Source of the DNA: Daphnia pulex | Lineage: Eukaryota; Arthropoda; Branchiopoda; Diplostraca; Daphniidae | NCBI RefSeq assembly: GCF_021134715.1 | Contig: NC_060021.1 | Span: forward strand, 4,402,001-4,466,000 | Length of the DNA: 64,000 nt | Reading direction: 5' to 3' | In this document: one piece after another, positions 1 to 64,000 of the stretch | Numbering within the stretch: position 1 is the stretch's first letter | Layout: every line of letters begins with the position of its first letter | Translations under genes and position numbers: made by a program | The notes under the pieces: model-generated | What the model was told of the DNA's origin: nothing | Databases searched by the model: none | The model's input: the letters and a program-made list of their open reading frames with translations, nothing else

Positions 1-960
1 TTCGCATCTATTTTTCGTAAAAAAATACGACGATACTATGTACTTTTCACGTCTTTCTTCGATATTGCGATCTTGTATGCTTTGTATGAATTTTAACTGT
101 CTAATAGACGTAATATTTCACATAAACTGAATCTACTTTCCCTGGTTACAAATTACGTCCATTAGATGACCACAGTGAACGATAAATGGACGGACCTAGT
201 TTAGACGTCCATTGGATGCAAATATTCGTCTAGTTTTGTTTAAGTTCATTTTAGTATAACAAATGGACGGCTAATGGAGAAACCCCAAAATTAAAGCTAA
301 AATTTTTCTATAAGTAGATAGAACTCATAAAAAGTAGCCGTAATTCACCATGTGAAAATTAGAAATTTCCATAAATTTATGTTTTAAGCTAAGTAACAAC
401 AACACAGTAAAATTTAAATGTACCAAAATTTTATTTCTATATTTTGTTATATTTCTTATTTAATCCTATTCCTTATTTAACGTGAATTTAATAAGGCGTT
501 AATTTGTGGTATTTGATAATTTGTTAGTTATTAAGTATGGATCATAAAATTATTTATTATTGATGAGTGTGTGGTCAGTGTATAGAGCGATGGATTGCGA
601 TGCGGAAATATCAAGGTGATTCGATACCAAGGAGAGTCAAATCTTTTATATTCGTTGAAAATCTAGCGTACATTTTATGTGTTTCAGACGTCTAAATTAC
701 GTCCAGGATATCCTATATACGTTAAAAATCTACGTAGAAAGATGTGACATTAGGACGGACATTCAACGTAGCATGGATGACCAAAATGTATATCCAATCG
801 TCATATATGGATAGCAGGAATACGTTGTTGAGATACAAGCGTGCTAGCAGGGGGGAATCCGTCATTCCGCCCGAACTAAATTTCCGTGTTAGCTTGTGGG
901 AGACGGATTCTTCACTTGACACGACCCAGGAGAGAATTTAGGAAACGAATTTAATAAAAA
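1..960. other. AT-rich non-coding stretch
   Basis: No supported gene. Short open frames at 722-941 overlap on both strands and resemble nothing I know. A motif of the form acgtcca recurs several times between 110 and 270 and again near 700, on both strands, suggesting a worn repeat with no clear boundaries. Confidence 0.4.
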
Positions 961-990
961 AATTAAAAATAAAAAATATTCTTACCATAT

Positions 991-1424
991 TCAAAGGCTG
1001 TGGCAAACACAGATGCATTTCTTGCACTCACGGTGACACCCACAGGAACATTCGCATTCACACAGATCGCATTTTTTCTTTGGAGTGCCTACAAAAAAAC
1101 GTTAAAACAAATAAAAACACGAAAACTATCTATATTTACAATTCCTTTCAGCATGGTCACTTATGACTCTAAGCAAACTCTTGATCTGATAGGAGTTTGG
1201 GGCTCGGAAGCTTCTTCCGTCTCAGATGTGATGTTTAGTTGAAGTTGAATTTCAATATCAGGGAGGTTTGCTGTGGTTTCATTAGTTTTTTGTTGGATAT
1301 CCACAACTTGTTGAACAGCGTAAAAAAACACCCCCAGATTGATCCTGCCTGATCTTAGACCTCTTTTGTTGCTACGCTTACGAGATACACAAGAAAAATA
1401 TTTTATTAGCCACAAAGTAAGCAA
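991..1424 (-). pseudogene. Cysteine-rich family, copy 1 (dispersed)
   Basis: This is a member of a two-coding-exon family also found at 27.9-30.4 kb. The 3' exon (1088 down to the stop at 991-993) follows an intact tttttttgtag acceptor. It encodes a compact domain of the form KCDxCxCxCxCxCHRxCxxCICxCHS. The 5' exon (about 1400-1161) encodes a basic start (RKRSNKRGLR), then a conserved RINxGVxFxAxQQ segment and an acidic tail. The position equivalent to the donor used by the other copies reads gatcaag rather than gtaagt, and the open frame runs on to a stop at 1161. This copy may therefore be unspliced or use another donor. The function is unknown; the Cys spacing suggests a metallothionein-like or zinc-binding module, which is inference. 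Confidence 0.55.
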
Positions 1425-1589
1425 GTAAGAACAAAGTAGTTATTATTATGTAAAATTTATTCTTTTCTGTGGCACAGAATGCCATGCTTTTCATAAAAGG
1501 TTGATGTCATTCCTTTATGTCCAGGAATATTCTTCATGAACACACTGTGATTACGTGTCTTTGAATATGCGTCCTCAGCGTACTGACAT

Positions 1590-4565
1590 TAATTTATTTG
1601 TAAAAATCAATATTTTCTCATGTAAAAAACAAATTATTCGTAGAAACGGTTCCCAATCGTACTCAAACTCCGAATCCTCAACTTGAGTGGATGGCTCATC
1701 TGAAAACCAGACTGAATTCTCTTCGAACATTTCTGGAGCACTATCCAGTTCTTCAATTATCTCTTCCACAGGGACTTAAATGGATGTGATCTTGTCCGAG
1801 AATGTAATGTCCATGAAATCGAAGGACGATAGAGCAAGTTTTCTGATCCATGTTTGACTTAAAGACATGTCCCATCCATCGATGGTTTTTTCATTCCTTG
1901 TCGATTTCAACACTGATTTGATTAGCTTAGGGTCTGCAGACTTGTTGATGACCTTAGCAGAGAAAATTGTTTCAGGATTATTTATCCTGGAGGTGGATCT
2001 AAGCTGGATAAATACTAATTCATGTCATTGATGGTTGCAGTATAACTAAAGATTTTCATCCTTGCATCAGGCATGTTCTGCCAGTGATAGGTAGAGACTA
2101 GATTGATAGAAACACCATTGTAGTTGAATCTGATGTCTTTAGACTCCATGATGTCGAAAAGTTCATCTGATTCTTGATTCAAGTAAAGCGGACATCCGAG
2201 GATAGACAAAGCTGACATCAAGATGAGGGTACTCGCACGTAAAATAAAAAATTTTGGTTTTTACCTAGCCTAGAGTAATTTTTCACGATGGTCATTTTTT
2301 CGAGAGGTTTTTTACCTCGAAAAAATTTATTTCGCGAGATATTTAAGTAAAAAGTTGTATTAGGCTCCTCCTTTCCAAATTTGGCTGTTCAGCCATCTTT
2401 GGTGGGAGGAGCCTAATTAAGGCCCCAAACAATGCAGACGAACAGCTGTTGAGTAAGTTTTAGCTGTTACTTTAATAATCGATCGATTATTAAAGTAACA
2501 AGTAGTAAGTAAGTTTTAGCTGTTATTTTAATAATCGATCGATAGAATATCGATCAACATCTCGATCGATTATTAAAGTAACAGCTAAAACTGACTCAAC
2601 AGCTGTTCGTCTGCATTGTTTGTGGCCTTAATTAGGCTCCTCCCACCAAAAATGGCTGATCAGCTAAATTTGGTAAGGATTAGCGTAATACAACTTTGCA
2701 CTTAAATATCTCGCGAAATAAATTTTTTCGAGGTAACAAACCTCTCGAAAAAATAACCATCGTGAAAAATTACTCTAGGCAAGGTAAAAACAAAAAATGT
2801 TTATTTTACGTGCGTGTGCCCTATTTAAATGGATCTGGAATTCAAACAAGTTCAACTTACCAACATCAAGCAAAAACGCAGAGGCAATAAACAACGGAAT
2901 CGACGTGTCCGTCGTAAAAATCAGAAAGCAAAAAGGTAAAAAACAAAATTTAAAGTTTGATCCCTCTCGAGTAATAAAAAAATAGGCTTAACATGTACCA
3001 AATACCGCAACAATTTCGATTAACACTCCTTCTGTCTCAAAGACAAGACAATAAATTTTTAAGGTATAACCCTTTATCAACGTGAGTCAAAAAAAGTTTT
3101 TAACTTCTAGACGCCACGTAAACAAGGGTTAAGAGGGGATTCCCTATAGGGCTTTGTCCCGACAGGCAATCTTGGTCACTCCAGAAACTTGACTGTGCCA
3201 TGACATGTTTTGAAGCAATGTACACTGAAGTAGCAACTACCCTTGAGATGCAAACTCTACCACTCAATAACGCAGTGACACTAGACGAGTGTAGCTTTTT
3301 TTAAGTTCAATAAGACCTCATTGGAGTTCAGTGATGGCCTGTATAGAAGAACAGGATTGGCATATCTATTTACTGCCTCCAATCAACAGGGAGCCTCATA
3401 TTCTTCACTAGTTTGGTGTGTTTCTTGTGATCACCCCAAAGTTATGACCCTGGTGTAAATGAAGGATCCTCCAATGGTGATATCAATTGTTAATTGCCTC
3501 TCACCTTCCTTCTTATAGTGTCAGGAATCCTGTTTATCAACACTTTATACGTTCTCCCCAGGTCGGTGGTGGTGACAGCTTTCCAGAGATTGTATTTGAA
3601 TCTAATTAGGCCACAAAGAATGGAAAATATATGAGAAAAATGCCATTTCTTGGGTCTCCTAATAGTGTCAATTCATCTTCACAGAGCTTTGTTTAAGAAT
3701 GGAGAGACGGAAGACCCCAGAAGATTATAGTGAAGCAAGGCCTTGCCTATTTGACGGTGAACAGTTAAACTGAAGCTTCTCCCATTAAAGAGGACTGTAG
3801 TTAGGTTAGACGCCATTTCCTCTTGCCTGGAGGACAGTGATTCTGGTTCTCTTAATAGCTTGGTAGTGGTTATCCATCTAAAAAGTGGTTTGATGCAGTT
3901 GTTGTGAAAAGTGAATTCAGAACTGAACTCAGACACTAGTAGAGTTAGAGATGTGACCTTCACTGAGTCATAAATCCGCACTATTTCAGGGAAGAGACTG
4001 CCAAATTTGTAACAAACTGCAAGCATTACGTTGAATTTATTCAGATGCTGAGAGTTGTCTGCAAAAAAGCTGGTCAGGATCTCTGAGTCATATGAAGAGA
4101 CGGCGACATCCACTAACACTGGTACCTCTTTAATTTCCCCTGATGGAAGTATTTTATGGGTTCTTCTACCAATCTTTAGGCTTATGAAATTTCTCATAGA
4201 AATTCATCACAGTGCAATGCAGTAGGCTAGACATATAATGTAGGATCCCTTGCATCATTCCTGTCCCAACTGTGATGTTATTGATCTATGGCCATTCAAC
4301 CAGCTGTCTCCAGCATCTCCCAAGCCTTATTCATGAAGTCACTGGATGTGCACAGATAAGAGTTATTGACGACAATTTCCATCAAGTTTGGGTCATTCAC
4401 TATCAGTTTCTTTGTGAACATTGAAATTCCCCTTATGATTATTGGGTGCATGTAGGCAGGAGTGAACTCAATGAGGACAAGAGCAAATTTAGTAGTGTAA
4501 TTGCCCTGGTTCCATTGTTGTGCATCTGCATATTTTGCAGCCTTGACAACTTGCTCTTGAAAGAG
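1590..4565 (-). pseudogene. Endogenous bunyavirus-like L polymerase remnant
   Basis: This is a non-functional fossil of a negative-strand RNA virus polymerase, read right to left. Conserved blocks appear in the family's order. Motif A lies near 4512-4529 (the D-A-x-x-W pattern followed by QGNYTTKF). Motif B is at 4214-4261 (GMMQGILHYMSSLLH). Motif C is at 4081-4098, where the expected SDD reads SYD. Motif E is at 3901-3930 (EFSSEF), followed by an RQEEM segment near 3820. Further viral-looking open segments occur at about 3490-3610, 3110-3300, 2015-2221 and 1640-2000. The blocks fall in different frames and contain stops, so there are several frameshifts. A foldback element at 2227-2821 interrupts the sequence. 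The motif set matches the L protein of phenuivirus-type bunyaviruses (established family knowledge); the exact genus is not determinable here. Sequence upstream of motif A is absent, replaced by BEL/Pao sequence on the same strand. Confidence 0.85.
2227..2821. repeat. 595-bp foldback element inside the viral fossil
   Basis: The two ends are inverted copies of each other over roughly 200 bp: left from 2227 (gggtactcgcacgtaaaata), right ending at 2821 (reverse complement gggcacacgcacgtaaaata). Both arms contain ctagagtaatttttcacg and then the same ttttttcgagagg and gaggagcctaattaaggcc blocks. The centre (2470-2590) holds smaller palindromes built on aataatcgatcgattatt. No coding capacity and no convincing target duplication were found. 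It is a non-autonomous foldback/MITE-type element that inserted after the viral sequence was already in the genome. Confidence 0.85.
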
Positions 4566-7243
4566 TTTATTTCCTTCTTGTCATGTCGATTATTTTTTAC
4601 TAAATCCGGAGCATCCAGTAGGAAAGCCGGCCTAGTAAAGAATCGGTGGCTTGTATTTAACTCCGCTGCTGACACTTCTCTGCTGACGTCGTTTTCCGGG
4701 TTTTGCAACGTTGGAACGTAGAGCCAATGGGTAGAGTGAAAGGTGTCCAAAATATCACTAACTCTGGACAGCTCTTGGAGTTTAATCATGAAAGATTCGT
4801 GGTGGAGTCAGTGAAAAGCACGACTCAAAGAATTTTAAAGCACAGCTCTTTGATGATGGTCGTTGCCATCCTGACGGACATCAGGCATCCATACAGCTCC
4901 AAACACGGCATAGAAACATATTTAACTGGTGCCACCTTTGTTTTGGTCATAACGAGTAACACATTTATCGGTCGGTCCAGCCGCTCAAACCGAAGATAAC
5001 CGACGGCCCCAAAGGCTTTTTTCAGAGGCGTTCTAAAAAATCATCAGATCCACGGCTTCTTCATGGTACTGCGTCCAGCAATAGCAACGTGGAATGCTGA
5101 GGTTGTTGACGGCCATTAAGGATCCGGCACAATCTTGCCACTCCTCGGTCAGCTCAGGTCAAAGTCAACATCTACAGCTGCAACCGGCTGGCCAGGTAGC
5201 GACAACAGGACGGTCCGGCCGAACGGAGCCCCACTGGCCCAACTCAAATCCGCCTTCTTCTTCGTCTTAGTGTTTCGGCACCTGCGGTTGCTTCACTGTC
5301 TGTTGTTGTCACTGGTTCTGAAAGATGTGACCCAATTGTCAACGTAAAACTGGTGTTCCACTTCGACCACAAACTGGGCATCATCGGTGTCGGCATCTTC
5401 AGACAATCGGCGCAAAACGTGCCCACAGATGGCGGGTGAACAAACGGATCCGAATATGTAGTTCTTCATGCGGTAGACATCCTGTTCCAGTTGACCTTTG
5501 GGCGCATACAAGAATAGATAAACAAAGGAATCTTCTTCACGCATACGCATCTGGTGAATCTTATTTATGTCGCCACACAGAGCAATGGGAAACTCACGCA
5601 GCCAAAGTAGCACGCCAACCAAGTAGCGTGCGGCACTTCTCCCTTTAGCAGCTCCATTCAGCAAAATGCCGTTAAATCTAGTTGCTGCTGAAAATTATCC
5701 GGAAGGTTGACGTTGTCCTTTTCCCATGAAACGCAACCTCGTAGTGCTGTTGGTCACTCAAGAAACCCGTCGTCTCCTCTAGGATACGACGGGATCGCAA
5801 AATCTCCTTTCCAACTGACGGTTTGGCTTCGGAGTAGGCGCCAGAGGGTTCTTGGCACAGAAACTGGTCGAAGATTTCGGCTAACACGAAGATAATATTG
5901 ACGTGGTGTAGCACCTCAGGCCCGTTTCTATTTTCATGGCCGGACCGACATCTCTTTGGATGGCCCAACCAAATGCCGTAAGGATGGCCTTCGGAGTATT
6001 CTGCAAAAGCGGTACCTTTCGATATTTGAACGCATCGGTATGGTCCATTCCAATCGACAACTTAACCTCCGCCACGCCGACGCACCAAAGCGTAACTTCC
6101 GCCAAGTGAGGCCACTTTCCCACAACATTTTCATGGGATACGGGTCTCTTGCTCAAACTGAAAAGTGGGACAGTATACGCGTCAAAAATTTCAAACTCGC
6201 TGAGGCCGTCAACGGATTAAAAACGAAAGAAATTGCCAGGACTAAATTTCAACCATCTTCGGCCCGTCTAAACCAAGGAACTGCCGGACTTCATCACACA
6301 ATAACGATATTTCGCAGGCACGATCCAACGGGGCAAATGTTTCATATACTTTTCCGCTATGAGCACGGATTACCACCGGCACGATATGCAGAAACGTTTT
6401 ATTTTGTCTTTGCGGGGTGATATGCATTCATGTGAAGGGTGGTTTTGATGATTTGGACCATTTTAGTTCCTTCTTGTCTTTGTCGGGACCGCTCTTCTTC
6501 GCCCTCAGAGGTAAGATGTAAGACTTGTAAGATGGTTGTTTCCTGCTCGAGAGCAATACTCGGTCATTTGTGTCTGACTAATCGTCGAGATCAGCTAGAT
6601 CTGGGAGTTGATCTGTGATGAGGTAGTTGCATTCTGCCAAACGGTTTCGGAGTGCGTGCGGCAGTTTGTTGACTACATGCGCCAGGACGTCGTGACTCTG
6701 CAATTTGACACCGCAAACCCAAAGCGGAGCGTTGCAACACAGGAACGTAGAGCCGCTGAAAACTTCTGCAACGCTTTGAAATCTCTTTTTTGGAACGGTA
6801 TCAAATCCTAAAGCGCTCTAGCTGCTACAAGGCGTGTCAATGACACGGGGTTTTCCGAATTTTCTCTGGATATCTTTCAGGCAGCTCTCATACAGCCTTG
6901 GGCGCCACAAACACTCGCCCAGCTGCATCTGAAAATCCGTAGACAGGCATCTATGTAGGAACGCCTGTCTCTCCCAGTCATCCTGGCAGCAACCATCGAC
7001 TTGTGCCACAAACGTCTAGATAAATATCGGCCATTTTAGGAGAATTTTGTTGAATTTTGTTAGCTCGATCTTCAGCAGCTGTGATTTTGACCTAAAACTC
7101 GGGATGGCCGTATTTCCATGTCTTTCGATGTTAAAAATCCATCCGTCTAGGCTATTTAAGTTGTTACTCGATCCTACACCACCTCTTGCTTTTCCGCTCG
7201 GTTGAGGCGCTGGCCCGCCAACTCCGCCTAAGTGAGAATCCAC

Positions 7244-7400
7244 ATACAGTACCCACCACAGGTATTGGATCACTCCGGTCCAAAAAAGCGTTTTAACCCG
7301 TGCGAGATAGGCCTAACGGTGTCTCGCGTGAGATTTTTTAAAAAATACTTAGATTGGTCGTACGAGGTTTATTTTTTTTTGCATAAAGATAAAGAAATAT
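7244..7400 (+). repeat. Dispersed repeat, partner of 63842-64000
   Basis: It begins tacagtacccaccacaggta and continues through a conserved core (gcgagataggcc, then acggtgtctcgc) to a kataaagataaagaa-like end. The same order of blocks appears at 63842-64000. The TACAGTAC start resembles the TA-flanked ends of Tc1/mariner-type elements. It lies inside the BEL gag region, so it is a nested insertion. Confidence 0.6.
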
Positions 7401-7470
7401 TCTTCATCTTTCTGATTTTTAATTAAAAAAAAGTGTTGAGGTTCTGTATTTAAATTAACCGTTCATAAAT

Positions 7471-7621
7471 ATTGGATCACCCTAAAAATATGCCGCATGG
7501 CCTGTCCCTACCCGCGGCATGGCCTTAGGGTATGGCGGGGACGAATCCTTTGTCTACCATATCCTAAGGCTATGCCGCGGGTAGGGACAGGCCATGCGGC
7601 ATATTTTTAGGGTGATCCAAT
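7471..7621. repeat. Near-perfect 151-bp palindrome
   Basis: Arms 7471-7529 and 7563-7621 are reverse complements over 59 bp with one mismatch; pairing resumes for about 6 bp more inside, leaving a loop of about 21 bases. The ends read attggatcaccctaaaaata and its complement. The arms are GC-rich (ccgcggcatgg), unlike the AT-rich surroundings. There is no coding potential. Near-identical arms suggest a recent insertion or hairpin-templated repair. Confidence 0.9.
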
Positions 7622-8639
7622 GAATCGGATTTAAACTGTGCGGTCGGCCATGAAGTGGCGCACTTTAAAACGTATTTGCCGTTACTTATGACGTCAGTGG
7701 CTGTGAACTGTTAGCTGCAAGCAACAAGGTTACCGGATATCTCCAACCGGTTGAATAACTTTAGCTTGGGACGGACGGAAATGCGCTGGAATTTTTCTCA
7801 GACGTGATTGCCGTTGACACATACGACTGAGGCGGAGGTGGCACTTTAGCGCTAGAGACGCTTTTCGAGATGAAGGCAGGAGCGGTAACTTGCTGTTGCT
7901 GCTGTGAAGATTCAAATCCTGCTTGTGCCGCCGCTGAATGAGGTGCTGCATTGTTTACATTCAAACTGGCGTCTAAACTACTTCTGGTGGCCTTCGAGCT
8001 TAAAATCCCAGAACGCACCGGCCCGTTGGATGATTCCGCTCTACCGGGTGTAAGGTTCGTTATAAAATCTTCAAAACCTGCCCACGGACCTTTTCCCGAA
8101 GCGGGTCTGGCGTCCACTTACGGCTGCCTAGGAAAAACTGCCTAGGAAAAACTGTCGAGTCGTAAACGCTGGAGTGGCAATTTGTGCAGCAGAAAATACA
8201 GCCGATTCCACGGGTGTTATTGATATTGTACTTCGCCTATCTCCATCCAACTTCTGTACAAGAATCTGGCTTCCTAGCTGATGACCTTCGAGTTCGTTCA
8301 TTAACCGAAGCTGGACGCGTTCCGCCTCAACCTTTAACTCTTCTTTCAGCTTTTTTTCGTTTAAGCGCCTGATTCTTTCCTCTTCGATTTCTCTCAACCG
8401 CACTTCTTCCTAGGGCTGCTTCATCCACAAACCGGAGCTCTGTCTCAGCCACTTTCCGCACCTTCTAATGAATTTTACTTTCCACCGACCGTTTGGAACT
8501 TCTTGAACCCGACTTGCTTGGCTTGGCCACGAGCATCTTGCGATGAAAATCGTTGTCGAATTCTTCTTTCGTCGCACACGCTGCCAGAACTTCATTGTGA
8601 CACAGCTCAACGTTCTCAAACTCTCACACAAAAGAAGAT

Positions 8640-10830
8640 AAGTAATCCCGCTCCTCAGCCTAAAACTCCTCTCCTGGACTAAGCCTTGTCTGTTCCTTTC
8701 TGTCGAACGAGCTTCCTTTTCTCCACACTCTTAGACACCGCGAATGTCGGCTGCTCAGGTTCCGACCCACTAAGAGTTTATTCTTCAATGCTTAGAAGCT
8801 GAGTGGCATCCATGTTGTCGGGGGTGGCCGTGATGCCCTTTACCGTTGGGACGCTGAAAAAAAATGCAGGCCAGAAGACTTGATACGTCTTGATGCGAAT
8901 TGAACGGGTTTTTAATTTGAAGCTGAGAGAGTCATAAGACACACAAGATAACAGGAATGCAACGAGTTAATAAATGCAGACGTAGCGATGTTAACGGCTT
9001 TCTTGGTCTTGATAAACGGGCGCCTCCGACGAATCCGGAGTGGTAGCGCTCTCTGTGGCTAAAAACTTAACCACTCTCTTCACTTGGCGGGGCAGAACAG
9101 AAGCGTCCCTTAAGAACACGAAAGGCTGATTTAAGGACCGAGGAGAAAAGAAAATCACTTGTCGGGAGTTGACGATGGGCTGGTTGCAACTGGCTGCACT
9201 GGTAAGCAGATACTGAGCTGAGTGCAATCTGTAATCGGGTCGGAGAGGGAAGACATCACCAGCACTAAAAGAGGGGAAAACAGGGACTAAGGAGGCAAGA
9301 GCCTCTTTTTTGGGCACATCCAGATAGTGCCAGAAGTGGGATCATCACACACGTAATCATATTACTTTTTCGACAAGCAAAAATATGTTTGTTTTTTGCT
9401 CACAAGGTACGATAAACGAAGAGTACAATGGAGTAAGCCATATTTGTATTGGGCATAGTCAGTAAAAGAGTAGGGATAAAGTACCGTGACAAACGGTGAA
9501 TTGCAACAAAAAATAATGGTTAATAACGCGGTCGGGAGCTAAAGTACCAGCGGCCAGTATTGGCGTCGATGGGCGGCGTCGTCGTTGCGTTGGTTGTTGT
9601 CGCGTTCACGGAGATGAGTGATGATGTTGTTGTGGTAGTCAGGGTGAGCGTCTAGTCATTACAACTTGTCGTATAGCTGAGTCTAAATCAACAGAAAGTG
9701 TAGACACTTTTACAACTTTATGACACAAATTTTGCCATTTTCTTTATTATTGCAATGAAACAAACAAACGGGACTAGTTGGCTGGTGAAAATTGCAAATG
9801 AAACATTCGGGGATACCTTTTCATCGTAACCATCAATTTCCAAAAGGAAATGTGATCGCAAAACCTAATGGCCATTAATGAATGAGACCTTGGTATTTAT
9901 CCCACCCAGGTGTAAATTTTCCATTGATAAATGAATGGGTCAAGGATGGGAATTCAGAGCTATACTATGCCAATTGCTACAGTTGCAATTTAAGATTGAC
10001 GAGAGGGCGGTTAAACAAACCAAACAAAATCAGAGTTTTGTACTGGGGTTACCTAAACTGCAGCCTGAGATACAGCAGGTTTACAAATATTCTGCTGCTG
10101 CATACCAAAATATCAGAAAGCCTTAAATGTCTTAAAATATAAATATAAAAGCCTTAAAACTGATCCAGTCCGGGTGAGAGTTAAGGGACACAATCTGGAG
10201 GCACTTTTTTGGGCGGGATGACAAAACAACCTTCCTCATTCAATCACAACAAGTTACTCAACAATGCAGTTCACCATCGTCACCTTGTCAAACCAAATAT
10301 GTCTCGTATGCTGCAGTGAAATTACAAAGCTCGATACGCCTAGTCGCTGATGACGAATCAGCTCGCCATGGCGAGAAATTCTCGATTCAACCAAAAACTC
10401 TCGAGAAGAGCTCAAATTTATGGCTCTGTCTCGAGTCGACTACCTGTGACCTGCCAAGGAATACAAACTTTCTCTTCCACCACTTTTCTTTTCTTCCACT
10501 TAAGTGAGTAACACAGGAAATAACTTATGGAGTTCTAAACTAAAATATTTAAATATTCTAATAAATATTCTCATTTTAAATATATTAAAATATTCCAAAT
10601 AAAAATTTATAATAAATGGAAACTTTTGAACCCCTTCCTTTGGCTCGTGCAAATGGTCTTCAGAACACGCGAGAAACGCGAGTAGCACGCAACACTATTT
10701 CCGGTTATATTTTTATTCAATTAAACCTTTCACATCCCTTGATGGAAGTGTCACATCCGATTGTGTAGGGTACAATTTTATTTTATTCTTAGAAATAGTT
10801 TTAATGTGTAATATGTGAAATTTTATTAGT
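8640..10830. other. Unassigned region next to the BEL remnant
   Basis: The BEL 5' LTR and leader would be expected here, to the right of gag, but no LTR ends can be fixed because the partner LTR is gone. A 108-codon open frame on the minus strand (9317-8991) has no recognisable domain. A second open frame (9935-10126, plus) is Lys/Gln-rich and also unrecognised. Confidence 0.35.
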
Positions 10831-10836
10831 TAAAAA

Positions 10837-11139
10837 ATGGTTATTCCCGACGTTGAGCTTAACCCTGCAATGACCGTTGTTGGCGATTCTTACCACGCGA
10901 GAAAAATTCGATCTTTCCTGGCCTACTGGCCTTTAATTTCCCGTTTTATTGACGAATGCAACTTAAATAGAGAAATTCAACGATCTTTAAAGACTATTTA
11001 TCCCACGTTGCGTACTGGAGTTGAATACCGCATTAATAATGAGGTCTCAAAGAATTTCATCTACTTTACAATTTGTTTTTTAATGACCAGGAGCTCAATA
11101 ACTTACCTTACCTTAATTAGTTACCATTTACCTACCTAA
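10837..11139 (+). CDS. Unrecognised 100-codon open frame
   Basis: It opens with MVIPDVELNPAMTVVGDSYH and has a fairly even amino-acid composition for the first 70 codons, then becomes hydrophobic (a possible read into intron; a ggtctcaaag at 11041 is not a convincing donor). No motif links it to a known family. It could be a fragment of a gene or of a transposon protein, or chance. Confidence 0.2.
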   Translation: MVIPDVELNPAMTVVGDSYHARKIRSFLAYWPLISRFIDECNLNREIQRSLKTIYPTLRTGVEYRINNEVSKNFIYFTICFLMTRSSITYLTLISYHLPT

Positions 11140-12235
11140 TTAGGAAACACCATTGCCTGTTCCTGGATGGGGTCGGAAATAATTTGAAGCAATTTTGGAT
11201 ATGATGCCCATATGACCAAGGGTGAGGGCAAGAAGACAACGATTCAAAGAAAGACAAGTAAAGCAAAAAGACTACATAACAATCTCCGAAGACACTTGAG
11301 AAGACAGAAAAAGAAGGGAAATCCCCACCTCGTTGCTTGCAGTTAAAGATTCAAACCCTTTATATTCTTATTTATATTCTAATTTCTATCTATCTAATTC
11401 CCTTTCTAACTATGCAAATCTAAACTGGATAATATCTAGATAATATACTATCTAGATAATATACACGATCGACGAATGCAGGGCTGCCCAGGCCATCTCC
11501 GATGACGATGGGAGGAATGTAGAAGAAACCAGATTTCGAGGATTCTGTGTATCCTTCCATGAGCCCCCATCCAAAACAGCCTCATAATACAGAGCCTGTT
11601 CCACAAAATATACAAGTTTGCCTCCGGAAAAACCATTCCCTAATATAGTACCGGCTTGGAGTATAGGATGAACTACATTGTCACTCATTAGCCCTGGTTC
11701 TTGATTCTGGAAATTAGTTAAAGTTAACTTTTAAAGTAATAAATAATTATTGGAAATTATCTTCACGGGAAATGCCCATCGTTGGGCCTGGATAGGGAGG
11801 GCTGCTTATTAATGGCAATATGAGAGGAGATCGATCGCAAACGAGAGCTGGTCATCCGAGGAGAGTCCCGTGGTAGCCCGGTGTCCCAAGATAGAGTGAA
11901 TAGACGGCAACGACTTCGTCTTCAGCGAAAATTGTGGCAAGTCAGACTTGGGAAGGGGGAGGGGGTGGTAAGGGACAGAGGGGTATGATATTTGGTTAAA
12001 TCTATCAGATATGACACATTCACGGAATTAAAAGAGAACCTCTCAAGATGACGGTGCTATCTGGAATGAAAAATTCCTGGTTTGCCTTTGGTGGCCCTTT
12101 ACCAGAAATATACACGCATCACTAAACACAAACAATCAAAGCACACATATCAGAGTTGTCACATCGTATTTCCTAGACATTTCAATGATAATCCTTGTCA
12201 AATTAGCTTTAAAACGCGTGTTTCATAGCTCTCCA
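11140..12235. other. No gene seen
   Basis: Nothing recognisable. A short direct repeat of atctagataatatac occurs at 11430-11465. Overlapping minus-strand open frames at 11448-11688 show no family features. Confidence 0.4.
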
Positions 12236-12239
12236 GAGC

Positions 12240-12720
12240 TAGGGACTTTTGCCTATGGTTTTGAGACACCATCTTATGTCTGCTTCCAACGTCTGGTCTA
12301 AAGACACAAGTAACTGATTTGTAGGACGAGTCAGTTCACGAACTATTGCTGCAGTTGATATGTGCTTGCCGTTAAAATTGGAGTGTGTTTTACCATTTTC
12401 TGTTTCAATTACTCTGTTTCCGGTATGGCTTGAAGTTGTAATTAAAACTGAAATAATGTTAGTCATCAACATTGAATCGGGAGCGAACGCAAAATTGCTC
12501 TTTCAGAACAGAATGATCGGCAGTATCAAAGGAAGCACTCTGGTCCAGAAGAGCGAGGATAACAGTTTCATCCCTTTCATTAGGAGAGACGTTGACTAAA
12601 GGATAGGGGAAAAGGAGTTTCAGTTGAGTAATCTGGTCTGTTGGCAGCCTGAAATGCCAATGAAAATTCCCAAGTAATCATACAGTTATTCAACAGCACC
12701 CCACTTCATGAGTTTGGAAA
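12240..12720 (-). mobile_element. LINE reverse transcriptase remnant
   Basis: Reading right to left, a degenerate DYSTET segment (near 12630) is followed by ETVILALLDQSASFDTADHS (about 12580-12500). The latter is the motif-A region of non-LTR reverse transcriptases of the Jockey/CR1 type, usually LLDLSAAFDTVDH. Open sequence continues to about 12240. No endonuclease, YADD box or poly(A) end was found, so only a fragment survives. Confidence 0.6.
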
Positions 12721-15430
12721 GTTAAGAAAGGTCTGAAACAAACTTAAAGTTTGATAGTTTATCTGCATGTCTCCCACAGAAAGGATGTAAGTACTTGCTA
12801 TGTTAGAAGATGCTTGAGAACAGAGCCAGACTACGCTGAATCAAGACCAGCCCAAACGTTTTAGATCTTCTTCATACAGTAGCTTCCAGATTCTGCAAGA
12901 CATTTTTTCTAGTCTGCTAGCTGATCTTATAGCTGATTCAGTAAATCAGTTATCAGTCTTCTTAGGGTATCAAACGTTTGGATTGGAATCTCTATCGATA
13001 GTAAGCTTCTTTACATTCCAACGTTGAGTTCAAGGGGGTTGCAGGTCAAAATGTACACATATTGGCTTTTTCATCTGTGCATGCTCTTAAGGCAAAGCGG
13101 TTATAATAGCCAGTAATGTCATTACTAGGATCTGGTCAATTTCATGAATTTCATCAGAGGATAGAGGAAGTTCCATTAGGTGGGAAGACTGCCAGTATTC
13201 AATCCAATAAAAATAATAGGAATTTAGAAACAACAGAAGACAGATCTGTGGATAAATAACCTCCTGCCATGCCCGGGTTAATGATTCATTTGGCCGTTGG
13301 CAACTTAAGTTATAATTTTCGACGGTCACTTCCTGCCACCTTCAATGAAATAGTCCTCAACCTTTTTTTCTTTTATTTTATGCAATGAAAAGCCTTTGTT
13401 CAAACTAGTCCGAGTATTAGCTAGAAATGTTACTTTCTAATATTTTTAAAATTGGACTTTAATTAAACCTTTTGGAGTTTCCACTGTCTAATCATTTCAT
13501 AAGACCACAATTAATAATAATAAGAATTTTATAAAGTTCTGAATACGGATTTAAGGATAGCATTAATACGCGTCCATTTTGGTGCCCACTTAATTTGTAT
13601 GTTTTCTGCCTACCACTGTTGGTTTGGCTTCTTCTTGGTGAGGCCCCAATGCGTTCTGTTTTTTGTTTTTTTACATTTTCTTGTTCCCAAGGCAAGAAGA
13701 TTCTGTATTCGGCAAGAAGATTCTGTTTGTGGCGGGTAAGGATCGTCATAGCCTGAAGTTGTAATTCTATTAAGTAAGAGTAAATTTGGGTCAGGGCATT
13801 GAATTTTAGTGGCTGTTCAGTGAGGGATGGTCGCACTGTGTGTTATTGTTGTTTCCAATAATGGCATTTTCTATATCAAAGATTTGGGCGTTTAGTATGC
13901 CTGGTTGTTGTACGGTCTGAGAAGACTTTTCTATTGATAATCTATGGATGCATGGTTCGCTTTTCATAATAATAATCATTGGGTGCTGAGAGGTTCACCC
14001 TGTAACTCATTTAGCTGGTTTTTTAATTGTGCAAAACGATCCTCACGAGCACTTACTGTGTAGACAGCAGTGTCAGTTTTGTATTCAGAGGGTCGATGGA
14101 CCTTTTTTCTTGTCCTGAAGTGGTGCATGTACAAAAAATTAACACAAATATTTAAAATCGCTATTACTTCTGTAATAATTGCCTGAAATATTATTAGTAA
14201 AATTCTGATGGTGGGAGGAGAGAAAAATAATATATCTGATCAATTTTATTAAAGCAAGTAAAAATATTACTATTGCAAAAGCCCATGAGTTATGTAACTG
14301 CTTTATTCAATATATACTCGAAACCAGGTACTACAACTAGAATAAAACACTTCAGACTTGTTTGTATCTCCCTATAGGAACTGGATTATTTTACATAGCT
14401 TAGAAAGCGGGTCATATTTGTTAAGAAGTGGCGAACGTTTTTTTACTGTTTCCTTGTCCAGTGACTTTTCAAGTGTCTACCAAATCTCCTACACGTATTA
14501 AAATATTAGATCAGTTCTGTTAAATGAAAAGAAAACAATATTTAAAATAGCAACTAAAACACAGAACAAACAAATAAGCCTATAAAAGCAACACTTATTT
14601 GGCCCAAGTCCAACAGTATGTAGTTGTCCATTGTATTAAGTTATCCGTTGTTTTAAAGGAAATTTGTTTGTGTTTGAACACCAGATAAAAAGGCGAATCA
14701 ATTAAAAAAAAAGAAGGGAAGGTAAATTGAAATTATGGTATAAAATTTTTCTTGAATTGGCTTGGAAGAATTTGGTCGGACAACCACAACTTAGCGTTGC
14801 TTTTCGCGAGTATTTATTTTTATTTTAATGTGTTATTCCACTAGTGGAACACACTTAATAGTCTTCATTAATTGGCACGTAGTAGTATGCAACTTGAAAG
14901 ATTTTATTGAGATCGGTCCTAGACACAATCGAATGATACATCAGGAGAAGAGTGTTGTCAGGATGTGGTCACCGTTGTTCTTCATGGGAAATACCAGATC
15001 TTTTTTGATAATTTTTAACAATGAGATAATTTCAGTGTGTCCAAAGCGTAAATGCCATACAGCAATAATGTGGCAGTCAGGCTGTAATACCCGGTTGCAG
15101 AAGCGTCCAAGCGTACTGAAAAGAAAATTATTGTTTGATTTCAAGATATAAAAACTATAGTCTTTTTTCCTGTATTTTTTCTATTGTTTCCTGCTCATTT
15201 GTGATGGAAGATTACGCTCAAACCTAAAAATTGGATTCGTAATTCAAAAAGTGATTAAAATTATTTTATTTTAGTTTTTATTACTGTAAATTCCAATGGC
15301 TTTTACCAATTTGAAAAGACTTTCCCCTACGTTGGGCTCTTCAGCAACATATTGTGGTTCAAAATCTTCATTTGGAAAAAACGGTGAAATCATCTGTTTG
15401 CATTCCGTTATTTAATTATATTGAAAAGAT
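12720..15430. other. No gene recognised
   Basis: Open frames at 13087-13329 and 13492-13836 (minus) and 14828-15151 (plus) have no recognisable domains and no supporting exons. A short tandem duplication of ggcaagaagattctgt is at 13691-13726. The region is probably decayed transposon and intergenic DNA. Confidence 0.35.
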
Positions 15431-15431
15431 T

Positions 15432-15670
15432 TTAATATAATTCAGTGCATTTCTCAATGTTGCTGTTTGTTTTTACATGCTGAATAAACATTGACAAGAA
15501 TTGTAGTGGCCAAATCGTATTGCTGATTAAGGTAAGCTTACTATTAGTAACATTACTGCAATTGAGCCCTGTTGCGTTGGAAGCGATTCTTATAAAAGGC
15601 AAAGGAGCATCCAAACGGCTTCACCGTGGGGAATACCTCCTAAGAGATATTATAGAATTGCAGGGTTTTC
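15432..15670 (-). mobile_element. FLYWCH-type MULE transposase fragment
   Basis: Two short blocks match the transposase of the complete MULE at 20.1-21.8 kb: VFPTVKPFGCSF (about 15660-15620) and SNATGL, then NTIWPLQFLSMFIQHVKTNS (15600-15460). In the complete copy the second block reads NSTIWPPECWSMFMQHVRTN. The sequence between the two blocks is deleted and the frame is shifted. It is a dead, older copy of the same family. Confidence 0.7.
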
Positions 15671-16222
15671 TTTCCGACAAGATTAATAGTGAAAGTCACT
15701 GAGTGGTTCAGAAAGTTTCACAGTAAAAAATCCATTGAAATTATCATTACAGTCAATACCTGCATCCCGAGCCCAGACGCTGATTTCAGGAAGTGCTTCC
15801 GATAATAAAGGCAGAGAATAATCGATTAATAAAACACTGACGGGAAATAAAACCATAATACCACCACTATTCAATGAAGCAGAAGTTCTGACCGTTGCAG
15901 AAGCAGAAGCAGGTACAGTAAGAAGGTAGGTGGAACAAGAGGATTATGGTGAAACCGTGCCAACTCAACAAATCGGTTGCACGACAAATCACCGATTTCA
16001 TGGAAATTTTATTGATCCGTTTAGAAGTTTTGTTTGTTTTAATTTCCATTTTCCCTTTTTTCCTTGAGCCATTTTGAATCCGTAAATTTATTTTTCACGG
16101 AAGATGATATCTAGCTCTTATTCTTTTAATTGTCCATAAAGTTTTCAATGATTGGCCAAATTACTTCAGATTCCTGTTGAAAAATCTAAAAAAACTGTTA
16201 AACTAGAGATTTTTGAGATATT

Positions 16223-16312
16223 GAGACATTTTCAATTGTTAAAAGTTTAGGCATTCACAAAAAGCAATTTTGCGTTGTGACGGACAACGCCGATAATGTA
16301 ATACAAATATCA
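16223..16312 (+). mobile_element. hAT transposase fragment
   Basis: One open segment reads IVKSLGIHKKQFCVVTDNAD. A conserved VTDNAxN within this context is typical of the catalytic region of hAT transposases. It ends at a possible donor (tcaggtattt). No BED finger or dimerisation domain could be assigned around it. Confidence 0.5.
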
Positions 16313-16319
16313 GGTATTT

Positions 16320-19300
16320 TTTTGGCGTCTTATATGAGTTAAACATCGCGAACTAATGGTATAACGCAAAGATAAACCAACTTGCTGGTCCATCTTCAAC
16401 TTTTTCGGATGATTACAGGTTTTCGATGATTTTAGCTCTTTCGGATGATCAGCTTTTTTCATACAATACTACGCAACTGCAACCTTTGTGTGGATGTAAT
16501 ATGGAAAGTGAAAAATGGTTAAAAGATGGCTATAAAATGGATAAAAAAGTTTAAAAAGTATATAACATTTATTGATATACAAATAAATTTTCATGGCAAT
16601 TGACATTACCAGAAACGCAAGAAACGGATTGGCAACATCGTCTACAATATTGGTGTTCAATATTGTACCTCGTTCAAAAATTCAAAAAAATCACCAAGTT
16701 TACTGTCGATTATTCTGATGTCCGTACTCTACCAAAAGGGATTTATGCCCACCTTCTCCCTGACGGCAAAAATCGCGTGAGGTTGCAGATTTAATCGTAA
16801 AAACTGTTGCTGAAGCTGTTGCTTTCAGTTGCTTACGTGCGTAGGCAGCTATATTTTGAATTACTGCTCAAAATGAGGATAATGAAAAATTATTCTTTTT
16901 TGACGTATCATATTTTCCTGAGTTACCTCGGTTCAGATATTTCCAACACCGCCAAGTAGTCATAGTAAATATAATCTTTATTTTTCATGATCACACTCGT
17001 TTAAAGTGTGCATCCCACAACGGAAAGCGCAAATCCTTACAAAATATTCAGAAAGTCATTCAAATAAAACATAATTTGTGATTCATTTGAAATGACATTT
17101 TTTTCACCGACTATGGATTCGGTTTCAGCTGTTTTTCTTAATAGGCATACATTTTCCCATTCCTGAAACTTGCGAATTCACTGTCAGCAGAACCAGACCA
17201 AAACTCTAAATTTGTCCAGGAAGGTAAAAGCTGGGATCAAATGTGGAATAGGATATTGAAAAAGCTTTCATAATAAATCCATTAAAAACAACTGTGAGTG
17301 CCTATAAAGTTGCTTTTTCTAAGTTTTTTTGGTGGTGAGATTGCTTCAATTTCATATTTAATAGATTCAGTTACATACTTCAAAATTGTTTGAATTGACA
17401 ACGAATCTTCAACCTGAATTTGACAATAGGAAAGAGGTTGAAAAGAGGATACTAAACTGCTCCAACGAAACATACTGGAATCGAACCTGAAATAGAAGGA
17501 ACATTTTTCTCGGAGCTACGACGTCCGCTTTAAGATAGGGGTGTAGAAGATTACTGATAAAGTTTGAAAGGACGATTACTCTAACACACTTTTCGAGGAA
17601 ATTACCCATGCCATCCCGTATAGTTTTTTTTAGATATCCTCGATTTTTTTTTCGTTAAACGCCGTATTTTTTGTTCATAGCAATAGGACTCCCCAGAGCA
17701 TGTAAAATAGCTTCTGACGTGCTATCTGGAAAATTAGACAAGGAAAGTGCTCCCAGTGGCGCATCAGGCACTTACAGTTTTCAACATTTTTTCTTTGGAT
17801 CTTAAGATATTGAGATCATCGTGACCAAGACGGCTGAAAAATAACTTTTCCGAAGAATTATTATCAGATGATTTACCTTGATGTTTGTTGGGGAACACAC
17901 TTTTGGAGCCGTGGAGTAGCTTTCCACATCCAATAGTGTTGCATCTGATCGACCTCCTGCATGATGGTTGATTCCAAAAAGCTGCCTCATGCATTTTAAG
18001 CAGCATTTGTTCTTCGTTCTTTGTTCTTCTGCTTGTTTTGTCATTTCTTAGGGAGCTTCAGAAGGGGTTAGAAGACGAAGGTTGCGAATAAATAAGCTTT
18101 TCTGCGCCTACGACTTCGTCAATCCACTAACCAAAGTCAGTTAAACCAGGATTCTTGGCCTTATATTTTGAGCATGCCTTTCCTATTCTCTGAGTAGATC
18201 ATAAAAACAGCGCTTTCCAACTGGCTTGATGTTTAAGTACATCACGTGTCTTCTCCAGCACTACAAGATACAGCGTCAAGGACCAAAGACGCGAAAGTGG
18301 TCAATCCTTTTTAAATCACGTTTCTGGATGAAAAAAAAATGAAGAATCCGTAGACAGCTCTTGAATATAGTCGTGGACGATAACCTGCGACGTACTATTT
18401 TTTTCTGTAGTTCCTCTAGCTTAGTCGAATAATTCAGCTGAAGCAAAGAACAGGTTTGCAACCTGTTTTCTGATTTCTGGACCCATATGATCTCTAATCA
18501 TTTCTAGTGAGTCAGACATAAGGATTTCGTTGACTAGTGCGTTAAAAGCCAACCTGAAATCTGTCCACGTTCTCAATTCTCAATTGAATGGTTTTGATTT
18601 TTTTTGTGTTCATAAAGATTGAGGTGGTTCGTCCTGTTCATATATTATTGTCGGAAATCTTTTCGGGTCGAAGCTAATTGGTTCTCCCTTTCGCTGGTAT
18701 ACAATTTCCTTAGGCAAGTTTCCATGGGCAAGTCTAACCTCGTCACGCATGACCCTTTTCTCTATTTCACTCTTCTTATCTTCAATCTCAGGTTTCTGTG
18801 CTCTCTTTGAAAATAAAGGTCCAATCTTCTCTTTTTTGATCTGATGGAGAGATTTTCATGCGGTTTAATTCTATTCAAGGTTTCAAATAATTTTTAACCT
18901 TTGCCTTACTTGTTTGCAATACTTCCACCTCCAGCCCTCCCCACGATGACAAGTGCCATCTCTCCTGCCGAAAGGTTTTTAACTATTTCCATTTTCTAAC
19001 ATTTTTCTATGAGCGTAGAGATTCGCTGCAAACAATTTCCTCTCAAGCAACTGTTTTATACAATTAACTTGTTTCGTATTAGTATGGTGCTAAGCGGTTG
19101 TACGTTAAAGTGTGAAGATTTTTCATAATGCACTACTTTTTTAAGGTTAACGTTAAGTATTCTTCCACGGTAATTTTATCACCAAAGAAACGTCGAATTT
19201 AATATCTTTTGGAGGTGGAAAGACGATTACGACTACCATAACAGCCTGTGAATTCGTTACTATACTGGAAGCCATGTTATTAAGTTCCCTGATGAATCGA

Positions 19301-19645
19301 TACTAAATTTACGTCATAATATCGGTACCCAGAAGGCCAAAGCAACAAAGACGTTGTTTATTTATGGATGCTTTTATTGGGCGCAATAACTGTGCTTCCC
19401 GAAAAAACAAGAGGGCCCAGTGCGTTCAAATACTTTTCAGAATTCAAGAAACCATCAATTGGTAAATAGCTCTTGGACATTCGGCAGAAACAGAAGCGAA
19501 GGCGAGAACGGACCTCAAGCACGACTTTGATTACCTTATAATAATTTTGATTTGATTCCTGATCAGACAAATTATTTGTGTGATTTTTCAAGGTATACAC
19601 TTTTAACATTTACCTCTTAGGTTGCTGCCCATATGGCAGACCCAT
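16320..19645. other. No gene recognised
   Basis: AT-rich sequence with short unsupported open frames (16600-16794 plus; 17282-17473, 17764-18044 and 19358-19609 minus). The last contains DGFLNSEKYLNAL, slightly reminiscent of Tc1-type transposases, but too short to call. Confidence 0.3.
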
Positions 19646-19656
19646 ATGCCTCCATG

Positions 19657-19785
19657 GGGTGTACGACATTCAGGCCCAGTCATTCAGGCCCACGTCTTTC
19701 AGGCCCACTTTTATTGGGCCTGAACGTCGCAAAAATTGGGCCTGAAAGACGGACTTGAATGTCATTCAGGCCCAATATAATTTTT
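19657..19785. repeat. MULE left TIR with iterated motif
   Basis: It contains six copies of TTCAGGCCC or its complement in both orientations within about 125 bp. The outer 36 bp match the right TIR exactly in inverted orientation; inside this the units are the same but spaced differently. Such iterons are candidate transposase-binding sites. Confidence 0.85.
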
Positions 19786-19848
19786 TATGTTCTTCATATG
19801 TACATAAATACACAGTCATTCATAAATACACAAAGTAAAATATTAACT

Positions 19849-19914
19849 AGTGGTGTAGTGGTTAGCAAGGTGAGCTGCTGTTCTGAGGTCAACGGTTCAA
19901 ACCCGGTCAACGTT
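19849..19914 (+). other. tRNA-like module 1 in the MULE
   Basis: A-box-like tagtggttagcaagg is followed at the usual spacing by a perfect B box, GGTTCAAACCC. The acceptor stem is weak. It is not called as a functional tRNA. Confidence 0.55.
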
Positions 19915-20079
19915 TATATCGATTGAAAATATGTGAAAATGAAATAGATACTCCTTTCTTAGACATCACAGTAAATTCAAAAGTAGGAAATGGAAAGAAA
20001 TTGAATATAAAGCGGAAGTTCTTATAAGGAATTGTATTTCATGATCGAACAGAATAATTCGAAGACTATTATGAAAACA

Positions 20080-21762
20080 TTAATCGGAATCTTCGTTCAC
20101 CGGACCGTTCCTCAGCTCTCTCAGATCCGATTTTGAGTGCTTCTTTGTGAGCTTCGCGAGCTGCAAAAGCATCTCTTTAGAGGAAATGGGGTGGTCCGGT
20201 CTGTTAAAAGATTCCCATATGATGGTCAGATGGCGCTGTTTCGATTCTGCGTCCTTGTTGAGATTTTTGAGCACTTGTTTTTGTGACAAAAGTTTTGCCG
20301 TCATGGCAAGTTTCTCAGCCTCCGCGTGCATCTTTATTAAAAAGGCAACAAGATTGGTTGAAGCCAGTCCTAGTACAAAAATACAGATAGAAAATTAAAA
20401 ATAATCGATATATTATAGATCGATAACTTAAATAGATAACTTGCCAGCAACAGCTTTGAGGTTATTGTGGGTACTCTCAACGTTGTTATTGGTCCTAACA
20501 TGCTGCATAAACATAGACCAGCACTCTGGTGGCCAAATTGTGCTGTTTATGTAGGTTGTTTCCACATAGTTGCAGAAACGCAACATTAGCCCTGTCGCGT
20601 TGGATGCGATGCTCTGGAACCTTTTGCGAATTTTTTCGGCTGGCAGCAGGTAAAGGCTAAGCAATTCCCGACAGGTGTTCCGGGTCTGGCTGTCCTTTCT
20701 ATAGGCTGGACTTAGTCCTATAGCCTTGATGTTGCGGTAGAAGGACTGTGTCAAGTGAAAGGAACAGCCGACCGGCTTCACTGTGGGGAAAACCGCCCTG
20801 CATGCCTATAGGAAGAGAAAAGGGAGTGTTTATTACTGAAGATTAACGTTTAAAAAAGCAAATACCTGCCACATAGCAGCCTCGAAATCCATCATAAACT
20901 CTTCCACTCTTGGTTCACCCAAAAGAGTCAGAAGTTCAAGAATAGAAGAAAAAACTGCAACGTAGTCTTTCTTTCTTTTCCCGGACATCAGCACTGTGAC
21001 TAAAGGAACATGGATCAATGATAAATGGGTAAGTGGTTACGGTGTTCGACTACCATTCTTAAGGTCAAAGGTTCGAGTCCTTGTATCAACTATCTTCACT
21101 GCTTATCTAGATTACCATGTCGGATGAACGCATGTATGCCGAAAACCTGATAGAAAGGAGTCGGGCAGATGAAAAAAGTTCCGTCACCGTACCATCTTTT
21201 GGCTTTGCGTAACAGATGTAGCTGCTGATCGGTGGCGAAGATGAGGTGACGGGCATAGCGTCGGGGCGTGTCGATCACTACATCGGCACGGAAGTATCCA
21301 TCTGGAATGCATCTTTCGAAAGGACCTGTATAAAAAAGTAGGTTAAAACTCACACCAATGCAATTTTACAACATTTTTACCCCATTCAAAGTGAAGATCA
21401 GTTGGGTTTTTCGGATAAGATGACTGTTTCTTCCGCTGTACCGCTCGCACGACGTTAGCAACAACCGGAAGATTCCGATCTGGATTTTGTTGAAATATTT
21501 GCAACATCTCTTTCTCCACCACTTTTCTGCTGCTGGCCAACGGATTGCTACAAGCATTCACCTTTGCCTTCGTGATCAGGGAAGCATCCCGCTCAACATC
21601 TAAGTTAGCTGGGCAGGTGTGAGGAACTTTTACACTAAATGATTTCGCTCCCATCAATTCGAAGGCGATACCACGACAAAAGTGTGGCTTGGCATGCCTG
21701 TTGCACCTCCATGTCCGGGAAATTTCTTCGTGTAATTGTTTAATTTGTAAGTAATTAATCAT
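20080..21762 (-). CDS. MULE transposase with FLYWCH-like finger
   Basis: Encodes the DNA transposase of the surrounding element. Exons are read right to left. 21762-21343 carries a FLYWCH-like Cys/His finger (WRCNRHAKPHFCRG, then HTC). 21353-21096 carries FATDQQLHLLRKAKRWYGDG, the MULE region with a catalytic Asp. About 21018-20860 carries VPLVTVLMSGKRKKDYVAVF and FMMDFEAAMW. 20781-20428 carries GCSFHLTQSFYRNIKAIG and the VRTNNNVESTHN segment. 20370-20080 is a charged C-terminal exon after a tttttgtactag acceptor. Gaps of about 50-80 bp fit introns. The start codon was not resolved; the first exon has no clear ATG. No inactivating lesion was seen in the catalytic blocks, but the model needs transcript support. 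Confidence 0.75.
21024..21095 (+). other. tRNA-like module 2 in the MULE
   Basis: A-box-like taagtggttacggtg with B box GGTTCGAGTCC about 35 bp downstream. It lies in the intron between two transposase exons, on the opposite strand to the transposase. Confidence 0.55.
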
Positions 21763-21864
21763 GAATATTAATCAGGAAGATCAATCAACAACTAGAAAGG
21801 CTTGGAGATTAATGAAAATATATTATTCTGAGCAGAACTGACAGAAAATTTCGATTTATCTAAT

Positions 21865-21943
21865 TTGACCGAGATTCGAACATCGATCTTCAAGCATAGC
21901 AGCTTTGGTTGCTGACCATTAGGCTACCGTTAACTTTTGTGGT
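21865..21943 (-). other. tRNA-like module 3 in the MULE
   Basis: On the minus strand, cctaatggtcagcaacc (A box and D-arm like) is followed by TGTTCGAATCTC (B box). It is similar to module 4, so the two probably arose by duplication. Confidence 0.55.
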
Positions 21944-22027
21944 TGAAGGAAAGCCGGACATTAAAAGACACTGACCATTAATTGTCTTTTTAAAATTTCT
22001 ATTTATTAGCATTTTCTATCTCGCCTT

Positions 22028-22097
22028 GTCAGAAATTCGAACCTCGATCCTTTGACATTACAGCCCAGGCTTCTGACCATTAGACCACCGTTATTAT
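22028..22097 (-). other. tRNA-like module 4 in the MULE
   Basis: On the minus strand, ggtctaatggtcagaagcc and then GGTTCGAATTTC. Same layout as module 3. Confidence 0.55.
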
Positions 22098-22375
22098 GTT
22101 AGCCGAGGGAGAAAAATGGGCCAGAATGGTATGGACTCAATAACGTCGTCAACTTATTAGTTTGGTCTCATTTCCATGCAACCAAACCACTTTTTGATAT
22201 GGCATTGCAATTCGCCGTATTCTTATTTGAATTTTCTTATTCTCTTATTTGTCCAAGCCGACTTATAGGAATTCATGAAGAGCTATCCGAAGTTATGTTT
22301 GTGGATCTGTAAGTGTTGTATGTAGTAGCGTGTGAACTGTATACGTGTAGTGGTAGTGCCCAGGTGTGGGAGCAA

Positions 22376-22468
22376 CTATGCTCACCATGGGAGTCGAACT
22401 CGGATACCAAAGGACCTCGAACACCAGATCATTAAGCGACGCCTTATTCGACTCACCCACCTGTCCCC
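22376..22468 (-). other. tRNA-like module 5 in the MULE
   Basis: On the minus strand, ggtgggtgagtcgaataagg, then a long variable-arm-like stretch, then GAGTTCGACTCCC. The length resembles class II (Leu/Ser type) tRNAs. It sits just inside the right TIR. Confidence 0.55.
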
Positions 22469-22524
22469 CGAACATTGACGTTTTATTGCGAACGAAAATG
22501 AAAAAATTTCCATGATTTTATATT

Positions 22525-22636
22525 TAAAAAAAACTTGGGCCTGAATGACGTCAAAATTGGGCCTGAAAGGCACGTAAAAAAAAGGTGGGCCTGAACGTCG
22601 CGGGCCTGAATGACTGGGCCTGAATGTCGTACACCC
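22525..22636. repeat. MULE right TIR with iterated motif
   Basis: It carries five gggcctgaa units ending in gggcctgaatgtcgtacaccc, the inverted partner of the left end. It is followed at once by the target duplication cctccatg. Confidence 0.85.
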
Positions 22637-22644
22637 CCTCCATG

Positions 22645-25327
22645 ATTTTCTAGGTAACATCGTAAGTCCCATTTAAAAATAACCCTAGTATAGACATCAT
22701 AATAAACTAAAACAGTCATAAAATTTCGCACGGATCGTGGACAGAAGAATCTCGATGAAAAGACTGTTTACCAAACCTTTTAGCACGATACTACTGGTTT
22801 TGAGTATAAATTCAATAATGCAATTGTGCATAACTTATGGGCTTTTGTAGTGGTAATATTTTACTTCCTAAGATAAATTGGTTCTCTCCCCCCACCCTTA
22901 GAATTTTTGAAAAATATTAAGTAAAAATGTTTGAAAACTATGAAGTAAAATTTTTTTGAAAAATTGAAAGTGTGAATTACAGAAGTGATATCGATTTTAA
23001 AATTTGTGGGTTTGGTTTGTACACGGACACTTCTTAAGGCCACCAAAAGAACGTCCCATGACGCTCAGGTTCTCTAATTCAAAACCCACACAGTTGTCCA
23101 CGCGATAAGCACTCGTCGTGCGCAATTACAAAACCAGCTAAAAAAACACTGTATTTTCAACTGGGAACTCTCATCACCCCAAAAATATGAAAAGTGACCA
23201 TACAACTACAGATTATCAATAGAAAACTCTTTTCCGACAGTACAACATCTAGGCATACTAAAGGCCAAAATCTTTTGCATAGAAAATGGTATAATTGAAA
23301 ACAAAAAAAAAAACAGCGGAAATTGACCACCCAAAAATTAACAGCAACTAAAATACAAAGCCTAGCCTTAATTTACTGTTGACAAATAGAAGAACAAATT
23401 GAAGCCATGATGATCCTTAATCGCCGCAAACAGAATCTCCTTGCCGAATGAATCACTGAAAACCAGACAACATGAAAAAGATGGCAACAGAACGCATTGA
23501 GGCCTCAGGTATACAAAAAGAAGCCTTACCTATAGCGACAGGCAGAATACTCAACCGATAATATTGGAAATAAAACGGACGCTCATGAATACCTGCCTTA
23601 AATCCTTATATATGTAATATCAACTCATATCATATCTTTTTTGGCCTGGCATGATAAGAGCGGAACAGACCAGAAAAGAAGAAGTTATTTTTTTACTGTC
23701 CGCATATTCCCGCCTTGTCCGCAATCGGTTTCAAGTTTTCTTTTTCTGGTCGAAAGATATCTTTTATTTCTTCAGGTTCTTTCTAATTACTTTTCGAGCG
23801 GGTTACTGTTCTTATTGGTGCCGCTGCTGCTGGCCAAGCATCCTGTTTTGCCATGTGTTTTTTTTTTGGTTTTCTAACTGTTCCCCTTTGACTTTCACAC
23901 TATAGGCGCTCCCAATTCCCAACATCTTTCTCCCCATCTCTATCCTCGTAATTTTCTTTCGCCAATCGTCTTGCCCGTCCACCAGCTCTCTATCGCTCAC
24001 ATGTCAAGCCAGAAATGGCTCATTTTCACCGTCCATCTCTCAACCTCAGTCCATTTTCCTCCTCTCTTTTTAATATCAAACTGAATTCCCCCCTCCTTGG
24101 ATTTATTGATGCTTTCTACACCCTAAACCCTTCTTTGTCATATTGTTAGACAAGGGCGAGTAGCAAAGTCCTTTTGCCTTAATGGATCACAAATGGGGAG
24201 GAAGTAGAGGGAGAGGAAGAAAAGGCATAAAGGGCCGGCGTGATTATCTAAGAATAAATAAATAAATAAATACACAGTAGGAAAAAGAATAAAGAAGAAA
24301 CATAATTATGGCTATAGACGTTGAAAAGGGGAAAAGGATCGTGCAACCAACTTTTATGTGTCTGTTTGACTTGAGAGAGACAATTACTTCTGATGGTGGA
24401 TCGTCAGCGTTGCATTTTTAAATTTTTTATTTGATACCTAATGATCTATCGATTGCCAAAAATTGTGAATTTTTTTCAATCATGGACATATATATACATA
24501 TATCGCCGTCTTAACCAGTTTCATCATGCACCTAAATATAACTCCCCAAAGTACAAGCTTTCGATAAAGGATATTTGCAGCTGCTCCCAAAATGAGGAAG
24601 CACGTTGTGACTTCTGGGCCTACCAAGATAGGGCACGGGGGACGGAGCTTAGGGTTAGCGCACAGCGAAGAAAGGCAAAAGGAATTTCAACCGTTACTCT
24701 TTTATCGGCATCACGTATTTAATTTTTTAAATTCTTTATTCCACCTCCTTCATCTTTGTTTAATTAGATCTTTTCATTCTGGAATCGATCCCCCCGTAAT
24801 ACGGAGAAACTGTAGGACAGTCAGGCCGAGTACTTTCTACTAAGCTACGAAATAGTTTAATTTATTGTGTTCCCTTCTGAGCCTAAACAGTGCCGTTTGA
24901 ATTCTTCAGTTTGAGTGTCGATGCCAGGGTATTTGTCTAAATGATGTTTTGATGGTAACCCAAAAGATATTTTGATAATGATTTATATTAATTTAGTAAT
25001 TCGTTTTGTTAATTTAGTTTTAGAACAGTGATAGGGGTGCTGCATTAAGTAGGTTTCAGCAACCTCATTCTTCAGATGACCTGTTGTACTGTGCACATCA
25101 TAAAGCAGTTAAATAGTTTCTGGTATTGAAATTCTGGCAGTTGAATAGTTGACTTGGAGTCTGAGGAGAATCTTATTTCTTCAGTTTCGTTGTGTGAGTA
25201 AAGAAATTTGAAGGATTGATCTAGTACTGCATTAAAGGTGTTACAGTGACTGTTTTGTGGTTTTGTCGTTTGCTTTCTCTCTTGTTGCTTTTTCTCTTTG
25301 CCACCTGGACACAGTTGGTGTTCAGGG
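22645..25327. other. No gene recognised
   Basis: Intergenic DNA with CT-rich tracts at 23640-24080 and a short (aaat)n run near 24255. Unsupported open frames occur at 23641-23905 and 24441-24843. A tRNA-like sequence at 24763-24852 is listed separately. Confidence 0.35.
24763..24852 (-). other. tRNA-like sequence, probably SINE-derived
   Basis: On the minus strand, cgtagcttagtagaaagtac is followed after about 45 bases by gggatcgattcc, an A-box/B-box-like pair. Pairing is poor, so it is a degenerate tRNA-like sequence and not a gene. Confidence 0.35.
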
Positions 25328-25898
25328 TTCACTACCTTTGTTTTTACACATCACTGTTAGTGTAGTATTTTGTTGTGTGAGCTTTGTGTATAACCACAAC
25401 ACCTTAGGAGTAGTAATAGTCAGGATGATCCCCGCTTTTTTTCTGGTGAATCTTCGAAAGGCGAAACGAGATTTGGTTGAGCCCAAAATCCGTAAAGGTT
25501 CTTCCAGTTCAACGAGAGAGCGTCATCTGTCTTCCACGCCCCTGGCTGGGGAAACGGAAGCAAAATCTTCCAAGGATCTTCCAGCGCAACGAGGGAGCGT
25601 CATCTGTCTTCCACGCTTCTTGCTGGGAAAAGCGACTGACAAAAACTGGCAAATGAGGGTTCATGGCACTCGCGAAGAGGTCTACTTCCATTCTCCAGAT
25701 CAAGTGAAAGGACTGATGTCTCTGCTCACACCATTACGCAATTTGTAGGGCAATTGACCATAGGTTACTTGACTTGCAGCCATATAATTTATAGCTGACG
25801 GTGGAGGTATGATCCAACTTTAACTCTACGGAAGCATTCTGGTAAGCATTCTGCTAAAAACTCTAGGAATTGTGAGTTCTGCTCTTTCGTATTTTCAC
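25328..25898. repeat. 571-bp duplicated segment, copy A
   Basis: Identical to 34072-34642 except for five substitutions, with no indels. It contains a DIRS-like RNase H fragment (minus, about 25748-25430) and the last about 36 codons plus 3' flank of the SIAH-like gene. An internal tandem duplication of about 53 bp (starts 25501 and 25578) is present in both copies. This copy is the likely source, because the SIAH-like frame continues across its right edge. Confidence 0.9.
25430..25748 (-). mobile_element. DIRS-like retroelement RNase H fragment
   Basis: The minus strand reads WRMEVDLFASAMNPHLPVFV, then AWKTDDAPSLRW. The pattern E-x-DLFAS-x-x-N-x-x-LP-x-x-VS, followed by a DA-x-SL-x-W box, is characteristic of the RNase H region of DIRS-type retrotransposons. 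The second box is duplicated and out of frame because of the internal tandem repeat. No tyrosine recombinase was found. Confidence 0.5.
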
Positions 25899-26265
25899 GA
25901 GCCGAGACGTAAACCGTCAAGTTTTTGATTTCACGAAAAACGTCGAGACGGAAAATTCTACCGAAACAGGTGAGAGCCCAGTCCGCGTAGAATAGAGTTG
26001 GCGAATTGAGTTCGACATCGATTTCCTGACGGCTACCTTCCATAAAGTGCAGTGGATGGGTCGATTGCAAGTGAGGCACCATGCATCTCCTGCTAGAAAC
26101 CATCCCACGAACACAAAAAGGGAGACACTGGTAGCGACGGAAAGGGCAGGTCGACTCGTGGGTATTTCTGCCCGACAGCAAAATTGAAATTGTACATCCA
26201 AGTCCAGCGTTCTTGCAAGGGAACTTGAGCTTCTGTGAAATTCTATCCAAAGAAAAGTTTCTCAT
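25789..26265 (-). CDS. SIAH-like zinc-finger/substrate-binding protein, partial
   Basis: The 158-codon frame contains FPCKNAGLGCTISILLSGRN, then HESTCPF, further Cys pairs and HLQSTHPLHF. This is the SIAH-type zinc-finger arrangement. A short substrate-binding-domain-like portion follows (ELNSPTLFYADWALTCFGRI, then NLTVYVSARE). SIAH family proteins are RING E3 ubiquitin ligases that act as dimers through this C-terminal domain. No RING finger is encoded in this exon, and none was recognised upstream to 26.4 kb; a ttgtag acceptor just before the frame leaves room for an upstream exon. The domain looks shorter than usual. The 3' end lies in the segment duplicated at 34 kb. It could be a SIAH-like paralogue of the kind expanded in arthropods, or a pseudogene. 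Confidence 0.6.
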   Translation of the reverse strand: MRNFSLDRISQKLKFPCKNAGLGCTISILLSGRNTHESTCPFRRYQCLPFCVRGMVSSRRCMVPHLQSTHPLHFMEGSRQEIDVELNSPTLFYADWALTCFGRIFRLDVFREIKNLTVYVSARENTKEQNSQFLEFLAECLPECFRRVKVGSYLHRQL

Positions 26266-26269
26266 TTCC

Positions 26270-27900
26270 TACAACGTGGCATATCATCACTGGTGTGGTT
26301 AAAATTAAAGCTCGCGAAATTGTCCTCTTCAACATGCAAGGAAGATGTTGGATGTTGATAATACAACGTGACTATAGAACGTCAATTACCCACGTTGGGG
26401 TGCAATTAATTTAGGAAAACTTTCACAATATAAGATTTTTTGATTTAGCTACTGTACAAACCTTGACGAGAATTCAAAAAAAGTTTTCTTGTACCAAAAT
26501 GGGAAAATGCCAAAGTATTCTCTGATTTCCTTAAAAATCGCTCATCAAGTAAATTATCGCTCTTAAGCTCTGGGATTTGTTGTGCGACTGTGTCCTTATG
26601 TTATAAAGGTGGAAATTGATGTATTCGAAGGACTGGCAGATGGTAACTTACTAAGTTTGATATCTCTTGAAAATCTCTTTACTGTTATTATTAGTCCCTA
26701 CTAACACAGTAGGGGAGAACGGGGTCATCATGGACATGGGTCATATTGGAAAAGTGCCATAAATGCTTCAGTTTATTGGGTAAAAATTATATTTTTAAAT
26801 TTTTATACGGATTTCTTTGTATTACACCACAGAATATATTTTTATTAAGATATCACTATTATTTTTTATGTAATCGCAAAATAAAAATAATCGACACATT
26901 TCATGTAATTTTCTTTTTCATTACGACTTTTAAAAAATAACTTAAAAACATTAAATATTATTGTAATAATTACTAACATCATTAGAGTATTCATTCCTTT
27001 AATGTTTCCCGTAAAAAAATATTTTAATGTCAATTACATTAAAAGATATAAACAAAATCAGAGATAAGGAGATGGGCCACTCTGTGTAAAGTCCAGCAGT
27101 CGACATCTTTGCCCCCTCCCCCTCCTTTGACGACGAATTCGACTTCACTGCTCCTTTTGGTGAGCTCCGGAAGCTTTGCCTTACTTGGCGGTAGGGGTGG
27201 TCCTGAAGGGGTAGAACTACTGGGAAATGCTTCCGGAGCTCGCCGAAAGGAGCAGCGCAGTCGAATTCCTTATGGAGTTTCGCCGGTGTGATTAGGACTA
27301 TTAGTTTTATGTTCTCATTTCAATCGTCCTCAGTTTCTATTCATAATTCGATAACTAAATTCCTTAGTTATCAGGTAATCTTTTAAGTTTTATTTCCCCT
27401 CGATGGTCATTGTAGTTTTTTTATTATTTTTTTTTGTAAACGTCCTACGTCCCTACCGTGTTTTTAAAAAAATATCGCCATTTCCTGCCCCAAGGGAAGA
27501 ATGGAAAGAAGAGACGAAGGAAGAAACTAAGAGGAGACAAAGGTGTGCGCGTTCTCTTTTCTCGGGGCAAGATATAGTCTTTGAAAACAAAAGGCCTTTT
27601 TAAAAAAAATTATTAAAAAGCCGCCATGCAGAAATGACTACCCAGTTCGTGTCCAATTTTTTCTTCGCTTTAATTGACTTGGCAACTTCGGACCTTAGCC
27701 AAGTCTATCCTATTTTTTTACAAGCTGCGCCCAGCTTGCGTGTATTACTCTTGACCGGTAGGTGTCGTATCCACTCCACCCTCTCTCTGTAGACGAAGAC
27801 CTCACGGCAGTCTAGCGTACGCTTCTCAGGCGCGAGGTTCTCCTCTATGTGTGCAAAGAACGAAGCAAAACAACTGAACGATGAATAGTGAAAAATGAAT
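26270..27900. other. No gene; one inverted repeat
   Basis: AT-rich intergenic sequence. It contains an imperfect inverted repeat, 27135-27174 with 27229-27268 (36 of 40 positions pair, including gcttccggagct and the outer gaattc). Other open frames (26746-26940, 27403-27603) are low-complexity. Confidence 0.45.
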
Positions 27901-27959
27901 ATAAAAACATTTCTTGCCCGGCCCTTCTCGCCCTGCCGCTGATTATCCTGAATAAAAAA

Positions 27960-28300
27960 CAGAAAACAAATTTAATAAAAATATATGAAAAATACACAGA
28001 ACATTCTTACCTTAATCAAGGGCTGTGGCAATTGCAGATGCACTCCTTGCACTTCCTGTGACAGTTGCAAGCACAGTTGCAGCCACACTCTTCACACGAC
28101 TTCTTAGTTGGCAAGCCTACAAAAAAAAGGTTAAAACAAATAAAAATGATGAAAACAATTTAGACTTACAGATAGTGTTGCGAAAAAGAAGACACAATAA
28201 TACTCGCCGTCATCTCCGCCGTAACCGTAAACAAAAGTCGGGCAAGGCGGCAAGATTCGTTTTCAAGTTTGGTGCAGTTCAAAATTAATTCATTGCTTAA
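27960..28300 (-). pseudogene. Cysteine-rich family, copy 2
   Basis: The 3' exon (28116 down to the TGA at 28016-28018) has an intact acceptor (ttttttgtag) and encodes CEECGCNCACNCHRKCKECI, ending CNCHSP. The donor of the preceding exon (ACTATCT, then gtaagt at 28164-28169) is identical to that of copy 4 and gives the same splice phase. The expected basic/acidic first coding exon is not recognisable; the sequence at 28170-28290 is unrelated to the other copies. A further donor (gtaagaatgtt) just after the stop is shared by all copies. The Cys exon is intact, but the gene looks 5'-damaged or rearranged. Confidence 0.6.
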
Positions 28301-28847
28301 CTAATTGCATTAATATCAACTTCATTTAGAAATAAAAGACTGAAAACTGTACAGTCTGTAAATGTTTTGTTAATATTTATCACACAGTAAACATCACAAT
28401 ATCGAAGTGATTAAACAGATTAAATTTCATAAATAGCAAATATGTTATCAAATGATCTCTTGTCTCTTTTATTAAAGTAATCATTTTGCCAGGTGTTTCA
28501 AAATCAAAATCGTTAGTTCCCTAAAGAAGTCACTCTACCCAGTTGCGGCCATAAAATTGAAATCGCTTGTAGCAACAATTGTTGAATTATTTTGACGAAA
28601 TGTCGTCTATTTTTAAATAAATAAAAAATTAAAATTAAGAAATTATCCTGTTTATTTTTGCGGTATGAAAGCCAAACCAAAGCCAAACATACTGAAAAAC
28701 TGAAAAATGTAGGGGGGGGGGGCAGTGGAACGCTGAGGGAAAAACTGAAAAATTTCTGTCCCGGCCCTTCCCGCCCTGCCGCTGGTCATCCCAGGAATTA
28801 AAAAAAGAAAAAAAATGTAATAAAATTAAAGAAAAAAACATTCTTAC

Positions 28848-29450
28848 CTAAGGGCTGTGGCAGTCACAAATACACTCCATGCAAACGCGATGACAATTGC
28901 ACACACATGCACATCCGCAACTGTCACATTTCTTAGCGGGAACCAAAAAAAAGTTAAAACAAATAAACTCGAAAAAAAGTATAAAAACTTACACATTATT
29001 GAGTCTTGCTTTGGTAAGGGGGTTTGGCAGCATCATCATCCACCTCTTGTTGTTGTTGTGGCTCGGGAGCTTCCTCTTGTTCATCAGTATCTTCAGGCAC
29101 GTTCAGTTGAACATGAATTTCAACTTGTGGCTGTGGTCCTTGCTCTTCAATTGCACGTAGGACAGCATTAAAGATGACGCCAAAATTCAGCCTCGTGCCT
29201 CTTATCCCTCTCTTGTTGGACCTTCTACGTGGCAATTATTTAAGCACGAACAAATTTGACATAATAACATAACTAACTATCTACTATTATAACTACATTG
29301 ACAGGATCACAGGAAGGACGCCACGCGAAAACAGCGTGTGGTGGTGATGGTAAGGAGGGGTAAGAAAGGAGAGAAGGAGAAAGGAAAACACAAAAGCTAC
29401 AAAAACAAACAAACAAAATCAACAGAAATGCAAACAAACAAAACTCACCT
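28848..29450 (-). pseudogene. Cysteine-rich family, copy 3
   Basis: The first coding exon is well preserved (29235-28996): RRSNKRGIRGTRLNFG, then an acidic, Gln-rich tail. The Cys exon (about 28942-28848) encodes KCDSCGCACVCNCHRVCMEC and ends CDCHSP. The acceptor before it reads tttttttggtt rather than tttttttgtag, so the AG is lost. The first exon runs into an in-frame TAA just before a gtaagt donor. A non-coding 5' exon ends at a gtgagt donor (29443-29448). The copy probably makes at most the basic/acidic part. Confidence 0.65.
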
Positions 29451-29743
29451 TAAAAGCGTGAATAGTTGTGTTTCAATTTATAGAACATTAAAACGCAAAG
29501 GCGTGTCTGAGCTAAATAAAAATAAAAATTAAGAAATTATCCTGTTTATTTTTGCGGCATGAAAACCAAACCAAAGCCAAACATACTGAAAAATGTAGGG
29601 GGGGGGGGCAGTGGAACGATGAGGGTATAACTAAAAAAATTTCTGGCCCGGCCCTTCCCGCCCTGTCGCTGATTATCCTCAATAAAAAACAGAAAACAAA
29701 TTTAATAAAAATATAAAAAAATACCCAAACATTCTTACCTGAA

Positions 29744-30410
29744 TTAAGGGCTGTAATAGTCACAGATGCACTCCTTGCACTTCCTGTGACAGTTGCAAGC
29801 ACAGTTGCATCCACATTTGTCACACTTCTTAGTTGGCGTACCTACAAAAAAAAGGTTGAAACAAATAATAATTATGAAAACAATTTAGACTTACAGATAG
29901 TGTTGGGCTTGGCAGCGGTATCCCTCTCATCTTGCTGCGGCAGGTTGACCTCAACTGAAACTTCAACATTGGGTTTAGTGGGTTCGTCATCTTGTGGTTG
30001 GCCAATGAGCTGCTGGGCTGCTCGAAAAATGAGACCGAAATTGATCCTCATTCCTCTCAAGCCTCTCGCTTGCGTGGCATCTGAAAAAACAAATTCAATT
30101 ACAGTTATTATTTAAGACCGGTTTACAAATTGTACATTATAACTCACTAAATCTACTATTATAAATACATTGACTATTTGACTAACTATTATGACAGGAT
30201 CACAGGAAGGACGCATTCAGAAACCAACATGTGGTAAAACTAAGGAGAGGTAAGAGAGGAGAGAAGGAGAAAGGGAAACACAAAAGGTACAAAAAAACAA
30301 CAACAGAAATGAAAACAAACAAAACTCACCCTATTAGCGTGAATGTTTGTGTTTCAATTTACAGATTGGTTAAAGGCAAAGGCGTGCGTGTGCACGTGAG
30401 CAAATCAAAT
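29744..30410 (-). CDS. Cysteine-rich family, copy 4 (most intact)
   Basis: A small gene of unknown function with consistent splicing. A non-coding 5' exon (about 30400-30330) ends at a gtgagt donor. A coding exon follows (30060 or an internal ATG near 30051, to 29895), with RINFGLIFRAAQQL and then an acidic stretch, ending ACTATCT before gtaagt. The last coding exon (29841 to the TAA at 29744-29746) follows tttttttgtag. Joining in phase gives TICTPTKKCDKCGCNCACNC and a terminal CICDYYSP, about 84-87 residues. The dense C-x-C spacing suggests metal binding. An ATG at 30078-30080 would be a natural start but is one base out of frame. All copies share a donor right after the stop and a conserved GGCAGGGCGGGAAGGGCC-type 3' exon. 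Confidence 0.65.
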
Positions 30411-30674
30411 CATTAGTGATGTTTTGTTAACGATAATGCATAGGGTCTACGGGAAAATCGTTGACCATGTCAACAAGTTCTAATTCTTCTATGATCGAAT
30501 AGTTGTTATGATGTTCTGGGTCATCGCGCTGTCGCTTGTCTCTTCTTGGAGCTGCTAAACAAAAGAAAACGACACGGCCCTTTGGACGGACCTGTCTCCT
30601 AAGTTCACTCGGCTTAAGCGCAGTAAATCCAACAATTGTGCATTTAGAACAGCTGTTCTTCCCAGAGGGATATT

Positions 30675-31510
30675 TTACCCCAGAAACAAAAGCTCCGGCA
30701 GGAGAATCGCAGACAAAAATAATACCTGTAAGGCTGTAACATTGAAAAGGCGTTCACAATGGAAAAATCCATGTTCTAAAACATCTTTAATATCGTTCAC
30801 AAATGCCCTCAAAAATGTATTTGGACCTCCTGTAGGGTTTTCTAGACCAAAGAAAATGCCAATGATGAAATGATATTTTTCTAAGCCGTCAATCCCACGG
30901 ATAATTCCCAAAATTATCCACAACTGTTTTGAGGTGCTATTACTAAATATGGGGAGCCCGTCAACGTTAATCAGGATTTCAATTTCAATTGAAATTGCAT
31001 TGCGGATTCTCGGAAGACATTTTTTATCAATTGCACCCTTCAGACCATTCAATAAACCAAAGTGATAATATTCACCTGGATGCATTGGGATTAAAGAAAC
31101 GTTTCTTTTGGTTTTTAGCAATGAGCGGGCATCAACAGGGAGATTGGAATGGCACGGATGGGATTTAAAAACAGATGATAGTTTGTTAATATGTACATGG
31201 GGGACCCCACAACTAACAGCCCATGACGTTTATTGATCTTTAAACGAGTGTTAATGTTGTACTTTAATTTCAATAGCTATCAATGAATCATCAATGTAAT
31301 CAAATCCTCATTTGGTTCAGGATCACTCTCGCTCAAAGTTAAATCACGGTTGTTAACATCATTAAGGGAAAATTCTACATGATTAGGGTCGTCTACATTA
31401 TCACCATCAACATCATGAAATGATTCACAGTCTACGAAAGAGAAATCATTTAAAACGAGTCCATGCTCCTCAGGTTCATAAATACTGTTGATGTCACGAT
31501 CAACTTCCAA
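30675..31510 (-). mobile_element. CACTA/EnSpm-like transposase, N-terminal part
   Basis: Two minus-strand blocks are read right to left. An acidic segment is at 31510-31280. The second (31121-30675) contains LIPMHPGEYYHFGLLNGLKG, then EILINVDGLPIFSNSTSKQL and FIIGIFFGLENPTGG. The x-x-NVDGLP-x-F-x-S-S block followed by a ViGi-x-x-G-x-x-KP box is typical of a transposase family in animals related to Tnp2/DUF4218 elements. Stops and gaps break the frame. The superfamily assignment is tentative. Confidence 0.5.
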
Positions 31511-31757
31511 TCCAAACCTCCACGTTTTGATTTGCCTCCCGACGCATTCTCCTTATGTGAGTCTGAGATGTGCTGCTAGCAGTAACCCTTTTCCTTGTCA
31601 AATTTACCTTGAGTAAATTGATGTTGACGACCAAGTTGTTTTTGTAACTATGATGCTGCAAGCCTGCAACACTGATAAAAAAAAATATACAAATTTTGAC
31701 TGTAATTCTTTTAAACTAATTTACCTCTAATTTAGAGCATCAATGCACTGACAAAAC

Positions 31758-31832
31758 AAGAGTTCAGAGTGAGTAGAGCGTGGATAATTCAGTAGACTGT
31801 ATAGTAACGGCCACGAGATTCAAATTTCAATC
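31758..31832 (+). other. tRNA-like sequence
   Basis: gagtgagtagagcgtgga (A-box-like) is followed by gagattcaaatttc (B-box-like). It is degenerate; probably a SINE head or chance. Confidence 0.25.
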
Positions 31833-31865
31833 CTGATGTTAGAATAGTTTCGTAATAATTTATTA

Positions 31866-31899
31866 AGACATATCACATGAAAGGACATGTGATATGTCC
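31866..31899. repeat. Short hairpin
   Basis: acatatcacatg and catgtgatatgt form a 12-bp perfect stem around a small loop, followed by a repeat of tgtcctataa. Confidence 0.6.
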
Positions 31900-32612
31900 T
31901 ATAATGTCCTATAAAGACAGATATTTAGTGTGTGTAGTAACTACTGACTTTTTGCTGCGTCAACCTCTGAAAGAACGTCCGTGAATAACCGTGATACTCT
32001 CCACGAATCCGTCAGAGCCCTCTCTAAAAAACAAATCCTCTCTCGTAATACATGTGTCCAACAAAGGGAACCAAGAATGAGACAAAAATTTGTCCAGCAA
32101 AAAATATCTTACGCGACAGCATATGTATCCATTAATAGCGTCCAGCGGCGGTTAAAAAGACAAGGTTGATGGGCAAGGGCACTTAAATGGGCAGAGTAGC
32201 CATCTTTGCGGCTTGGCGCACTATTTTTTCAATGGAAAACCAGTCCTTGCCTCTATCTGCTAGACGGAATATGGCCGGCCCTTTTTTTATCAAGAATTTG
32301 TTTTCAAGCGAAAAAGGAGATAAGAAGATAAAACTCTATAGACATAAGAGAAGGAATGGAACTGAAGCGAAGGGTTGATATGTTTCTTTGTGTACTCCCC
32401 TAGATGACACGAATTCGTGGAAAAGGGAGAAGGTATAAAAGAAGAAATTGAGATCATGAATAAAACATTATTTCCTATCTCACCCTTTTCTTCCACCTCT
32501 TCGGTGTATAAAATGTTATTTGTGACAAACAAGATTCCCAATTTCTGATTAATACCTCGGTGCATTCGTATGGAAATAAAGTAGTATTATCCGTTATCAA
32601 ATTCGTACTAAT

Positions 32613-33700
32613 TTATTCTTTTACTATAACATGAGGCAAACGAAAAAATGCAAATAAAAAAACGCCATACTTTAGTCTGATTGTCGCTCTTCCTCCTTTT
32701 TCCAGGCTTTCTAAGGGATAATAGTCAAGAAGATCGTCTACCTTGAGTAAGTGACTTGATGAAGGAACACAAGGCTTGATCACATGAACATAGGCATGGT
32801 TATCAAGTAAATCAGTTACACAATATTTTACAACAAGGATTGGATTGTTTTGATCAACAAATACTATGGAAATTATTTTTCCAAACGTGTATCCGTAGTT
32901 GGCTTTATTATTGACAATAAAAAATGATTTTACTTTAAATAAAGCGCCGTTTACATTGACACAATAAGTTACGTTGATTTTGTGACCATCTAAAAGGTTA
33001 AAGTGCGAAGCGATATGGACATTCAAAAAGTCCACTGCGGACATTTCCCAAGAGGATTGTATGATAACATAATCTTTACAATAATTTCCGTCAAACTGTT
33101 TACTTAAGACGTCACATTGACGTCTAAAGGCTAACGTGAGTTAAGTACTTCTGAAATTTTTTATAACATGCTGAGAGGGTGCCTTAATTTTACCATTTAA
33201 TCTTTCGTAATTCATTGTCCAGAAGGTTCGCACGGGAGGATTTTTTCGCACGATTGTAGGAAGTTGAATCAAAAAATGCATTTTTGGACGAACGGATACT
33301 GCAAGATATAGAGTTCAAAAACTCTCTTAAAAGGATTTTTAAATTATTTCAAAATACAGAAGACTTGATTCACAGTGTTTGGGGATCATGACAAGATCAA
33401 CAATTTCCGACAGGATGAGAATAATTTTCCAGTCTTCGCTGTCGGTGGGAATTTTATGAGAAATGGCTACAGGAAAGTATCTTATAAATGCACAAATCTG
33501 TGCTGCTGACATTTTAAAATTTATGTCAGCGCTTCCGCAATCCTTCAACAAACCTGGCTTGTTTTTTTTTCAGGTGCAGCCGTGAGAAAAGTTTAAGTAT
33601 CTCGTCGTTTAATTCATCCAGACTGAAGTATTTATTGGAAACCAGTGTTTTGAAAACAATTCCGCAGACATACGGAACAACACCTGAAATGATACAGTTT
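32613..33700 (-). mobile_element. CACTA/EnSpm-like transposase, C-terminal part
   Basis: Blocks are read right to left. VVPYVCGIVFKTLVSNKYFS and DELNDEILKLF lie at about 33690-33590. A DUF4218-like segment is at 33551-33339 (MSAAQICAFIRYFPVAISHK, then ILILSEIVDLVMIP). A C-terminal domain is at 33044-32613. These belong to the same protein family as the fragment at 30.7-31.5 kb, but the N-terminal half lies downstream rather than upstream. Either two copies or a rearranged one is present. Confidence 0.5.
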
Positions 33701-34071
33701 TTTAATTTTCTTGTAAAACAAATTATTTGTTTATAACTGAAAATTTTGCATTAGAAATAACTGGAAAAAATGAAAGACGAAAATTTTCAGTGTTTAAGGC
33801 TTAAAATATACGAACCTTGAAGAACTGTATGCATGCAATCATTTATCCAGTTTTCCATGATGTGAAAAAATTTCAGTCAATTCAATAAACAAAATGTCTA
33901 TCCGTTTGGATGATATTTATTTGATGGTCACTTCGAGATAGCACATTTACGATATCCAGATCATAGAGAGCTTTGCTTCGGCAAACAAACTCCTGCTCAT
34001 TGAACTTGGTGAACAAAGTGGACAGAAAAAATCATGACTAAAGCTTTCACTCTTTCAGTCATACCAAACAC

Positions 34072-34642
34072 TTCACTACCTTTGTTTTTACACATCACTG
34101 TTAGTGTAGTATTTTGTTGTGTGAGCTTTGTGTATAACCACAACACCTTAGGAGTAGTAATAGTCAGGATGATCCCCGCTTGTTTTCTGGTGAATCTTCG
34201 AAAGGCGAAACGAGATTTGGTTGAGCCCAAAATCCGTAAAGGTTCTTCCAGTTCAACGAGAGAGCGTCATCTGTCTTCCACGCCCCTGGCTGGGGAAACG
34301 GAAGCAAAATCTTCCAAGGATCTTCCAGCGCAACGAGGGAGCGTCATCTGTCTTCCACGCTTCTTGCTGGGAAAAGCGACTGACAAAAACTGGCAAATGA
34401 GGGTTCATGGCTCTCGCGAAGAGGTCTACTTCCATTCTCCAGATCAAGTGAAAGGACTGATGTCTCTGCTCGCACCATTACGCAACTTGTAGGGCAATTG
34501 ACCATAGGTTACTTGACTTGCAGCCATATAATTTATAGCTGACGGTGGAGGTATGATCCAACTTTAACTCTACGGAAGCATTCTGGTAAGCATTCTGCTA
34601 AAAACTCTAGGAATTATGAGTTCTGCTCTTTCGTATTTTCAC
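34072..34642. repeat. 571-bp duplicated segment, copy B
   Basis: Copy of 25328-25898 with five substitutions. It carries the same DIRS-like fragment and internal tandem duplication, but only the C-terminal tail of the SIAH-like gene, which breaks off at ttttcac/caagcc. The flanks are unrelated to those of copy A and no target duplication is evident. Confidence 0.9.
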
Positions 34643-34644
34643 CA

Positions 34645-37600
34645 AGCCCCACTTGTCTGGCTAACGTAATCTAACCTAACTTTCTGAAAAACTGCTTCTA
34701 CTGATGTGTGTTGAATTTATTTTTTTAAATCAAATTTTTGTGGAATTGATATTAAGAACGTTATGCTTGGAAAGGATGAAGTTTGCTGCCACAAAATTAT
34801 CTTTTAATGGCATTTTTGTGTGGTTTGATGATTCGTTTTTTACTGCGTGTTTCTTATTTGGAACAGGAAATGTCCGAGTCTTTGATGAATTTTTGTTTAA
34901 CTTGTTTACATGTTGACCTTGCAAAAAGGATAGCATATAAAAATACCAGAAAAGGTTCTATTTCCTTACTTTCTCTTTCTTCTAGACAAAATTTTTTTTG
35001 GTTTTTAAAAGCCTAGCTTACATATTGCAAATTCATTCTATACGGCTAGAAAAAGAAGTCCTTGGGAAAAAAATTATACAATCTTTGTAGGCTGCATTAC
35101 AAGAAAAGGCGATAATCGAAATCAGTTTAAAATAGGTTTTTCAACTTTATGATCTAAAATTAGGAGAATTTTAATACAAATTTTTTAAAATCTCTCTGGT
35201 AAAATTTTAAAGACAGACTAAAAGATCAACTAAAAGATATGGGGATTCTTCCAGAGCAAAAAGAAGAAAGAAAGCACGGCAAAATGGATATAAAAAATTT
35301 CAAATGCTTTTTTGTTGCTCCAAATAATAAAAGCATTTGAAGAATATAACACTTTTTTTGTTTTTATTTATTTAAACAGCGAGGATCAACTGCCCTGCAA
35401 AACTGTTGATTTAGTATTACCTCTTTTTCAGTTAGAAATCAGGTGTCAATTTGGTTTTTCAAACAGGAATTTTTATTAATGTCCTTAAGATTATGGATTA
35501 TATAGATTAAACAAGATAATGTTTCTTCCTTTGCATTAGATTGGTTACAACTCAGCTACTCCTTACAACTGAACAGAGTCATTTTCAGACAAATAAATGC
35601 TTTTGACTGAGAAACAGTTATCCTCAGATTCCTACAGGTGTTATTTAAAAGTATCTTTAATTCATAGTAACATTCACAAATCCTTTATCAAACTAATGTT
35701 TGAATTAGTATGTTAGAGGCTAAAAAGCAAGAGTATAAGCTGTTCGAAGAAACAGAGTGGTTCGATTCTCATACAATGCTTAATTACAAGTCAAAACCTC
35801 AATATCCTATTCGTTAGTTTCTTATAGTTGAATTCATTTAAACGAACTCTTCTTTTTGTCGTGAGTACATAGTACAAGTCACCTGCAGCAGGGAACTCTT
35901 TGGCGTTCAAAAACTCTTTCAGGATTATCTAGAAGAAGCAAAACAACCACTCATTTTATTGTCCAAGTCACTTTGTGACATGAAAAAATTATTTGAATTA
36001 CTGGAAGTTTGATAGTTACAGCAAAAAATCATCTGTTACGTATCTTCCTTTGCAATACCATTCACAACCCTATTCATTTAAAAGAAGTAAGTAAAGTTAC
36101 ATACATTTATGAAATTTCTCATTTAAAAACCTAAATTATCATGTAGAAAAACACTATTACAGTTAGGCAGTTGGATTCTGTGAAGACCATCTCATTCTGA
36201 TTAAAAATCAATCAAATTTTGAATCAATCAAAAGGTGTTCCTTACTTGTAGCAAAGACCTATAAGGTCTATTTTTTAAGTTTTGTTTACTTTCCTCCTTG
36301 TTTTTCGCAGTTTGTTTTTCTCATTAGATTATCAAAATATCCAAATGGGCAGATGCATAATTATTGAATATGCTTGCCTGATAACCATAATAAAACTAAT
36401 CAAGACAGTGACTTTTATTCTTACTTGTATTTTTTAAAGAACTTTTAAAATAAAGTGTAACTTACGTTAACGAACTCTATTAATTATTGCGTCAATTAAC
36501 GAATTGACGCTGTGAAGGAAGCGAAACTTGAGGCAATTCACCAACAGTGCGGGTAGTTATTTCCGCCTGAAAATCGCCCAAAGTGACGTGTGCTCCAATG
36601 AGTTGAAACTGCAAAGCTTTTTCGGAAAAAAATATTGCACCCGAAGATCTATTCGGTCCAATTACGCACGAAAGCGCTCTTTTGCGTAACACGATGAAAG
36701 TAGCTTTTAGCCCGGATCAGACAGCTGTAGACCCGGATTCACCGCATCTGGGCACGCATAATCAGACACAACGTCCAGAAACAGACGAAGAGCTCAAACT
36801 CCACGCAAAAAGGGGCGAGACAGAAGGCTTTGTCTCAAGAGCCAACCGTCTTGGTTTCTTCAACAATTAATTCTCGTTTTTTATGTGTGGTCTGATTTTC
36901 TGTAGGCCCCCTCCTGCTGAGGATGAAGTATACACAGCAGGATGATACCAACCTTCCATAAAAGGCGTAAATGGAATTCCATGGCATGGAAAACAAGTTA
37001 GAATAATAATAATGTGTGTAACATTAGTATGTAAAGAATATTTATAACCAAGACTGCTCTGACTTGGAGAGGAAATGACGATTAATCAGTCACTAGAAGT
37101 GCGAATGAGGGACCCATGACAGCATAAAAATTGAAGACTCATCGAAAGAAGATGACAGAAAACGACGTAGGAGGGGAAGTTTGACATGATCGAAAACATC
37201 TGGGCGCACGAGATGCTGCGAAGCCGATAGTCAACCGTCCACCGGAGCAGCGATCAACTACACAGGTAGCAAGTAGTGAACGGTCGGCCTATCCAGATAC
37301 CATTTCATCGGATCCTTCTTAAGAGTGTGCGGTCTAACTCATTTAGTCAGCCGACTCTTCCTAACATCTCACAGCCAGATTTTAACATGGATTCATCAGC
37401 AAGAAAAAACTCTAAGTCCCTCTTCTGACATCGACGGTTCCTAGAAGTCACCAAACATTTTGTCATACACATATGGCCGACCAATCACTCATAATGAGCC
37501 AGTTGGATTGAGTCAGTGAATATGCCCCAAGGGACATTGCTCGACTTGATGAACTGACTTGACTGTTGACTCCCTCATAACTTCAGTTGCTGTGTGAATT

Positions 37601-38015
37601 TTGGTCAGTTGGTCCATGCAATATGGCTCATTCCACGTGGTCAGCAAAAACATTTTTAAGCAAAATTTCTATTCTGGAACCCATTTCTGAACATTTAGTG
37701 AAATCACAAGGCGGAGTTCTCTACTTGTTCGAGGCTCAGACGGAGGCCAAGGCCCAAGGTAATTAATTCTAATTAGTAATGTTGTATTTACATTTGTTGG
37801 TATGGGTTGCATGAGTTTTTTCTTGTGGTGAAATTTTTTATAATTTTTTGATCGTAGTTACTATCCAAAGTTATTCTTGTATCTAATTAGTATAGAATTT
37901 CATAACTGAAAAAGGAATTTAAATTTTTTCTTTTGAATAATTACGATATTCTTCATGCCCTTATTGTTTATATGGTCTACATGACTTTTTTTTCAATCAA
38001 TTCAAATCAATTAAT
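34645..38015. other. No gene recognised
   Basis: Mostly AT-rich DNA. A minus-strand open frame at 36692-36492 and a plus-strand frame at 36682-36870 overlap divergently and show no known domain. A short tRNA-like tail (gtggttcgattctcatac) occurs near 35758. Confidence 0.35.
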
Positions 38016-38021
38016 CGGACA

Positions 38022-38431
38022 GCCGTCCATAAATGACGTCACGCGCCAGAGGGGGGGGGAGGAGGTTCATGATTCTGTGATGCTCTGTGGCGGCAGGGGA
38101 GGGGGTATTCTTAAAGTGTTATGTCACAAACGCCAAATTTTTTTTGAAATGAAATCTACGATATTTTTTCTCAAGTGTCCGTCTTTTCCGTTCCCACGAC
38201 CATATTCACAAACCTCAACATCCCTAAAGACTTAAATCATGCGAAGCGGTGTCAAAATTCAATATATGAATGCTTTTATCTTTAATTTATTAAAGCCTAA
38301 TATTTTAGGGGGTATAGCGATTTGTGACTTCATTTTGATGGGGGGAGTCACATTTTTGCGACAGTCCGTGACAGAAAGGGAGGTGGGAGTTGAACAAACT
38401 GGAAAAACGCGTGACGTCATTTATGGACGGC
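38022..38431. repeat. 410-bp MITE with perfect 24-bp TIRs
   Basis: The ends are gccgtccataaatgacgtca plus cgcg at 38022-38045, and its exact inverse at 38408-38431. The interior is non-coding and G-rich (runs of g near 38052 and 38340). Superfamily unassigned; no target duplication resolved. Confidence 0.85.
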
Positions 38432-39072
38432 CCCCAAATGAATTTTTTTTTTATGTTCGTGAATTCTGTGCGAAGTCGTTTCTAGTTTTTATAGCGACTA
38501 TAATTTAGTAAAAGAAAAAATTTTGAGGCGCTACTTTTTTTTACATAAAGATTGGAGAGCTGATGGGTGGCATTGGCGACAACGAAGTGGATCCATAATC
38601 CAACACGATGGTGTGGCATGTAAAAAAATTAACTTTTACACGCAACTGCCGAACAAAGAGGAGTCATTTGAATTCCGAAGAGTTGCATATTAGAATCCTA
38701 AACATCCATTACGTTACCTCATCCCGTACATCGGGGATTGTAGCGTTCAACAAGAATTCCCTCACGGAAACGCTAAAGGTGCCAAAAACTAAGAATGTTT
38801 TATTTACGATAACGGGCAACTAGCCCTCGGCACCGATCGACTTTTCAATCCTTTTCGCTGCATGATGCCCTATTTGGGGCGAAAACGCTTTCGCCACACA
38901 CACTCCTTTACTGTTTTACTAATATTTATCGAAACATAACTATCGTTTGAAAACGACTGTTCATACTTCTCAAAATAGTTTGTAACTGATAAATTCTTTA
39001 TTGTGTAAAAAGGGAAAAAACTTCACGATGACGGCAAAGTCAACAAGAAACGAAATCAAATAACGCATAGGA

Positions 39073-42030
39073 TTGCCTTGCAATGTCTACAAAGAGTTGA
39101 TTTGTGAGGCTCCCGAAGAAGCTAATCGTCACTCAGTGATGGCGCCTCGTAACATAAAACAAGTGAAAAACGCGCAAGCTGTGAAACGTCAGAAATTTTG
39201 TCTTGGTCGAGATGCATTTTATAATTTGCACCTTGGAGCAACACAATTTAATTTTGTGAAGTACATCCAAACATTCCCAGATTTCATTTGCATTATGTAT
39301 CTTGATCAAAAATCGCATCAAAAATTATCGGGTTAATTGACCGTCCAGACCTAGGAAGTCTTGGATTGCAGTACGATACGACTTTCAAACTAGGAGACAT
39401 TTATGTATCCGTATTGATAGTACGTTATTTAGAGTTTGATCAAGAACCAGTTCAACCTTTTGTGTTGATGATGCATGAAAGAAAAACCTCAGAAGTTCAC
39501 CACACATTCTTCAGAAAAGTAGCCGAATGGTTTCCTTCCTTGGTAAGAATATAGCTTTATATATTTTTTTTATAAATGTTTCATTAAATATTTCGACTAT
39601 TAGGTTTCTTCAATCAATACTTTCATTATCACTGACGGGGAAGATGCTTTCGTGTCAGCGATAGCAACATATTTCCCAAACATGCAACGCTATCTCGACT
39701 GGGGGCATATTTTCAGCAATGCTAAAAGAGCACTGGCTCGTTCTATGATTACGAACAGAGAAGAAGTTGCTCGCTATATAAATGATTTACGCGCACTCTT
39801 CTATAAGTCAACGGAACTGAATTACCATGAACAATATAACGAAATTATTAGTGGAGGAAATCGCTGAATTCAAGTAAGCGGTTTTGTAATTTCCTTTACG
39901 TATGTCATTCTCATCTATCAATTACAGCGTTTTAATTCATATATATTTTTATATCCATTTTAGGAGTTCAAGAACTATTATAAGAAAGAAATTTATTCTA
40001 AGATAGGCTTCATTGGTCGATGGAGGCTCCAATTGCATGGACTTGAAACTGGAGATACCAATGCCTCCGAATCATTCAACTGTGTACTAAAGCGTCTCCA
40101 AGATTTGGATGAGAGACTAGTGGATGTGATTGCTCAGGGTTTTTTCTTATTGTGTCAGTATCATGACATTGAAATCTTACGAGGACGATACGGAATGGAA
40201 GATCTTACCCTGTAATCGTCGCTGCCAAAGGTATCTCATTTATATAAAATAAGAAATGTACTCGTTCGATAGATAAATTTCAAAAACTTTGGTTCTAATT
40301 GTATCCATTTTTTTAAAAGCTTTACGACAGGAATTTTGATAAGCCAGTTTTCAAAAAATGTGTGCCGCCTGCTGAAATAGCCCCTGAGATGATGTCAGTG
40401 TATTCAAAATTAAAGGCAGAGGTATTAATTTACATAAACGTTATAATATCTGAGATTCACACTTCTTTTTTATTAAACCAGACCCAGTCAAAAATTCCAA
40501 CTGATAACGAGAAGGATTATAATTGAAAGTCTAGTCACTCACGGCGCACGAGAGAGCTTCTCGTTTTAACAAAGATGACCTTATTATGAGAGTTGGTCCG
40601 GGAGAGTACGCAGTAAAAAGATCAACTTATAGTGAAAACCGGATCGTCACACTTATCCCAAAAACCTATTCCGTATTGAAGTGCTCGTGCCCAGCAACTG
40701 ATTTATGCGCACATTTGATCGGCTGTCAAATATTTCTTGGCTCTTTTGACCACGGAACCAAGAGACCCAAAAACACAACAATGACATTAAAAAACAGTCG
40801 AAAGGCTGCCAACAATACATCTGGAAGGAAGCAACCTCGTAAATTAGACGTTGGACCATCGATACAAATTCTATTAACTCCTGCTCACGTTTATCCATCG
40901 GAAATGAATATAAAGGTAAAAGCCATGCAAGAAATAATTTAACTGCCATTTACAACTGTTGCATTTTTTATCACACTCCAGAACGAAAAGCGATCGACTG
41001 GTTCTATCATATCTAAGAATCTTCCACAGTCTGTTTCGCCAAAGAGATCGGACTCTACACTTAGTTCTCCGGAAAAAGAGAAATATATTGGATCTCGATC
41101 TCCCCTTCCACCTACGAGGCTGTCATTTCCAACGGTTACGTCTGAAAAAGGACAACGTTCACAGGCAGCGTTTCTTCCGCTGGATTTTGAAGTCCACCTT
41201 CCAGTGGGCCATCTATTTCGCCGGTTTCTTCCGCTACATCTCAAAGTCCACCTTCCAGTAGGCCATCCATCTCGCCGGTTAAACGTGAGGAAATGGAAGG
41301 TTCTCCAGAAAATGTGTCTTCCCTTGGATCTGGAAATTCTAAACTTTCTGCCAGGCAGTTCGTCTCCCCTGTATCGAATGGGGAAAAAAAGCTTTCTTCC
41401 GTTGGATTTGGAACCTCTGTACCGTCCGTTTTGCCTACCAGACCTGCTTCAGAGAGGAAAAAATCTTCTATTGATTGACATTTTCAAAATAATTTTCCAA
41501 AGAAACATTACAAATCAAAACTTCAAAGAAGGTAGACTGATCATTATATTTATAACATCGATTAATCACATTAATTTTCGATCATCTCCAGGCCATTTGT
41601 AAGAGGAAACCTGCAATCAAACTCACAGCAACAGCCAAAAGGAACGAAGAAATACATATATGTAAAGAGCTACAAACGAGACTTGAAAGTGGCATAAACG
41701 AACGAGACAATCAATTTCTCGAATCCTCTGAATTGGCTGAATTGAAAGACAGGGAATGGCTTGGAAATCATGACATTAATGCAGCCCTAGCAATGTTGAG
41801 GTTTGTTTTTAATCTATTTGTTAATGCTGAGTCCTTTTTTTCAGCGCACGCGATCCAATTATTCAGTTTTAATATCTGTATTACAACTCTGTTTTGTTTT
41901 TTCCAGAAGCCGATTTCCTGAGATAGGAGCTCTTTTTAACGTGCAATGGGGCCAATTCCTGGACTTCCCGACGGCGGTGTGCATTCCTTGGATTAAAATC
42001 CTACACAAAAACGATAACCATTTTTGGGTG
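39073..42030 (+). mobile_element. MULE with transposase, SWIM finger and Ulp1-like segment
   Basis: A second MULE lineage. The N-terminal block (39118-39320) has APRNIKQVKNAQAVKRQKFC. The catalytic domain begins at about 39310-39543 (LQYDTTFKLGDIYVSVLIVR, then PFVLMMHERK) and continues at 39604-39866 (FIITDGEDAFVSAIATYFPN, then the DWGH box). An ASESFN block lies at 39964-40215. A SWIM finger (CSCPATDLCAHLIGCQIF) is at 40570-40942. A Ser/Pro-rich linker covers 41000-41480. An exon at 41591-41800 splices (ATG TTG AG / A AGC) to 41907 and gives INAALAMLRSRFPEIGALFN, then WIKILHKNDNHFW. That last segment resembles C48 (Ulp1) proteases found in Kaonashi-type MULEs; the NHFW would hold the catalytic His. 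A 1-nt frameshift near 39320 and a frame change in the linker make it non-functional. The protease is cut off after NHFW. TIRs not found. Confidence 0.75.
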
Positions 42031-43495
42031 TGGTTTTTTAGTCTGTTTTGGCCTTTGTTTTGTTTTGTGGGGGAAGGGGCTTGGAACTTGAGGTCTACAA
42101 TGGATTTCTCGGTGAGAGAAGGTGCTGTTATTGTAGTTGGTTGTTGTAGGTACCGTTCTCCTCTTTTCGTTCACTTGTACTGATGTACAAATGTTTTTCT
42201 TTTGAACCCTTGTAGGTGTGGTGCAGGTCTAAACAGCCCTGGTTCTACGAGTGGTTTGGTTGTCACAATTTGTTGCCATTCGTTATTTGATGTTCATTCT
42301 TTTCCTTTCTTGCCCAGGTGATCCTTTGGGCTGGTCCGCTGGATAAGGCTGGTCGGGATTTTACCATACTACACCACACTAACACTACACTACGCCATCC
42401 ACTACACTACACGGTAGCTGGTGTAGGAGCATCCCCTATCCGGTAGTTACACATACGCTCACTAGGTGGCGCCACGGTATTTCAAAGTCAGCCAGGGGTA
42501 GTGAGCCAAACGGCGCGTCATAATTATCCCTTACATGGATTGAAACGGAATTGTCTAGTGACATCTAGCGGTGAAATGTTGAAGTCGATGAAAGACTAAG
42601 ATAATAATTTCTTAATTTTTTTTTAAATTTTTTTAAGTTTATAATAACTAAATCGTTGTCCAACTCTTTCTTTTATTGTTTTATTTTCTGTTGTTATAAG
42701 AAAAACATAGTTGATAATTTACCGCTAGACGCCGCCTGGGATTGATCAAAATTCAAAAATTGGAGCCTAAGCGAAGATTTCAAAAAAAATTTAGTTCACT
42801 TAAGCTCAAACTAAAACACAGAAAGATTTGAGCGCTGATTAAAAGCTTGAGTTTCAGTTGGTGTTCGTTCAACTTTTAAGAACGATCGTGGTAACTCTGG
42901 GTGGGAGCTTTTTTTGATTGAATGGGGACTATTAAATTTCGTAATAATAATTTTGTGGTATAAATACTAACTATATAAAACTAACTACTGAAATCAACGT
43001 GACATAAAATTAATCAATATGGAATAGGATAAATTTCTATACTTTGAAAACAAAATGTTTTATCATGTCAATACCTTATCGAAATAAAAAAGTTCATACA
43101 AAAAAAGAATCGTGGAGAATTATTAGGGAAGAGGTGAAAGAGGCTCTATAAAATACTGAAACGAAGGTTTCCCGAACGCTGTTTCCCAAATTGTACGTTA
43201 CGCAGTTGAGGTTGATCTTATTGATCTGGGATATCGTAGGAGGCAGTTCATCACCATTGTAAGGTTTGAAAAGATCAAACAGTAAAACATGAATGTTTAT
43301 TTATCGGTTTGCCAGATCTGAGCTGTTTTACCAGCCATGACTCGACACACAACCTCTTTAGCCCCCCGGCTCTACCGGTCAACAAACATAAAGACCGAAA
43401 CCTAACAACTCTTCTCGAGCCGTTACATAGACAATGAGACAAATACATATGTGGCAACTGAAAACCACGAAAATATAAATGGCATTTAGGGGATT
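42030..43495. other. No gene recognised
   Basis: Contains a simple repeat built on actacact (42365-42420). The rest is AT-rich. Open frame 43275-43457 (minus) has no known features. Confidence 0.35.
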
Positions 43496-43497
43496 AC

Positions 43498-43775
43498 TAT
43501 GAAATGAGAAGATAAGGTAAGGTAATGAATTCGATTTATATAGCGCCATTTTCATTCCATGGTCAAAGGCGTTTCAGTTTATCGAGATGTGTCTAAAAGT
43601 CATAGTATATTTAAGGTTATGTTTCTTGAAAGCAATCAAGAATCTGTGTTGGTCCGCCATAAGAGGCGCGACTAAAAATTTGTTGACGAGTTTAGCAGGG
43701 ATTGGAGCCGAGAACCTCATTACTTTCTTTTGAAGCTTTGACGCTTTAGACATCTCACCCATACATCCGCAGAAA
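43498..43775 (-). mobile_element. tRNA-derived SINE
   Basis: Read right to left. A tRNA-related head has A-box-like gatgtctaaagcgtc and a degenerate B box (gaggttctcggctccaatcc), at 43765-43690. A body of about 150 bp follows, then the conserved 3' block ggcgctatataaat at 43538-43551 and a tail of ttacc repeats. The same 3' block with an ataac-repeat tail is found at 51736-51778. Head, body and simple-repeat tail together support a SINE. Confidence 0.6.
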
Positions 43776-44141
43776 ACTTTTGTCTGGGGACACAGTCATA
43801 ATGGAATGATACAGATAAATGATTAATAAGAGAATTGGGTAATACTTGAAGGGAGGCAATGCAGTGCTTGAAAATAATCAAGAAGATATAGAGAGAGATA
43901 AAAGAGAGTAATTAAGACGGTATTGAGAGAAAGGGTGAGTTAATAGGTGCGGTAATAATTGAAGGCGGAGCAATATGTTTTAGATAAAGGGTGGAAATAG
44001 AATGGCTCTTGTTGCGCAGGGAGTAAAAGCATTTAGTGAATAAACAATCGAACGTGAACTTCTTTTTCCGGATGTGATCGCCACGGCGGACAGCTGGCGG
44101 ATGCGTGCTCGTTTACCTCGTTGGGGTCTTCCTTCTGTCGC

Positions 44142-47118
44142 TCAGCTGCTGTGTGCCAACATGAGGCGATGATGTACGGCCGTCGTTCGGTCCGGCGAAG
44201 TCGCTGCTGCCACCATTTGGGATATCACCATTGAGTAACCCAGCTCCGCTGTTGACGTTGCCAGCGGGATGAATCCGAATGAAACGGAGTCGTCGTTACT
44301 AAAGACGGGCCGAAGAAATCGGCGATTTCTCCTTACCACGCTACCGCTGGCATATTTAATTCGGTAATCACGATAACGGCCAAGTCCCACTATCACGCCT
44401 ACGTGGCTCCATTTATTAGATTTCGGGTCCTATATGCGTACCTGGGCCCCGGTTGGTAAACGTGATAACGTTTTGACGTGGGTGTTATAGTTCATTTTAA
44501 TGGCAGCGTCGATGTCGGTTTGTCGATCGCAGGCGTCCATTGCGGCTTTCCACCGGTCTCTCAGGAAAAAGAATCTCATAAACTGTTCCTGTATAAAGAT
44601 TTTGACGGATATTTCTAAAAATGACGAATGAGGGCAGGAATACATTCTCGACTTTTTGGAAAACCGGATTCAATAGCTATGATCAGGTCCTTGCATTCGA
44701 TTTCCTGCAGCTGCAGCTTCCCGTATTTCCTCAAGTGCCGAATCACGGAAGTGGTCCAGCGGTGTGTCGTACACGTCCACTGACGCCATCTCCAGCTCTA
44801 CGATGGCGTAGCGTGATTCTGTGGAGATACACCACCGGGAGTTGGTGTCGATCAACTTTCAATGGTCTTCGGGTTTCTGCGGTAAGGCATATCCAATACC
44901 CTTTGTTCTGGACGCATCGACTTGAAATATGGTCTCATGGCCGGGATAAAAATGGACCAGTACAGGGGCGACGAAAGCGCTGTCTTCACCGCTTCAAACG
45001 AATGTTCGTGATCTTCAGTCCATTCATACGCGTTTGGGGTGCTCAAAAGAGGGAGGATGGGTCCTGTCGCAGCCGCAACTTCCGTTAAAAAACACGCCAA
45101 CTGCTCCACCAATCCTAAAAAGGATCGGAGCTCCGTGGTATTGGTGGGGCGGGGGAATTAAGCGATGGCTTGTAGTTTGCTGGATTCAACTGTCACACAC
45201 CCATGTTGATCTTCATAGCCAGCCCATACCACCTTCTTTTGAGCAAACTTAAACTTGTCCGCGTTGAGAGGGATTTTCTCTGCGCGCGCGGCCTGCAGGA
45301 TCGCGAATACACCCTCAGCATGCGACGGGAATGACCGTTCGAAACACAGGATGTCATCCACAACTCTGACCGTGTTTTTTAGTGTGCCAAAAGCGGCATC
45401 CGCCCACCGATTATATTCATTGTCTGACGAACAGCGCCCCATTGAAGCACGCAGTAACTTTTACCGCCCCCGGGCTTCATGAACTTGGTTAAATGCTGGC
45501 TCTCTGCGCGTGAGGGGGGGGGGGTCTGGAAATATCCATTTGTGGCATCGAAGCAGCTATAGAACACGGCTTCACTACCGATTTCCGCCACTGTGTTCCT
45601 CGAAGGTCAGGTGGATGGGACGAACAACATGCCTTCTTGATTCTGGTTTGATCGACAAAAATGCGGAGCTTGCCATTCAGTTTCCAGAGCACCACTTATG
45701 GCGCCGCCCAATCCGTGGCTTCCGTGACAGGCTCTATACTATGCCGACGGCCTCCATACCATCTAGTGTCAGCTTCACTTCGGTGTGGTCTGCAAATGCG
45801 ATGGGACGGGTGCCATTAACATAATACGGAATGGCGTCAGCCTTCAGCTGGATGATCATCTCTGGGCCCTCCATAAAGCGTAACCTTCCGACTGATCGAA
45901 CACACCGATAAAATAGTTAGTGATGGTCGATTTGATTGACGCACACTGTTACTCACTGGGATCGCGTGGGATATACACACCACGGAGAAAATCGCACACA
46001 GATGGCATTGCCGATGACGCGTGATGATCCCAGGTTAGCTGCGATACGTGTGGTCGGGAACGGGAAATAGGTTGCGGGTATTTATCGTGCAATATGTCCA
46101 TGACGATACAGTCGAGCCAGCTGCCCAATATGCCAGTAATTTTGGGACATACGAGCACCGTTACGTTGGCGACACGGGTGCCGTATCTCAAGACGATGTC
46201 CAGTTGACCAATGCATAAGAGGCGTGTAGACTTGTTGGCTATTACCAAGTCGAACGTCGAAGAAGAAAAATCCGACTATTTTTTAAACCAAGGGCCAGCA
46301 ATACGTCGGAGCTGCCGACCGTAACCTCCACACCGTGATTGGGCGTAAATATTGGCGATGGTGGTGAGAACTTGACTGAGATGTGATAACGGAGATCGTA
46401 GGGATTCGTCTGCCTCGAAATGACTGTACCCAGCCGATAGTGATGCGCGCATTTCGTTTTGCCCCCGGATCCAGAAGAACAACTAGCTCCAAGGCCACCG
46501 CCACTAGGGCTGTCGGGTTTAAATTTGTCTCGTTTCGGGCATCGCGGGGAAAAATGTTCCGGTCATTAATTACATGTCTTCTTGTTAGATGAGCGGTTCG
46601 GCCGCAAGCGCCACATGAATGACCGCCCGGGCGCAAACTTGGCTGATGTTTGATAAAATAGACGGCAGATTGGCCACTTAGAGTGCGTTCGTTTGATTTA
46701 GCAGATTCCTAACTGCGACAAATATTTACAATGTCCTGGGCAGTAGGAAACGAGTTAATAGTCTGAAGTTTCTTTTTTGTTTCCGTGTCGCAAATTCCTG
46801 CCATGATCCTGGTCGCCATGCGGGCATCGATGCTTGTGCCGCAAACGTCTGCTGCATCCGCCAAATGCTTGAGGTAGATATAAAATTCGTCGAATGTCTC
46901 TGAAGGCCCCGACGTCGTTCCTCGAATCCCACACGATACAGTTCGATGTTCCAGTTTGCGCTTACATAAACGAGGATTTGGTCCAGTACCTGACCCAGGG
47001 TAGTTGGGTATGTGGAAAGGAATCCATGTGCTCCACCTCGCCTACCTGCTGCATGGACGGGGTTAGGGAATGCGGAAAGCTGACGTTTTCTCGTTCGCCG
47101 GGTAGTTGATGGCACCAA
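44142..47118 (-). mobile_element. Gypsy-type retrotransposon remnant lacking the integrase core
   Basis: Read right to left. A gag segment is at 47118-46726. A CCHC-like knuckle is near 46600 (CGACGRTAHLTRRH). A protease region is at 46482-45950 (VIANKSTRLLCIGQLDIVLR, then ILGSWLDCIVMDIL). Reverse transcriptase is at about 45700-45160 (FYSCFDATNGYFQTPP, VRVVDDILCFERSF). RNase H follows at 45112-44660 (AYEWTEDHEHSFEAVKTALS). The sequence then jumps to the end of integrase (44600-44290; RDRWKAAMDACD, TGAQVRIQDPKSNKW, GVIVGLGRYRDYRIKYASGS, RNRRFLRP). The zinc-finger and DDE core of integrase are deleted. Stops and frameshifts are common. LTRs not identified. Confidence 0.85.
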
Positions 47119-47349
47119 ATGACTTCGGCTTACTGGTGAGGTTAATCATAATAAGCACTTGGAAGATGGTGGGTTTAATTGTCTGGAAAAGCTTGAGCGT
47201 TGCATGTGCTTCTTTTTAATACTGAACCTGCATTTGTAGCCACCGGCGCCAGCTGTGGAATCTAGGATGGTATCGAATAATTCAATGCATGTGACATGTT
47301 GAATAAAATTGTGTCGAAGTACAGTAGGCACCACAAGTATTGACGGTGC

Positions 47350-47460
47350 CTACCGTGCCCCAGGTATTTTACACCCTTTTCTCTTTTTCTTTCGTAGGTA
47401 AAGGAAAAGAACAAAAGGGAGAAAAAAAGAAAAGGGCGTAAAATACCGGGGGTATGGTAG
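47350..47460. repeat. Inverted repeat, 111 bp
   Basis: Arms 47350-47393 and about 47419-47460 pair over about 40 bp with a few mismatches (ggtattttacacccttttct with agaaaagggcgtaaaatacc). A smaller hairpin built on agccacagcaaatgcatttg lies at 47797-47850. Confidence 0.75.
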
Positions 47461-48540
47461 TATGGCTTGTACGTTGGCGGTTTCTTCGGGCAGTCTCAGA
47501 AATACCTATACAAGATAAAGAAACTTTCACAGATGACTGTATATTATCAGCTAATGTATTTATTAAAAAAATAAAAATCTAGCCCCAGTACTTACCTCGC
47601 AAATCAGCGAAACAGTTACACGGCGGCGTACGTGCATTCGAACAAGTTCAAATACTTGTGGTGTCTACTGTAGATGATGTGACACAGCAAACAGATAGGA
47701 TTCACAATCACTTACGCGCTAAACAGGACCTTTTTCGGAGGGAACTGACTCAAATATTGGGGGAAACCGGACCCATCCTGAACAGTAGTAGACAGCCACA
47801 GCAAATGCATTTGCGTATTTTTTTCCCCGTGCATTTGTTGTGGCTGCCTACAACGTGAAAATCCCAACATACCCAGTTAGGCTCCGCCCCCTAAAAATGG
47901 CCGGGTGACCGTTTTTCGAGAGGTGGGCCTTAAACCAACTTTAAAATTAATTTACGGCTAAACCGTACATTTTCCCTATAGAAACATGATTCACAATCTC
48001 TTCTAACTCGATGCGTTTGACAAGATGGAATCATTTTCAAGGGAAAATAATTTTACCGTTCATTCCCTATTATTCACCGGTTGAGAATCGGCACCATATT
48101 CAACTCACCTACCCGATCACAAAAATTTACTTCCCACCGTGAAACAAATTGTTTTGATAGAAATAGAATTGTAGCTACACAACCCAAAGTTTTCAAATGT
48201 CGCCACCAGACGATAAATTGGCTCTCGTGGGTCCACTTGAAAGCGGGGCCAAACTGGATGAAGGGAAACAAAATTTGCTTCGAAAAAAATCCCAAACCTT
48301 TCGGCTCCTTAAATTATTAGGCTATGCCATTGCCATTGTTAAATCATGAAGGACTAGGAGGAAAGGAGGAGACGCTGCTCCCATAAGGCCCTGCAGAAAT
48401 TTTTGAGGCGATGATGATATCTGCCTCGGGCAGAATTTTCGTTTCTTTTTCTGTCACCACATGCAGAAGAGTAACGAAATCTGTGAAAGTCTAGGCTTTA
48501 TTTTGGTTGCCACCGTTACGGACTTTTTATCTGCTAGACT

Positions 48541-48932
48541 TAGGGCTGTGGCCCGGGCGATGAAAACCCGGGCCTCAAAATATTGCCGCCAAATGCTCTA
48601 CGATAATTTCGTATCATGAAAAGTAGGATAAGTGGTAGAAAAGGGCGTTCTGGGGTGTTCAGAAGACAGAATTGACGTGTCACTGTTGGAAGAAGAAGAT
48701 AATTAAGAAATTTGGGGAATTTTTTTAAGTTTGTAAAAAAAAAAGTGTGTTTGACCCGATTTTTTACCCGGGCCGTTACCCGACCGGTAAAAATTTTTTG
48801 ACCCATGGGTTGGCCCGGGCCAAACCCGTTCACTCAGTTGGCCCAACCTGCTCCGACCCGCGGAAGAAGAAAAACCCGTCTAAAAAACCCATAAAAAAAA
48901 ACCCGCTAAAAACGTCCCGGGCCACAGCCCTA
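48541..48932. repeat. hAT-type MITE with 8-bp target duplication
   Basis: 392 bp with inverted ends TAGGGCTGTGGCCCGGGC and gcccgggccacagccCTA. It is flanked by a perfect gctagact duplication at 48533-48540 and 48933-48940. The interior has GC-rich acccgggcc-type repeats and no gene. The 8-bp duplication fits hAT. Confidence 0.85.
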
Positions 48933-48940
48933 GCTAGACT

Positions 48941-49815
48941 GCGCCAACCCGTAAGTTTTGTAAAGTAATAAGTTAAGTAAAATGAGTTTACGGAGGGACT
49001 ATCCGCCATATGGTCCCTTGTAAACACCTTTTGGTGATTTCATTAAATTTGAGGCATCCTCACAGTATATTTAATTACTAAAACATCGTTAAAGCTATAA
49101 CATTAAAAATTGGAACTCTGATCAATAAAAAGACGGGGAACATAAGCTGTAAAAAAAATTATTTTTATTTCTTATCACAATTCTAATACATTTTCTAATT
49201 TTTACATTTTGTTTTCTATTTTTTTTATTGTAAAAATTAGTATTTCTGAGAAGTGTTTTTACAACAAATATAAAATTATAGTAATAACAAAGCTCATGAA
49301 AAAAAATTCGTATTGCAATTTGTTCCCGGTCAAAAATGATCTTGACTCCACTACATGGTGATGGCACCGCTACCAACTCACCTATCAATGTATCATTGCT
49401 TAGAGGAAATAGTAAAAAATTTATAAGACTACCTAACCATTATAACGAGAAAGCAATATCAATCGCCAGATGGCGAAGTTACAGCCTCGTTTTTTCTTCT
49501 GATTGGCTCTTGCACGGGGAAAGGATAGGGAATTTTTCAGATCCTCTCGCAGGATTCAAGTTTACAGGCCTTAACCATAGAGTAGGCCATGGTCGTGGCA
49601 ATAGGGCAATAGACAGTTTCGACCGTCGCGCCACGACGCCTTATCGTGGCAATAGATCTAACCTCAAAAATTTGCCCGACCAGCTAAAGAGCTCCTCCTC
49701 CATTCCTCCTTCATGGTTAAATCAGTTGAAGTTGAAATTTGTTTTGTATTTGCACGTTGCACTAATTAGTAATTACCACTTGAGGAATTCATCTCTAACC
49801 ACAGATTGCTATAAT
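48941..49815. other. Intergenic region before ARMT1
   Basis: AT-rich to 49330; a 166-codon open frame at 49336-49836 overlaps the ARMT1 start in another frame and shows no known domain. The ARMT1 promoter probably lies here, but no TATA box or initiator can be assigned. Confidence 0.3.
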
Positions 49816-49819
49816 AGCA

Positions 49820-51539
49820 ATGACCTTTTCATTTAATAAAAGTCGTCCACCATATCCTTATTTGTCAGCCGAGATTGAGGGGTAAGTCGAAATGTAAAAA
49901 TGTTAGTTACCAACCAAAAGGACCCATGAAATATGTTTTGTTTTTTTTAGCTCGTTTGCTTACAGGACAGTGAAAGATCGAATGCCAGTTATTCTCACAA
50001 AGGTGATAGACTTTTTATGTCGCAGTAAGAATGAAATTGTGCAAAGTAGTCATTCTGAGGTAAAATTGAAGTTGCTGTCTGATACAAATATTTCTTATTA
50101 TGTTTAATATTGTTCAAATACATTAACGTAAAGCTATCCCCTCTTTACAACTATTGATAGGCTGCAGCATTAGAAGACTTAAAACTGATTATTGGAAAAT
50201 TATCTAAGCTAAGAAGTGAAATGCAAACAAACAAAACACTTAGCAAATTTGAAATAGATTGTCCTCACCTTCAAGATAGTGAAAAATGGAATACAGAATT
50301 GATTGAAACTAAAGACAGTGCTGCACCTTGTTGGTTCAACTCACCTTGGTTGCTTGTGGAGTGTTACATGTACAGAGCTATTTATTATATGTTTAATGAC
50401 AGGTATTTTCAATTACATTTGGATTATTAACACCTGTCAGCAGAAATAATTTTTTCCGGAAATAATCTATCTGTTTCCAGCGTACATTTGAAGGGATTTG
50501 ATCCATTCAGTCACATGAAAGAAGAAGCATTCTTTGTGCAGAAAAACATTATATGCCAGCTTGCTTCCTATACCAATGGATTGTGTCTAAAGTCAAATTA
50601 TAGTTCCTCAGAGTTACATGTTCATTTCATGAAACTTATTGAGGTTAATTATAAATTTTCATAAATGCTTAATTGAAAAGGTTATTAAAGTTTTTCTTCT
50701 TTTAGATTTGTCTATGGGGGAATCGAAATGACCTGTCTCTATCAGCTGGAAATACCAATACTGAAGTCAAATCAAACTCTTTTTTTGATGACATAAAACA
50801 GCTAAACTCACACATCTTAGTTAATAATATTAATGAAGTTTGGCTTCATATGGAACACATTCAGAATAACCCATATGATAATAAAGAACTTAGCATAATT
50901 ATGGACAATTCAGGACTGGAAATGGTTGCTGATCTCTGCCTTGCTGTTTATTGCATATCTCACAAGCTTTTCGACCGGGTTAATTTCTACGTAAAAAAAA
51001 TTCCGTGGTTTGTTTCCGACACAACTTGTAATGATCTTAAATGGGCGCTTCAGTATATGGAAAATGATTGCACTGAATTGCAACATTTTGCCGAGAAATG
51101 CCGCGCTTACCTACACTCAAACCAGTTTCAGGTGCTTGAAGAGAGTTATTTTACATTGCCACTACCATATCATGTACTGCAAGAGGAAGATCCTAAACTT
51201 TACAAAAAACTCTGTCGTAGCCAACTCATTATCTTTAAAGGTGCATTATTGTTCTAAATTGCAAATTGTCCTGGTCGCCTTAAGGTTATTAATTTTATTT
51301 TTACAAAATGTTTAGGTGACCTTAATTACAGAAAACTTGGCGGAGAACTCTGCTGGCCGTCTTCCACCCCATTTAAAACTTTTTTACAAGGATTCAGTCC
51401 AGCGCCTTTGCTTGCGTTACGAACAATTAAAGCAGAAATTATTTGTGATTTACCATCGTCTAAGATAAAAGAATTGGATTTGCTTGACAAAGATTGGATG
51501 ACTAATGGAAATTACGGCTTGATACAATTTGCAAAATAG
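49820..51539 (+). CDS. ARMT1: Damage-control phosphatase / acidic-residue methyltransferase ARMT1
   Basis: A DUF89-family metal-dependent enzyme, reported in human as an acidic-residue (PCNA) carboxyl methyltransferase and, by structure, a sugar-phosphate phosphatase; cytosolic/nuclear. Exons: 49820-49881, 49951-50059, 50161-50402, 50481-50643, 50706-51240, 51316-51539; every junction is GT-AG and in phase, giving 444 residues (human protein about 441). Seen: YPYLSAEIEGSFAYRTVKDR at the N-terminus, PWLLVECYMYRAIYYMF, the metal-site DNSGLE motif (Asp259/Asn260), a second Asp at 297 (FVSDTT), and a GDLNYRKLGG loop spanning the last junction. The start ATG is the first before the conserved N-terminus. 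A poly(A) signal run (aataaataaaataaa) lies at about 51578-51592. Looks intact. Confidence 0.93.
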
Positions 51540-51689
51540 CTTCCGTGTTCTAAAGGAGATAACATTTTACATTAAAAAATAAATAAAATAAATTTGATGT
51601 TATCTTTTCTCTTTTTCTTCAATAAACATGAAGAAATTTACCTGGTTCACACTATAAATCTGGGAACGAATACTATAATATTTTTTAAG

Positions 51690-51778
51690 TTCCACATCTT
51701 ATACGCGTTTTCGTAGTCTTTTATGAACTCACTGAATTAGGCGCTATATAAATTGAAACATAACATAACATAACAATT
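51690..51778 (+). repeat. SINE 3' end
   Basis: ggcgctatataaattgaa followed by a tandem ataac tail, matching the 3' block of the SINE at 43.5 kb. No tRNA head is evident, so it is a 5'-truncated copy between the convergent ARMT1 and ITFG2 genes. Confidence 0.55.
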
Positions 51779-52031
51779 ACCTGTTGGTTGTTTTACAACG
51801 CATGTTTTTTTTTTGGTTTGTTTTTTTATATACATATAAGCGGCAGAGCTAGTATTTCAGTGTACAAAACATGCGATTTAGCAAATCACGCTAAGTAGAT
51901 ATAGTTATGGCACTTGCAACATTCTCAATGAAAATTCTCAAATGAAATCATAAAAAAGCCTTTCAGCCACAAATTTAATTTCCTTCGTAAATTTAATTTA
52001 TTTTATTTTCGGTTAGAGGAATAGAGAATTT

Positions 52032-54199
52032 TTATTTGTAAAGTGTTTTAGCAAATATTTCGCTCAATTTCGAAGGATTCGTAAGATACTTCAACAAGTT
52101 CTCATCTAAATTTTCAGATTTCGTTTTGAGAAGTTCGCTAGAAGTGTGGAGAGTTATTCTTGGAAGAGAGACGTTGTAATACACGTAGATTTTGTTGTGG
52201 AACGTTGCGTAAGCAAAAGCGGGGAGGGAAGACGATTGGGAATTTAAGGAATAATAACCTGCGGTGAAGGCTGAAACGGATTGATCAAATTGGAACCGAA
52301 CAGTTTGCTTCTCTTGGTTTACAATGTATGTTTGTCCATCCTTTATAAAAATTAACAAATCAATCAAATGAGCTTTGATGTAATCAGAAGCTAGAGTAGA
52401 CCACAAAATAATAAGCCATTCATTACCCATGAACAGGCGACCACTTCTTCCCGGCCATCGCCTGTTATGTCTAGTTTCGATAGAGCAAATAACTGATGAT
52501 CAACTTGTAACGACCTAAAAGACGAAATCCGAGGGAAAAAATACCGTTTACAGTACTTGCCTTAAGTTTGGGAACGCACGAGGGCATCACGGGAAAAGAT
52601 ATTTTCCACGCCGTTCCCGAAAAGATGTTTTTGTCGAAAAGCGACCATTGTTTATTTTTTACTAGTTTAACAAGTTAAAAGGCCGCCAATTAAACTTTTT
52701 TGTGATTTCCAAACTTTAAATCGCCCTGAAACCTATCCTTTCCTTGATTGAAACAATGTTTTTAAAAAATTGTGTAACTATAACTAAATCTAATGACTAC
52801 TTGTAAAAAATAAATAAATAAAATATTGGCGCTTTCCGATGAAGACTCAATTTTGATTGGGAACGTAAAGAACTTTACCTTTTTCAAATGGTTCCCTCGC
52901 GCGTTCTCAAACTTTATGTGCCTTATCTAATGTAACATATATAGCGAAAAAGTAAAAAAATTACCACAAAATTTGCTCATCTCGTACCATCATCAAGGTT
53001 CCGTCAAGTGTAGCTAATAAAATTGAAAGTAAACAAAAAACCAACAAACAAGATAATACAAATTGGATCGCCATAAACTCACCAACGGCATACAGGGCTC
53101 CCTTATTTTCATCTTGATGCGATATTCCCTGTGATATGTTCCCTAATATTTCCGTTGATACATTTGGATTGCGCATATGTGAGTATGCAAGTGGATGATA
53201 ATCAATTGACATTTTAGATAATAACTCCCTATAGAAAGAAATCAGTTTTACGTCTTCATGCGCCTTTAATCTATACAATTTACCTTGGTTCTTCTTTTCC
53301 ATGATCTTCACAATTTTCTAAAGGCTTACATTTCAACCGAATAAACGTACCTGTATAAAAATTGTGCATCTCAATGTAAAAACGTATGCGATGGTTGTCG
53401 TGTGAATATATTTTGACAAATACCTCCCGGATGGGCAACTAGAAGTGAAGGGGTGCGGTTGGCCATGTCATTTATACCCACAGTACCAATTTGATTAGCG
53501 AACTCCCATTTGTTGAGACCAACCAGTTTTGTATTAATCCACTGATACGTGCGGACAACTCGGTCCGTCAATCCAATCACAAGTTCAACTGAAATTCAAA
53601 AAAGGTAACACTAATAATAATTATGAATTTCTACAATGTTCTTACTCATTCCGTCTGAATTCACATCATGCAGGAGAAGGACTTTGGTATTAGCCGGAAT
53701 TCGTTGTACGTGAGTCGGTTTCATGGGAAGTTCACCGTCGCTGCACGTATCCGTGAGGAAATCAAAAATGTAACACCAGCCTTCCCCATTAACCACAACC
53801 AAAGAATTTCGACCCTTATTCAATACGTTTATAACGTTATTTTTTTGTAGTTCAATATGCACATGGTTTTCGTTAACTAATTTACCGCATTGAATATATC
53901 ACCAACTCCAATTGCAGTTACCTGAGAAAAAAATTAACAGCGTATGACAGTAAAATATTTTGCTAGTTAAAAAAGTAATAAAGCATTTGAGAAATTTATG
54001 AACTAACCATTCCCAAATCACTAGCTCTTCTCCAACATTTACTAGCGCTGCCTTTGTAAATGTACACATCTCCATTTTCGTTACCCACAACAAGTTCTTC
54101 ACATTTGTCATTATCAACATCACCAAACAAAAATGCATTTTTGAAAACTGATCCAGGGAAATCAAACTCAAGACGTTCCACATAAGACACAGCTCTCAT
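52032..54199 (-). CDS. ITFG2: KICSTOR subunit ITFG2
   Basis: A beta-propeller protein of the KICSTOR complex (with KPTN, SZT2 and KICS2), which tethers GATOR1 to lysosomes and restrains mTORC1 when nutrients are low. Exons, in order: 54199-54008, 53921-53886, 53814-53646, 53588-53424, 53350-53284, 53228-53083, 53013-52965, 52514-52427, 52340-52032. All junctions are in phase: 406 residues against about 447 in human. FG-GAP-like repeats are visible: [36 protein letters not shown], then [36 protein letters not shown] and [10 protein letters not shown]. Most introns are about 50-90 bp; the seventh (52515-52964) is enlarged by a MITE. A possible poly(A) signal (tttatt on plus) is near 52000. The start ATG lies 74 bp past the IMMP2L stop. 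No damage seen. Confidence 0.92.
52549..52930. repeat. Mariner-type MITE in an ITFG2 intron
   Basis: The left end is tacagtacttgccttaagtt plus tgggaacgc; the right end is its imperfect inverse (gcgttctcaaactttatgtg). It is related to the element at 62451-63061. It lies wholly inside ITFG2 intron 7, between splice sites that still fit. Confidence 0.7.
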
Positions 54200-54273
54200 T
54201 GTATTTCAGTTCTAAATGAAACAAGAATTATTTCAATATTTAAACACTTAAATGGGTTACTCTTTTCATAAAT

Positions 54274-54830
54274 CTAAGCATTTAACTCATTATTATGCAA
54301 CATAAGCCTACATGCTCTATTCAATGGCCAAACAATATGAGTAGCTTTAGCAGTTATTAAGCCAAGGGGAATTGGACCAAAAAAATTTGAGTCCATGGAC
54401 TGAGAATGATTTTCTCCTTCAATCCAACAAAAACCTTCAGGAACTTTGACATGTGAATGGGCATGCCCTTTAGTTTCTACAACATCTCCTTCTAAGCCAA
54501 CAACACGTTTGATCAGACATGAATCTGGATTCCTAGGTGAAATCAATGAGACAATATCTCCTCTCTGAATTTGAAAGTCCCTGACAGCCCAACGATTTAG
54601 AAGAACATAATCACATGTTGTACTATCTTTTGGGTTCAGGATCTATTAAAAATACAAGATAGAAACTAGTGCATTAAATCCTTTTTTAAAAATCTTAAAA
54701 TATTGTAAAGAGCTCTCACTGGTTGCATTGAAACGCCGTCGACTTTAGCTATGTAACAGACCGAAGAAAGAAAACTGATTCCTATAGGCACCCCTAACGC
54801 TAAGGAGCGTAACCAGCAGACACTGGCCAT
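54274..54830 (-). CDS. IMMP2L: Mitochondrial inner membrane peptidase subunit 2
   Basis: An S26 signal peptidase of the mitochondrial inner membrane, facing the intermembrane space, which removes sorting signals from proteins such as cytochrome c1. Two exons: 54830-54720 and 54642-54274, with a 77-bp intron, in phase, 159 residues (human about 175). Seen: an N-terminal hydrophobic anchor (LALGVPIGISFLSSVCYIA), the catalytic Ser34 in GVSMQP and the catalytic Lys82 in CLIKRVVGLEGD. A box equivalent to GDN-x-x-x-S-x-DSR-x-FGP is also present (ENHSQSMDSNFFGPIPLGLI). All key residues are present. The same-strand ITFG2 ATG lies 74 bp downstream of the stop, so the two genes are very close, possibly with overlapping transcript ends. 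Confidence 0.93.
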
Positions 54831-56085
54831 TGGGAGCTAGAATCAGCTAGAATGTTGAAACCACTGAACAAATGACTCCATATCAAACAATAACGAAATT
54901 TAAACTTTTTGGTCATCAAACTTACTTTAGGAAAAAGAGTAGATACTTACTAGTAGTCTCCCGCTAGGTAAGATTAGTTGTTTATGTTTAGAGTTTTATT
55001 GTGGTCTACTGAGCAAGGGGGTCAGAAGGGGATGGTGAAAAACAAATGTCTGACTGAAGTTATGTCTGCTAGAGGCGGTAGAAAAATATAAATTAGAATT
55101 CAATGCGACGATGTCTTTTAAACATAACGAATTAACGACAGTTTGTTGAAATCATTGTTTCTATTGAAGAATGACGTCGTTTATTTGCCGTTTGATTACT
55201 ACTATTATTATACTGTTTGATTAATATTACTATTATAATTATCATGTACAACATATGTATAATGTCATGTACTAATATGTCCTCCCTTAAAAAAACGCGC
55301 GTTTTCGTTCATAATTTTCAGAATCTATCTGAGTTAAATGTAACATCGTAAATGTAGTTATGATTAAAAATACATTCACGAATCAGAATCACGATGATGC
55401 TCCCGCGTTTGGTTTATTTGTTGTAGTTGGCCTACTTATATAGATTTCATATAATGTCCATAATGATTTGAACCTAGCACTACATTACCATTGACTTTCA
55501 CAGCGATAAAAGATAACATACTGTAACAGATTATATATTATCGTTAGTATTGCACTGCATTCGTTTAGTACCGATAATTCATGCAGAACTGATACTAGGC
55601 ACAGCTTGTGTAGCATCCTATCAAAAAATTCTACTGTCTTTCTAATGCCATTGTCATTTCCCTCTACCTAATTCGCCAGTACATATATTAACTTCAAGTT
55701 TGAAAGGTAAAAAAATTGGGGTTAAAAGCATAATTTGTAATTTCTGTCGATTTATTGCTAAGATAGTAGTGAGTAAGATCTACTACACACAAAATTTTGT
55801 TACGACTCTTAAAACGCTGTGTTTTATCATAGCTCTGGTTTTTAAGGAACACATATACTTTAAAAATTCAGAAGAAAATCGTTCGGTTTAGTTATCGTTT
55901 TTCGTTTTATTTCCTCTGAAATTATGGCTATCAAAATTATTTTGAAATAGGAAGTGACAAATAAAAATAATCTGAGTAAACGAGTTATGAGGAAAACTGA
56001 GAATTGACAAATGAAATGACGCAAGACGCAAGTACAATCAGCTTGGGTACAATCTACAATTTCCCTCCCGTCGTTTTACTTTGTT
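54831..56085. other. Intergenic region between IMMP2L and Ena
   Basis: AT-rich with no supported gene. It separates two divergent genes, so both promoters probably lie here. A run of tta/att repeats occurs near 55200. Open frame 55700-55891 is unsupported. Confidence 0.4.
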
Positions 56086-56090
56086 TGGGG

Positions 56091-56209
56091 TATAAAAAAT
56101 ATTGGAGCTGCTTCAGGTTCGTTCGCAGTAGTTAAACATGGCGCATTTTTGGCTTTGACAGCTTGAGGGAGTGGTACTGTGATAGTTGAAAACTACACTC
56201 AGATTATTA
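56091..56209 (+). promoter_or_regulatory. Candidate Ena core promoter and 5' non-coding exon
   Basis: A TATA-like tataaaaaat is at 56091-56100. About 30 bp downstream lies an initiator-like ttcgttcgcagtagt (56119-56133). The transcribed stretch would end at a gtaagt donor beginning at 56210. The next exon would carry the Ena start codon at 56531. Inferred from motif spacing only. Confidence 0.45.
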
Positions 56210-56530
56210 GTAAGTTGCCCTAAAATTGTTGGTATTTAATTCTTACAGAAAATGTGTATCGTTCAGTGAATTTCACTCTTATGTTCGGCTTCTCTTTACA
56301 TATTATTGTTAAAATCACAGTTCCAGCCATTTTGGTAAATCAAATGTTTTGGAGGCTTTTTTTTTCTTTTTATTTGTTTATAAAAATTTTTTAGTTTTTA
56401 TTTAAGTAATAAACCTATTTTGTTTCCTCAAAGTGTCTTATTATTGAACTATTTTCTCTTGATTTCTTAAAACTGCAGATTCTTTTTTTCTCAACCAATT
56501 CATGTTATCGGACTAACAACACTCTGTAAA

Positions 56531-59491
<2,961 letters not shown>

Positions 59492-60775
59492 AATGTTCGA
59501 GAAGGCCACAGAAAGTTTTATTTTTTTTCACGAGTTTTTAACAATTTAATTTTTTGTATCTTGACCCTCCCTTTCTATGATAAATTGCGCATATTTAATC
59601 CCAACACTGCTTTTTCTTTATTCTTTTCTTTACAATGTTCCAATGACGTTTTTCGGAACTGCTCCAACCATTTCTTTTGAGTTCACTATCTAGTTGACGT
59701 GTACTTTTGACACAATTTAAATTGGATAGTCCAGCCGATGTTGAATGTCTTCTAGTGATAATGTGAAGTTTTAATTTCGTTTGAAAGACGAAATTCGGTT
59801 TCCCCTGTTCTCGTAAAAGGTAAAACACAAAAGCCATATTATTTCGCCGTTTTCCACCTTTCCTGGCTTCCTTGCCCAGTTTATATAATAAGTTTTTTTT
59901 GCCATTTTAAAAGATATTTTCTACCCCTTTGAATGAATATGAACGAGGATATGTCAATTATGTTTGGCAAGTGTACCCTCTCTTAATCTCAGCAAAATTT
60001 ACTGCAATATTGTTTCACTTCTTAAATCAGTTTCTTTTATGTGAAGTAAAAGCTCGTGGAAAACTAAGGTGAATTGGGTTGTTTCGTATACCAATTTAAA
60101 AGTTTCACCAACGAAATAAAATGTTATAAATCCGAACTGAACCCTCCGTTGCTTCGCTATAGTTTCTAGATTTTCTGTTCTTCAATTTTCAACGCCTTTT
60201 TCTCGAGATCACAAGTTGATGTATATGTTATCGACTTCAGCACCTCAAAGAATTCCATTTGCGATGTTTCTTGAAGACCAAACTATACCTTTTTCAAGAC
60301 GATAAAACGTATTAATCACTTCATTCCAACTTTTTGTTTCGTTGGAATTCTTCTTTGTCGTTTTGTAAGCTTTACAATTGTGCATTGTCATGATATTGCA
60401 GTCTGTTGTGTAAATCTCAATTGGTTACCCGATGACTTTGAGGTAAATAAAAACATGATTTTCTGCCCTTAGTCGATTTATTCAGTGGATCAACAGTTTT
60501 CATTTGCGGTAATAACGCGCGGTACTTAAATATTTACTACTTGAAATACACAAGATCAAAAGGGAGTAAATAACCTTTATGTTCAATATTGTCATTGCAT
60601 CATTACGCTTTTATCGACTTTTATTAACAGCGTAGTTCCGCCGAGTTCAGCACTGAACGGCACTGTTACTAAATAGTGAACTTTACTGTACGTTCAACCC
60701 ATTGAGTAAAAAAAAGCCCTCATTCCATTACTATAAATTCCCAAAGTTTTCATTTTACGATAGATAAATATAAAT
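59492..60775. other. Ena 3' region and intergenic DNA
   Basis: No further gene seen. The Ena 3' untranslated region must begin here, but its end is not fixed. Open frame 59837-59595 (minus) has no known domain. Confidence 0.4.
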
Positions 60776-61050
60776 GGGTGATTCCATATGAAAACGACCA
60801 AAACCTATGGCAACCATCTAACGGGTTTGATCGCCGCTAGTCTCTTTCGGTTGGTATTGATTAAAAAAAAAAAAACAGTTCTTTGAAAGATTTTGAAAAA
60901 TAAATGGCGCGTTTGCCTGGCGTGAAGGTTTGTGTTTTTAAGTTTTTAAGTCCGCTTAACTGTATTACGATTGTAAATCAATTAAGCACATTGGAATGCT
61001 TTGATTGGCTGATTTATCTATCAGAATTGGTTGTCATAAGGACAAACTAT

Positions 61051-61787
61051 TTTTAACAAGCGATTCACCACTCAAAGAGGCCGTTTTGGGGGTTTTTGAT
61101 TTTGCGGAAATCGTCGCTGGGGGTTCTAGAAATTAACAAACAGATGATTTTTGTGCAAAATTCTTTTCTAAGTCGATTGGTAAAAACCGCAATCGCTTCG
61201 CTTTTTTAGTTTGGGAGATATTACAAAAAACTGAGGTGTCTGTTGGGGTGACCACCCTCATAACGTCAGCCTACACCAACAGAATGGGGGTGGTCACCCC
61301 AACAGACCCTAAAGCTAAAGAGGCCAAATGTTAATATTGCCAGCGCTAGATGGCTTATAGGATAAAGGCTGGCATGGCTAAAACACGAAAAAAATTTATG
61401 GAATTTTTTCCAAAATTTTAATCGTTAATATCTCGGCATCTAACCCGAGTATTGAAAAACCCTGAAAAAACTTTGAAGCGATGGGATATCCCATAATTTT
61501 GAAACAATTAGACTATTTTTAGGTGCAGCGGTTGACGAGAAAGCTGCTGCACAAAACCCGAAAAAGTCAAAATTTTGGATACTTCCCCCCCATCAGTTTT
61601 TTTGTAATATCTCCCAAACTACAAAAGCTAAACGATTGCGGTTTTTACCAATGGACTGAAAAAAAAAAATTTGAACAAAATCCATCTATTTGTTAATTTT
61701 TTTAAAAACTCCCAGCGACGATTTCCGCAAAATTAAAAACCCCAAAAAGTCAAAACGGTCTCTTTAAGTGGCGAATCCCTTGTTAAC
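61051..61787. repeat. 737-bp foldback element
   Basis: Arms of about 185-195 bp (61051-61234 and 61593-61787) are inverted copies, sharing gcggaaatcgtcgctgg, accgcaatcg and tttgggagatattac blocks with scattered differences. A separate palindrome sits just inside the left arm. No coding sequence. A larger surrounding element (60776 to about 62050) is possible but its ends are unclear. Confidence 0.8.
61239..61306. repeat. Nested 68-bp palindrome
   Basis: Arms tctgttggggtgaccaccc (61239-61257) and gggtggtcaccccaacaga (61288-61306) pair perfectly, enclosing a spacer of about 30 bases. Confidence 0.85.
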
Positions 61788-62450
61788 CAATGGTGGAAAA
61801 TTCAAAGGTGGCAGCACCTGGTGGCGCGAAATTTAAAAAGTGTAAAAACGACTAAATTTTATCAGATAAAAAGTTAGGTTAATCTTGACGAGGATTCAAA
61901 AAAATTAGTGGAGTGATTAGTGTCAACGAGGCTATTAGAAATGTTTGGTAAAAATTTCAGCCTCACCGTTTAAATTTAACAAGCGATCTCCCAATCAACC
62001 ACACCGAAATACCCCATTTTTGACGGAGGTCGTTTTCGGATCGTTATCCGGAAAAGGACTCTAAAAATCCGGACTAGGTCGATATTGTTCAGAATCGCAA
62101 GGCGATTCTAACGGAACAAAGTCTAGATTTTTATCTTGTTTCGTTCCCGAGATAATCGGGATTGAAAATCGTGAAATATCACAAAAACCTAAAGTCTCCC
62201 CCTCCGACTACATCGCTTTTAGCCGTATATTCGGCTTCTAAAAAATTAATTATTACAAAATATAGCCCTTTCATCTTTCTTCAAGATTCCAAAAGGATTT
62301 TAAATAATTCTTTAAGATGTTCGAGGTATCACGATTTTCGTGACACCCCCATTTTGACAAATTTTTCAGGCATTTTATTTGGCGTTGCCGATTGCCGTAT
62401 ATGTGACCCCCACTCCTTAGCCCCCCAAAATTAGAACCAAAAGTGAAACA

Positions 62451-63061
62451 TACAGTACCTACCTAAAGTTTGGGAACGCGCGCGCGCTCGAGAGAACCTT
62501 ATGGAGTTTGGTTTTTTTTCTCGGCGATCATAAAAATCACCCACGCCAGGTTGTCACCCCCTCATAAGCGCGCGATTTCTCTGTTTAACAGAGAAAAAAG
62601 CACGTGGGGTGGAAATGGGGGGGGGGGGCGGGAAGAAAGGGACAAACACGGGCAATAAAATAAAAACTGTTTTAAATTAATAATTGACTAGATTATATAT
62701 GACGCACAAAATCTGAAAATAAAGACTTCTGTTGAGCTTGCGAAGTTCTTCATTTCAGAGTTTTCCGCGTCTTCCTAGCTCTACCCGTTCTTTAGTTATT
62801 CCCCTTCAAAGTACGCTAATTTGCATGGAGCACTATAGAGTGTTCCCAAACTTAGGGATCCATTTTAAACCTACCCTCCCCTTAATAGGAAAAATATGAA
62901 AAAAAATCAGCTTATTGCTACTTATAATGGCTACGGCCAAAAAAAATTTCATCGCGATCCGACGAAAATTGGATTTTTTTGATCGCCGAGAAAAAAAGCC
63001 AAACTCCATAAGGTTCTCTAGCGCGCGTGCGCGCGTTCCCAAACTTTACGTAGGTACTGTA
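62451..63061. repeat. Mariner-type MITE with about 80-bp TIRs
   Basis: The ends are ta/cagtacctacctaaagtt plus tgggaacgcgcgcg (62451-62530) and the inverse (62980-63061), about 90% matching. They run through agagaaccttatggagtttg and into ctcggcgatca. The CAGT start and TA flanks fit Tc1/mariner. A further gttcccaaactta box at 62837 suggests internal repetition. There is a poly-G run at 62619-62628. No transposase. Confidence 0.85.
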
Positions 63062-63841
63062 GTTTCCCACAATGTGGGTAGGTGGCTTTCAAAATAAAAT
63101 CACTGTTCGGATTTTTTTGGACCATATTGTACAATCCAGTTTGGCGGCGTCCATCTTTCGGGGCAGTTCTTTCAAAGTTTAAATATCAGATAAAAATATG
63201 CAAATTAAGGGAAGGAAGAGATCGAATCTAAACTAATTCAGTTTTTCTTTTTCCCCCTTAAACTCAACTTCCTTTTCGAAAACGCGCGAAATGGAAATCC
63301 ATGATGGCAGCTTATTGAATTACAATTTTCCATTTTCTTTCTCGAAGCTAGGGGATGGGTGAGGGAAACCGAAAAAAATAGACAAGATCAGACGGGAAAA
63401 ACTTCGAAACAAGGTCATGTTGACCTTCATTTGCATATTTTAAAGGCCAAAAAGGACAAGTGACCGATATGCAAATAAATAATCACGAAGAATGTCAACC
63501 TTGCATCAGGTCAGCTGACGATTTGAAAAAACGATTAACAACCCATGATTAGAATGGCAAGAAAGTCCTCCGAGCGATTTAAGTATACAGTAGGACACAT
63601 AATGAATGACCATAGTTTACCACTATTAAGCCCCTAACAAGGCTATGAATGATTACGTCAAGGAAAGTTCATTTACTTGTAGAGCAGTCTAGTTCGGTCT
63701 AGCTCTTAAACAGTATAAATATTCGAATTTGAGCAAGGTAGCATACTCACGGCTGCAATCTTTTCAACTGTTCTCCTTTGCAGCAGAGTTTAAGTTATGT
63801 AGCTGTGGGCACGGCTTTTAACCCCAAATAAACGAGTTGCA
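63062..63841. other. No gene recognised
   Basis: Non-coding sequence with a weak inverted arrangement around 63412-63515 (aaggtcatgttgacc and gaatgtcaacctt, plus atttgcatat and atatgcaaat), possibly a worn MITE. Confidence 0.35.
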
Positions 63842-64000
63842 GTACAGTACACATCACAAATATTGGCTCACCCCTTGCCAATTGTGGTGTTTTAACCCGC
63901 GCGAGATAGGCCCTACGGTGTCTCGCACGGGAATTTTTTTTTTAAATATTTATTTTAATTGTAGAGCCATCGTTTTTTTTCATCGGAAAGATAAAGAACT
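63842..64000 (+). repeat. Dispersed repeat, partner of 7244-7400
   Basis: It starts tacagtacacatcacaaata, then ttggctcacc, then gttttaacccgcgcgagata and acggtgtctcgcacg, and ends in aaagataaagaact at the window edge. Block order and spacing match 7244-7400. It probably continues past the window. Confidence 0.6.

Follow-up and report, generated by a model that had tools for sequence, protein, structure and literature searches.

The locus analysed here raises the question of how part of a polymerase gene from an RNA virus came to lie in a chromosome of Daphnia pulex, how much of that gene is present, and what carried it in. We define "the window" as the whole 64,000-nucleotide stretch of DNA that was analysed (C5:4402001-4466000); all positions below are window positions unless another contig or locus is named. 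The viral locus lies on a contig of 11,977,500 bases, between a remnant of a BEL/Pao retrotransposon and repeats that occur in many copies. We consider it highly probable that the element is a decayed, non-retroviral fossil of a phenuivirus-like L polymerase gene, about 1.4 kb in length. Like other non-retroviral endogenous viral elements, it combines homology to an RNA-virus gene, host or transposon sequence in its flanks, and fragmentary decay. The preliminary description, which had been made from the letters alone, proposed that an arthropod chromosome carries an endogenous L polymerase of phenuivirus-like origin in a decayed state, and the homology, the broken frames and the BEL/Pao and repeat flanks all support that identification.

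Motifs A, B, C and E of the polymerase, together with the RQEEM block, were found on the minus strand in the order originally reported; frame changes and stops separate them, and motif C has a degenerate form (SYD). The motif names are those of the earlier note and of common usage for such polymerases. Motif A (ADAQQWNQ) lies at about 4506-4529 within an open frame at 4299-4580, and motif B at about 4217-4264 within a frame at 4169-4285. Motif E (EFSSEF, about 3913-3930) and the RQEEM block (about 3814-3828) share the frame 3682-4203, in which the latter aligns to L proteins from the Protein Data Bank (PDB). Pieces of the minus strand were searched separately against Pfam, and all three exceeded the Pfam cut-off for Bunya_RdRp (PF04196). 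The frame at 4299-4580 matched profile positions 414-494 (E 2.1e-7), that at 4169-4285 matched positions 517-549 (E 2.8e-8), and that at 3682-4203 matched positions 553-703 (E 3.1e-19). When minus-strand open frames in 3493-4580 were compared with dinucleotide shuffles, the summed length of the three longest was reached by 1 of 1000 shuffles and the length of the longest by 0 of 1000.

Comparisons with proteins in the PDB agree with the placement of this gene on the phenuivirus side of the bunyaviruses, since the significant matches were to L proteins only. The 174-residue piece that spans motifs C to E matched six L sequences with expect values from 1.3e-21 to 9.3e-17 (next match, 0.5), and the piece carrying motif A matched the same six with values from 5.3e-13 to 1.1e-8 (next match, 0.59). 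A profile of six pieces, drawn from the window, three other loci and P0001, a public protein from a separate collection, returned the same six L sequences at 3.2e-31 to 9.9e-31 (next match, 0.37). We take the six PDB sequences to represent two phenuivirus L proteins, those of Rift Valley fever virus and SFTS virus; the PDB also contains other bunyavirus L structures. That only six L sequences in the PDB fell below an expect value of 0.3 suggests that the L fragment in the window is nearer to phenuivirus L proteins than to those of other bunyaviruses. Searches of viral contigs for exogenous relatives, with two single pieces as queries, found none.

The L copy in the window is a pseudogene. A manual count across the homologous pieces gave seven frame changes and at least one in-frame stop. 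The intact catalytic motif C (SDD) is absent, and at about 4087-4095 on the minus strand the copy reads SYD; of the seven other loci that are readable at this position, six have SDD and one has SED. Very probably, no working polymerase is made from this copy. P0001, which is identical to the window at 161 of 172 residues over the motif C-E piece and has SYD as well, reads in a single frame from motif B onward, indicating that less broken copies exist.

The viral stretch proved shorter than the span of 1590-4565 that had been claimed for it. Alignment at the DNA level to eight other loci, together with the three PF04196 matches and the PDB L proteins, delimits a decayed L gene fragment at about 3181-4598 on the minus strand. 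At the right end, the alignments stop at 4597 in three loci (L025, L031 and L032) and at 4598 in a fourth (L026), with the remainder ending at 4530, 4529, 4529 and 3936. The left ends behave similarly: L022, L025 and L026 stop at 3181, L032 stops at 3182, and the remaining four loci end at 3297, 3303, 3536 and 4341. Similarity to L persists as short pieces down to about 3172, and the last recognisable of these before the repeats (3172-3300, minus strand) is 67.5% identical over 40 residues to another locus and has a weak match to L in the PDB (E 0.2).

Repeats occupy the interval from 2226 to 3170. A short dispersed repeat at 3065-3170 is found in at least 12 other places with 91-95% identity, a second dispersed repeat at 2829-3069 in at least two other places with 75-78% identity, and a fold-back (palindromic) repeat at 2226-2825, with arms of 261 nt that are 93% complementary, in many other places. 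These copy numbers come from a DNA search of the genome in which 40 of 105 candidates were scored. Seven equal-scoring copies of the fold-back element, resembling a repeated block, lie in the 6.978-7.024 Mb interval of C12.

The remainder of the claimed span, 1578-2225 on the minus strand, has no viral match by protein, and a DNA search found other places in the genome only for sequence left of 1541. Three long frames in 1578-2260 yielded nothing significant in the PDB (best E 0.11) or Pfam and no protein match in the 12 other loci (best E 0.67). The middle frame (1779-2024) recovered only itself in a protein search of its own genome, and nothing from viral contigs or from 5.8 billion proteins. 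Frames in 1578-2225 are weakly longer than those in shuffled sequence, the sum being reached by 21 of 1000 shuffles and the longest by 144 of 1000. This stretch could be host sequence or, equally, a region further along L that evolves rapidly. Protein searches of Pfam, the PDB and the other loci thus lend no support to an assignment of the left half of the claimed span (1590-3180) to L.

Fragments of L genes are scattered through the genome. A profile search of its 13 contigs (133,188,837 bases) returned 24 Bunya_RdRp matches, which were grouped into 13 places on eight contigs, the place in the window included. Four of these, on C3 at 6.25, 6.32, 6.37 and 6.50 Mb, make up one duplication family with 89-99% DNA identity that extends into the flanks, and a further pair, L022 and L024, shows 83-84% identity along stretches of 1.4 and 0.6 kb. 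The viral part of the window has no close DNA copy elsewhere in the genome among the 40 of 105 candidates that were scored. When the 174-residue piece was searched against its own genome, it gave 11 further matches in eight other places, with identities of 37-65%. We infer that divergence on this scale is more readily accounted for if related viruses integrated several times than if one insertion multiplied inside the genome.

Several of these places have peculiarities of their own. The four loci at 6.25-6.50 Mb on C3 (L023, L027, L028 and L029) are copies produced by segmental duplication; an N-terminal fragment of L is present in every one of them, and L027 contains an inserted reverse transcriptase and endonuclease of LINE-like type. 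L030 is a rearranged copy, in which two L-like fragments less than 3.3 kb apart in all point in opposite directions (2251-2598, minus strand, and 4841-5538, plus strand). A repeat at 27059-27231 of the window is 86% identical to positions 4627-4798 of L025, where it sits at the point at which the viral match is interrupted. A fragment of a phlebovirus-type nucleocapsid gene (Tenui_N, E 3.7e-5) with three stops was found at C10:10991650-10991886. The genome gave no match to glycoprotein G2, but the control was silent too, so this result is not evidence of absence.

The surroundings of the locus are those of a host chromosome. Host-type exons at 50706-54642 encode an ARMT1-like phosphatase, an ITFG2-like protein and a signal peptidase of family S26. 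Elsewhere in the window, two direct copies of 571 bases (25328-25898 and 34072-34642) are 99.1% identical and reflect either a recent duplication or a transposition; both contain an unclassified open frame. An inverted repeat at 7471-7621 has arms of 65 nt that are 97% complementary and spaced 21 nt apart. Among the other contigs, C13 carries a COX1 gene with nine in-frame TGA codons, as in an animal mitochondrion, and a short COX1-like stretch with a stop at C11:6254056-6254226, in a nuclear contig, is possibly a mitochondrial insertion.

To the right, the viral fragment is joined directly to a retrotransposon. A decayed BEL/Pao element, represented by its internal part only and truncated inside pol, occupies 4604-7207 on the minus strand; it matches Peptidase_A17 (E 3.4e-13) and is colinear with residues 412-1520 of an uninterrupted Pao frame of 2070 residues from C10. 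The position 7207 is where the match to the Pao sequence of L050 begins. At the other end, the Pao match stops at 4604 with the frame of L047 as query and at 4616 or 4619 with frames from three other loci (L048-L050). With the viral alignments starting at 4597 or 4598, the gap that belongs to neither match is 5 to about 20 bases long. We place the join at 4598-4604 on the minus strand, where the viral fragment and the BEL/Pao pol gene meet in the same sense, in the middle of pol and within the Pao internal region. An open frame of the window (4442-4807) spans this point, and so do two proteins from JGI data: P0002 is identical at 115 of 116 residues across the join and P0003 at 106 of 117, with one gap. 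The join is therefore not an error of this assembly, and it predates the split of these sequences.

What lies beyond the break in the Pao gene was sought on the far side of the viral fragment. Pao residues beyond 1520 had no match in window positions 1-12000 at an expect value of 0.01, and nothing significant to the Pao 3' part was found in 14.6 kb of left flank (4.6 kb and a further 10 kb). A resemblance between the Pao integrase and the first bases of the window (best E 0.098) was not colinear and was taken as chance. The closest DNA copies of the Pao part are only 70-71% identical. No long terminal repeat (LTR) or target-site duplication was identified around the chimera, whose nearest Pao relatives are this divergent and whose left end lies under repeats. 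A scan of the 12 other L loci, with five Pao frames as queries, found Pao sequence within 10 kb (E 1e-6) at one of them, L024, where it lies on the opposite strand about 0.7 kb from the viral part; Pao is thus not a general neighbour of L fossils.

Two accounts of the join fit the data about equally well. On either of them, a piece of L gene about 1.4 kb long, from a phenuivirus-like virus that has not been sampled, was very probably copied to DNA and inserted in the ancestral germ line. In the first, the locus is a chimera, shared by several present-day lineages, that formed as a BEL/Pao reverse transcriptase changed template, using both its own RNA and the L RNA of a phenuivirus-like virus. 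Under such a scheme, the enzyme would have passed between Pao RNA and the plus-sense RNA of the virus, and the resulting chimeric cDNA would then have integrated. The inserted copy has since decayed, with the loss of the first aspartate of motif C and the arrival of repeats at its left end. Template switching is consistent with a join that is direct, in the same sense and inside the Pao gene, and with the absence of the Pao 3' part. The divergence of the nearest Pao copies nonetheless marks the Pao part as old, which leaves room for the join to have arisen in a later rearrangement. We put the chance that template switching produced the locus a little short of even.

In the second account, end joining placed viral cDNA within a Pao copy that was already there or next to it, or a later deletion brought the two together; the join is then a scar of repair, with no template switch involved. 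Both partners are old and decayed and the ends of the LTRs were not found, as end joining would allow, and the published account of crustacean elements in PMC4573495 describes no signature of transposition among them. The shared sense and the absence of the Pao 3' half from the 14.6 kb to the left weigh on the other side, in that an extra deletion is needed, although they are not decisive. End joining with a later deletion is accordingly a reading that we hold as tentatively as the template switch, and neither quite reaches an even probability.

The locus could instead have been retained for a function, for instance because it gives rise to antiviral piRNA or encodes a protein fragment under selection. 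Ballinger et al. 2013 call the Daphnia elements selectively maintained in their title, the same paper is cited for purifying selection in a passage of PMC6166632, and the frame from motif B onward survives in P0001. The window copy, however, is broken, with motif C damaged and repeats in its flank, and retention for function seems to us improbable; a putative role of the locus in small-RNA production is possible. An assembly artefact or contaminating virus sequence, in favour of which nothing was found, is exceedingly improbable in view of the broken frames, the repeats on one side and Pao on the other, the 13 places in the assembly, and the recurrence of the join in P0002 and P0003.

Publications of 2013-2015 already describe phlebovirus-like RdRp fossils from D. 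pulex, so that the element in the window is known as a kind. Metegnier et al. 2015 (PMC4573495) report 22 viral elements in D. pulex, the majority being the phlebovirus-like elements from Ballinger et al. 2013; in the passages concerned, the bunyavirus-like RdRp copies form a lineage that has no close relative among known bunyaviruses, one duplication is recorded, and no signature of transposition- or microhomology-mediated insertion was found. Table 5 of Li et al. 2015 (PMC4384744) likewise has an entry for D. pulex as phlebovirus-like RdRp. Retrotransposon reverse transcription is named in a passage of PMC6166632 as the probable source of such elements, and PMC5497376 describes a bunyavirus-like element of Aedes aegypti, AeBunya1, inside a full-length Pao-Bel element, with a discussion of template switching. 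Searches of open-access literature brought up no paper recognised as describing a Pao-joined viral element of Daphnia, and the BEL/Pao join is probably a new detail of a known kind of element. In a chromosome-scale assembly, the locus confirms that phenuivirus-like viruses entered the germ line of this lineage more than once. If the join is the product of a template switch, it supplies a concrete route of entry where the published crustacean survey saw no signature, and the way in which an RNA virus reached the germ line of a crustacean can be read from it; if it is not, the locus simply adds one more decayed copy to a group of elements that the literature has described.

Compared with the L protein of the Phenuiviridae, the window is colinear from motif A through motif E and over the region after them, but the piece is only about 1.4 kb long, its frames are broken and its motif C is damaged, and it cannot be a working L. 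It shares with the D. pulex phlebovirus-like RdRp elements the gene, the virus side and the host, as well as the occurrence of several divergent, broken copies and at least one duplication family; it differs in its direct join to BEL/Pao, of which the pertinent passages of PMC4573495 and PMC4384744 contain no example. AeBunya1, as described in PMC5497376, belongs to another host, and the Pao element in the window differs from its partner in that only a decayed internal portion is left, cut off where the viral sequence begins, yet in both cases viral sequence is physically joined to a Pao element.
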